This document shows, piece by piece, positions 1-57,277 of a stretch of 57,277 bases of DNA (positions are counted from its first letter, which is position 1; each line of letters opens with the position of its first letter). The position numbers and the translations under genes are program-made. The notes under the pieces are model-generated. The model ran no database searches and had not been told where the DNA came from. It saw only the letters and a list, made by a program, of their open reading frames with translations. This DNA is from Ectocarpus siliculosus (taxonomy: Eukaryota; Sar; Phaeophyceae; Ectocarpales; Ectocarpaceae): contig FN649750.1 of the NCBI GenBank assembly GCA_000310025.1, positions 142,219 to 199,495 on the forward strand, written 5' to 3'.

Positions 1-280
1 CCCCCCCCCCCCCCCCCCCCAATTTTTGGTTTTCATGGAAAAACCAGGGGAAGACGGGGGGTCCCCGGGGGCATAGGAAGGGGGGGAAAAACTTTTCGGT
101 GGGACAAATAGGTAAAAATAAGTTTGGACCCCCCTTTGGGAAAATAGGAAGGAAAAATTGGCCATCGGTGAAAAATTGGTCTTTTGGAAAAAAGGGTTAA
201 AATGTTTTTTCCTTTGGGGGACAAGGGGTCAATGGTTTAATAAGCCAAGGGGGGAAAAAATGGGTAGCCCCCCCCCCCCC
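1..280. other. Low-quality contig edge
   Basis: The window opens with 20 C residues followed by about 260 bases of G-, A- and T-rich homopolymer runs, including a further C run near 270-285. The texture differs from everything to its right and resembles the poor end of an assembled contig. No coding signal of the adjacent KRE6-like gene is visible here, so upstream exons of that gene must lie outside the window or in miscalled sequence. Confidence 0.6.
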
Positions 281-419
281 CCCCTCCCTCCGGCCTTGCT
301 ACCCGTCAACCTGGATGCAGACTCACTTCGTAACCATATACCATCCGTTCCTATATAAACAGCAGTATTAATCGTATTTTTTTTCTTCTCCCCTATCGGT
401 GTATTGTGTACTGTAACAG

Positions 420-3400
420 CGACTGGCAGAGGCAGCAGGAGATATCGGCCTGCGACGCCTCGGTTCACTATGGGTTCCACCCCAACACCGGACGCGGGGC
501 CCCCGAGATTGACCTCCTCGAGACGATGGCAGGGACTAAACCAGGAGTGAGTTGACCAGACTGTATGCATAGGGATGTACGGAATTTTTTCTATGGTCTG
601 TTCTATCTGTCTCCCTCTCCCCCTCTGTGTGTTTGCCTCTCTGCCTCTCTCTCTCTCTCTGCCTCTCTTTCTCTCTGCCTCTCTTTCTCTCTGCCTCTCT
701 CTCTCCACCTCTCTTTGTTTCTCTCCCCGTTTCTCTTCCTCTCTTTGTTTCCCTCATTAATTGGCTGGCGTCAAGTGTATGTGCATCAGTTGGTGGTCGG
801 TCAATTTGTTTGGTTCGGTCGATAGCCATCAAGTGCTCTCGGAGTTGTTCGCTCTAAATATTACATCCTTCACCCGTCGTTCACCGCGCGTTGGCCGTGG
901 ACGGTACAGCGACATGATCCAATGGGCAAAGACTTGGCCCCAAGGCCAACTTGTGTCTGCCTTCCCAAATCCTCTGCTTTGAATGAGCGGTCATCCTCAC
1001 CCTTATGCCACCATCCCCTCTTGTCTCGTCGGGTACGGGTGCCAATTCTACCGCCGCCGCCGCGGCTTGCTACTGGGTTGGGACTGTGATGGGCTTGGTA
1101 TTCATTTTTGGCGGAATCCAGATGCCGTTCATGTCCACCTCTCTTCAGGTACTGTTTTTGTTGTTTTCGTTGTTGTTGTCGTTGTTGTTGTTGGGCGGGT
1201 GGATAAGATGAAGAGCGACCGACGAAATATCCTGGTTGTAGGTTCGACGCTGGCCGGGTAGCATCATATGGTACGATAGTGACATCTGGACACGGTATCG
1301 AGGATCACGCCTGACACACACACGCATGTAGTTGTAGGAACAGCAAAGCGACACGCTTAGCCATGTTCTTCTTTACACCGACACCTGATCATCCTTCCTT
1401 TGGGGTCTCTTGTCACTACCAACGCGTCGGAACGAGCCCTGCTTTGCTTTGACTTGATAATAGTAAGGACAACCACGGCCTGGAACGTTAATCGTCTTTC
1501 GTTGCCTTTCGGTGTACCACCTTTATTGTCTCCCCACAGAAAGGAAGTGCCAACTTTTTTGTTTTGTTTTTCTAATCTGGACAGGTGATGTGCATGAGAT
1601 GTCGCTGCGGCGCTTTTCACGTGGGGCTCCTTAGTAACGTGTTTGTTCTCGTCCTCGCTTGTGGTATCTATGTCCATTTGTCGGGGAAATTTGGATAGGT
1701 GGCACCGGGAACGTCGATCGAGGAGCGACCAACAGAAGGAAGGGTGCCCCGCCCCGGGACTTGGTACGAGGAGGACATCCACTACGGCAAGAACTCCACC
1801 CTCAACAAATGGTTCTACGGTGTGCTTCTCGAGCACGACTTGCCTGGGAAAAGGTATTATAGGCAGCAGGATGGGAAAGGTCGCAGTTTCGCATGAAAAG
1901 GGTACAAGGGGGGGCCGTGCACGGTGCGTGTCACTCGTGGGAGTGTAGGTGTGCTTCTATTTGTTGTGCTGCCTCTAGCGCCCTGTCTCTGAGCCTCTGT
2001 ATCTATGCATACCCCTTTCGAGCTCGCTGGTCTGTCCCGGTTGAAAATTTCCCACACACGTCTCTTGGCTTTGTCGTGTCGGCCTAAACTCCTCAGCAAA
2101 CTGGATCGGATTCCACCTGTTTGTCAGGTTCAATCCGTAAAAGGTGCCTTCTCTTTCGCGTCAGCTTACAATACCCCCAACCGGGTGTCGGATTCCACCT
2201 GTTTGCCGGGTTCAATCCCAAGACGATGCCTCTCGTTCTCTAACCCCTCCCTCTTATAGTCTCTCTTGCCTCCACCGCCGTCTCCTCTTCTTGGAATAAT
2301 ATCTCATGTCTCTGATTTGATTGGGATCTACGGTAGTATCTCATGTCTCTGATCTGATTGGGATCTACGGTTGCGGTGCACCTCCGGCTAGAAGGGGAAC
2401 ATCAGCCGTCAATGGTCGATGCCTTTTTTTAGGCACAGGGAGATGAGTGCGCCACCTGAACACCAACATCCCGCCCATTGTTTTTCTGTCGCAGCTACTA
2501 TGCTGATGCAGTCTCGAGCAACCACGTCCTGTCAGAAACTCACTTCGAAGACTTGCACACGTACCGGTTGGACTGGCAACCGGGTGGAGGCGATGACAGC
2601 TCTAAGGGGTACCTCCGGTGGTACGTGGATGACGAGCTCCTTTACGGCATCAGCGATGACACTTTGGTGAGAGAGGAGAGGAGAATATTGTGTGCATGTG
2701 TGTGTGTGTTTTTCGTCTCACGACGAACACAACAATTTCATTCTTATTTCCCATAGATAAGAATTTGTGTGTTTCTAGTGCTGTTGCGGTTTGTTGTTGT
2801 CGTTGTTGTTGGTGTTGATACTGCTGCTGCTGCTGTTTTGTCTTCAAAACAATGTTGACGCTGTTGTTGATGTTGATGCTGCTGCCGCTGCTTCTGTTCT
2901 TGATTTTGTTATGTTGATGTTGGGGGACAATGTTCTTGGTGTTGTTGCCGTTGTCGGCGCATCGCTGTCGGTTTTGTGAATGTTGATGCTGTTGTCACTG
3001 TTTTTGATGCTGATGGTGCTGTTGTTGCTGATGAAGGTGCTGTTGTTGCTGATGGTGCTGTTGTTGGGACGTTGTGAACCCGAACCCTCTCCTGGCGGAG
3101 TTGACCGTGACCCGTCCGGTCTACCGACGAACGTTCGTGGAAGACGACGGGCACCCATTCACAATTCTTGGGGAGACCGCGATGGGTCCTAACAGAGTAT
3201 CTGACCCCCGTACGTCCCCCCCCCCCCTATTTCTGTCGGGCCGACGCAAAACAACCTACATGGCACGAACATTCCGCAGTACACACAACCACGAACGTAA
3301 ACAAAATACCATGGCATTCGAAAAATACCATGGTTTTGGAAAAGTACCATGGTTCTCATCAGGGGAGCTTCCACGAGGCCGGAGATCTGGCTGGAGCCCA

Positions 3401-6400
3401 TGTACCAACCTCAACCCAACCCTAACCACGAACGTAAACCAAACACCATGCTTTCCAACAGGAGAGCTTCCACGGGTCGCAGATCCCGCTGGAGCCCATG
3501 TACCTTCTCCTCAACACGGCAGTGTCGACTACCTGGGGCTTCCCCGACTGCCACACCGGATGCGCTTGCGACTGCTTCGATGCCCGAGACCCGGCCTGCG
3601 CGTGCGCTGTCGCGCCAGGGTTCGACGGCGTCTTTCCGGCGGAGTTCGTGGTCGACAGCGTGAGTATTATAATAGTATTGTAGACTGTCTTATGCCGTCA
3701 AGCCTGTTTGTTCGCAAGTATACCTTTTCTGGGTCCCTCTTATTTAGTGTTTTTTTGTTGATGAAGTGCCTGGGTGCCTTCTATTTCATTGGTTGTTGCA
3801 TTTTGAAGGGTGTACCCTTTTTGGGGGGTAGTTGGCGGTCTATGGCCAGGGAGGAAGGCGTCCCCGTCATTTGGACCGGTACGGACATTAGAAGGTTCTG
3901 AGCAGAGATCTGAACCGTTGTTGATGTGAAGACAACAACAACAACAACAAAGCACTTTCCGCGTGTAGTGCTCGGCTACAGACTCTTTGTATATTTTTCT
4001 TGAGCCGTCGCTGTAGGAACTGTTTTCTCCCAATGAGATGTGGCGTACAGTGCTGCCTCGGTGTGTGCACGGCGCGAAGGGGCGAGGGAGGAAAAACCTT
4101 TTCTCAGAATTCATGCCACGCCCAACCGGACTTGTGTGCGAACGAGCCATTCCTGCGTGGATGGCAGTTAAGCCCTTCGTCTGGCTGTTCAAACAAGTCT
4201 TCGTGGCTTGTCGCACTTCTGTTACGGATTTGCTCTGTCCGTGAACATTCGTATCCCCTCCAGAGTCGTTTTTTTCTTGGTCCTGTTGAATGAATATATG
4301 ACCGCTTGAGTGTTTGTTCATACGCCGTGCCGTTATTCTTTTTCTATGTTCCTTGTTTCTCGTGAGCCCACCCCCTCGGCTTTCCTGTTGTTTGTTTTGG
4401 ATCGCTTTCTTTGGCTTGTGATTAAGAAATGTTTCCATGGCAACCCTCTCGTCCAGACTCCGGTCTCTATCGCTTACTTCTTCTTCCCTCTGAACCACTG
4501 ATGTTTTTTTGCTATGTGGACGCTCACTGCACGTACATGGCACAACACAAACCTCGTAAATGGTTCCCTTCAGGTAAGGGTTTACCAGGCACTCAACGAC
4601 ACCACGCACACTCTCGGCTGCGACACGGAGCAATACCCCACGAAAGACTTCATTAAGGCTAACCACGACCTGTATAAGAGCCCCGACGACGACCACGTGA
4701 TGCTCTCCGTGCAGAGCGGCGGCGGGAGTTGCAGGTGTGCATGCTGGCGTCTTTTGTGGGAAGACAGACCCGGTTGTAATTTAATTCCGTTGTGGGCGAT
4801 TTTTCTTTTGCGATGTTGATTACCTAACCTTTGTTCCATTCTATGTCAATAATTGATTCGAAATCGACAAAAACAATACGAGGAACTCGCCCACGGAGTA
4901 AGAGGCTAAGACTGGGGGTCTGATTTCCCAAGGATTGTTTTGCGGGGGTGGTGGGATGCATTCTCTTTCGTGTTTTGCATGGCAATTGAGCACGAAGACG
5001 AACCATTTTCCCCAAGGACCGGTCACCGATGGTCGATGGTTCCTCCCTGCTCTGCCAAACGTGGCTCAACAATGCTTTCCCCAGCCTATCTTCTCTCGGT
5101 GGGCTTTGATTTCCCATGTGTTTTACGACGGGACGGTGGGAAAACGGGAAGAGGCGTTACTAGCCAACTTCATACAGTCACCAATCCCAAATGAGTCTGG
5201 TGCGTCTTTCTGTTTCGCGTTCTGATTTTCTTGGATGCTCCCGTGTTCCATGTTGAACGAACGTGCTTTTCGTTTTTATCGTGCAGGACAAGCGACGACT
5301 GCAATGACAACGAGTGCTACGAGGGGAAAAGGTGCAGGTGCTCCGACATGTGGACGGGTCCGCGGTGCCTAGCAGCGACGGCGAGCTACGACTATGTCTA
5401 CGATGTGAGTCGTTCGTCCGCTTTGTTGGTCTGTTTTCACGGTGTGTTACGGTTCGAAGGAATAGTCGAGATCTCGGGATACAGTGCTGCAACTCGTGGT
5501 TCAGAATTGGCACTAAGACGCCATTGCGTAAACGCTGGTATCTCCCTTGCATGCATTGCTTTCCGCTCACTAGATGTGCAGGGACCATTGCCTTGTATCA
5601 CTCCTGAAAGATATGTTGTCGCCAAGGCAGTACCTAGAGCTCGCGTCCGTGCAAAAGATGCGGACAGATGGAGGCTGTTGCTCTAGAGAGTCTTTTAGTT
5701 CGTGGCGGTAGAACCTGGTGTAGCTATGATCGATGTTTGTTTTGGCTCGGCGTGAGGGACAAGGCTGCGAACGCGCTGGCTAAGAAGGTGTGATCCTTGT
5801 GTTGCTGATGTAGTAGACCCGGTTCTAGACATGGTGTAGAGCCCTGCGTCGTGGGTCTGACTTGACGTCCAAGATCCGTCCCATAATAGTGCAATCCAGT
5901 AGCAACGCTGGCGCTACTAAGCATAATATGTGGAGTGCAACTGCTGTCGATTCCGCCCATTGCCTCGTCGATATTCCGACCACTTTGGCCCTCGACTCTC
6001 CACTCCCCTCCTCGACCAAACCTTCCATGTTTCTAACGCTATTTACCAAGCACCGAGTGAATATTGTGTTCGTTCCTAACACGAATTACCAAGTGACACC
6101 TCACCCCGTCCGTCCCCCGTCCGTCCGTCCCTACCCCCGCCGCCCGCTGCCCACAGGCCCACGCCCACGACAGGTGGCCCATGCAGCCCCCGCTGGTGCC
6201 AACTACCTTGAAACGGTTGTTGGCGGTGCTAGGCGCCACGTTCGCGGTGACGCTGTTAATGCGATACAACCACCGGCAGAAACGAAGACTGTACGTAAGC
6301 TTGGACAACGCTGGTCTCACTATTCCTGCCCCAAGCCTAACCTCTCAATGAATCCCCCGAGAGGGACGGTTAGTGTCAGGAGAGGTAAGGGGCGACGTCA

Positions 6401-7916
6401 CGCGTCCCTACCAGGTAGTAGTTTTTGTGAGTCTGTTCTGTTGTTGTCGTTAGCGTGGACGTGTTGGCAGTTTCGACCCCTTTTCATTTGGAAGTGGTCC
6501 AGCGCCTGTCTAATGTTTGTGTGCAGGTTATGAAGTGTGTTCCTCGAGAGCGTAAAGGGGGCGATAAACAGTCGTGTCGTTGTAGGTTTGAGTACAAGTA
6601 GAGTTGGTGGTGAAAGCAGGGCAGGAGAGATGCGGCAAGACAGCAGCAGAACGTGTAGTTCTTTTTGTCGATGCGGCATCACGGCAGCAGGGAATGGACC
6701 GTTCTCGTTGTCGGAAGGGGGGGATCTGCCCACATGTATGCATGGGTTGTTCCTCACGTCGTGCAATTGGGTGAAGTCTCACTATTGCACAAATCGCCGT
6801 GTGACTTTCCTCAGCAATGCGCGTCATGGCAAACCCTTATTAGAATACATGGTGTGGCGTCGAAGGTTGTGCATGCCGTACCCTATACGAGGCAACCGCC
6901 TTTCGCCTGTGACAGCTGCTTGTTCGACAGTTTTGTTTGTATGCCTTTGAACGTGGACACTCTTTGTTGTTGTCGAAGTGTCGCGCGGGTTTGTTGCTGA
7001 TACTTACTTGAGGCGGTAGCTGTATTGCGATTGATTTGTCCCGTAGCTCGGCGACATGTAGGATAGATTAGGCATTTGGTGTTTTTTGTAGTGAGGCGTT
7101 CTGAGTCCCAGGGAGGCGGGTCGCCGTTGAGTCCCGCGACATGTTTACGTCAGTCGTTGTTGTTGTCTTATCTCAGTAATAATAGTCTTCATTTACTTGT
7201 GGCCTCTTCCCCTGCTACTACTTTTCTTTTTTTCCGATCGGGTGAAGCGCCTCATAGTCTTCACCGCGAAGGGTTCAGCGCCCTCCCATTCCCTATCGTT
7301 ATCGTTATCGTTATTCGTTATCGTTATCGTTATCGTTGACTCGAGTGGTGGTTCCGGCAACATCAACCACCACCGCCGCCGGCGACCCCGTGATGAGGCG
7401 AAGGGTAAGGGCCAGCGCGCAGTCGAGCACAACACCTCGAGCGGTTGTCGCTGTTGTCTTCACACTAAGAACCGTTCCGGTCTCTTCTCCATTTGTCCGT
7501 ATGGTGGGTGCAACTGCCAAACAAACGGGGATGAGACGCGTCTTTACTCGGACAAAAGGAGCAAAGGCGCCCCGTACTGTCGCCCCCAAGCACAGCACCA
7601 GCGCGGTGTAGTTCCGGTCATCACCTACGGTAGTCCTCCCACCCAACGCCCCGATCCGCCAGAAGATACCCACGACGGTAGTTTAGCGAGCGCGGGGGGT
7701 ATTTACTGGCAACCTATGAACATGCAGGCGGCCGCTTTAGCAGCGGCTACCATTGTTGTCCGGCTCCATAGAGCCGGGCGTGGAGCGGAAGGAGAGGAAA
7801 TAACTCGACTTCGACTTCGACTTCCCGGGCGGGGTGGTGATAACTGCGGTTTTTTGTCGCTGTCTACGGCCCGTCACGCGGGAACCATGAACCAGACGTA
7901 TAGCAGTACCCATTAG
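420..7916 (+). CDS. KRE6: KRE6/SKN1-like GH16 beta-glucan synthesis protein (5' partial)
   Basis: Reconstructed exons: about 420-546, 1122-1148, 1699-1853, 2495-2666, 3462-3659, 4574-4734, 5287-5404, 6157-6294, and a tentative last exon about 7272-7916 (stop 7914-7916). All junctions are GT/AG and keep codon phase. The first visible exon holds GRGAPEIDLLE, the GH16 active-site signature (E-I-D-x-x-E) as found in the KRE6/SKN1 family. A 9-codon exon (MPFMSTSLQ) joins to VAPG; then come GTWYEEDIHYGKNSTLN, LHTYRLDWQPG, YLRWYVDDELLY, IPLEPMYLLLNTAVSTTWGF and PAEFVVDS/VRVYQ. Exon 7 is a Cys-rich EGF-like segment ending WTGPRC, and exon 8 carries a hydrophobic segment (about LKRLLAVLGATFAVTLLMRY) followed by basic residues, a probable C-terminal membrane anchor. 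Yeast KRE6 acts in beta-1,6-glucan synthesis in the secretory pathway; a role in algal laminarin or wall glucan is inference. The N-terminal part is missing, and the final cytoplasmic exon is unrecognised and its frame uncertain. Confidence 0.87.
625..762 (+). repeat. CT-rich microsatellite in KRE6 intron
   Basis: A pyrimidine tract of TCTC and CTGCCTCTCTTT units in the intron between the GRGAPEIDLLE exon and the 27-nt microexon. Long reading frames on both strands here are artefacts of the repeat. Confidence 0.8.
2105..2372 (+). repeat. Two short tandem duplications in KRE6 intron
   Basis: First pair: GGATTCCACCTGTTTG followed by a GGTTCAATCC-like box occurs near 2107-2140 and again near 2189-2222. 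Second pair: a unit of about 43 bp containing ATCTCATGTCTCTGAT and ATTGGGATCTACGG occurs twice between about 2296 and 2372. Both sit in the intron 1854-2494. The GGTTCAATCC box resembles a tRNA T-arm (polymerase III B box), but no cloverleaf can be drawn. Confidence 0.6.
2770..3066 (+). repeat. TTG/CTG-rich low-complexity tract
   Basis: An irregular run of TGTTGT, TGTTGA and TGCTGC units fills much of the KRE6 intron 2667-3461. It generates spurious poly-Leu/Val frames on + and poly-Asn/Thr frames on -. Confidence 0.8.
3286..3506 (+). repeat. Duplicated intron/exon-edge segment before KRE6 exon 5
   Basis: The sequence from ACCACGAACGTAAAC through the exon-5 start (GAGCTTCCACG ... CTGGAGCCCATGTACC) is present twice: a decoy at about 3287-3406 and the used copy at about 3425-3506. 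The decoy keeps the AG acceptor at the same place but carries one extra base relative to the true exon, so splicing there would shift frame. The decoy copy also contains three closely spaced TACCATGG motifs. Confidence 0.75.
7272..7345 (+). repeat. (CGTTAT)n hexamer microsatellite
   Basis: About seven CGTTAT units, one interrupted by an extra T, occupy about 7294-7337. They lie at the start of the tentative last KRE6 exon, so either the exon begins after them or they encode a Ser-Leu/Val-Ile repeat. Confidence 0.75.
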
Positions 7917-10845
7917 TTCCTCCTCACGCCGGTAATTGCAGTGGCAGTGCATGTAGTGAGGCCCGCCCGGGCAAGCAAGGCCTTGCTCGATGTATATTTT
8001 CATTCCCGCCGTTCCGTTGCAGATAGATATATTCACTCGGATTGCAGATGTATGTGCCATTCTGTGCGGATGTGTGTGCGTTTATTGCTATAGGGTGTTG
8101 CTCGCAGTGTGAAATGTTGTGAAATGTATTGGATGTACGAAACAGAAGTGTTGGCGTGCCGATAGCCCCGAAAAATGCTCTGTCCTGAAGGCCCTTGGGG
8201 TCTGGTTGCATTTTGTGTTGCAGGCCTTTGCCACCGTATGGTGCTGCTGTGCTTTACTCTGTTACTGTGTCGCAGTATCACAGGACCACTTTTTGTTTGT
8301 CTATTTGTAGATCATTCGGAAGAAGAGGATAGAAATTTCTTCGAAGCAGAGTTGGCTGTTTGGTGTTGGAGACATTCCGTCTTCGGATAGAACACGACAG
8401 ACGCAACAGAGAGCGACGACATTCGGCAGTCAACCATAGAGTGCTTTTTTTCATTTTCTGCACAGATGACCGAAGGCGGGCATTGTAGCGATTCTGCATC
8501 GATTTCATACGAGAGAGACGGAGGTGTCAATGTTTCCGTCTTTGGTTCATTCTGCAGGTTTCTTCAAGGCGTTTGTTTTCGGTACAGTCGCAAAACGTCG
8601 AGTCTCTAACGGCAAACCACGCCAACTGCTTGTAAAAGCCGGAAGGGACTGTGTGACCCAGAGTCCGCTGACTGCCGGGTCGTCAATCAATGAGCTTTTA
8701 ACCTTGTATCGAATCCGAGCCGTAGTTCACTTTTACTACACCGCGAGCTGCAGGAACGGAGCACTTTGAAAATCAGTGTGACGTGTTGTGTCAGAGCGGA
8801 ACTTGGTGAGCTTAAGCTCTAAACACGGCACAACTCATTTTGTCTACGGGCGCGTGTGATGCTCCATCAGCGGCAGCAATGGCTCAGTAGAACAATATCC
8901 GCGACAACCGCCCATTTGTAGACGGAGTTGATTGAGCCGATGCTGGTGTTCGCTGTGGAAGTGACTGCAGAATGGCGTACTCAAGAATGCATCACGAGTG
9001 AAAACATTTGTCATTCCAATTGAATTATGTTGTACAACATAGCATATAAACTCGACACCGCAGCAGTAGGCGTTTCGCGAACATGGCTTCTGGTACATGG
9101 CGAAAGAAGCCGCAACGAGCCTTGCATTCCTCAAGGAATGGAAAAGGGTTAACAGGGGAGCACCCCCAACTCACTCACTCGTAATGTTGCATGTTGCATG
9201 TGTTGCATGTTGCATGCGTAGGGTTACGTGTGGCCACAGAGTTCCCACCAAAGCTATTCAATGTTGATGGGGAGGTGTCAGGTGGTTATCGTGGAGGTTT
9301 TGCCAAGCGAAACCTGGGTCCCAGTCACAAGTGCGTGATTATGACGGAGGTTTCGGACAGTATGTGAAACCACGGATTCGAGTCCCAAGGGTAGTCACCA
9401 TCACTCGGCTCTACACCCGCGCCGGACTGTCAGCGAAAAGCGGAACATGATGCGATCACGTGCGTCACCGGGCATGCTCTGTGCTTCACGGCTTCATCGA
9501 CCACGTCGCACACGGTGAGACACAGGGCACCGTTGAAATTTTCAAAAACTCAACCACATGCGTATGTTCTCCCTCCGGGGAGACGTTTACCGTCGCGGTT
9601 CTCCCACGCCCCTTGTGTCCCTCCCCTGCTAGCTATCCCTACAATGATCAACCTATTATCCCACACGTGGCGCCTTCGTCGTGGAAGTACCCCGCAATAA
9701 ACTACGTATCACAAAGCGAAAGCTGCTGAAACGATAAGAACTACCAGGGTGCTGTGTTCATAAAAAAACGTACATATGGACACGAAAAAATGTAGTGCAG
9801 TCTACATAGACAATCCTTCAAACAGAGAGAGGCCGACCACGAACGCGTACATAACTAACACCCTTCGAGAACTTTCGCTGCCCGGGTCGTGCGCTGTGCT
9901 ACTTCTCGCACCCCGAATTTCCCAGGAAAGCAAACGTGCCGAAACGAACAAACAGGTTCTTCGGCAGGCATGACACTCGCGCGTTCGTTTCTCGGCAATG
10001 GACCCCCCTAACCCGTAGTGAAAAAACGCCCCCCACGAAACAGACAACGAAATGTTAAGGGTATGTCCTGCTCGCCAACTTTTTTGCATGATATCGCCCC
10101 ACGCACATGAGAATGATTCCTAAACTCCGCAACATTAGAAACAACAAACGCTGGGTTAACATAAACGCCTGCCGGGGCTCAAACGACACTGCGGGATGGA
10201 TAAAAACGCCAAACACCACAGCAGCGTGCATGTTTCTTGTTCGGTCCATGGAGAGCTTGTACTCCCTTCCAAAGAAGTTGCCGATCTTCCTGTGAGAAAA
10301 CAACAAAACGTTAAGCCATAAGGCGGACTAACAGCAACAACAAGATTGCTTTCAGAGTTGTGTGTTGCCGCGAAACGTCTTCGTTCCTGCCCATCTAGAC
10401 AAACACTCGGTTCACACAACCACCCTCACGTTGCCCCAAAGGGGAGCAAGAATCAACCTTCAACTATTCCGTCCACAAACCTCAATAACTATGATACCCA
10501 GGGTCAAGAGAAGTCCTCCGCCACGAAGAAACAGACCAGACCACACCGTCCAACAACTTACAAAACAAAGCAGACCGTGTTGAAAGAAAGCCCATCCTCA
10601 ACCAGTTCCATGCTGGTCCAGTCTGGACTGCAAGAGAGATGGATTTGCAGGTTTTTTGGACACCAAAACACCCGACACGCCAATAGCCCAAACCGGGAAT
10701 TAAACCGCGATAGCTGCGCCCACGCATTATGTACGTCTTGGCAAAAGACAAGACGAATAGTTCGAGCACCGTAGAGCACCTGTTACGCCTTGTCCACTAC
10801 CCCCTCCCGCAACCACAATACGCACCAAAACATCCTCTCCCTGGC
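7917..10845. other. Convergent intergenic region without a recognised gene
   Basis: This lies between the 3' ends of the KRE6-like gene (+) and the NAA10-like gene (-). Frames of 60-140 codons occur on both strands but none shows family motifs or spliceable neighbours. A tandem TTGCATG cluster sits at about 9185-9220. A pair of GGAGGTTT-containing segments at about 9290-9400 ends in GGATTCGAGTCCC, which resembles a tRNA T-arm, but no acceptor or anticodon arms can be paired. It probably holds the 3' untranslated regions of both genes. Confidence 0.5.
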
Positions 10846-13800
10846 CTAAGCGGTAGCCGCAGCCCCCCCCCCGCTATCCCCGCAAGGGTGCTGCACCCCG
10901 CGGGAACTCGACATCGTGCCGTACCCCCGCCGATCTAGCCCGCAATTACGGCTCCCCCCACCGTCGCCGCTGCCGGGCGTCCTAGGGGTGGACACGACTG
11001 CTTGCAAGACGAGGGGCGGCCCTGCCGCTGCTGCTGCAGTTGGCGGTGCCGCTGTTGCTGCTGTTGGCGGTGCTGTTGCTGCTGCTGTTGGTGGCGGTGG
11101 TGCCGTCGCGCTACTAGCGACCGTTGCCGCTGCCGCTGCCGCTGCCGCTGCCGCTGCCGCTGTGACGAAGCCCACGTTGTTACGGCTGTACACGCGGTGG
11201 TTGTCGGCGCCGGCGCCGGAGGCGCTCGCCGCTGTCACAAGCCCACCCTTGCTGCTCCCACTGCTCCCGCTGGTGCTGCTGCTGTTGGCGGCTGCTGTTG
11301 TGACGAACCCGGCGCTCTCGCGGCCGCTGGTGCTGCGGACGGTGGTGCTAGTACCGTCGAGGCTCCGCGGAAACGCTGACGCGGAAGCGCCCCTGATGTT
11401 GTCGGCAGGCTGGAAAATTGCAGATACGGAAGATGGGCAATGAAAGAGGTTGGACGAGTGGGTGAGCATGATTCAACGTGATAAACATGCAAGTGTCGGT
11501 TGCCCTTGGGGTGATGCGACTCAGTAACGGTAACGAGGGGCGGTGGAAGTACCGCCTCTTGGCATGTAACGCGCAACTCGTTCCTCATGGCCGTGCAACA
11601 CCCTCCGTGCGATACCGATGTTTACGGTAGTCTTCATGTGTTCACATCTCCCACTCCACCTGATAGCACCTATCCATGCCATTCAGTTTTTTTTTGCGGT
11701 GCACTTCGCCTGAGTAGGTCTCTCTCGGCAGCGGAACACGACTACAAAAACCGGAGAAAAAAAAAAACAGTTGTCAAAACACTGTCGGCAACGCGAGCGC
11801 AGTACGCACACACCCACGGCAGGGTGCTCCTGCACGGGTCACCACAAGCAATGACCACCTGGGAATCGACTTCCGGCAGCTCAGCTTCCATCACGAAGGC
11901 ATCCTCTCCGTCCGAGTAGTAGGACGAGGCAACGCCGGCAACCTTGTAGCCGAGGAGCTCTTCGTACAGACGGATAGCCCCCCGGTTCGATTTTCTCACG
12001 TGCAGCGAGACCTTGTTGGCCTTGTAGTGGTAGTTCATCTGTCGTTTTTGGTTTCAATTCAAACGTGCATGTGTTGGAAACGTATGGGATAGGGAAAAGG
12101 TTGCGCTTAGCCTTAAACGCTGCATACTTGACGGAGCACCAATGTGGTACAAGCGACAATGACGGGAGTGCATACAACATGTGCTTGTTGAGCAATCGTT
12201 CCAGCATTCGTGTGAACCTGGGTCTGCACCTGTAAGCAAACCCAGTGCCTTAAAGAACCTCGAAAAGCTGGGACTTGAGGGGTGGGTGGGCAATCTTCAC
12301 GAGTCGAAAAAACTAAAAAAAAACTTACCGGGAAGATGATGGTGACAGTCGATTGCCTTGATCTAAAATAGTACCAAAGCGTGCAGTAGTGCTTGAATAT
12401 TCCGGTGGGTGATTAGTGATAAGCTTATGTTGTTTGCAGCAGCGGCAAGCTTTGGTCAGCAAAACATCCTCGCACACCTCCCACCCTACCCATGAGCGGC
12501 GGTACAACAACGAAGCAGAGAACATCGGAGGCTATGGTTTTACTCAAAACGAGAGCATGAACGACCGGGATCACGCAATCATGACACCAAAACGAACCAA
12601 AACATCACTTTCCGCAACAACCTCGGCAAAAAAAAAAAAAAACGCAATGCAGCCTTCTCTCTCACCCGCTCGTGAAGCATGTCCATGAGCTGACTCGCTG
12701 CGCCGCACCTCCGGAAGCCGGGCAAGACTGCAAGAGAGGTAACGTGCCCCGTCGGCGGGGGAATCGCCATCGCACCCCCCCTGCCGCTCTTCTGAGTTCT
12801 ACATGACCATCCGGGCAGGGCCGTGTTGGTGTTGGTGTTGGCGTTGGCGTTGGCGTGGTTAACCTCTATCCGTCCGAGGACATAACCGACAACCTGTGGC
12901 TGTTGGTCCTCCTGCAAAACAAAAAACGACCGAACGAAAAAAAGTTGAGCTTCGGTGGTTGGGTGGGAAGGCAGCATGTATGGCAGGCAGAAGGAGGGGA
13001 GCTTGCTAAGACACAGATAAAGGACAGCAGCAACAGAGGGCAGGGAGAGCGAGCGGTAGATTGAGAGAGAAGGGGCATGGGGCACTACGCCAAGCTTCGA
13101 TATTCATTTTGAGAGGAATGGCACAAGCATCGTGGCGTAATGCGGCAAACGGTTTCGATGTTTCGATGTTTAGATCGAGGACACAACAACCGAAAATCAA
13201 AGTCTCATGTTGAGGGTGGATGCATGAATCATGACATGGTGCGTCAAACGGTTTGAATCGACAAAAGGAGACATCCAGCTTCAGATTTTCATTAATAGGG
13301 GGTGGGCGAATGCATGCATCATCACGCAGTGCGTCAAACGGCTTGAGTCGGGGACACAAGACACGGAGAACACAAGACGCCGAGAACACGAGACACAGAG
13401 AGCACAAAACACAAAACTTCAAAACATTTTGAGCCTGGGAGAAAGCATCATGACGTACAGTAGTGCATCAAACGGCTTGAATCGAAAGCAGAAAACAGAA
13501 AACAGAAAACAGAAAACAGGAAATAAAACAGAAAACAACTCACGTTCCGTCGTCGGTCAGCATGCTCCGCCACCAGCGCTAACTCCGGCCAATCCTTAAT
13601 ATGTGTGTCGTAAAACTGCCAACAAATAACCAAAGAAGGGGATGGATGTAGCAAAAGGACCGACAGGGTTCACGCCTTGTGTACGTGATCAGCGTTGATG
13701 GATGCTTGGATGTGCACGTGATCGACTTGCGCAAGGAGAATGCCACGCAAGATTGTGCGCTTGCAGCACAGCACCAATGTCAACGAGGGCTGAAACAACA

Positions 13801-14532
13801 AAGACACACACAAAAAATCGCGAGGGGACCAAGCTTGCTTTGTCGACTTTAGGGATCACAAGGACAAGTTTTTTATTTCAAGCTCCCACTTTCGTTGGCG
13901 CATGTATCAGGCAATCTGTTTTGTAGGGCTGGAATGATGTAGGCTGCACAGGACGATGGAAAGATCGCTTCAGAATTTGGGGACAACTGGGACAGCAGTG
14001 AAATCTGCTTCAGACAAGCAACAGGATCATTTCTCCAACAAATGTCAACAGCAGCCACCGAAGAACTACCATCACCACCAACAACAACAACAACACAATC
14101 CTCTCCCATGACCATCAACACGAAAAGCCCCAGATACACAACAATTGCCTCCACCGTCATCCCCATCAGCAACAGCAACAACAAACACACCGCCAACCAA
14201 GCTACAACAGCAAGCTCCAGATGGACATCCTCACTCCACGCCCCTCTCACACAAGCAGTCCTCACATCCGTGGAGTAGTTCTCGGGGAGCGTCTCTAGGT
14301 TGCAGTGCCGGATGGACTTGATGTCGCTCTTTCTCGCCAGCCGGAAGTCGAAGTCCGACGGCCGAAGAACGTCTTCGCACTTTGCGTTCGAGCTGAGGGC
14401 GGACAAGAAGAACAGCCTCGCATTTTCTCGAATTATCTGCGGCGGCGGCGGAGGAGGCGATTTCGTTCGACGGACGGCATCACGATCACGATAGTCACTG
14501 CACGTTGCCTGGGGTGTTTGTGGATTGGCCAA
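10846..14532 (-). CDS. NAA10: NAA10/ARD1-like N-alpha-acetyltransferase, NatA catalytic subunit
   Basis: Exons in gene order: A, up to 14532 to 14266; B, 13615-13544; C, 12911-12666; D, 12038-11859; E, 11409-10846. All internal junctions are GT/AG with codons intact at every boundary. Exon A holds FRLARKSDIKSIRHCNLETL then PENYS, matching the NAA10 start (substrate-binding LPENY). Exon B gives FYDTHIKDWPELALVAE. Exon C gives VVGYVLGRIE and GHVTSLAVLPGFRRCGAASQ; RRCGAA fits the R/Q-x-x-G-x-G/A acetyl-CoA motif. Exon D gives VSLHVRKSNRGAIRLYEE and YYSDGEDAFVM, diagnostic of NAA10 rather than NAA20. NatA acetylates Ser, Ala, Thr, Gly and similar N-termini at the ribosome with NAA15. Oddities: an insert coding alternating Asn-Ala/Asn-Thr from a microsatellite, a 187-residue Ala/Ser-rich tail, and an N-terminal extension of about 65 residues if ATG 14532 is used. 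That ATG lies inside a tandem repeat, so the true first exon may be elsewhere. Confidence 0.87.
11100..11165. repeat. (GCCGCT)n coding repeat in NAA10 tail
   Basis: GCCGCT units at about 11119-11162 encode, on the minus strand, a run of about 13 alanines within exon E. Neighbouring GCTGTTGGCGGT-type units encode further Ala-rich repeats. The tail is therefore built largely from expanded triplet and hexamer repeats. Confidence 0.8.
12820..12860. repeat. GTTGGT/GTTGGC microsatellite inside NAA10 exon C
   Basis: Hexamer units GTTGGT and GTTGGC (12823-12858) are read on the minus strand as Asn-Thr and Asn-Ala repeats. They fall between the GYVLGRIE strand and the GHVTSLAV strand, a loop that is short in other NAA10 proteins. 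Confidence 0.75.
13120..13535. repeat. Four-copy interspersed repeat plus AAAACAG microsatellite, NAA10 intron
   Basis: A segment of about 40 bp with core GTGCGTCAAACGG(C/T)TTGAATCG preceded by GCATCATGAC occurs at about 13124-13160, 13221-13260, 13311-13350 and 13444-13484, spaced 90-130 bp. The last copy is followed by an AAAACAG run (about 13487-13535) that reaches to within a few bases of the exon-B donor. Confidence 0.75.
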
Positions 14533-14625
14533 CGCCGGTTTGTGGAACGTCCAACGCAGGTTTGCGGAACGTCAAACAGAGGCTTGTGGGACGTCAAACA
14601 GAGGCTTGTGGGCCGTCAAACGGAG
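14516..14625. repeat. Five 22-bp tandem repeats at the NAA10 5' end
   Basis: Five consecutive 22-bp units of the form G(T/C)TTGTGGNACGTCAAACNGAG, with ACGTC and CGTCAAAC cores best conserved in units 3-5. The array overlaps the possible NAA10 start codon at 14532 and runs into the upstream region, so it may be promoter-proximal. ACGT cores are typical bZIP contacts, but binding is speculation. Confidence 0.8.
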
Positions 14626-17600
14626 GGCGACGAAGCAAAGAAAAACAATGCGTTGGTGGGGGCAGCACCGATACTTGGGAGGGATGGCGAAACGCTACAA
14701 ATTTTTGGTTGCGAACCGGCTGTTCTACGCAACCTGTTGCTGCTTCTGATACCATTGGTATCTGCATCAGGCTTGCGGCGGCCAGTTCGTGGGAACGATT
14801 ATAAATTGACGTCTTCTAGTTTCGATACGCTGGGGAAGCTGCTGCGATGCACAAACGCGGGTGCAGCAAACGGATCAGCTGGAAATGGTTTCAAGTTCAA
14901 CCTGCTCGGAAGTGCTGCCCTCAGTTGCACGTCAAAGAACACAACTACAATGCATTCGTACCGTATGTATGTAAATTGTAGCAAGCCGGGTCGTTGCGGA
15001 GAAATCCTGCTGTCGCCTACGTACAAGCACTGTTGATTTGTCTCCAACACTTTGCAAAATCCCATAATAGTCTAGGCCGGCACTAGCAGGCGCCAACGGC
15101 ACCACGGCCGAGGAAAATCTACTCATGTCTACATAAAATGCAAGAGACCATGCAGGGCAGCAGGCGTGTGTGTTATCGACGGCCGCCGCTGTGTTGTTGT
15201 GCTGTCGACGAAAGGCGGATGGCGCCGGGCGACCGCTACTCCGTTTGCGTAATATACCTCGGTACATTGCCTATGCCTCGAAATGGAGCCAAATATCAGT
15301 ATCTGTCGCGAAAACGGCAGTGGTGCACTGGTCTTGTCGACCACCAAATGAAAACGTTTCGTTTGAAAGTGGAATCCTCTACGTCGCGAGCGTAATCGAG
15401 CCTTTGGTATCGGTCCAGCGGGCGTGGCATCGACGGCGCGTTACTGCTGTAGACGCAAGCAAATGTGTTTTGAAAATTGGTGTGTGCTTGATTGTTGATC
15501 GCGCTCACAAGCAATCCCACTTATATGTGCGACAGGAGCATGCGAGAGTACGAAAACTCCATCACGCTCGAGGATCCAATCGAAGCGACTGGTGTACCTC
15601 CCTCCAACGCAAAGGAACAGCACTAACACACACGGCGTCAAGCATGTGTGCTGCACGCGCGTACACGTCTCATGTCCGCCCTCCCGGCACCGCTTGTTCC
15701 GTCAACCACTTACCATGTTTGGAACTCTTGCAGCACTCAAAAACGAGAGAATGGCGCCCAACAGTCTTTCCGCCGGGGGCGGGCGAGTGTGGCTCAATCC
15801 TGGCACGTCACCGAGTCTCCTTCGAAGGGGCTGTGCTGAACGTCTTGGCTCCGTTAGCAAGCCCAACAAACTTCGAGTGGGCGGAAATCTGGGTTTCCAA
15901 AAACTATAAGTTGGATATTTCAGGAGGGGGGGCTGTGCATGTCGCCCACCATTCGTCTGTTTCAAGTCTGTTTGCTGTTTGGTCTGTTTCCCATCTCCTT
16001 CTGTCTCCCTGTAGCAACGTCGGGCATGGTACAGGTAGAACACCTCGAGGTTCGAGTTGTTGGCTTCCTAACGAGGGTAATCGTGAATTCCCATGACCAT
16101 AAACATACACACAGGCGGGGGAACGGGAAACGAGGTATCTGCCCTTGGGTAACCCGGCTGCTTTATGCCAATGAGGACATGGCTTGCTTCCTACATGGTA
16201 TGCATGCACCCGCTGCTTTTGTCTCCAAGACAAATACACCCACTTTATGTTTTCGCTGGTGGTTGGGACGCTCTCTGGGTGGATCGCATTTGTCGGGATT
16301 GTTTGTTTTCACTTGAACTCTTTCAATTTTGCGACCGCTTTGGACACGGCAAGGTGAGAGCGTGCAAGGTATTATAGCGTGCAAGCCGGAAACTACATGA
16401 ACAGCGGCCGCAGTAGATTTAAATCCCTCCATCATCAGTGGAAACAGATACCTGTAGTGTACCCGACGTGACCTCCCATGCCATCGATTTCACCTGGAGG
16501 TTTTTCTGCCTTGCTCGGGTGACATTGAGGTGGAGGATAAAAGGCGGAGACACAGACCAAACACACGCAGACAGTTGCGTCTACGCTGATCCGCTGTGGA
16601 GCGCACAGAATCAACCAGCAACAACCGACCGTGGCCGCTGCCACGAGTACACAAGTACGCCTCTGCTCTGTACTGCATGTACACCGAAACACTTGAAAGC
16701 ATACAACGAACAAGGTTTCGCAGACTACTGAAAAAACACACCATGGCATTATGCAGGACGTCGAAGGATCACCATCTAGCCCTATAACTCCTCTATATTG
16801 AATAGTGCACTCTCATATACATACGTCCAGCAAACAAGAAGACCCGCCCATCGACACAACCTTCACGCAGAACCGCTGGTGGTCTATAACAAAGCCGTAG
16901 AACGACCCCGCCTCCTGCCCAAGGCACACACACTTGCCGCTTTCTGGTACTTGTAGAGGTCGCGGGCAGCAAGTGCAAGATGCGCAGCAAAGCATGTTCG
17001 TCTTTTTCGTGGATCGCCTCACAAATCGAGATTTAGCAGCGCTACCATGCAGTATACCGCGACAAAAAAAAGCTTGTGCTCTTGTCCATGTCCCTCTGGC
17101 CAAATCAACCATCTGCAATGACAGTGACCACTAGAAGAAGCGGGGGCCAGCAAACGTACCGAGAGTTGCACACGCGGTAGCCGGCGGGAGCAATTCATCA
17201 CCCTTTGACTGACCTACACGCCGCTGACAATACCGAATCACCATCACGGATTGCAATGTCTCCTGCTTCGCAGAAAATTGAGATCCATACTCTGGAGCTC
17301 CTGCGGTAGTTAATGGTGGCAAACAAGCCACGATTTTAGAACGCGATCTTCGGTCTTTCCAAGCCAAACCCAACAAACACAATTGGATAGCGAATTAACA
17401 GAAAGGAACAAGTCCAGTTACAAAGTTACATGGAACCTTTACCGTGAACTACGACATGTACTACACCAAACAGTCAACGGCGAACACGAACGCGTGTTTA
17501 CCTTGCCAGTTGCAGGTTACAGAGCCATCTCTCGCGGAATCCCACCTTGTCAGATAAGCGAAAAATATTCCGGCTGCTGCTGCTGCTGCTGCTTCTGCTT

Positions 17601-18532
17601 CTACCACTACTACTGGTTATGTTTCTCCTAGCTGAAAGGCCCACCCCGCCCGAAATGAAGTTTGTGATAAGGACGAACCTTTGCACCCGATCGAAAGAAA
17701 GGAGAGACCACGGGACACCAAAAAATAAAAAACAAAAAGGAACGACAACAGAGGGGGTAGATTACAAACCAAGGCGTTGCGCGAGAGCACTTGACTTTTC
17801 GAACCTACAGGACGCACCCACCCACACACCATACCGTCCTTTTCCACTCTTCCGTCCAACGGCAAACTCGACTCCCCACACCCCGCCCGTCCCTACCAGT
17901 ACACATGCTGCCGACCTCTCCCATCTACGACTACAGTATGCCTGAAATTCTACAACAATTCACAAAAGATTTCCGTGGGTATCTCAGTAACCATGCATCA
18001 GGCACACGTGGTCAACACATAGTGGTGGCGATCGAACAAAAGCGGGACCTCTACCCAATGTCGACGCTTTTCAGCAAGGCATTGTTGCGGCCCTTGGCCA
18101 GTGTCACAATCAAAAGGGGCCAAAACACGCCTCCTGGAGAAATGAACCCAACGGAAGGGCACATGGTGCGACGGCTACACGTTGCTGGAAGGGGGTCCAA
18201 ACCAACACGCAACCAAAATGCCCATATATCCTACATGCATGTGACGTGCCATTACATATATGAGCGACCAAACCGCCAGCGGGACCGTAGCTCTCTTGAG
18301 TAAGAACGTTCCGAAAAACATCAAACCCCACAAATGGCCGACATCTGCACCATGGGAGCGCAACCGAAACCCCCGTCAGCCAGTCAGTTGTTGAGTCCCG
18401 GTGGCGGGTGCCCTTCGCAACCATATCATCGCCCTGCACAGCTGCACAGCACCTGGTCTTCATCCTCGCCATTGCCGTACACCATTCAGGCCATGGATCT
18501 CCCCTGCTATGCACACCCAATCACCACCCGGG
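14626..18532. other. Intergenic region between NAA10 and TPS
   Basis: The region lies upstream of NAA10 and downstream of TPS, both transcribed on the minus strand. It has an open + frame at 15170-16096 and several shorter ones, none with recognised motifs. A Cys-rich minus-strand frame at 16813-17118 is listed separately. Otherwise I see only short AT- or CA-rich tracts and a (CTG)n stretch near 17575-17605. Confidence 0.45.
16813..17118 (-). CDS. Possible cysteine-rich small protein (unrecognised)
   Basis: An open frame of 101 codons ends at 16813. Its C-terminal two thirds contain regularly spaced cysteines (CCASCTCCP, KCVCLG, RFCVKV, SSCLLDVCI), which hints at a disulfide-rich or metal-binding fold. 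No family can be named, no convincing upstream exon was found, and codon bias cannot be assessed by eye. It may equally be a chance frame in noncoding DNA. Confidence 0.22.
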   Translation of the reverse strand: MQMVDLARGTWTRAQAFFCRGILHGSAAKSRFVRRSTKKTNMLCCASCTCCPRPLQVPESGKCVCLGQEAGSFYGFVIDHQRFCVKVVSMGGSSCLLDVCI

Positions 18533-21500
18533 CTACATTAACGAACGCGCGAGGAACGACTCCAATCGCGCGCCCCCCTTCGACGAGCTCCCCACCCCGT
18601 CCACCCCGCCGCGGCCCTGCTGTCGCTCGGCGGCAGCGGCGGCAGCATCAGCGGGGTCCTTCTTGTCCGTGCCCGCCATTCTCGACAGCGTCTGAGCCAC
18701 CTCGGAGGGGTCGTTGACGTAGAAGTTTGCGTGGGTGGGCTTCTTCCCCACCATGCACGTGTAGAGGCGGATGTTGTCCATCTCGGCCTGTGTCATCTCG
18801 TCGTTCGACCTGGAATAACAAGCCATGGGCGGGCACAGGCGGTTCCAACATTATTATTGACTGATTGTTAATCGTCTACGATTGATCAGTACGGACAGAT
18901 GGAGGTACTGCGAAGAGAGATCGGAAAGCGGTTTTCAATGTGAACACAGCAACAACTACAACATTGATCACCACTGCTGTTACGGGACGGGGCACCGTAA
19001 CCTGTGATCCTCTCTCTTCCAACAGAGAATATTCCAACACTCCGACCATCTCCACCCTACTACCACATACGTAGCACACAACACGACATGTGGGGTAACC
19101 CGCCATTGACAACGAAGTGTACGCAGAACATGAAGGATCCTTTCTTGCTCTGGGACGGTAGACAGCATATTGGCAACAACCTCTTAGCGCTGCATTCCAG
19201 CAGTGACCCCTTGGGTCAAGTCTTTGTGGGGACGTTTTCCGTCACTCGCGTTTTCGGCGTTCATCCGAAATGAGCTATCGTAGGTGACGCAAGATACCAC
19301 AGCCCCTGGACTGATTTCCAAAGCTCGACTATTCCACGGTCTCGTCAGACCTCGACACCTTAGTCCTCAATATGCTTATCGTCACCCGCACTTTCGGCGC
19401 CCGTCTAAAACGGTCTATCCGTTATCGGTCTTCAACATCCCATCATAGTCCTCTCAACATCTCATCTTAGTCCTGAACATCTTGTCGTAGTCCTCAACAT
19501 CGTAGGGTTCGGGTTAAGGTTAACTGTCGTTCTCTCTCGACGGTGGCTCGACGCATACCGTACGCACCCCGTCTGGTCTCCCGCCTGCGCCAAGAAGGAG
19601 TACACCGCCGAGAACATCTGCTCGTCGCTGGCGTCGTCCCCCACGCAGAACACGAAGTCCGGGTTGCAGCCGCGCCTCTCCTTCTGTGTCCTGAGGATGG
19701 TGCTCACGACCACGCCCTTGTGCAAGCGCTTCGGCACCACCTGTGCAAAAAGAAAAAGACGGGTTAAATGAGCCGAAATTGTGGCATGGTGCTCAAGGCT
19801 GCTTCGAAGTGCAGACGGTGCATTGTTTGATACTGGGAGGCAGAGCTTCATGGGTAAAGTTACTTTGGCTACGCTATGAATGAACCGACCTCGTGTCGAT
19901 AGACTGCGGCTGGGCGTGGGCATGGCGGGTGTTGGTGGCGGGGTGTGGCATCAAGTGCATGCCAAAATGCGTCAGATCCAACATCTAATGCAGTCGCGGA
20001 ATCTTGGGGCGCAGTAAGCGGGACGTTGGGTTTGTCCAGCCGATCATGTTGTCCTCGTTGTGTCCAGACCAAGAGACGGGAGCTGTTTACACGAAAAAAG
20101 CAAAGTTGAACACTTTTCGTTTCTCACCTCGAGCGAACCCCTAAGGTGCTGCACCTTTACGTCGTACGCCGACAGCGCCACCTGCCGACAACCAAAAATA
20201 ACGAAAAACCAGGAACAGAACGGTCGTGCAAAACAAGACAGCTGAGGAGCAGTTTGGTGCAGACACATAATCCATCGAAGTCGCCATAGATAAGCCAATT
20301 AATGAATAGTAAAAATGAAGATGGCGGCAAGGTTGGCTTATCACTACTAACGATAACAACGGCCGCAGCCTGGCAGTACACAAGGGGCAATGTGAAAATC
20401 AAGCAGATATCGGAAGAGCGAGCAGTTCACGCATGCATTACCTCCAACCTTCCCGCAAGCAGCTGGCTGCGAATCCTGCGACGATTAAAGAAAATTTAGG
20501 TTCACAGGTCGGCGAGGTAGCACATTTTAACGTCGGTCTCAGGACCAATACGCCAAGAAAGAAGCCGACCACCCGCTTCTCTCCCACACAAGCTACGTAC
20601 AATTGTACCTCTTGTCTGATTCCAAACGAATCGCGCGCGGGAAATTCACACACAAAAAAAAAGCCTGTTGCCTTCACTCACCTCCAACTCCCCGTGCAGC
20701 TGCTTGGCCTGAGTCTGCCCCCACTCGGGGTCCGTGGAGTAGTAGCTCCAGGCCAGTCCAGAGTCTCGCATCTTGATGTTCGCCCCGTTCGTGTGTGCCG
20801 TGAACTTCTGCAGCAGAGGCAACGCGGCCGTTTTCACTTCATCCCAGTCGACACCGTAGTCGAACACCTGGCAGACGAAGAAAAATAACAATAAAAAAAA
20901 AGGAAACAAAAACAAGGCAAAATGAGCAACGGAATGTAGTACGAAGAAAAATAACGAAAAAAAGAAAAGAAACAAAAACAAGGCAAAATGAGCAATGGAG
21001 TGTGGTGGGGTAAAGAGGGACCAACAGGAGAAAAATAACATTTACTGGCAGGGGTAAGATGGCGGAAGAGGTCGGAATAGGAGGAGAATGATTGGGTCGA
21101 CTCGACTGTTTCGGTTGAGGATTCGGTTGGCGGTTGGGTCCATCTCTTGTTACTCCTTCAACCGCATTCTTGCGTAATACAAAACGCAGGTCTTCGCGGT
21201 AGAGATGCAACCCGTGCATCGCAACAAGCTAAAGAGGGCCATAGTGCGCACTACTTTTCCAAGGCAAAACGCGAAAAGATCCCACTAAGAACGCCATCCC
21301 GTTTCAGAACTCCGCCCTTTCGTATGCATGCGTATGCGTACCTCCCAGCTGCGTTCACTGGCCACCTCCACGGGCCACGAGAAGGCCAAGCCGTTGTTGG
21401 CCGCCAGACCCAGCCCGGGCACCGCCCCGACAGCCTGAACCAAACGGAAGTAGACAAGATGAAACGAAACCGCAGAAAAAAGAACGAGATCGAATGACAC

Positions 21501-24500
21501 CGAGCCCCACAATGTTGTAATAATACATCAAGTCCCCGACGGCCTGCACGACGAGGAACAAACGTGCCAATGACGAGTGAAACCGCCGTGGAACAAAACC
21601 AAATCAAACTTAGTGCTTTGTAGTGAAACGAACGTGTCATCCTGAACTGAACCGTGGGCATACGAACGAGATCAGTGCTCCGTAGTGAAAAAAAGCCGAT
21701 TAACGTGCATCGCCCCCCCGATAGACTGCATGACGTGGAAAGTGTCATGCTGAAAAAAAACGTGGGAATATGAACGTAATCAAAACTAGTGCTTCCCAGT
21801 GAAACGAGCGTGTCCGAGTGAAATGAAACTAAGGAACAAAAAAGAAAGAAAAAATAATGCATTGTCGTAGTGGAATAATGTGACTTGTCGAAGCCACAAG
21901 AGAATTTGTATATATTTTCATATACGGGGAAATCCCAACTTTGCCTCTGGATGAGTCATACAGGCTCATGCATTCACATGTATCCGGGGTCGGGAGGTGA
22001 ACGGCGTCCGCAATCGTCATGCATCATAGCGTCGACATATGATAGGCAGAAATATCATCACAGACGAAAATAGCTCCACCCGCTAGCATTGACAATATAC
22101 ATGGTCGGAAACTCATCTCACAAAAGCACCAGCCCCAGTGACGTCAGCAGCAGCAAACGATGCAGGCGTGCATCCCATGACGAATTTCCTTACAAAGCAC
22201 TCCACTGCCAACATTCCAAAACCACACACAAGATGTTCGCCTCAATTCAACACCAACACACACCTTCGCGACACTTACGTAGCACCCGCGTTACTTGAAA
22301 CGCTAACCCTAGACATCCGCATAACATTCAACCTCGCCCTCGTCCCCTCACGTTCATAAGCCCCTTGTCGTTAAGGCCGGAGACGATGAACACGGTGTTG
22401 GCCTTGTCCTCGCAGAGCTTCACCACAGCATCGTACGTAGGCTGGGGCAGCTTGCGCCCCGACGCGCTGGACATGTTCCTCTTCAGGTACTTGCCCAGTC
22501 CCTGCCAACATCGCAGGCCGAAGGAATAGGGGGGTCTCTTGTTTGATCTTGAGAACGGTTGCCCAGCCCATGCACAACAACATCGTTCACAAACAAAAAA
22601 TAAAAAAATCATAACAAAATAAAAGAACAACAGCAAACCATAGCAGACAGGAACAACAAAACCTTAACAGACAATAACAAGACCTAACAGACCAGTAATA
22701 GCATCAACGACACGCCTGAACAGAAAACAACAACAACAACAACAACAACAACAGCAGCAGCAGCAGCAGCGGGTGCAGTGAGAGCAACACCACCAAAAAC
22801 AACAACAACGCACCTCTTTTTCAAGGAGCGAGCCTCCGTAGTCGAGTAGGATAACCCTGCTCTTCGAGTGTCGGTACGCCGCCATCATGTCGTCCACGTC
22901 CAGGGGAGTGAAGTCCGTCATCGTCATCTCGTGCGTCAGCTCATTGGCCAAGCTCTGGAACCGAATTTTCCGAGGACAAGTGCAAAGAGTGCAAGTGGGT
23001 CACGCCAATTTAAGAACGCTCCAAAAAACGGGTGTAAATAGTTAAAACATGACATGGGTTTCCAAACTTGGAGGGTGGTTTATTCTATGCTTAATTGCTC
23101 TCCTCGCCCCCCCCCTGGGAACAACGCGTGTAGTCGAAACATGAAGTTCTTTAGCAAAAACGGAGTGAGGAGGGCGTTCTTTACGTCTGCTTCTTCCCTT
23201 GGTACTGTGTCTCACACCACATCACCCCCTTCATCTTCATCTTCATTCTCGTCTCGCGTGGGAAGTGCCCCACTCGCAAACCTCCCACATCAACATCAAC
23301 ACTTTTACTCCGCGCAGATATCCACGTCTGCCGTACGTCGGGAAACAATGGCCGCCTCTTAGACGTACACCCCTCCCCGCCTTACCTCTATCATCCCCAT
23401 TTTGGCGTTGATGTGCTGCCCTGTGAGTGAAAAAATGCATCTCAAGTCAAGACAGCACCGTGTGCCGTGAGAACAGTACCGTGAAAGGAGCAGGAAGGGG
23501 GTTCCCACCGCTGTTTGCGGGACAACACTGTGGAAAGATGCTATTGTGACGTCTTACCGCAGTCTCCTCGATGTGCGTGACGCTAGCCTCGTTTTTCATG
23601 GCCCACATGTCCAGCAGGGCCTTGACACCAAACGACAAAAACACCCCAAAAACAGGAAAGACACAGACAGGGAATTATTGTCATTCAGCATTCATCATTC
23701 AGCAGTGCCTGCAAATCAACCGCACACGCACACATACCAGCACGCACACATACCAACACACAACACATGCAGATCAAGACCCGGCATTTGGTCGCAGTGT
23801 CCCGTACTACTGTAAGATACTTGTCTCATTAATAGTTGCCATAGATTGCCTCCAGCGCTCGTAGATGTTGACGTCACTCCCAAAAACACTCCCAGAAACA
23901 ATAAACAGATTGGTCGCCGAACATTATCGGTTTCGATAGCATGCCTCATCATCTCAGATGCTTGTCCAAAGGACTCTCATGGGAATCCTCGAGTCCCCTT
24001 CAAGACTCTTAAAAGTGCGTCAAAAAGAATACGGCGGCAACCAACAATGACGGCAATGACTGACCACAGCAACAACAGCACCTGGTACGTCCAGAGAGCA
24101 GATGGCCTGGATGAGATGTACGGCAAGTCACGGTCTCGTCGCCCACTCCTAAAAATAACAAAGCACAAGAACAGACAAGGGGGGGGGGCAGCATGATACG
24201 AAAAAAACACATCTCAGAGCAGGTATATATTAGCTGTGGTCGAGAGTGTCGGCGAGACAAATAGCAACGCCACCGGAACTCAGCACTCGTGGACACGATC
24301 CACTGTGCGAGAAAAAATCTGCATTGCTCGCTACCCCTGTTGTACAGTTGAGACATCCGTCAGCAACAACTACAACAAATATCAAAACAACCGAAACCCA
24401 CCCGTACTGCAGAAAAACCACGTCCTATGCCGCACCTCGAACCGCCCATCATGCGCCCAGCTACAAGCAACAGCAACCATTCATCCCATCATGCGCCCAA

Positions 24501-25185
24501 CAACCAAAGAACGACACATCAGCCAATCCGCCGAAAAAAAAAAGAACAAAAATGAAACCAACCTCTCCGCCTCGCTCATGGTAAGGGCCTGTGCGAACGC
24601 CCCGGCTGTCTTGGCGACATCGAAGGGGTTGATCCGCATGGCGCCGTTGAGGAGGCTAGAGCAAGCCGAGAACTCGGAGGCTAGCACCACGCCCGCCGAT
24701 TCGGGCTCGCCCCTCGCGAAGATGTACTCCAGAGGGATCAGGTTGAGACCCTGAAAAAAAAGCGAGGAAATCGAGAGAGGACTAAGTCGGGGGGAAAACA
24801 AAGCTCCGAGATAACGACATTCATTTCCCGTGGTCTCCAGGTGATGCATGAACACATGGGAACTTCAGACACACATGAGCACGGGGGTCTCGACAGACGA
24901 GGAGAATTTTCCACAGCAATCGATCGCAGCAATGGGATAGGGGAGGATGAGGAAAATGACAAAGGTCGCGGCTCCTCTGCTCACGCTGCGAGTCTTGCAG
25001 AACGATAGAAGGACGAAGAATTTACCCTTACACTACCATATACAACACACGGTGGGCCGAGCCCTACAAGGTGGTTGTTATCGTTAAGAGGCTGCAACAA
25101 ACAAAACACCTCACACCAAAAGGCAAGAACGATCCAAGAAACGACGAGGACAACTGCATGAACATTCACAGCCTCAGCACACACG

Positions 25186-25255
<70 letters not shown>

Positions 25256-28200
25256 CAGCAGCAGCAGCGGCAATCAATACGGGCAGCAGCAGTAGCAGCA
25301 GCAGTAGAAGTAGCAGCAGCAGCAATCAACACGAGCAGCATAACCGGCAGCAGCCTACGCAGCAGCAGCAGTCAACAGCAGCACTAACAACGCCAACTAC
25401 GGCGGCAGTGGTAGACCAAGCAGCAACCAAGGCCTCACCTCGCGAACCGCAGTGAGAACCAAGACTCTTGCGCACTTAAACAGCGCCAGCCTCTCTGGCG
25501 CCGAGAGATCATTCCCGACGACCTCGGTGTAATCAATAACACCTTCGCCGAATTGCCTAAAAAAGGGCGAAAGCACACAGAAAATACGTCACGAGGCACT
25601 CCGATCAAATGACAACGCCTTCGCCTAGATGAGGAGGGTAAAATAAAAGCATACAGAGGATACCACACGCGATATTCCCATCAATCGATATCGCCTTGGC
25701 CGCATCGCCTAGAAAAAGGCAGAAAACACACACAAAATGCGTCAGGCGGAATACTCCCATCGAAGCAAATGTGGCAAGAGGGTTCTGGAGAGATAGTCAA
25801 TGAAGCTACAGCAGTAGGCAAGCTTTTCCTCGATTGATGCAGGCCACATAGTAGATTGGTGGAGCAAAACCCTAAAGCACAAGATGTTTTGCTACTATAT
25901 CGCTGACACGAATCATGTCGATCGCGCACCAACTGATCGCCTTAAGCTCAACAGGCCACGGCACCCTTAGCCGAAGGCAGCATCTCATCCTAACCTACTT
26001 ACGTACCTACCTTCGCAGAGCTGACGGTGCCGATGCATTCACTTTCTGCCCCATCTGCGCTCTCTACGCAAGATCTCCGATCACGATCTCCGATCAAGAT
26101 CTCCGATCAAGATCTCCGATCAAGATCTCCGATCAAGATCTCCGATCTGGAACCGACTATGACAAGATTTGGGCGCCACATTTGTCGAACCGAGTCGCCC
26201 ACCGTCCCCTACTGCGTACGCTCTCAAGAGCCGTTGCGGACACCACCTGCTACCGTCATTTCCCGATACTGCACCGACCATCCTTACAGGGTGGAATCTA
26301 CGAACCGAGGAAACAAGAGCCCTTGCGGTATGCGGAAGTGCCCTTCACTCTATTCGTGAGAACAGAGAACGATTTGCAAAGTCTAACCCTTCTCCGCATG
26401 TAACACAACCACGTCATGGTACTATCTCAAGAAAAAAAAACTCTCTCCGTTATTGCAGCAGAGAGCTGTACAGAAAAAAATAATCAGATGGAGAATGGCA
26501 GGCTAAAGACTACGTGGAAAAAAAAAAAAACGTGGCCTCTCTCCCGTGTCAACCCGGCTGATGCAACCCATGTGTACATTGATTGTTCGGCGGCGCACAT
26601 GGCCACGAGAGAAGGCGGCCACACAGAAAGAATACAACCTTGTGTGCGGAGAGATACATCGAAGTTCGACTTACTGCTGGATGCGAGCAACGAGCTGCTT
26701 GATCTCCGCCGACGTGTGCTCCTCGTCCTCCACGCGGCTGGAAGGTCGAAGACACCGCTGCACCAGCACCACCTGTCCAAACAAACAACAACGATCGATC
26801 AAAATACCGGGGGGGGGGAGGTGTCATCGTGTCATCGGCAAGACACTCCTCCTAGGCACTTGAATGGTCAACTACTACTAATGTGCCCCGTCGAGGAAGG
26901 GTTAAGGAAACACGGATAGGGTTACCGCTAGGTTTGCTAGTACACGCTTCTTTTCACGGTTTCTAAGCTATATGCAAGATGAAGTCATGCAAGAATTCGA
27001 TGCCCAGTCATCGCATGTAGCCTGCTGCGGGTTTGCCAGCGTGTGCGGATGGGATGGTCAACAACAAAATAAACAAACTCAAAGCCATGACGGTTTGACC
27101 GATCTGCATAGACCGAACAACTTGTGGAGGAACCATCGTTTCCCAAAGCATGGACGGCAGTCTTCTGCTTTGGGTATACTAGATGGAGGTCACAAGGGTC
27201 TTCTAGGCAGGTACTGTACCAAAGAGCAGCACAACACTGACGAAGACGACTATGACTATGGCAAACGAGGGTAGCAGCTAGCTATATATTTTACCCCACC
27301 TCATCCCTGTGGTTGGGGTATTCCGTCAGCAGCCTTTCGAAGGCCAGTAGCTTGAGGGTCACTCCGCTCAGTTTTTGGCACACGTCCACGCCGGCCATGA
27401 TTACCCTATAGGCAGAGAGCGGGGCGGGGCGTAGCAAACGTTTACCGGTGGTGTTAGTGGTGGCGGCGGCGGCGGGGGTCGTCTGCTGTAACCTTGGTTT
27501 GACTGGAATTCCCCACCCCCGTTGCCGTGAAACGCACATGTATGCATACGACTTCGGCATTAACAACACATGGCGATGTTGGGTCCATCAAACCAAGCAA
27601 GCTCTTTGGCTGCCAACCGTCTAAGGCATACCACGGATTCTACCACGGATTCTACCTCGAAACATTTCACGAAAACACCATTGGGGATCACGCGGAAGAA
27701 AACGAGGGAGACATGACGGAATATGCCAAGGGAGACGTCTGTCACGGAAGATACCGCGAACGATTGTGGTACGAAATAGGCTCGTTTCAGGGGTTGTTAC
27801 ACTTTTGTCCCCGCTTTCACGTGTCTTGCCGTCTGTCGGCGGCGCAATTGGCTCTTCCCCAGATGACGGTTTCGTGAATCGGCCGTTTCGAGTCCACGCT
27901 AGTTCGGGAGAGAGAAAAGCTACCTCCGGTAGAGGCAAGCTTAGATGTCCGAATATCAGTTCGTTGGCAGAGATCCAACCACCGGTTGAGGATAGCATGT
28001 GTGTGCGCGGGATAGGCAAAGCAGCAGCAGAGGTGTTGGCCCGCCTGTGATGAATGCAGTAGCAAGCGAGAGCAGCTAAATCAACTACACGTTTCTTCAT
28101 CCATCATCTCTCCAGTCCATCCCTCGAAGAGATCCATCGGAGATCTATCAAGAATGCAAGAGACAAGAATCTTGAACCTAGCACAGAACCCCGATAATAG

Positions 28201-31200
28201 TCGAGAGCCACATCTCTTTGCATTTCATTTGGGAACCCCGCGTCCGACCTTCCCACAGCTTGCGACGGCATTTTTGTAGCAACATCTCCACCATGACTAT
28301 CCCACGTGGTAGATACCCTCCTCTATTTTCATTCAGGGGTGTATCGGCGGTGGATGTTTGCACACCTGTTGCCGTGCTTCTTCTGGATGACCTTGACCGC
28401 CTGCTCCGTATCCTTCCGGGCGATGTGTCTCTTCAGCAGCTTCGGCTCGATACCCACGTGGCTCATCACCACCATCACCTGTGGACAAACGTCCAACTCG
28501 ACTCGTCATCTATACCAATATGGGCATAGCATGTAGCATGTAGCATGTTATTGTTTTTCGTCTTGCCGTGCGACGGTCGCGTATTCCCCCGTCCGATTAA
28601 AATAACCAAGCACACCAAAGCGACAAGTCCTGTTCACTGCACCTCCTGTCAATGCAGCGGGGTCGTCTCATACCTCAGTGACAACCAAACAAACCGGGCA
28701 AAAAAAAACGGGAAAAACAAACTGCAACAAAGATGGATGCCGAGACACCACGAAAACATTTTTTTTCCCCATTGTTTGACAAAAAATGGCACCAGACAAA
28801 GCACGTTCCGTGCAAGGCAGACGAGGAACACCAGCCAAGGGTTTCGTCTTCTTTCTCGGTGCCTTCCTATCTACACCTCCAATCTCAAAAGACGAACAGC
28901 CCAGGAAAACTTCATTTGTTGCCCTTGTTGTGTTGTTCCTTCTCTTACCGTGCGGCGGTCGTACTCCACCCCAATCAGCCCTCCCTTGATGCTCTGGTAG
29001 CTCAGTCCTAGCAACCGCTTGCCGGCATTGAGGAAGTGCCTGGATGAAACGTTCGGTGGAGGGTTAAGGGTGAAAAAGAGAGCGGGTAACGCCAGGCACG
29101 CAGTAGCAGTAGCAGTCATCATTCCACCGATCCACGATTCTTGTACCGCGTACCGCTGGAGGTGAAAAATGTGCCTCGGACATGACCACCCATAGCTTAC
29201 GCCTCCCTCCTCGAAATAACAACACTTTTGAGAATGAGCACCAAGCCCACAAACGGTGTAGTAGTAATAGACACCGGTATTGTTGGTCAAATTCCTCTCC
29301 GAGAAATTGCACCGACTCTCCGCCCCGGCTTTACCCAATCAACAACCGAACTGATCCCATAGTCGATCGGACGTCAAACGCAACCGACAGCGGAGTGCCG
29401 CAATATCATTCATTCTTCCTGCTCCACTATGTCGCCACGAACGGAAGGCACTGTACTCAAGAGGGATCTGGCGTACACGCCCGGGGGGGGAACCATATGG
29501 CCAGTTCTTGTGTCCAGCAACAACAGCCAAAATTTTTCGAAAGCAAACCGTGTATTCGACTTTGTAGCACGAGAGAATCACCACGACTACGTACGATCAA
29601 TCTCCATTGTTCGAACCTGGCATGGTCGAAGGCGTGGAAGCCCACGATGTCGGCGGACAGTACGCCCTGCAGCAGCTCTTCCCCATGTGCGAGCGCCCTG
29701 CCAGGGAATAGAATAGTTCACACGAAAAAAAAAATGACCAGAAGCGCGTGCTGGCGTCAGGTTGATCAGAGGTATTGTAGAAAGAGTTCGAAGTGACCCA
29801 CGTGCCTGACGAACGTGGTACCGTACGAAGAGGAGTAATCTCGCGGCTGGTCAGAAAAATTATTGGGACAAATTGCATTAGTGATGCTTTAGGTTTAGTG
29901 AAGCCGCTCCAACACCAAGGAACAAAAAAAATTCAAGCACGAGACATGAGACCTAAACCCAATGACACGGCTTAGAGAGAGAACTGCGAGTTCCCCGCTC
30001 GGAAACTTTCGCAACGGTTAGGCCAATGTCCACGGTCGCACTACGTAGCATGTACAGCACGCACCACCACATGAGACCCTCTTTTGGTCGAGGGTCGTTA
30101 CATGTTCCGTGTAAAGGGTACCCGCGCGGCTATATTAGTGTAGGATTCATGACTGAGCGCTTGGTCTTATGTCCAAGCTCTTGGTCTTATGGCCAAGCTC
30201 TTGGTCTTATGGCCAAGCTCTTGGTCTTATGGCCAAGCTTTTGGTCTTTTGGCCAAGCTCTTAGAAATTTTGAGGCTCAACTTCTTCTGAAGCGGTGGCT
30301 GGCGCGTTCTGTACGATACTACAAGTCACACCTGAAGATCTGGCTGGTGGGGAAGGGAATGTGCAGGAAGAAGATGATGCTGGTCTGCCTGTGCTGAGTA
30401 GCATCCTTCTCCCGGTCGCTGAGCAGCTTGGGCAGTAGCATGAGGTGGTAGTCGTGTACCCACATCACGTTGTTGCGGTGCCCCCTCTCTCTGTCGTGCC
30501 AAACACGTAAAAAACACACACACACACAAAAAGGTACAACAGCAGTGAGACCACAAAGTGTACGCCAACAGGCGCATGGAGAGCCGAACACACAGAAAAA
30601 AAGGTACAACAGTGAGACGACAGTGAGCCAACAGGAGCATCGAGTGACGAACAATACACGCAAGGAAGGGCAGCGCTAAGGCGACAGAGTGCTCGCCAAT
30701 GGGCGCATGGAGAGACGAACAACACACTCACAAAAAATGGTACAGCAGTAAGAGGGCAGAGGGTAAGGGCCGACAGGGCCGACAGGCGCATCGGAAGTGA
30801 GAGAGGGATCAAGGTCACCATGGGGCAGGACACGAGGCAAGAGAAGCAAGGTGGCTGCCCAGTGTTTACACAGAATGACGTTTCCCGTCCCTCGGAAATA
30901 GAAACAAATACCCCATTTTCACTTTCAATTGCTTTGCCTGGGTCAACGTTCATCACCCATCACCATGTCGCTCAATCTCCGTCATGTGCTGCATGTGGTG
31001 GCATCTAGGAACCAATTATTTCGCTCGGAGAGCTTGGTCTGCAAGTCTAGTGTTGTCTGGTGCGTTGCGATAGAGAAAGCTAAAGAAACCCAAACCAACT
31101 CACGAAGAACACGATAGCCATCAGAGGGTATCCCCCCAAGTCCACACCATCATCTCCGCCAACACCATCATCCACGGCAAGCAAGAAGCAAGAGAAAAAC

Positions 31201-34200
31201 TCACCCCAGCATCCTCATCATGTGGTCGGCAAACGTGGTGTTGAGGGTCTTGAACGCCTCCCACCACTCGACCGTGTTCTGCTGGTCCCAGGTGAGCGTG
31301 GGGTCCGTGCTGTGGGGGTTCCACCTGCAGCTCGCTAGGTCCAGCACATCAACCTGTGTGCGGAACATCGCGCGATCGACGCCATCGGATGATGTTGACG
31401 ACAGCGTGGGCACGTGGAGATTTTGGGGGGAGCATACCCCTGCGCTGGAACGTCGAAAAGGGTCGACCGCCAAAATGACGGCTCATGACATAGAACCGGA
31501 AAACACAACGCCCATCACAAGTTCGGTGAAAACGCCTACACGGCTGTAGGAGCCTAGGGGACAAGTGTGGGAGACAATTGGCACGAATGTTTTTCGCGTA
31601 CTCCGTCACAACTGAAGAAGGTCTTTGCTAACGTCGACATTTTTATGACCAGCGTGCAGAACCACCAATATTCCACACACGTGTGCGACCTGCGGAAGGA
31701 CGGATGAACTCCTGTCGCGGGCTAGTCTGTCAGGGTTTGGCTGAGGGCTCTCTTTTCTCACATTGTGGAATGCCGGCCACAGGATCTGCTTGCAGTAGCC
31801 GAGGTAGCTTCCCCGGATGATGGACAGCGGCACGAAGATCGGAGTGCAATTCATGGGCCGCAGAACCTGTTACACGGTCGCACCGCCGGAGGGCACGGCA
31901 GTATAAATTTTCAGCGATGTCATGCCAGCATTGGGTATGTAGGACAGAGGCTTTCGACACCTTTTCCTCGTACGTGAAAAAGTCAAACGCGAAGCCTCTT
32001 GAGACCAAGCGGGGCAATATGGTTGCAGTACCGTTTCGCTTTTCCCCAAGCGTTTGAAGGGACCAAAGTACATGTAGTCTCGCGCAGAGAGATGGGATGA
32101 CCACACAGTGCAACTAATGGCACCACGAAACCACACCGAGCTTCCCGGCCCCTGATCCAATCCCAGAAAAAAAAAACACCACTCGCAAGACATGAACAGC
32201 CAATCAACCGAGCGTACAAACAAGACCGGTGGAGACATCGCTGCTTCTACCGGTCTGTCTGTCGACAGCATTCCTGCCAAAAACAGGCCAACCAAGAACG
32301 CCTGCTCTGCTTCGCTGTTGCGCCTGGGTTTTCATCGCCTTTTCCTGTCCTCCTTCGTCCAAGACAAGCGCAATGACATGTGGTATCTCCCGCCCGGATC
32401 CAGCAGCACACTCAAAAACCAATACCCCACCACGATGCAAGGAATCTCGCTATTTCTGGAGCGGGTGCAAACCGTGCACGACCAGACCCCCCCCCACCAC
32501 ATCCAACTCTCCAACTTACGAACGCCCTTGGTTTGTCCCGCAAGGCAACATTGCTGCCTCTCCAGTGACCGTGAGTCTACTGACAGATGTGTCACCCTCC
32601 CCAACCCTCCCCAACAACTACAAAGCCCAACAAAGCATGCAGTGTAGCCCCTCTCTGTCGCTAGAAAAATATATAATCACAGCCGTTTGAGATGCTACCG
32701 CGGCCGTCGAAGCGGAGTACATGCGGTGAGTAGGATCATTTTTTGTGTTACTTGTGTGGTGATTTTTTGTTTTGTTTACCTGTGTGATGGCCTTCTCGTC
32801 TGCCTCGGTGAACTCCTTCCCGTCATTGCTAGCCACCGTGCCCACCCAGTGCGTCGGGATGCGGGTCGACACGCTGCGAAAAAGAAAGACAAGAACAAAA
32901 AAAATTACGGTACAGCAGTACACAAATTACGGTACAGCAGTTCAGATCGGTCGCGTGAGTTTTTTTTCCAACATCGGTGGCGTTCGTTCCGAAAGGAACA
33001 CGCGGACAGATCGCTAATCGTCGACATCCCGACCAATCCTCTGCCTCGGCTCTCGTTTCTTACCCATCCTCTGTCTCGGGCTGTCGATTCTTACCTATCG
33101 TCTGTCTCGGCAAAATGAGGCTCTCGCTGCTTTACCTATCCTGTGGCTTGGCAACGAGATGCTCTCCTTCCTTACCTATCCTCTGTCTCGTCAAAATGAT
33201 ATAATTATGCTCTTGTTTCTTGCCAATTCTCTGTCTCGGCTCTGGTTTCTTACCTATCCTCTGTCTTGGCAATGAGGCTCTCGTTCCACTCGGCCTGCCA
33301 GGTTCCTTTCCAGTCCTTCTTCAGAGTCAGCGGCAGGTGGAAGCACACCAGGTACAGCACCGAGTCCGGGGGAGGCTCCACGTTTTCTCGCGGCAACGAT
33401 GTGCTAGCTGAAGGATAATAGACGGTTGTTGCAAAACGATGAGACGCGAAGAAGACAAACACCACAGCACTATGTTAGAGTCACACTCCGCACTGCTGCT
33501 GCGAAGGCACAAAAACGGCACACAGCTTCAAGTAACGCTGAAGACATGGTGGTAGATTTTACCCAGGGGTCAAGGCATTCCGATCCCTAAAGTCGAGGCT
33601 ATTGAATTGAATCTTTGATCTCGTGGTTGGCAAATTGGGCAGCCTCTGCTCGAAGAAAATAAGCGAAGAATCCAAGGTGGTCCTGCAACACCGTAGGTGG
33701 TCGGGTGTAATGCCGGTTGCCCAATAAAATGTCGGTGAAGTGGTGTGACACAGATGGAATATTCAAGGTGTTTCATACTCTGAATAATGCCGGTTGCCCG
33801 CTAATGCCAGTTCAAGGGGTTGGCACATACCGGCATGATAGCAGTACCACGTCTGTACAACGATGCCAGGCCGCTACCTTTCTGAACAAAACTACTTGGT
33901 GCCCGCCTGATAAACCACAAATCTGAACTCACACATACGATAAAATCATGCCCGAATCACAATCGTCGAGCACATGCACGGAATGCGCTGAGAGGACCCC
34001 ATCAAAACTGGGAAGGGAAGGCCGAGAGAGAGAGCGTGTAGTGCACTCACCGCTGTGGTGGTCAAGTCAAGGTGCAATATACCACCAGAGTAACGAGAGT
34101 TTGGTCAGGTGCACTCACAGCTGGGCTTCGGGTTGGTGTTGAGGCCGGAATGCTGCCTGTCCGGGTTGACGTAGTCCGAGATGTCCGTCTCGTGCCCGAC

Positions 34201-36600
34201 GAACTCATCCCTCTGGTGCACTGAGGGCTCATCGCACTTGATCACCCGGGCGGACGACTCTTCCCACTTCTTAAACTTGCCGCCTGAATGTGAAGGCATG
34301 GCAAAGGGGGTGATTACATTTTCCTGCCTTAGGAAGGGGAAGGTGTGTCTGCCATGTGTAAGAGTAGCCTCCCCGGGACAGCTGCAATGCAGACAAAGGA
34401 TGGTGCATCTTTGTGCTCCTGCACGGACGAAACCGTACGACACAAAGGGGCTAGGCCCGTGGGAAACAACGAGTGTGTTGTTTTGACGTGAACGCCTGCG
34501 AGAGAGCCCTTGTGATGCCCGATGGAGCACCCCCAACCTCGAAAACCTTTACCGCAGCACTCCAGATTACTGCTATCGTATCCCAAAAAAAGAGGCCAAA
34601 GGAATCTGAGCCTGTTGCACAACAAAAGGACTTCATACGGTGGCGCCATCGACAAGTTCTAAATTCATGTACTTCAAGCATTTTTTTCCCGTCCTCGCAA
34701 GGGTTCTACTCACACTACGGCCTTGCCTCTCGTTTCTCTTTCCTAGAGATACGATCCGGCGCCATACACAAAATATTTTTTCGGCGGTGCGCGTCTCTCA
34801 ACAACTAAAAACCTGACAAGGGTTGAGCTGTCTTTCGGTCGCTCCAGTAGTACCCACGAAAAAGCGAAGGCGTTCGCACATCGTACCTCTCCATAACCAC
34901 ACAAGAATCCTGACCAACAATGAAGAACCTCAGGTTCGAACACGCGCCGTGTTCCTGTTGGCCGTATTACACATGACCGCACCTTCGAAAAGGCTGTAGA
35001 TGTACTTGTGCGGCTGGTTGCGCTGCACGATGATTGGCTGAGGGGTGCGCCACAGCGGGTACTCCTCCGGCGTGGTTACCATTTCCACCAACTGCAACAA
35101 AGCACCAAAATACCACAGCAAATTGGAACAGCGGGGGCACGCGCAAAATTAGCCACACGACAAGACGACCTTGGGGACGACACGGTAACAGCACGATGGA
35201 GGGGAGGACGGGAAACGAAAGTTGGCAAAAGCATTCGCGGAACAAGAGTGGAACACGCAAGCAGAATGGACCGTTCACGGCCCGCGACTCGTTAAGCTAG
35301 ACGCACATACTTTTTCTCGACACGGAAACTTCACGAAAAGTTGGGGAAACAAGCGGAAAGTATGGACCAGCGGTCACTTGCAACACACCAAGACTCACAT
35401 CGCAAGCAAAAGCGCCCAAACACCGCTGTTCTTGCTAGTGACACGTGTTCAGACCAAGTACGCCCGTATCCAGCCGGTCTAGTTTTCTTCGCAATCACTA
35501 TTATACTGAAAAGAGTCAAGCGCATCCCCTTCGGCTTGGCATGAAGTATTTCGTAGATTTTCTGACAAGCGTCTGATAAAAGCACCAGCAGTTCAGGCGA
35601 GCCGGTACAACATTGACATTGGGGTTGCATCATGTTCATTTGTCACCAGTGCTTGGCAATCATACCCCGACCACTGGACTCTCGTTCATTGCGAAGCCGT
35701 TCGCGCACTCCTGCAGCCGTCTCTGCTCATCGACCCGCTCTCAGAACAAAAAGCAGCTTCAACTTACAGACAGCATTGCACGACGCCGCACAACCTCTTC
35801 TTACAGCACGCAAGCAAACAAAGAAACTTTCGTTTAGCCCGTGCTTGTTCCGAGCCTTCCACAACATGCCAACAAGGCTACGCTGATGCTGTAAGCACAC
35901 CTACACTCCCCGTGTGCGGTGGCGTTCGAACAGGCTCCGTGCTCAATCGCCGACATAGGCGCGCGGGACACAAACTGCTGTCTCATATTTGCAGGCTTCG
36001 TGAAAGCGGCGTGTAATGTTGGCATTGCAGTACTACACGTGTGTCTACTGCTAAAGATCTCGATGCCCAGGGGATTGTGCCTGTGGAGCGACGTACATCT
36101 TATGCGTAGGACAGCTGTGGTGAAAGCAGAGGACAGCGCTCAGCGCGTTTTGCGCAACGGCGAGCGTACCTTGTAGCGCTCCTGCTGGTCACCCGTTGCA
36201 GGACACAACTGGAATCTCTTGTTCGGAAACTCAACAACACTCGCTTATCGTTCCCGCACGAAAAGCACGAGCCTAATAAACTTGGGCGTTCGGGACATAC
36301 CGCCTACAGCAGCCAAAAAGGAGAGATAGCCTCGCCACTCAGGTCCAAGTGCGAAGACACGACTGCTGGTTGGTTCAACAAGACCAAGCTGTCTCTCCTC
36401 TCAAAAAGACAGGAACTCACCAGGGACGGGTTGCTCACTCCCGCTAGAAACGAAGACCCCGACACGTGCACCGTCTGCCCGAACTCCGTGGGGCACTCCA
36501 CCGTCAGGTTCAGGCGTGAGAACATCCCGTGGCTGGTGGAGGCGCCTCTGCTTCGGTTGATGGTCTCCTCCTCGGCATCCCCTTCCTGTGCCCCGGCCAT
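18533..36600 (-). CDS. TPS: CBM20-GT20-HAD trehalose-6-phosphate synthase/phosphatase-like protein
   Basis: Twenty-five exons, gene order: 36600-36421, 35091-34983, 34283-34119, 33407-33254, 32873-32780, 31866-31762, 31353-31205, 30490-30332, 29697-29617, 29039-28949, 28478-28366, 27405-27300, 26772-26675, 25556-25439, 24750-24563, 24148-24082, 23620-23558, 23415-23386, 22954-22814, 22501-22352, 21434-21342, 20867-20682, 20181-20128, 19740-19568, 18809-18533. They total 3144 nt, 1047 residues plus stop, every junction GT/AG and in phase. Residues about 25-115 are a CBM20 starch-binding module (TTPEEYPLW, YIYSLFEGGKFKKWEE). About 170-660 is GT20 (LGYCKQILWPAFHN, VMWVHDYHLMLLP, LHIPFPTSQIFR, LLAFERLL, LNLIPLEYI). 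About 715-1015 is a HAD/TPP domain (VGDDASDEQMF). Catalytic residues are altered in both domains (OtsA R262 to V475, K267 to S480, D361 to E574; HAD DxD to D728-Y-G730), as in regulatory class II plant TPS. The start has A at -3 and G at +4. A signalling or starch/laminarin-binding role is inference. Confidence 0.93.
19340..19506. repeat. Approx. 20-bp repeats in last TPS intron
   Basis: Several imperfect copies of CCTCAACATCTCATCTTAGT-like units occur between 19355 and 19505, in the intron 18810-19567 of the TPS gene. Confidence 0.55.
20875..21010. repeat. 62-bp tandem duplication beside TPS exon 22
   Basis: Two copies of a unit containing AAACAAAAACAAGGCAAAATG and GAGCAA(C/T)GGA(A/G)TGT lie at about 20878-20940 and 20941-21005, immediately upstream (in gene sense) of the exon-22 acceptor at 20868. 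They form its A-rich (T-rich in transcript) polypyrimidine neighbourhood. Confidence 0.7.
21530..21835. repeat. Degenerate repeats of about 100 bp in TPS intron 20
   Basis: Units containing AGTGCT(T/C)(T/C)(G/C)(T/C)AGTGAAACGA(A/G)CGTGTC recur about three times between 21560 and 21830 in the intron 21435-22351. They are diverged and show no coding content. Confidence 0.55.
22732..22775. repeat. (AAC)n(AGC)n microsatellite
   Basis: About eight AAC units followed by about six AGC units lie in TPS intron 19, about 40 bp from the exon-19 donor. Confidence 0.8.
25186..25390. repeat. Long (AGC)n trinucleotide repeat in TPS intron 14
   Basis: A nearly pure AGC array of about 25 units runs from 25186 to 25268 and continues as interrupted AGC/AGT units to about 25390, ending about 50 bp from the exon-14 donor. 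On the sense (minus) strand it reads as (CTG)n. Frames encoding poly-Ser or poly-Ala here are artefacts. Confidence 0.85.
26069..26146. repeat. Six 13-bp GATC-rich tandem repeats
   Basis: Six consecutive 13-bp units CAAGATCTCCGAT (unit 2 has CACG) in TPS intron 13. Each unit carries an AGATCT palindrome and GATC occurs again at each unit junction, giving regularly phased GATC sites. Confidence 0.9.
30157..30263. repeat. Five 20-bp hairpin-forming tandem repeats, TPS intron 8
   Basis: Five consecutive 20-bp units of GCTCTTGGTCTTATGGCCAA, with first and last units slightly diverged. Each unit contains CTTGG...CCAAG, so every unit can fold on itself as a small stem, and the array ends about 70 bp from the exon-8 donor at 30332. 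Confidence 0.88.
30530..30800. repeat. Minisatellite of about 65 bp, four copies, TPS intron 7
   Basis: Four imperfect units with core GCCAACAGGCGCATGGAGAG and flanking GGTACAACAGCAGTGAGAC. Two to three homologous units appear next to pseudo-exon 8 at about 42885-43030, showing the array existed before the segmental duplication. Confidence 0.75.
33029..33290 (-). repeat. Tandem array of the TPS exon-4 3' edge with splice donors
   Basis: The last part of exon 4 and its donor (sense strand GCCAAGACAGAGGATAG/GTAAGA, donor GT at 33253) is followed inside intron 4 by six imperfect copies. Four keep a plausible donor after GATAG or GATGG: GT at 33175, 33135, 33094 and 33063. Two are decayed, near 33224 (GC instead of GT) and near 33035. 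Spacing is about 31-78 bp. Reading past the true donor meets TAA at once, so use of a downstream donor would truncate the protein. Confidence 0.85.
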
Positions 36601-37057
36601 CTTGTGAGACCTCCTGCTGCTCTATCTATTGCTGAAGCCCTCTCTGCCGATGCTTCCTGTGAGAAATACTATACTGCTGTACCTCCCTTCTCTCTGCTCC
36701 ACCGCAGGATCCTTATACTCGACCCACTCCACACGTGCACGAAGGTAGTACCCTCTTGCGAGCGCCTTGATGCCTGTGTTCCAAGGTGTACTCTCTATGG
36801 CGTCTGGCCAAACATCACACGGGCTTGCAAGACGGCCTGCTGGGGGGGGGGTGCGCGAGCGAGTTTCGCTTTCAGAGGCATGTACATATGCCCGTCACAC
36901 AAGAACCAACTGGCGGTGCCGCCAGCCGCGTCTAGAGGCTAGATCAGACAGCTCTTCTGCTGTCTGCAAAGCGTGCTGGTGGTGGTGGTGGTGGTGGTGG
37001 TGGTGTGTGCAGTGTCGTTCGAAGTCAGAAACTCAGCAACAGTGGAGGCAGAGAAAA
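36601..37057. promoter_or_regulatory. Divergent intergenic region, TPS / ankyrin gene
   Basis: The start codons of TPS (minus, 36600) and the ankyrin gene (plus, 37058) face away from each other across 457 bp, so both 5' untranslated regions and promoters must lie here unless noncoding first exons exist. It contains a GGT-repeat (about 36975-37008) and a run of 9 G at 36842-36850. No clear TATA box is visible. Confidence 0.5.
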
Positions 37058-38515
37058 ATGGACCCGGTCGCTAACCCGCATGAGTTAAATCAACTACACC
37101 GTGCTGTTCTTGTTGGTTCTGCAGAGCTTACTCAAGCTGTCCTGGCGGGGGGAACTGTTGAAATCGATCAACGTAATTCGTACGGCGCCACTCCACTCAT
37201 GATGGCCGTTCACAACGGTCATTCGCGTATTGCGAAGATGCTGATCAAGAAGGGGGCCAACGTGTCAATAGCGGATAAACGAGGCTTCACTGCTCTGCAC
37301 TTTTGTTGTGCCCGAGAAGAAGACGACGCCATTGTCAAATTATTGGCCAAGGCTGGTGCCGACCTCGACGCCATCATACCTGGTGAAGGCTCCGCACCGC
37401 TTCATCGGGCTACACACCATGAAAACTCCAAGGTGGTGAGAGCGTTGATCGAAGCAGGCGCGAATCCCGACTGTCAGCTGCCAGACGGATCGACAGCGCT
37501 GCACATCGCGGCTGAAGAGGGACAAGTGGCCGTGATGAGGGAGCTGCTTCGTGGAAACGCGAACCCGTTATTGATTCAAACATCCCCGCCAGGAAACACT
37601 ACGACGGTCCCACTGGACTTAGCTGCCAAACACGGGCACACCGACGTAGTGCGCGAGCTGATTCAGGAGCTTGGGATTGAAGGTTGTGATGCAACAAGCG
37701 CCGGTGCACACGCTCTCGCCTTTGCGGCGTCGAACCAGCACCTGGACATCATGGCCATCCTAACCGAAGCCGGCGTGGTCGACACGGGAAAGGCTCTCTA
37801 TCTTGCCGCCGGGATGGGCCATGAGGCATCCGTCAAGTTTCTCTTGCGACATCGGCACAAGGAAGGTGGATGTGGCGTTGAAGGTGCGTACCTCAATGCC
37901 CGCGACGTTAACGGCTACACGCCCCTGGTTGTCTGTACTCAGGGGTGCTTCTCGCAAGCTCCCAGGATCGTGCGGATGCTCGTTGACGCTGGAGCAGATA
38001 CGACATCGCCTGTTCAAGTCATGAACTTGAAGGGAGGGGTGGTATTCAACGACACGCCTCTGGCTTTCACAAAGTTACGCCTCCGTAAGAAGATTGTAGC
38101 AGATGGCAAACCCGCTACCAAGGAGCACCTGCAAAGGCTGGAGGCCATCTGCCGCTTGCTGCTGCGAGTTGATGCAGTCCACGCCGTGTCCTGGCTGTGG
38201 CCAAGCGGAGCTCCCTTCATCGGTCGTGCGACAGAGACTGACCCCGAGCCGCCCTTGCCAGCACTGAAGCTGATGTTGCCGATCCTGAAGCGACGGACAA
38301 AGAGACGTTGTGGGCTTGTGGCGACACTCTTGAGGTGGGTAGAGTGGAAAGTCACTGAACGTACGATCGATGTGATGCCTTCTTCTGGAAGCCATGACCA
38401 ACTGACCGGTGGCGTTTGTTGCTCGAGACTCGCGGTAGATGAGGCGAAACCACGCAGGTGTTTCTGGTGCCGAGCTCATTTGTGTGCCAGCCATAGCTAT
38501 CATTGTCGGTGTTGA
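37058..38515 (+). CDS. Ankyrin-repeat protein
   Basis: A single uninterrupted frame of 485 codons from ATG 37058 (A at -3, G at +4). The frame is open further upstream, but that part crosses a GGT microsatellite read as poly-Trp, so 37058 is preferred. From about residue 40 there are consecutive ankyrin repeats: YGATPLMMAVHNGHSRIA, GFTALHFC...KLLAKAGADLD, SAPLHRATHHENSKVVRALI, GSTALHIAAEEGQVAVMREL, VPLDLAAKHGHTDVVREL, and further degenerate ones to about residue 330. The C-terminal 150 residues are basic and end in a cluster CFWCRAHLC that does not clearly make a zinc finger. Ankyrin repeats bind protein partners; the partner is unknown. Being intronless beside genes with many introns is unusual; a short 3' intron cannot be excluded. 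Confidence 0.82.
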   Translation: MDPVANPHELNQLHRAVLVGSAELTQAVLAGGTVEIDQRNSYGATPLMMAVHNGHSRIAKMLIKKGANVSIADKRGFTALHFCCAREEDDAIVKLLAKAGADLDAIIPGEGSAPLHRATHHENSKVVRALIEAGANPDCQLPDGSTALHIAAEEGQVAVMRELLRGNANPLLIQTSPPGNTTTVPLDLAAKHGHTDVVRELIQELGIEGCDATSAGAHALAFAASNQHLDIMAILTEAGVVDTGKALYLAAGMGHEASVKFLLRHRHKEGGCGVEGAYLNARDVNGYTPLVVCTQGCFSQAPRIVRMLVDAGADTTSPVQVMNLKGGVVFNDTPLAFTKLRLRKKIVADGKPATKEHLQRLEAICRLLLRVDAVHAVSWLWPSGAPFIGRATETDPEPPLPALKLMLPILKRRTKRRCGLVATLLRWVEWKVTERTIDVMPSSGSHDQLTGGVCCSRLAVDEAKPRRCFWCRAHLCASHSYHCRC

Positions 38516-39617
38516 CGACCTCGGGCTCCGCACAAAAGAACTTTGGGGCGCTTCGCGGGTTGCCGTTTATTTTGCAGCATATCCATGCTTCCCCTTTACC
38601 CTGAGATCTGAGGCACGAGAACCTGGTGAATCACATTGTCCACCGACGTTGTTGGGAGCAAGTACCAAGGACATAGTGCAAGACGTGAGACCTCGAACGG
38701 CACCAAATTACTGTCACCACTTCACGATATACGAGGAAACTCAACCTCGTTGACCCGGTACGACTGTATCATTGCCACGACAGCCAGCACATGAGTTTTG
38801 GCATGTCTGTCTCAATCCTGACATCATTCATGTGTCCTCTCGTGGAAATGTAGAACGTGAAGACGCGATCTTGGGCCCGCGTGTTTTCTTTTTTGCGAAA
38901 CACGAGTATGTGACAAGTTGCCGATTTTTGCCATTGCCTTGGCACGGTGTTCGTTCGTAGTACAAACAGCATATCGTACTACACAAGCCTTGAAATGCTA
39001 CCGCGTGCGCTCGTTTGGCGTCAAAATCCACCCCCCGTAGCTTTTTTGATTGAATTTCAAGTGCCCGAACTTATGCCGGCATAATTTGTGTGATGTATCA
39101 ATCTTGATTGATGTTTTTGAGTGGGTGGGGCCTCAGATACCGGTTGCCTGTGCCTCGAAACGAACTTCGTGATGGTACGGCCAATTTCTTGTTTGAAAAA
39201 GTTGATGCTCCAGGTGTTGGCGAAAACAAGCGTCATTACCTCGATTGTTCTTCCCTGGGAGCCAGGTCTGTATTTTGTAAGCACGTCCGTGCTGTTTTCT
39301 TTCCCTCGTTGTTCCGGTTATGCGAACATTTGTACCGCTTGAATTGTGTCGTTCCTACTTCGCCGTTCGACCACATTGTGCTCCACGCCACGTGCTGGTG
39401 CGCTACACCACTCTGGGAGGTAAAACAAGGTTTGCCGTTGACCGGCCCGATGTTGATATTTGCGGTCGCTCGGCTAGAGCTGCTGTCACGGTACACTACT
39501 GTAGCTCCCACTGCAATCGTTCAACGTTTTCAGGTGTTCCGTTTCACGCTTCGTCGCAATCGCGCACTTGTTTGCAGGTATTCCGTGAAGACTTGACCGG
39601 CACGAACCAGCAGGGGG
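38516..39617. other. Region downstream of the ankyrin gene
   Basis: Contains the expected 3' untranslated region of the ankyrin gene. A + frame at 39108-39596 (about 160 codons) has no recognisable motif, and no spliceable companion exons were found. Confidence 0.4.
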
Positions 39618-39625
39618 GGTGAAAT

Positions 39626-39955
39626 CGTGGTGTTTGTCACCCTCTCTCTTCCGCGTGAGGGATTATGCTGGTTTCTGCTGTTGGCTTTCTAGGATATCCG
39701 GCGGGGGTTCGTCTCGCACAGCTGATCTGTCGAATCTGTCGAATGAATAAAGGGAACCTTTGACATGAAAACGTCTGGCCGATGTGAACAACAGTTTTCT
39801 TTCTCGGAAATTTGCGTGTTGGTATGTACCTAATAGGAAGATTTGCTGAGCGACATCGTGCAACAGGGACAATGCCAAGCAACGGGGAGCTCTCATCCCT
39901 GCTGTCCTGCTCTTCGGCTTGTGGATAGGTTTTATCCAGCTGTTGTACCAACGCT
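39626..39955. repeat. Block X, 5' copy of a duplicated segment flanking the TPS pseudogene
   Basis: Shares ordered similarity with 43451-43765: TTCACC/GTCACC CTCTCTCTTCCGCG near the start, CGTC(T/C)GGCCGATGTGAAC in the middle, and CTGCT(G/A)TCCTG(T/C)(G/T)CTTCGGC(T/C)TG near the end. Both copies keep the same order and spacing. No coding function is recognised. Confidence 0.65.
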
Positions 39956-42850
39956 GATTCTTGTGGTTGGGGCAACCCGTCAGCATCCTTTCCAAGGCCA
40001 GTAGCTTGAGGGCCACTCCGCTCAGCTAATGGCGTATGTCCACCCCGGCCATGATCACCCTATGCAGAGAGAGGGGCGGGGCGTGGCAAACGTTCAGTGG
40101 TGGTGTCAGTGGCGGTGGCGGTGGGGGTCGTCTGCCATGCCTTGATTTGTCTGGAATTCCCTCACCGTTGTCGCCAAACGAATTTGGTACGACGTGTTGA
40201 CTACAATACATGCCGATGCTAGGTCCATCAAGCAGCCCAATGGCTGCCAATTAGCTGAGGCATACCACGGATAACAACGTGATAATATTTCGCGGAAGAT
40301 ACCGCGAAGGATGACACGGAAGATGACGCGCAAAAAAACACGGATTCGACCACGAAATACTCCATGCAAGATACTACGGAAGAGAACGCGGAAGATACCA
40401 TGGAGCATGCCGCGAAATATACCGCATAACCGGTCATTCGGTGGTTCTTGGTGGTGTACATAGTCGAAACTATGCATTCGTCGTGAAGTCACTTGCCATA
40501 ACAGGGGACGACTCGACACCAAACGGTAGTACATGCAACGGGTCAGATCAGATCAGATCAGATCACACGACTCTCTCAGGAGGTTGTCATCGTCCCATTC
40601 CATTCTTACTTGATTATGCAACCTTCACAGCTGCATGAACTCATGTTACCTCATGTCGTGCTATGCTATCTCTGCGCATGCCCTTAATGCATACCAGTAC
40701 ACCTCCGATAATTCAATATAATCTTCTAGTCAAGGATCTCCCCAGGCGGCATGATCTTGAGGCATGCACTCGATATTGCACGAATCGGCCTTTCCATAGA
40801 GACGGCACAAGTCAACCAACATCGCAGGGCACAGCAGCACCCTGTAGGCGCGCCCCCTACGGTCGGCCACAACACTCCTCGGTCCACTATCCCTCACCGA
40901 CGCACCTCAAGGTCGAACAAGCTTTCCACCAGAAACCGCAAATCACGACCGTTACCATGGGATACGGTTCTACCCGCAGTAGACCCCAGCAGCAGACACC
41001 ACACCTCGTGGGCCACATCTGTCTGTTGTGGTCGGGCCGTTGTGGATGCCTCTCCACCACTGCCTGGTCCAACTTCTACCTCGTCGACGTCACCCCGACG
41101 TGCACTTCAGCGCCATGTCTACACAACATGGGGTTGCCCTGGGCTGGACGTAATCCCATTCTTTCGGATGCAATATCCATGGTTTCATTCATTCATTCAG
41201 GGACGAACCGGTGGGAGCGTTTGCACACCTGCCGCCGTACGTCTTCTGTATAGGAGGAGGTGGTCTGCAGCAGAACGGGCAAAAGCCCGGACGACAAACC
41301 ACGGCATTGGTAGACACTTGTGAACGTCGGAGTTGAACTTCCTCACGGTTCCTTCAGCCTCAAGGTATACGCAAGTCAATCAAACCGCACGGCCGGTCCT
41401 CGTCTTGAATATATTATTCACAGAAACCAAACAAACAAATCGCATCTCTCCTACTTGTACGTCTCATCTCGACGACATAAAGCCATGCTAAATCCCTACC
41501 CTAGTTTTGTTTCTCTCAGCGTACGGCGGTCGAATTCCACTCCGATTGGCCCTTCTTCGATGCTCAGCCCTCGCAACCGCTTGCCGGCGTTGAGGAAGTG
41601 CCTGAAACGTTCGAGGGAGAGAAGGAAAGAGAGAGCGGGAAAAGTCGTGGAGCAGTCATGGCACGAGCAGCATTCTACCGATTCCGTCACCATGTGCCGG
41701 GGAAGGTGAAAAGATGCCTCGACACGACCGACCAAAGCTCAAGCCTCCCTCGAAATAAGAAATATGAATAGTCACAATACAGTAGTCAGTGGCATTGTTG
41801 GCCACGTGTCTCTCCTATGTAGACGTTGTAACGAAAACATATGTGCACATCCCGACCTGGTGTACCCTATCAACAAACGAACCGATCCCATGATCGATTG
41901 CACCTGCAACGGAGCCAACGGGAGAGAGCGCCGCAGTATAATACTATCATCTTTCCTGCACCCTATCTCACTACAATTCGCACCAGATTCAACAGACATG
42001 TGGCGTGCGCACCTGAGGGGGGGGGGGGCATGGTAACTGCTTTACTCAAGAACCAAGAGCACAAATTTCTAATCAACGGTGGATTCAACAGAGAAGCGGT
42101 TCAACTGGTATGTATCATAGCACGAAATCTCCATTGTTTGAAGTCTACCTGGCTGGCCGAAGGTGTGGAAGCCCACGATGTCGTCGGACAGTACGCCCTG
42201 CAGCAGCTTTTCACCATGTGCCAGGCAGGGCCCTGCCGGGGGAAAAAATAGCGAGTGACAAGTCCACACGGGAATCATGTCTAAAAGCGAGTGCTTGTGT
42301 TCAGTGAGCAAGAGTTGTTCGTCCTGCATACATGCAGACGTTGCCGTAGTCTTTTCGTGAGGCTCCTAGCCCTCTCGTAAGGCAAAGTGCGAGATGAGAG
42401 GAGTTGGGGGGTGGGCCTGTCTGACGAATACACTAGTGTAGGAGACGAAGTAATGTCGCGGCGGGTTAGTCAGATGTTTGGGAAAATGCGCTTGTGAAGC
42501 CGAGGAAGGAAGTACAACCGATGCGCACTTCAAAAAATGAAAAAAAGCAGCATGTATGATGCCTTAACCCCACGACACAATGTCAAGGGAGAACACCTGG
42601 GAGTTTTCCCCACCGAAAAGTGGGAAAATGGTTAGGCCAGCTCTCCATCCGCGGTGGTACTTTACAGCTGCATCCGAGACTACAGTCACACCTGAAGATC
42701 TGGCTGACGGGGAAGGGTATGTGCAGGACGACGATGGTGCTGGTCTGCCCGTGCTGGGCGGCATCCTCCTCCCGGTCGTTCAGCAGCTTGGGCAGGAGCA
42801 TCAGGTGGTGGTCGTCCACCCACACCACGTTGTTCGGGTTCCCGCCCTCA
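39955..42850 (-). pseudogene. Segmental duplicate of TPS exons 8-12, decayed
   Basis: Sequences matching exons 8, 9, 10, 11 and 12 of the TPS gene occur in the same order and orientation at about 42850-42692, 42240-42135, 41601-41520, 41240-41210 (remnant only) and 40065-39955. Flanking intron sequence is also related (for example the GGTGGTGT...GGGGGTCGTCTGC stretch at 40095-40135 and 27445-27485). Damage visible in the sequence: the exon-8 acceptor CAG is gone; exon 9 has a frame-shifting insertion reaching TGA; exon 10 has lost nine bases and its donor GT is CT; exon 11 is reduced to a short match; exon 12 has an in-frame TAG after VDIRH, and its donor is lost. No exon outside 8-12 is found. 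It is clearly a noncoding copy, unless transcribed as RNA. Confidence 0.88.
40265..40425. repeat. Degenerate GCGGAAGATACC-type repeats
   Basis: Short imperfect units such as GCGGAAGATACCGCG, ACGGAAGATGACGCG, ACGGAAGAGAACGCG recur about every 12-30 bp in the pseudogene. The orthologous intron of the TPS gene (about 27635-27755) has a shorter related set, so the array expanded or degraded after duplication. Confidence 0.6.
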
Positions 42851-42879
42851 TTGAAGGAAAAGCGCCCAACATCAACACA

Positions 42880-43190
42880 CAAAAACGAGCCACAGCGGCG
42901 AGACAATAGAGTGGGAGCCAACAGGCGCATGGAGTAATGGAAGGAAACACCCAAACAAACAGGTGCAGCGGTGAGGCGACAAAGGGTAAGCCGTGAACCA
43001 AACAGGCGTGTCGACGGACGGGAAGTGAGAGAGGGTAGTTAGGCCGCAACGGGCAAAAAACAAGCCATGAGAAGCATGGCGGCTGCCCAAAGTCGGCCTC
43101 AAGAAATGCGGTTGCCTGTCCCTCAGAAAAAATTACCCCGTCGGGACCTTCTGTAAATGGTCTTACATGATTCAACGTTCACTGATGAGA
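42880..43190. repeat. Copy of TPS intron-7 minisatellite and flank
   Basis: Sequence with GCCAACAGGCGCATGGAG and GGTGCAGCGGTGAGGCGAC units continues into a segment similar to 30840-30970 (GGTGGCTGCCCA, CGTCCCTCGGAAA, TCAACGTTCA). This extends the segmental duplication upstream of pseudo-exon 8. Confidence 0.7.
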
Positions 43191-43450
43191 TCATCCCACG
43201 AGCATCGTCATGTGGGGAACGCGGTATCTTGAAGAAAGAGAACGGCAATGTTCCGCTGCCTAGCGGAGGTCGGTTCTGCCTGGCGGACGGTCTTCTCATG
43301 TGCTGCGAACGATAAACCCACCCAACGACAACACGATCAACATACAGGCCACCCCCGATCTCACCACCACCGCCGCACGACCAACACCACAATCAACAAC
43401 ATCACCATTCACAGCAAGCAAGCAGCGTAGATTGGGACGGGGAGACCGAG

Positions 43451-43765
43451 ATGACGGTGTTATTCACCCTTTCTCTGCCGCGGGGGAGATTGTTACCGCG
43501 CCCCATCTGTTGGAGTTCCCCGAAATGCAGCGGGCGCAAGCCACGCACGTCCAAGGAACGGAGGCGACCTTCACTTCAATCGTCCGGCCGATGTGAACTG
43601 TTTGTGCTCGTGTGTGTCTTCCGTATCGATATTGGTAGACGCGTGGTACCATGTATTTTTCAGCCAAGAGGTTGGGAACAGGAGAAAGCTATGCAACGGC
43701 GATCCGTCGTCACTGCTATCCTGTGCTTCGGCCTGCGGAGAGTATATGCCGCTGGTGTATTGAGG
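43451..43765. repeat. Block X', second copy of the segment flanking the TPS pseudogene
   Basis: Partner of 39626-39955, about 3.8 kb away in direct orientation, so the two copies bracket the pseudogene. The bases just after it (43765-43800) have faint similarity to the start of pseudo-exon 12, which might mark a further truncated repeat of the whole unit. Confidence 0.6.
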
Positions 43766-43904
43766 CCGAGATTCCCGGCAAGAATATAATTGTGTCAGAT
43801 CAAGGTTAGGGATGTTTTTCGTTCAAGACACGTAGGCCCACGAATCGAAATCTGGGGCCGCGGAGGGGGGGGGGACACGCAACAGGTAAGAAAGATCCAA
43901 GATT

Positions 43905-44292
43905 TTTCAGCTGAGACAAGGGTGCCCGAAAAAAAATTTCCGACACCTACGTACCCCCCCCCCCCCCTCCCCCTCGGGAGGGCCGAAAAAAGGATTTCGA
44001 CTTTTTGTTTCTCATGGGGCTTGAGCCCACTGCACGCATGTAGCTTATGTGCGACATGTCGTGTACAACAAGTAACGACGTTACACGCATAGTTTGNNNN
44101 NNNNNNNNNNNNNNNNNNNNNNNNNNNNNNNNNNNNNNNNNNNNNNNNNNNNNNNNNNNNNNNNNNNNNNNNNNNNNNNNNNNNNNNNNNNNNNNNCCCC
44201 CCCCCCCCCCCCCAAACGCCTCCCAAATAAGAAAATGGGTACGTAGGTGTCGGAGAATTTTTTTTTCGGGCACCCTTGGCTGAGATGTGATC
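43905..44292. mobile_element. Inverted-repeat element spanning an assembly gap
   Basis: Left arm 43915-43970 (GAGACAAGGGTGCCCGAAAA ... CCGACACCTACGTACCC) and right arm about 44235-44290 are near-perfect inverted copies of more than 45 bp. Each arm leads inward to a poly-C tract (left arm directly; right arm via a short stretch after the C run at 44197-44213). Between them lie about 125 bp of unique sequence rich in short palindromes (GGGCTTGAGCCC, CGACATGTCG, GTAACGACGTTAC) and 100 N. The layout fits a MITE-like or foldback transposon whose centre failed to sequence; no transposase frame is visible. Confidence 0.6.
44097..44196. other. Assembly gap (100 N)
   Basis: Exactly 100 N, the conventional filler for a gap of unknown size. 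Frames that run across it are meaningless. Confidence 0.98.
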
Positions 44293-47200
44293 GCTGCGGC
44301 GGGGGCATACACCGGAGAGCCCCGGGTTTTTGGCGAAGGCGCTTTCGCTGAGACTTCTGGTCCTCAGTGTGTCACGGAATGTCTGTATGCCTCTGCAAGC
44401 CTGGTGAACCTTTTTGGAACAGCCTCACGCCCGGCGGTCGCCCATCTGGACGAGGGTCGTAAAAGGCAATCATTGCCTCTTTGCTTGTTTCGCCTGCTTG
44501 CTGCGCGAACACGGTTCCACCTGTCGCCCGTCTGGAAGAGGGTAACAAGAACGGAAGCATTGCATCTCTTTGATTCCCTGGCATACTTTGGGAATGGCGT
44601 ACTTCGTTGGATACCACCATGACGCCAACATGACATGTTGGTGCTGGCACCCAGGTGGGAGAGGTCGTACATTGGTAGCACTTGTACCACCACCTTTCTG
44701 TTGCACGGTAGGCACATAGGCACCCTGACAAAGGGGCCACCGGGACGATATTCTCTGACTCGCGATGGGTCCACTTACCCTATGGTCAACGATGATTTCA
44801 CAAGTAGAGTGTCGGAAAATGCTCAGTTAGTTGCTGGCGGTATCGACGTGTCCTTCAGCATTCTCATACTGGCTGTTCGCAAAGTGTGTCTTCGTGAAAC
44901 GGTGTGGTCACTGCGATATCTGTGCCGGCCTTCACCAGCCCATCTGTGTTTCTGGTCAGCTACCGTTGTTGAGCAGCACAACAATGTCGCGCACGTATTA
45001 TGACCGGGTCGTCCTTGTCGTAGCGGATCTTGCTCATCAGGACCCTGACGACTCGCATTCACCATGAATTAAACTGTTGTTTCGCAAAGAATCTTGACAA
45101 CTGTACCCCGTTGTGCATCAACGTCGTCGGTTAATGCACCATATGTATATTGTAGTTCTATTACGGTACTTACATTACATAGAGCTTTTCGGTTCTTCGA
45201 TGGATTCATTTTTTTCGATCAGCGATTTTTTTGGCCCGGCAGCTCATCATCATTCAAATTGGCCCGCGATACGAATGTGACGGATTGCAATGAGCTCACA
45301 GCGGCCATCACTCCACATCGATTTTCGGTCATGCACTTTGAAACACCACCATTTATAATAATAACTGCTGACATGCATACAACATGGTTTTCCGTGATGG
45401 AACGCTGAACAAGCAAGCGAAAGGTGAATTAGGAGCAAAGAGGTACCACTGCTGTACGAACGACTGCTGCTCATGGACGGTATCGACGGTATCTCTACTG
45501 GCTGTTGGAGACTTTAGATGTACCGGGCTTGTAGTTCTCTCTTCCCGTACCGTGTGCAGATGTAGCTGGCAGTGCGAACGTCTTCAACCTCTTACCTCTC
45601 TTGATACAGCAGCAGGTGGAAGCATGGTGTGCTGCTGTGCTGCAGCAACAGGTAGGTCCATCCATTGGTCAGGGCTAGCAGGAGCATTGGGCCTCGCCAT
45701 CATACCCCAAGTGGTCGACTACTTCGTCTGCAGACAGCAGTGTTCTGTGCAGAGCGATGCAGATGATGCGCTCCAATATGCTCCGGCCGTACGACTGCCC
45801 ATCAATGTGTCCGTCGCACCAGACTTCGCTCCAGCCCTTCGCCTTGTCCTCCCCTTGCTTGGCTCAACAAGCATCTCTGCCGACTAGAGTCGCGGAGAAG
45901 AGCATCGCTCCAGCAGGATAGGGCATGACAGCAGTACTACTCTAGGTGCGGCGCTACCTCGGCGTGCGCGCGCGATCCAGAGCAAATGCAGAGCAAATGC
46001 AGGGCACTGATTGGCCAATGCAGAGCAAAAAGGTTTCGATGACCTTGCATTTTTACGATGCAGAGCACAATGAAGCTCTCTGATTGGTCAATGCAGAGCA
46101 GATCTGGCCCGCTACATACCAGCTTCGCCAAAGACTACGACAATACACGTTGATATGTTATTTATACAAGTCTATAGTCTTTAGTCTTTGAGCTTCGCCG
46201 CAAGGGGTACTGCAGTACACATGTACTACTGTAGTATGATTGGCATCCATTTCGCGGCGCCCCCTTCCCGACAGTCCCGTGGCAAGACCGCGAGCACTGC
46301 CCACCATAGCCAAAGACCACCCCCCGCCACAGCGAGGGGTCAGCGAAAAGGGACGAACTCACTCGTCATCAGAGGCCCAGGTTGAGTCTTGACCGCGTCA
46401 GTTGCGTTCATCTCAGCAGTAACTGTCGTGTGCGGCTCTGCTCTGCTGCTCTGGTGTACGGACAGCGGCGCCTCAGGTATTGCAGTACAGTTCAACCGAC
46501 GGTAGCCTCTGCTGTACAGCAGTACAGCTGTAGTAGTGCTGCTGTAGCATGATAAGGCTTTACTTGGGAACGTGGGAGGTGCACAGATTGCTGGTTGTGA
46601 GAGGTATCGCTGAAAGGCGGCGACCAAAGATTTGCAATATCCCTGCTGTTGGAGCGAGAGCTATGTTTTGTAAGGAGTGCTGCAACAAGATGGCATGTAG
46701 GCATTGTGTTCCCCTTACAACATACCTACTGGTACTTGTATGTACCTTCCTACCTTGCTGCAATATATCGTGTGTCATATTCCTGGGTGGTGTTGCTTAT
46801 GGTAGACTACACTTCGAAGAAGATAACATGTACCACCGCTAAACTTGCTGACACGTCATGTTCTCTTGGTGCAGTCCCTAGGCGGTTCAAATTCAAATGG
46901 TAACACATAGCCTGACTTCCGACAGCGCTACTAAAAGCAGCAGTTCCGGTGCCGGAGGCCAGTCAACTCGATGAGCAATGCTGTTAGGATCTGATTGTAA
47001 AGTCGCATTGATAGCACCACCTGTTTGATGGCACGTCAACAAATAGCTCTCGGGATTGTGAAGGAAGCTCTGATCTGCGGGAAACTGGTGCCCCACCAAA
47101 GCATGTGGGTTGCTCCCACCCACCCGAGCTGTATGTCTGAACGTTGATGATGGTTCGAAACGGGGTATTCGCACCTATCCCCGCTTCCATCGAGAATTTG

Positions 47201-47638
47201 TGGGAGTGAGTCTCTGTGAAGTACTCAATGGCACAAAGTTGTCTTGGGGGCTTCCGTTGGAAACTGTGTCGCAGTACATGTGGGGGGGGCATATACTACA
47301 ACGTGAAACCAGGTGGTGTATGCGATGGGGTGCTATGTACGACGGGTGTTGCTGCCATGTCCATTGCCGCCAACTTGTGGAGTCTCTGAGGAAGAACAGA
47401 TAAGAACTGGTCGCAGCCATGGTTACCCTTTCGCTGCTGCAGCTGTATGCCTTCGGCAACAGCAACACACCTGGCATTCGCTTGAGAGAATCGATCAAGA
47501 ACAACAACAGTGGGTCCACTTTTCGAAGTAAAAGGGTGGCGAAACCTTCGGGACCGCGACCACAAACCGGTTTGTTGCACACTGCCTCCTCCCCACGCAA
47601 CATCTCACGTACGTATAACGTTTGTGTTCGGCACGCAG
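44293..47638. other. Intergenic region upstream of the RlmL-like gene
   Basis: No gene recognised. Imperfect tandem duplication at about 44430-44570 (core CGCCC(A/G)TCTGGA(C/A)GAGGGT). Several + frames (45384-45887, 46549-46842, 47313-47531) lack motifs. Clusters of TACTGCAGTA/GTACTACTGTAG palindromic motifs occur at about 46205-46240 and 46490-46550. The promoter of the downstream gene presumably lies in the last few hundred bases. Confidence 0.45.
45976..46110. repeat. ATGCAGAGCA motif cluster with CCAAT boxes
   Basis: The decamer (A/C)ATGCAGAGCA or close variants occurs five times in 135 bp. Two copies are preceded by CTGATTGG(C/T)CA, which contains an inverted CCAAT box (ATTGG). The second is embedded in a near-repeat of about 20 bp. 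Confidence 0.65.
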
Positions 47639-50600
47639 ATGGAACGATGGCCTCCGTCGCTGCTCCTGTGTGCTTTGACAACGGCATCGGTCGCCAGTTT
47701 CGGGCTGCTCTTGCCGCCATCTCCACGGTGCAGCCCCTTCCACCCGGCTGCAGCGATTTCGGCGCCCGACGCCGACGCACCAAGGCTACCCACAGCTGAC
47801 CGCCACTGCCGAACCGCGACACTCGGAGGAACGGCCGCAGCGCTAGCGGCAGAAGCAACCCCCCCTCGCCGACGGCGACTAGTTCGGCTTTCTCTGTCGA
47901 CGGCATCGTCCACGCCGGAATCAGCGGGAGAAGATCAAGGTAAGGGACGCGCTCGGCATTCCTCGCCTTTTGCCACAACACTCAAGTTATTTCAGGTGGA
48001 GACGCAGCTCCGACGCCGATTCAATCAGGAGAACATAACCCTCCGGCATTATCTTCTTCCTCCTCCCGCCCAGCAGGAAAGGCGTTCTCGTCCCCAAACC
48101 CCCAAGAAGGCGTCGACGACGCCGAAGCAAGGGCCGAGACAGCCCTCCGAAAGCTCTCTCCGTCTGAGCTGTCGGGAATGAAGGCCCGCCTCGGGCTCGA
48201 CCTCAGCCTGGAGGGCGGCGAAGACATCATCGCACAAGCCGTGCCTGTCCTTGCGGACAAGATTAGGGCCAAAGCAGCCGCCCAAGAGGTGAGCCGGGCC
48301 GGAGTCTTGGAGGCGAGATAATTGCGGGGAGAAAAATTTAACGTATCTACAAGAACTCGGAAGACTGTGACCACCCGCCGAGACTGGACTCAATCGGGGT
48401 CCGTTGGGGTCCTGGCGCTGTTCCCAGATGACTTCACCTTGGGATACGTTGTGTCTAGGCCTTTTCCAAAGAAGGAGGTGTCCTTCTGTCTTGCCGTTTT
48501 GGCCTTCCTTCTTGTGTCACATTGACGTCGTGTGCCTTTTCTTGCCGAAACCACAGCAAGGACGACCTTGTTTCGCGAAGTTGACTGCTGTGTGAGGTAT
48601 TGCGTGCAGTACAGAACTAGCGGAATATTGGCAGCAATGGCGAGGTTTGCCATGTGCGATAAGCCGCAACAACGGGTCGTCGACGTCACGCGTACTCGTC
48701 GCATGTCGTTTGGTATCACCGCATCTACGCTTGGCTCCCCTCGCCCATTCCCATCACCCCTCACGCAGCTATTCCGAACAGCACCTTGACCCTCACCTAG
48801 CGTAATGAAGGACCGCCATGAACCCGCAACCAAACCAAAAACCACCAGTCAGAACGAAGCGCCGCAGTTCCGGCGCAACACCAGCCAGCACCACAACAAG
48901 ACCCAACCAAACGTTCGACGTCATCATCAACGGTGCCCTTATCTCCGGCGGAGCAAGCCTCCGCGGGGGGTTCGCCTAGGGGGGATTGGGCCGGCGGGGC
49001 AGAAGGGGACGGGGTGGAGAAGGGCTGGGTGGGAGAGAAGGGGAGCAGGAGGTGGGTGGGCGCGCCGGGAGAGAAGCCTCCGAGGCAGAGGCACGCCAAG
49101 CGGCAGCCGGATCCGCCGCTGGCTCCCGGCGAGAGATCGTACTTCGCCACCTGTCCGAGGTGTGTTGTGCCTGCTGCGCGTTTCCTTAGTTTTTTCTTCG
49201 TTTTCTCTTCGATATCAACGTTCCAGATGCATGTGCTTGGTGATAGGGTAGAGCCAACCCCGCCCCTGGCTTCCGGTCAGGAATCGTTTTTGGAGACCGC
49301 CACTGGTACGACCGTAGAATTGAAGTGTGTGGATGATGTCAAGAGCAGGAAAATTTTCTTGTATTGTTCATGTTCTAGCCTAATTCACCTTGTTTGGATT
49401 GCTAGCCTGTAGCGATGATAAATAATGGTGGGTTGTCGACTGGGAGGTGCTGGGTCGAGGTTTGATCGAGTTGCAGTGCGCAGAAAACAGAACAATGACG
49501 ATGTGGGTCGCACCGGTACTCATCTGTGTATTTCACCGTTGGCCCGATTTTTGGGGGTGATTCGAAGCGATTTCTCTCTGTTGCTGTGGAATAACAGTCA
49601 AGGCTTGTTGTTCCAATGCTTTTGGCACGTACCAAAATGAGGTTGTAAGGTGTTGAATAGTCCAGCCGATGCGCTCGTGTGTGCACGGTAAAGGTGTAGG
49701 GTCCACATCAGTTACAGTAACAGGCGTGTCGAACTACTTTGTATCTCCGACCTCCCCATGTGCGAGGCCAGGCCTTTGTGATGGTCCTAACGCATGACGG
49801 GTGCATCACGCGCCGATCGTTCGGCCATAATATCACTTTACGTACAAGGCTGACCGACGTTTTGCGGTGCTACTCTTTGCGTCCTCACGGTGCCGTCGTG
49901 CGGAATGTAGATTGTCCCATGGTGAAACCTACCGCGTACGTCGCGTGCGTAGGTACTTGGAGCGTCCGGGGGCTGACACGGACGGCAACACCCCGCATCC
50001 TGTCAAGTTTCGCGAAATATCTCTCTCGCTTCGTAGGTAGACACAAAAGGTACACTTCATATGCTCTTTGGCGTTTGAATCGTTATCATTGTCCTGTACC
50101 TCCTCGTTGATATTTTTGAGCCGTGCTTACACGGCTGCTCTCCCGTACCCTCCAACTTTGGTCTTGGCACCCGTCTCCGGGCCTGCAGGGGCCTTGAGAC
50201 GGTCCTTCGAGACGAGCTCATGTCACCGCTTGTTGGAGCCACCCTGGTGAAGAGCAGCGGGCGGGGGTGCCACTTTCGGGGAGACCAAGCGGTGGGCTAC
50301 AAGGCCATCCTCTGGCTTCGCACCGCCCACCGGTAAGATAGCCTTCCCTGCTTGGCTCTCGCGCGGAGATAGCGATAGACGAAGGGCTGTCTACATAGAT
50401 GCGCAAGATTAGTTTGACACAAGCCTCGACTTTAAAGAAGCAGTGGTGTGCTTACTCATCATTCACTGCTCTGGGACTTTTGGAATCTGGTCGTAGGGCC
50501 CTTGAGCTTGTTGGGGGACCCCCCCTCCCGCACGCACGCCCCCAACCCTTTTCCGCAGCCGTCAACAAACGCGACCCTCATTCTAGGGCGCATCTAAATA

Positions 50601-53264
50601 AAGCGGTGCCAAATACTTGTCCTCTTGGATGCCTGCCACGGAACGTATAGGCTGCACAATTTCGGCGCCACTTACGTTTGTTTTGTGTCTCTCCAACAAC
50701 CTTCGAAACATGCCTGCGCAGGGTCCTGGAGCTTGTCGGGGAGGGGGGTAGCCCCCTTGGGGCGCCCATCGACGGGGGGGAGGCGCTGTACGGGGCGGCT
50801 GCGGCCGTGCCTTGGTCGCGCTACATGGAACAAGGGCAGACTTTGTGCGTCGATGCCATTCTGGGCGTAGTACCAGACGGACTGACGCACTCGCATTTCA
50901 CCGCCCTCACGGTTAAGGTAAAGTGGTGTCTTTCCCTTTTCGTCTATTCCCTGGGTTGTAGGTGTGGTCGGCCATGTGGTGTTTCGCAGATGGCAGCAGT
51001 ACATTTTTGTTTTTCTTGTGTCTGCTCTGTTGTTGCACCGTTCTGCGTGGGTGTGGCCCCCACTGTGTCAATGAAAGCTTCCGTCTCGTTGAACCCTAGG
51101 CGAGGTTGGGGTGCGATGTTCCATCCCTGCTGAGATTATGGGATTCGTTGCTATGCCCTAGGCACCATTAACCCTGACCCCCCGCCGTACCCTGCGAAAC
51201 CGAATCCGAAACGACAGAACGCGGTGGTCGACCAGCTTCGAGACGACGGCAAGCGGCCCTCCGTCGACACGGAGAACGCGGATCTCCCCTTGGTGGTCTA
51301 CCTCGACCGTGGCCGGGCCCTCCTGTACCGCAGCCTTAGCGGCACTCGCTCGATGCACAAGAGGGGGTACCGCGACGCAATGCACGCGGCCTCACTGAAG
51401 GAGAATGTCGCCGCTGGGCTCCTCCTGGCCAGCGGGTGGGACCCTGAGACGCAAGGTGATTGGTGGGGAAGTGTTTGGAAGCCATTTCAGCAGCGTCGTG
51501 GGTGGGACCCGGAACCCGGATATCCGAGTAGATTGGTGGGCGTGGTTGGTATATTTTTACAGCATTTTTGGGGGTGGGACCCGGACATTCGAGTAGATTC
51601 GGTGGGCGTAGTTGGTATCTCTTCATTCTGTGTAAGAAATGGTGTGGCCTTTATTCCACCTCTTGTTGACCGGTGACCAGTAGGGCTCCACTTAATTTGT
51701 ATTGACACGCAACAACAGTGCTCCATTTCCCCCCATCGTACCTTACACCCTCTTGCCACCCAATACCCCCTTTTCAATTTTCTTCTCTGTCGTGCTTGCT
51801 GCGTCCGTCTTGTGGTGGTGGCTTGTAAGCTCTGGCGGATCCCATGTGCGGGTCGGGCACGCTGGTGATAGAGGCGGCTCTCATCGCTCTTCGCAGGGCA
51901 CCAGGTTTGGTTGCGATGGGGGCGTACGGGGGTGGGGGTAGGGCGAAAGTGGCCGGTTGGAAGCCTGCGGTGACTGCCTGGCCAGACTTCGACCCGGTGC
52001 TCTGGAGAGAGACCGTGGGGGAAGCCCTGCAGCTGCAGAGGGCGAAACCGCCGGCAGCAATCATGGGGAACGACTGGCATCATGGGGCGTTGTCGCTGGC
52101 TTGGGTAAGTGTGTCATAGATACCTTGATGGATTTTTAGAAATCAATCATCGCGTAAGGAAGAGAGTATTTTATTTGATTGGTCCGACAGAGAACTGTGA
52201 TCTTCCGATGGAGGGGGAGATGGAGCTGCATCAGTGCACGTACCAGCATGCCACGAGTTGACCGACATGTGCCAAATTACCCCTGGAGAACAGTATGCAG
52301 AAGGTTTTATTCCATTGTACTCCCCTCCCCCTCTGCGCTCCGAGCTTAGAACACCCGCCCTCCATCGAGATTCTTAGACGGAAGCGTGCAGAAAAAATCG
52401 TTCTTCGGTTGTTCGGGGACGTGAGGGGACGGTGTCGTCCGCTTAGCTTGCATGTGTGTTGGTGGGTGCTTCGTGGCCGCTATCGGATTGCTTGTCGAGA
52501 TTAAGACCTCCAACTTGGGTTGAGGGTAATTCTGCCCCCCCCCCCCCCTCCCCCTGAAAAGGGGGGGAAAACAAGCTAGATGTAGATGATATGATGAATG
52601 GGATAGGGAAAATGTTCGAGACACCTTGAGCAAGATTGGAAGGAACGATTGGCCTTCGGTAATCGGTCCCGTGGGAACAAGGCTCCGTCCTCTCGAGAAC
52701 GCGTGGTAAATGGACTAACCGCTAAGGCAATGAAAACGTGAGCACGCCCCCCGACATAGCACGTACGTGTGGTCAAGGGTATAGCTGCTGAGGCATTGCA
52801 ATACATGAGTACGCCCCCGCCCCCCGCCCCGAAAACCCGCCTGATCTTGTCAGCGGGACGCAAAGGCTGCCGGTGTTGAGGACTGCATCACTCTCTTCGA
52901 CGAGGACGTAGGGAGGTGGCGACCCCCCGCTTCCGTCGGCCTTGCTGTCACGAACCCCCCCTGGGACTACAGGCTCGATCAGGGAGCGGAGAAGAGCTGG
53001 CTCGGACTGCTGGAGTTCTTGCGACGAGAAGTAGCCGAGAAGGACGCCTGGGTGTTATCAGGAAACCCGGCTCTGTCGAGAACGCTGCGCATGAAGTCGG
53101 AACAGAACATGTTCCTTTCGACGGGGGGGGTCGAGCTGAGATGGCTCAAGTACCACTTGAATGAGTACCGCGGGGATAGGGGGAAAAGGGGCGGAGGGAG
53201 GGGAGGACCGCGGCCGAAGAAAGTGCCACGGAAGCACGATCGACCGGCGATAGATAGGTGGTGA
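47639..53264 (+). CDS. Plastid-targeted RlmL-type THUMP/SAM rRNA guanine-N2 methyltransferase
   Basis: Eight exons: 47639-47939, 47996-48288, 48885-49159, 50189-50332, 50722-50917, 51218-51455, 51830-52104, 52854-53264; together 711 codons including stop, all GT/AG and in phase (the exon-3 acceptor is the least certain). Residues 1-27 form a signal peptide ([17 protein letters not shown]) ending in VASFG, which fits the heterokont ASAFAP plastid cleavage motif. A low-complexity linker follows. [17 protein letters not shown] opens the RlmL N-terminal region and about 290-400 form the THUMP part. [15 protein letters not shown] leads to the Rossmann methyltransferase with SAM loop [15 protein letters not shown] (residues 486-500) and the NPPW catalytic motif (608-611) of N2-guanine methyltransferases. 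Bacterial RlmL makes m2G2445 in 23S rRNA; plastid 23S rRNA is the likely substrate by inference. The tail is Gly/Arg/Lys-rich, suiting RNA binding. A related THUMP tRNA methyltransferase is the alternative. Confidence 0.93.
50478..50530 (+). repeat. Possible decayed copy of RlmL exon-5 start
   Basis: TAGGGCCCTTGAGCTTGTTGG (about 50494-50514) resembles the true exon-5 edge CAGGGTCCTGGAGCTTGTCGG at about 50719-50739, including the AG acceptor. Similarity fades on both sides, so this is a weak case. Confidence 0.35.
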
Positions 53265-54600
53265 TAATTTCTGTTTTTTTATGCTGCACAACAGTTCTTT
53301 AAGTTTGTGTGTTGCTGTTGCAAAATTGAGTGTTGCTTGTCGCATATCCATCGCTCTATCGTAAAGTGGTGTTGCCATGTTTATTGAAGAATAATGTTTC
53401 CATGTCAAGAAAAGTTACCATCCCTATTCATACGCCAATATCAAGTATGTCGTCCCCGTTGGTTGCTGTCGCGCCTTGCGTATTCGCCTCAGATCGACCA
53501 TAACTTTTCATCCTATTCCACAAGACATGCCACAAGATTACGTTCTGGGTATATGAAGCAGGCTGGCATCACAGCAAATCGCCTGGTACCACCCAAATCG
53601 TACCGAGCCCGCCACATGTACGGCAATTCAATCTGAAAACATTTCCAGGGAGGGTGCAGATGTTCTTCTCTTCGTGTTTTTTTGCAAAGTGACCACCTCA
53701 AAAGCGAACTCCATGCACCACCTCACTCGTAGGTTCTTCCGAACCGGCACACACGCCCCGAGTAGTCAAACGCACCTTGTTGCCCACGTGCATACTGGCG
53801 GGGCACACGTCTCGCACCCCCCAACTCCTTTGTGCGCGTACATGTAGCTACAAGCTTACAGCACAGTACAATATCGGCGTTGGAACCCACATGTTCATGC
53901 TGTGATAAAGGTTGGGCTTCTTGGAACACATAGAAAATATTTTCTCGTTCGGGGTTGGGCATTCCCTTGGTGAAAATGAGTATCAGAATCACAATCGAGT
54001 CCTCTTCCTTTGTGCATCAGTGGTCATTCCTGCATGAGCACGTTCTGCCGGTGCGACGAACTACGGGGAGAGCACGCAGCAACTCAAGAACTACCCTAAA
54101 CATGGAGTTCCAACAAAAGTGAACAACACATCTTCGAGAAAATATACGAGACTATCGTCAACATCCACAAGTCCACATCCCCAAGAAGTGCCAATTTCCC
54201 CGACATACCCTGGGTCGAATCACTACAGAGAAGCAGCAACGCTTGACAAAAAGGAATGGACCGTCTATTTCTACCATAGGTACCTATGATCACCACCAAC
54301 ATGTCGCCGAGACATCTGCGGAAAGAGAGAAAAATACCTATCCCAGCCGGTCGGTATGTCCAGGTGCCAAACAAAGGCATTTCCATGGCGTAGTTAACGG
54401 TGGGAGGAGCAACTCCAACCAACTCTTATGACAAACTCTGCTGAACCGAAATACATCTATGCAAAGTGAATCTACTGTATCGTAGAGACAAGAAAAGGGA
54501 CGATGATGAACTGATGAACCTTATACCAAGAGGGGGAGGGTCATAAACGCTTGGATATCGTAAACAGCGGTTCTCTTTCGCTAGAATGACCGTAATATTC
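53265..54600. other. Region between RlmL-like gene and retroelement
   Basis: No gene recognised. It holds the 3' untranslated region of the upstream gene and short frames without motifs on both strands. The right boundary is where the 73-bp repeat of the DIRS-like element begins. Confidence 0.45.
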
Positions 54601-54673
54601 TGTTGTATTCTTATCCCTTACCCAGATCATTCAATGTAAGTATTGGATTTGGTTGGGTGAGGCCTCCTGCGCC
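54601..54673. repeat. 73-bp direct repeat, outer copy (putative B2)
   Basis: Identical over 73 bases to 54944-55016. Immediately next to it lies an inverted arm, so GAGGCCTCCTGC/GCAGGAGGGCCTC (about 54659-54695) forms a stem with a one-base bulge, and GATCATTCAA (54625-54634) pairs with TTGAATGATC (54733-54742). Confidence 0.9.
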
Positions 54674-54943
54674 TGCAGGAGGGCCTCGCCACAAGTAACC
54701 CTTTGGGCTGGGTGTACCCAGGCCCAAAGTGTTTGAATGATCAGCAAGTTCATGAATATAGTAAGCATTGTGTAGGGCGGGTGGGATGGTCTCAAATATA
54801 CCCCTTCTTCTCTGCTCCGGCGTATTTCGGGAGAGAAAAGGGGGACTGAACTAGGTGGGGTCATTTTCCAACATCCTTTCTGGAATATCTGACTCTTCTC
54901 GATTTCGTTCCGAAATCTAGATGCGTCTCAAATCCGAGATTAC

Positions 54944-55016
54944 TGTTGTATTCTTATCCCTTACCCAGATCATTCAATGTAAGTATTGGATTTGGTTGGG
55001 TGAGGCCTCCTGCGCC
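54944..55016. repeat. 73-bp direct repeat, inner copy (putative B1)
   Basis: Perfect copy of 54601-54673, 343 bp away in direct orientation. It lies about 105 bp downstream (in element sense) of the recombinase stop codon. Perfect identity suggests a recently active element. Confidence 0.9.
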
Positions 55017-55121
55017 GGTCTGTGGTCCCGCCCATTACTTTCTTGTTAATTATCCGATCTGTCACATCTTATTTATTGACCACTCACGCCTCTAAGCTAG
55101 GTCTCGCCCACCCAAACTTTC

Positions 55122-56579
55122 TTATTTTTCGCGGCGAGCACACGCAGAGAAATCGCATGTGAAGTCAGCCGACAACGGCAACACGTTTGAGTCTGCGTAC
55201 AGCTCGCTCCGGATCCTCTTGGAACCCGTTGCCCCCACACTAGTAGTGGCGCCAACATATCGCTTCGCTACACTCTCCGTACGCCACCCGGCAATTTTCA
55301 TGATAGCGTCCATCGCCGTTCCGTCAAGCGACTGCGCTACCGAACCTCCAACGCGGAACGAATGCATAGTGTAGCGGTGCGGCAGTCCCGCCGCTCGCAG
55401 ATGCCCTTGTAGGGCAGCCGTCATCTGAACCGCCGTAAGCGGAGCACAGCCCCGAGTTCCATCCAGCAGAACGATAGGAAACAGATGTCCTTGGGACAAA
55501 TCCCAGCCAATACCCTCCGCCGCACTGATGTAGGCCGTAACATTGCTTACAGCACAAATAGACGGGCAAGCGACGTCCGGACGCACGACCACGGCATCAA
55601 CGGAGTCGCGGAGGGTCTTGCCGAATTGGAAGTTGAAAATCAGACCCTGCCCCGCGGGCAACCGCAGAACTTGCGATCCCATAGTGAAGGAGAGATCATG
55701 GCCTCGCCGCATGGAGGCGAACGCCAGCGAAAACAAAGCGACGTCCCTGGTGAGCTCAATACGTTCCGCCAAAGAGGACGCAGTCTGCGCGCGAGAGCGC
55801 ATGTCCCTCAACAGATCGATGAGGACGTGCGGTAACATAGCCTCTGCCTGGTTGACAGCGACACCCACACGTTTTTGTTCCTCCCCCGTGAAGACGAGGT
55901 AGGAGTCGACGAGAGGACTACAACAGGGGTTGCCCGAGCGCGTGGCAGGGTCCCAGCTGCTGTCTTTTCCCAACTGTTCTTGCATCGCCATCTTCAGCTT
56001 GGACACGATCCCTTTCTGCATGGACGCGGCAGCATACCGCTTAGCACATGGCGAGTTTGGAAGGCAATCGCGGCCGTGAGTCGTACCGACACCAGGGCAT
56101 GCCCTGTCGTGCACCCACTTGGTACCACTACCTTGTGTGTCCAAGAAGCAGAGATAGTCAAACACGTCTCGGTCCGACGCCTGCTTCCAACCCCGACGTT
56201 GTTGAGTCGCCGAAAGTATGAAAGCGTCGAACCCGTCCGCTACGGCGCACTTACGCTGTTGAGCACGACGGTTAGACGCGGCCGAGAGGACCTGATCACC
56301 CCGAGCGCGCAGCGCGTCGAAATCGATCAACACCCGAGCCGCTTGGGGGTCACGCGGTACCGGACGCCCGCGGGCAGGCTGAACACCGCAGGACCAACAA
56401 TAGTTGTAATGTCCCACGTTTTCCGTCTGGCACGACGAACACGCGACAAACTGGACACAGCCGCCCGGAGGCAGGGTGGGGACCTGTGAGACGAAGCACA
56501 AGCCATCCACAAGCCAAAGGGAGGGAACTGGGCAAGATGGACGAGAGTCGCATGCTGCATTACAAGGTACCGGTGTCAA
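55122..56579 (-). CDS. Tyrosine recombinase (integrase) of DIRS-like element
   Basis: Intact frame of 485 residues. The N-terminal part has a zinc-ribbon-like CSSCQTENVGHYNYCWSCG (Cys 47, 50, 61, 64) and further Cys/His residues near 161-178. The C-terminal half is a tyrosine recombinase catalytic domain: SMRRGHDLSF (Arg 291 or 292), HSFRVGG (His 406, Arg 409), IAGWRTESVAKRYVG (Trp 432, Tyr 441), so the R-H-R-Y tetrad is complete. In DIRS elements this enzyme integrates a circular DNA intermediate without target-site duplication. It starts 46 bp after the pol frame ends, with a 20-base A tract (minus sense) between them. No stops or frameshifts are seen, consistent with a recent insertion. 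A Crypton is the alternative but is made unlikely by the adjacent pol. Confidence 0.9.
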   Translation of the reverse strand: MTPVPCNAACDSRPSCPVPSLWLVDGLCFVSQVPTLPPGGCVQFVACSSCQTENVGHYNYCWSCGVQPARGRPVPRDPQAARVLIDFDALRARGDQVLSAASNRRAQQRKCAVADGFDAFILSATQQRRGWKQASDRDVFDYLCFLDTQGSGTKWVHDRACPGVGTTHGRDCLPNSPCAKRYAAASMQKGIVSKLKMAMQEQLGKDSSWDPATRSGNPCCSPLVDSYLVFTGEEQKRVGVAVNQAEAMLPHVLIDLLRDMRSRAQTASSLAERIELTRDVALFSLAFASMRRGHDLSFTMGSQVLRLPAGQGLIFNFQFGKTLRDSVDAVVVRPDVACPSICAVSNVTAYISAAEGIGWDLSQGHLFPIVLLDGTRGCAPLTAVQMTAALQGHLRAAGLPHRYTMHSFRVGGSVAQSLDGTAMDAIMKIAGWRTESVAKRYVGATTSVGATGSKRIRSELYADSNVLPLSADFTCDFSACARREK

Positions 56580-56587
56580 TCAAAGAG

Positions 56588-56609
56588 ATTTTTTTTTTTT
56601 TTTTTTTTG
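56588..56609. repeat. Poly-T (poly-A on minus) tract between pol and recombinase ORFs
   Basis: About 20 consecutive T on the plus strand just downstream of the pol stop and upstream of the recombinase ATG in element sense. It could be a slippery tract, a translation reinitiation spacer or a captured poly-A; the sequence does not decide. Confidence 0.8.
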
Positions 56610-56624
56610 AAGAGCGGCGGCCAC

Positions 56625-57275
56625 CTAAGAACAAGAACCAAAATCAACCTCGTAAGCTACCATGGACCACCTCGGGTACTTCCACTCTTTCAGGGACCCA
56701 TCTGGGCAGGGCCACTGGAAATATCCCCCCGCATTAGGCGGGGAAATCAGCAAAGACCGTACTGCCGCCTGCTGCACTCGAGGGAACCAGTAAGACCTAG
56801 AACCCGGTACAACAATAACCGCATGCGCGTGGCACTCCGCAAGGTGTTGCACTACGTGGCCCGCCATCACCGGCGGCGGGAAACAATAACCGAATGCTCG
56901 ATCCAGAGAACCTGGGCGCAACGACACGTCTTGGGCGAAAACATCTACACCCGATGAACCCTCGCAATCATAGCGCGAGAAAAACGGCAGAACAACGTCC
57001 GACTCCGGGATACGTTGAGCCGAAGCGTCGGAGGCCATGAGGTCGATAGTAAACGGCCCCATGTCTGCCCAGAGAGCCTGAAAGGCCGCCGGGTTGAGCC
57101 TGATGATGCCCTCACGCGAAGGGCGAGAGATATCATCAGCGACGACATTGGCAGCCGACGGGACCCATTTGAGGGACAGCATAAACTCATACTCGACTTG
57201 TAGCTCGAACAAACGAACAAGAAGTGCGTGCGTTTCTGGGTCGCGCGCTCGCCCCCTGTTGAAAGATCCACACAC
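56625..57275 (-). CDS. C-terminal pol (RNase H and downstream region) of DIRS-like element, partial
   Basis: Open from the window edge, at least 216 residues. LKWVPSAANVVADDISRPS matches the end of retroelement RNase H domains (x-P-x-x-N-x-x-A-D-x-x-S-R). FTIDLMASDASAQRIP, FFSRYDCEGSSGVDVFAQD and AFGYCFPPPVMAGHVVQHL resemble the region that follows RNase H in DIRS-like pol proteins. The reverse transcriptase domain must lie upstream, outside the window. The internal ATG at the edge is not the true start. Confidence 0.82.
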   Translation of the reverse strand: MCGSFNRGRARDPETHALLVRLFELQVEYEFMLSLKWVPSAANVVADDISRPSREGIIRLNPAAFQALWADMGPFTIDLMASDASAQRIPESDVVLPFFSRYDCEGSSGVDVFAQDVSLRPGSLDRAFGYCFPPPVMAGHVVQHLAECHAHAVIVVPGSRSYWFPRVQQAAVRSLLISPPNAGGYFQWPCPDGSLKEWKYPRWSMVAYEVDFGSCS

Positions 57276-57277
57276 CG

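Follow-up and report, generated by a model that had tools for sequence, protein, structure and literature searches.

A tandem array of exon-edge copies carrying spare splice donors in intron 4 of a trehalose-phosphate synthase gene of Ectocarpus siliculosus

In a trehalose-phosphate synthase (TPS) gene of the brown alga Ectocarpus siliculosus, the last 30 nt of exon 4 and the adjoining 5' splice site are followed, on the minus strand, by six imperfect tandem copies inside intron 4. Such an array is far more than chance would produce. It is, in our judgment, quite probably a neutral intronic minisatellite that was born at the exon edge and carries passive decoy donors; the direction of copying, the neutrality and the choice of the first donor by exon definition are the parts of this reading that we infer.

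The TPS gene and the anatomy of its array

A Pfam search of the first 13 exons identified the minus-strand gene as a TPS of the CBM20-GT20 type. The CBM20-like region (residues 33-113, E 2e-4), at 21.5 bits, lies below Pfam's cut-off of 23.3, and the glycosyltransferase family 20 (GT20) match that comes after it (E 8e-78) starts at residue 175. The gene was modelled by hand as 25 exons, from 36600 down to about 18533, whose joined frame runs through 1045 codons to a stop; the exons after the 13th were placed by eye, from the frame and known TPS/TPP features. The joint of exons 4 and 5 was placed by the frame, the splice signals and two alignments to solved TPS enzymes, and both alignments run without a gap across the joint, where local identity is low. 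A possible 30-nt micro-exon (exon 18, 23386-23415, minus strand) was placed by frame alone. A 588-codon stop-to-stop frame on the plus strand (36749-38515), ankyrin-like by eye, adjoins the gene.

Table 1. Positions of the intron 4 array, its flanking exons and other exon-edge copies in the TPS gene model
Feature	Position	Strand	Description
Exon 4	33254..33407	-	154 nt, ends in phase 2, codes ...WNESLIAKTED; placed by frame, splice signals and alignment to solved TPS
Intron 4	32874..33253	-	380 nt, acceptor TTTCGCAG
Exon 5	32780..32873	-	reading frame carries on (SVSTRIPTHWVG...); protein alignment
Template unit	33244..33283	-	last 30 nt of exon 4 and first 10 nt of intron 4; true donor GT 33253-33252
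Copy 1	33214..33243	-	30 nt; donor position 33223 is GC (TTGGCAAG); U1 -3.3 kcal/mol, weak
Copy 2	33166..33213	-	48 nt; decoy donor GTAAG at 33175; U1 -9.9 kcal/mol
Copy 3	33126..33165	-	40 nt; decoy donor GTAAA at 33135; U1 -6.7 kcal/mol
Copy 4	33085..33125	-	41 nt; decoy donor GTAAG at 33094; U1 -9.4 kcal/mol
Copy 5	33054..33084	-	31 nt; decoy donor GTAAG at 33063; U1 -9.2 kcal/mol
Copy 6	33024..33053	-	30 nt; GT at 33033 decayed (GGTCGG); U1 -4.4 kcal/mol
Donor-edge copy of exon 3 in intron 3	34041..34055	-	15 nt; original 34109-34123
Donor-edge copy of exon 10 in intron 10	28557..28590	-	original 28940-28970; two small gaps
Acceptor-edge copy of exon 14 in intron 13	25683..25744	-	original 25531-25591; mirror image of the intron 4 array

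The template reads CGAGAGCCTCATTGCCAAGACAGAGGATAG on the exon side and GTAAGAAACC on the intron side (33283-33244). Its units occur in a long form (40, 41 or 48 nt) and a short form (30 or 31 nt), the latter of which fits a putative 8-10-nt deletion between GCC repeats. Copying from exon to intron would be the simple direction, because the CCTCATTGCC block of the long form is the coding exon's own and the edge lies within the reading frame of the enzyme. Over 24 compared positions the six copies differ from the template, in order, at 4, 3, 6, 3, 2 and 8 sites, so the array is probably not brand new; copy 4 is the best full-length match to the exon 4 edge. Tandem Repeats Finder (TRF) splits the array into three rows (33032-33110, 33090-33199 and 33209-33270).

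The true donor pairs with U1 at -9.4 kcal/mol, which is matched by three of the decoys (in copies 2, 4 and 5), and the GTAA donors of the four copies lie at +78, +118, +159 and +190 from it. Between 33450 and 32861, a U1 pairing of -5.5 or better is reached at no GT or GC site other than an exonic GC at 33294, the true donor and the four decoys. The first-pass annotation had given the five donor positions and the four distances, and these are exact on the minus strand; its count of six intron copies, four of them with donors, was likewise right, three of the donors being GTAAG and one GTAAA, and the remaining two copies hold the GC and the weak GT listed in Table 1. It had further read an immediate TAA past the true donor, and such readthrough indeed stops at once, giving a truncated product of 203 aa that ends in KTEDR. 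This stop lies beyond the CBM20-like region, close to where the GT20 match begins. A coding role for the array was rejected, as there are stops in all three forward frames. An antisense 85-codon stop-to-stop frame (33018-33275, plus strand) spans the whole array and is probably repeat-driven.

If the downstream donors were used and their product were stable, the gene would also make a 203-aa protein with the CBM20-like domain and without most of the catalytic domain, and the place of the stop would suit a domain-sized fragment. All decoys, however, would give this one product, and the array adds nothing over intron retention; in addition, 21 more exon joints come after the stop in the model. 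A premature stop upstream of many exon joints should invite nonsense-mediated decay. Such an isoform-making role we find hardly credible.

Chance, local repeats and other exon edges

A 19-mer of the unit, with at most three mismatches, is found at five places in the window (the whole stretch of DNA analysed, 57,277 nt), all of which are array units (the exon template and four copies), and the mean number of such matches expected by chance was 0.00 in 100 shuffles of the window. A dispersed element was rejected, since no further copy of the 19-mer turned up in the 57-kb window at this tolerance. The 19-mer had no exact match in viral contigs or prokaryote genome contigs, neither collection being algal, and in the same two collections no relative was confirmed by protein among 3 and 57 candidate stretches, respectively. 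Strong donors are also crowded here: the minus strand of the window holds 36 GT sites at -9 kcal/mol or better, and stretches of 200 nt with at least three of them start only in the array (four sites from 33253 and three from 33175). The plus strand has two starting points with three GT sites at -9 kcal/mol or better within 200 nt.

Exon edges were compared with their own introns over the 24 introns of the TPS model, with 552 pairs of an edge and another intron as comparison. The exon 4 edge scored 57 against its own intron, while the maximum of the cross pairs was 24. Donor edges scored above every cross pair in four of the 24 introns, namely introns 3 (25), 4 (57), 5 (25) and 10 (30), and the acceptor edge did so in one, intron 13 (37 vs 30); the intron 5 match is A-rich and of low complexity by eye. 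Weaker scores were seen on the donor side of introns 11 (22) and 22 (24) and on the acceptor side of introns 19 (25) and 20 (22). This comparison superseded a test of 12 introns with 200 shuffles each, in which none of the 200 shuffles came up to the donor edges of introns 3, 4 and 10, those of introns 5 and 11 were reached by 2/200 and 6/200, respectively, and no acceptor edge stood out.

With a longer probe, the intron 13 copy aligned over 62 columns with a score of 62. Lying 152 nt upstream of the true acceptor, it includes a pyrimidine tract, a decoy AG (25710-25709) and 26 nt of exon. A second, weaker partial match to the same acceptor edge lies at 25646-25669 (minus strand). In intron 10 the copy is ~380 nt down the intron and its donor has changed to GC; in intron 3 the copy lies 68 nt into the intron and keeps the donor GTGAGT (CAGCGGTGAGTGCAC vs CAGCTGTGAGTGCAC). 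The donor edge of exon 22 (GTTGGAG before the joint, GT after it) has a weak copy in intron 22 (20440-20465, minus strand, score 24). Intron 20 holds a near-copy of the start of exon 21, GCAGGCCGTCGGGG (21534-21549, minus strand, score 22), beside a diverged repeat region, and a second one, CAGTCTATCGGGG (about 21716-21728, minus strand), was seen by eye only.

Local repeats are common in the introns of this gene, judging from the scores of probes against their own introns. A score of 25 was reached by 14.7% of 538 unfiltered intron-interior probes and by 3.6% of the 112 with an entropy of 5.0 or more; among exon-interior probes tried against the flanking introns it was reached by only 2/86 (two overlapping probes), which counts against passive decoys. 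In the entropy class 4.7-5.3 (a filter that dropped 3/48 edges), intron-interior probes scored at least 25 in 61/738 and at least 30 in 34/738, and exon edges in 6/45 and 3/45 (P 0.27 and 0.47, as a guide only, since the probes overlap, are not independent and in part sit in the arrays under study). In the class 4.8-5.3 (14/48 edges dropped), scores of at least 25, 30 and 37 were reached by 39/580, 19/580 and 7/580 intron-interior probes and by 5/34, 3/34 and 2/34 edges (P 0.09, 0.12 and 0.08, to be taken with the same reserve). The rate at which edges enter local duplications is thus not clearly different from that of the intron interior; edges may be two- to five-fold in excess where the sequence is most complex, and their higher counts in the class 4.8-5.3, the strictest, likewise count against passive decoys. 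A broader view would have exon edges of this genome recurrently copied into the adjoining intron (on the donor side in introns 4, 10 and 3, on the acceptor side in intron 13), with the decoys as graded buffers of unproductive splicing. We regard this as a long shot; were it true, the intron 4 array would be its most developed case, with four decoys, three of them near-equal, and one shared stop codon.

Passive decoys weighed against a regulatory role

The neutral minisatellite probably arose as follows. A stretch of ~40 nt across the edge of exon 4 and intron 4 would have been duplicated in tandem, by replication slippage or unequal exchange, and would have grown to six copies inside the intron, where sequence is presumably little constrained. 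Each copy would have taken a donor along; some seem to have decayed (to GC and GTCGG), and in four the donor still appears usable. Of these donors the first would most likely be chosen, because recognition would act on the exon as a whole and favour the donor closest to its upstream acceptor; the remaining donors would be passive, yielding at most a low level of non-productive mRNA with its immediate stop.

The first-pass annotation had set this neutral origin beside a device of decoy donors that tunes productive splicing. In such a device, the spare donors would pull U1 or the splicing machinery off the true donor, and a share of the transcripts would carry the immediate stop and be degraded, so that the level of the enzyme is set or switched. 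The four decoys with donor consensus, three of them at the strength of the true donor, would suit this, and that strength is also a plain observation against passive decoys; the TAA at once beyond the true donor fits as well. In yeast, transcript levels under stress are lowered through non-productive alternative splice sites, including one 5' site, according to the available part of a study in that organism (PMC3983031). The donor core, however, shows no greater conservation than the unit around it. Across the six intron copies, mismatches to the consensus number 7/42 in the core (-2..+5), 6/78 upstream (-15..-3) and 9/24 downstream (Fisher P 0.22 for core vs upstream and 0.80 for core vs all other columns, 15/102); better keeping of the core was not seen in what is a weak test, on six copies from one genome. 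Two of the six copies have lost a good donor, and the rate of edge copying described above also speaks against a device. For Ectocarpus, the portion of a study available to us (PMC4476162) describes large introns together with extensive splice motifs in exons, and alternative splicing detected at a low rate; these features fit a favoured upstream donor, and the low rate is a further point against the device. We therefore hold such a device to be unlikely. The neutral reading is supported by the anatomy, by a donor core that has fared no better than the remainder of its unit and by similar copies elsewhere in the gene; for the tuning device, nothing speaks apart from how strong the spare donors are and, for two decoys, how accessible they are in a predicted fold.

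In that fold, for exon 4 with intron 4, the true donor has its GT largely in pairs (unpaired 0.01 and 0.06), as have the decoys at 33175 (0.03 and 0.04) and 33135 (0.00 and 0.03), and the decoys at 33094 (0.58 and 0.59) and 33063 (0.65 and 0.62) are more open. Such folds, if they form in the cell, would favour these two decoys, contrary to a passive state. It might also be supposed that the array acts through RNA structure, or through repeated sequence like an exonic enhancer, and helps to define the true exon end. Against dinucleotide shuffles the array fold is indeed unusually stable (z -3.51, 0/200 as stable), and intron 4, downstream of the exon, has the highest purine fraction of the 24 introns (0.64; mean 0.50). 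A null of column permutations that keeps the repeat layout, however, makes the fold unremarkable (z -1.36, 26/300 at least as stable), on which ground a structural role was rejected; we take the predicted stability to be a by-product of the repeated TTGCC and GGTAA. The purine richness follows from copying the exon end (0.63). An action of this kind is very doubtful.

In the part of PMC9225289 available, human donors of matched strength show a preference for the upstream site with long flanking introns and for the downstream site with short ones, and the switch between exon-centred and intron-centred choice is put near an intron length of 200-250 nt. The median intron of the TPS model measures 552 nt, and exon 4 sits between introns of 711 and 380 nt. 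With such lengths, splicing should lean towards the upstream true donor, as a tendency only, if the human rule carries over to this organism. The same excerpt has about 60% of human events favouring the downstream donor when no strength filter is applied (PMC9225289). The classical intron-centred proximity rule likewise favours a downstream donor, and both points count against passive decoys in intron 4.

Known systems and what the array means

The human IFI6 (6-16/G1P3) minisatellite reportedly supplies several splice donors, going by the title of a 1995 paper by Turri, Cuin and Porter. A later study that cites it states that two downstream repeat units of IFI6 act as splice donors and give isoforms (PMC4526556), a precedent in favour of isoform making in intron 4. 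IFI6 is the closest precedent for our array: both are minisatellites that offer several splice donors, and here there are a template at the exon edge and six head-to-tail copies of 30-48 nt, four of the copies with a good donor consensus (GTAA). They differ in that the downstream units of IFI6 are reportedly used and make isoforms, whereas extension into the intron 4 array meets an immediate stop.

Internal tandem repeats at exon-intron boundaries, on average four 30-bp units, are described for human paralogues in the accessible part of PMC2812944. There, too, minisatellites at an exon edge alter which splice signals are on offer; however, those repeats vary between paralogues, are supported by RNA and can form new introns, whereas ours was read from one sequence. 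In a potato case of intron gain by tandem duplication, as far as the extract goes, a duplication that crosses the boundary likewise copies splice signals (PMC4974935), but in our hand-made model the copies lie within one existing intron, on the donor side, and no new intron is seen. The yeast sites mentioned above resemble the decoys in that their use leads to a premature stop, and in yeast to decay; they are backed by RNA evidence in the passages available, whereas the decoys here form a tandem array (PMC3983031). No report of the present locus was found in the literature searched, among the matches listed, and the literature search found no paper on latent 5' splice sites.

The kind of array is thus already known and ordinary, and what sets this one apart is that each spare donor would end in one and the same immediate stop. 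The case also illustrates how cryptic sites can be seeded at either end of introns as repeats grow within them, though a new system is not established by this alone. Should splicing use just the first of these near-equal donors, which share a near-identical local context, the array would be a natural splice-competition experiment that tells exon-centred from intron-centred choice, in what seems to be a gene from beyond the usual model organisms.
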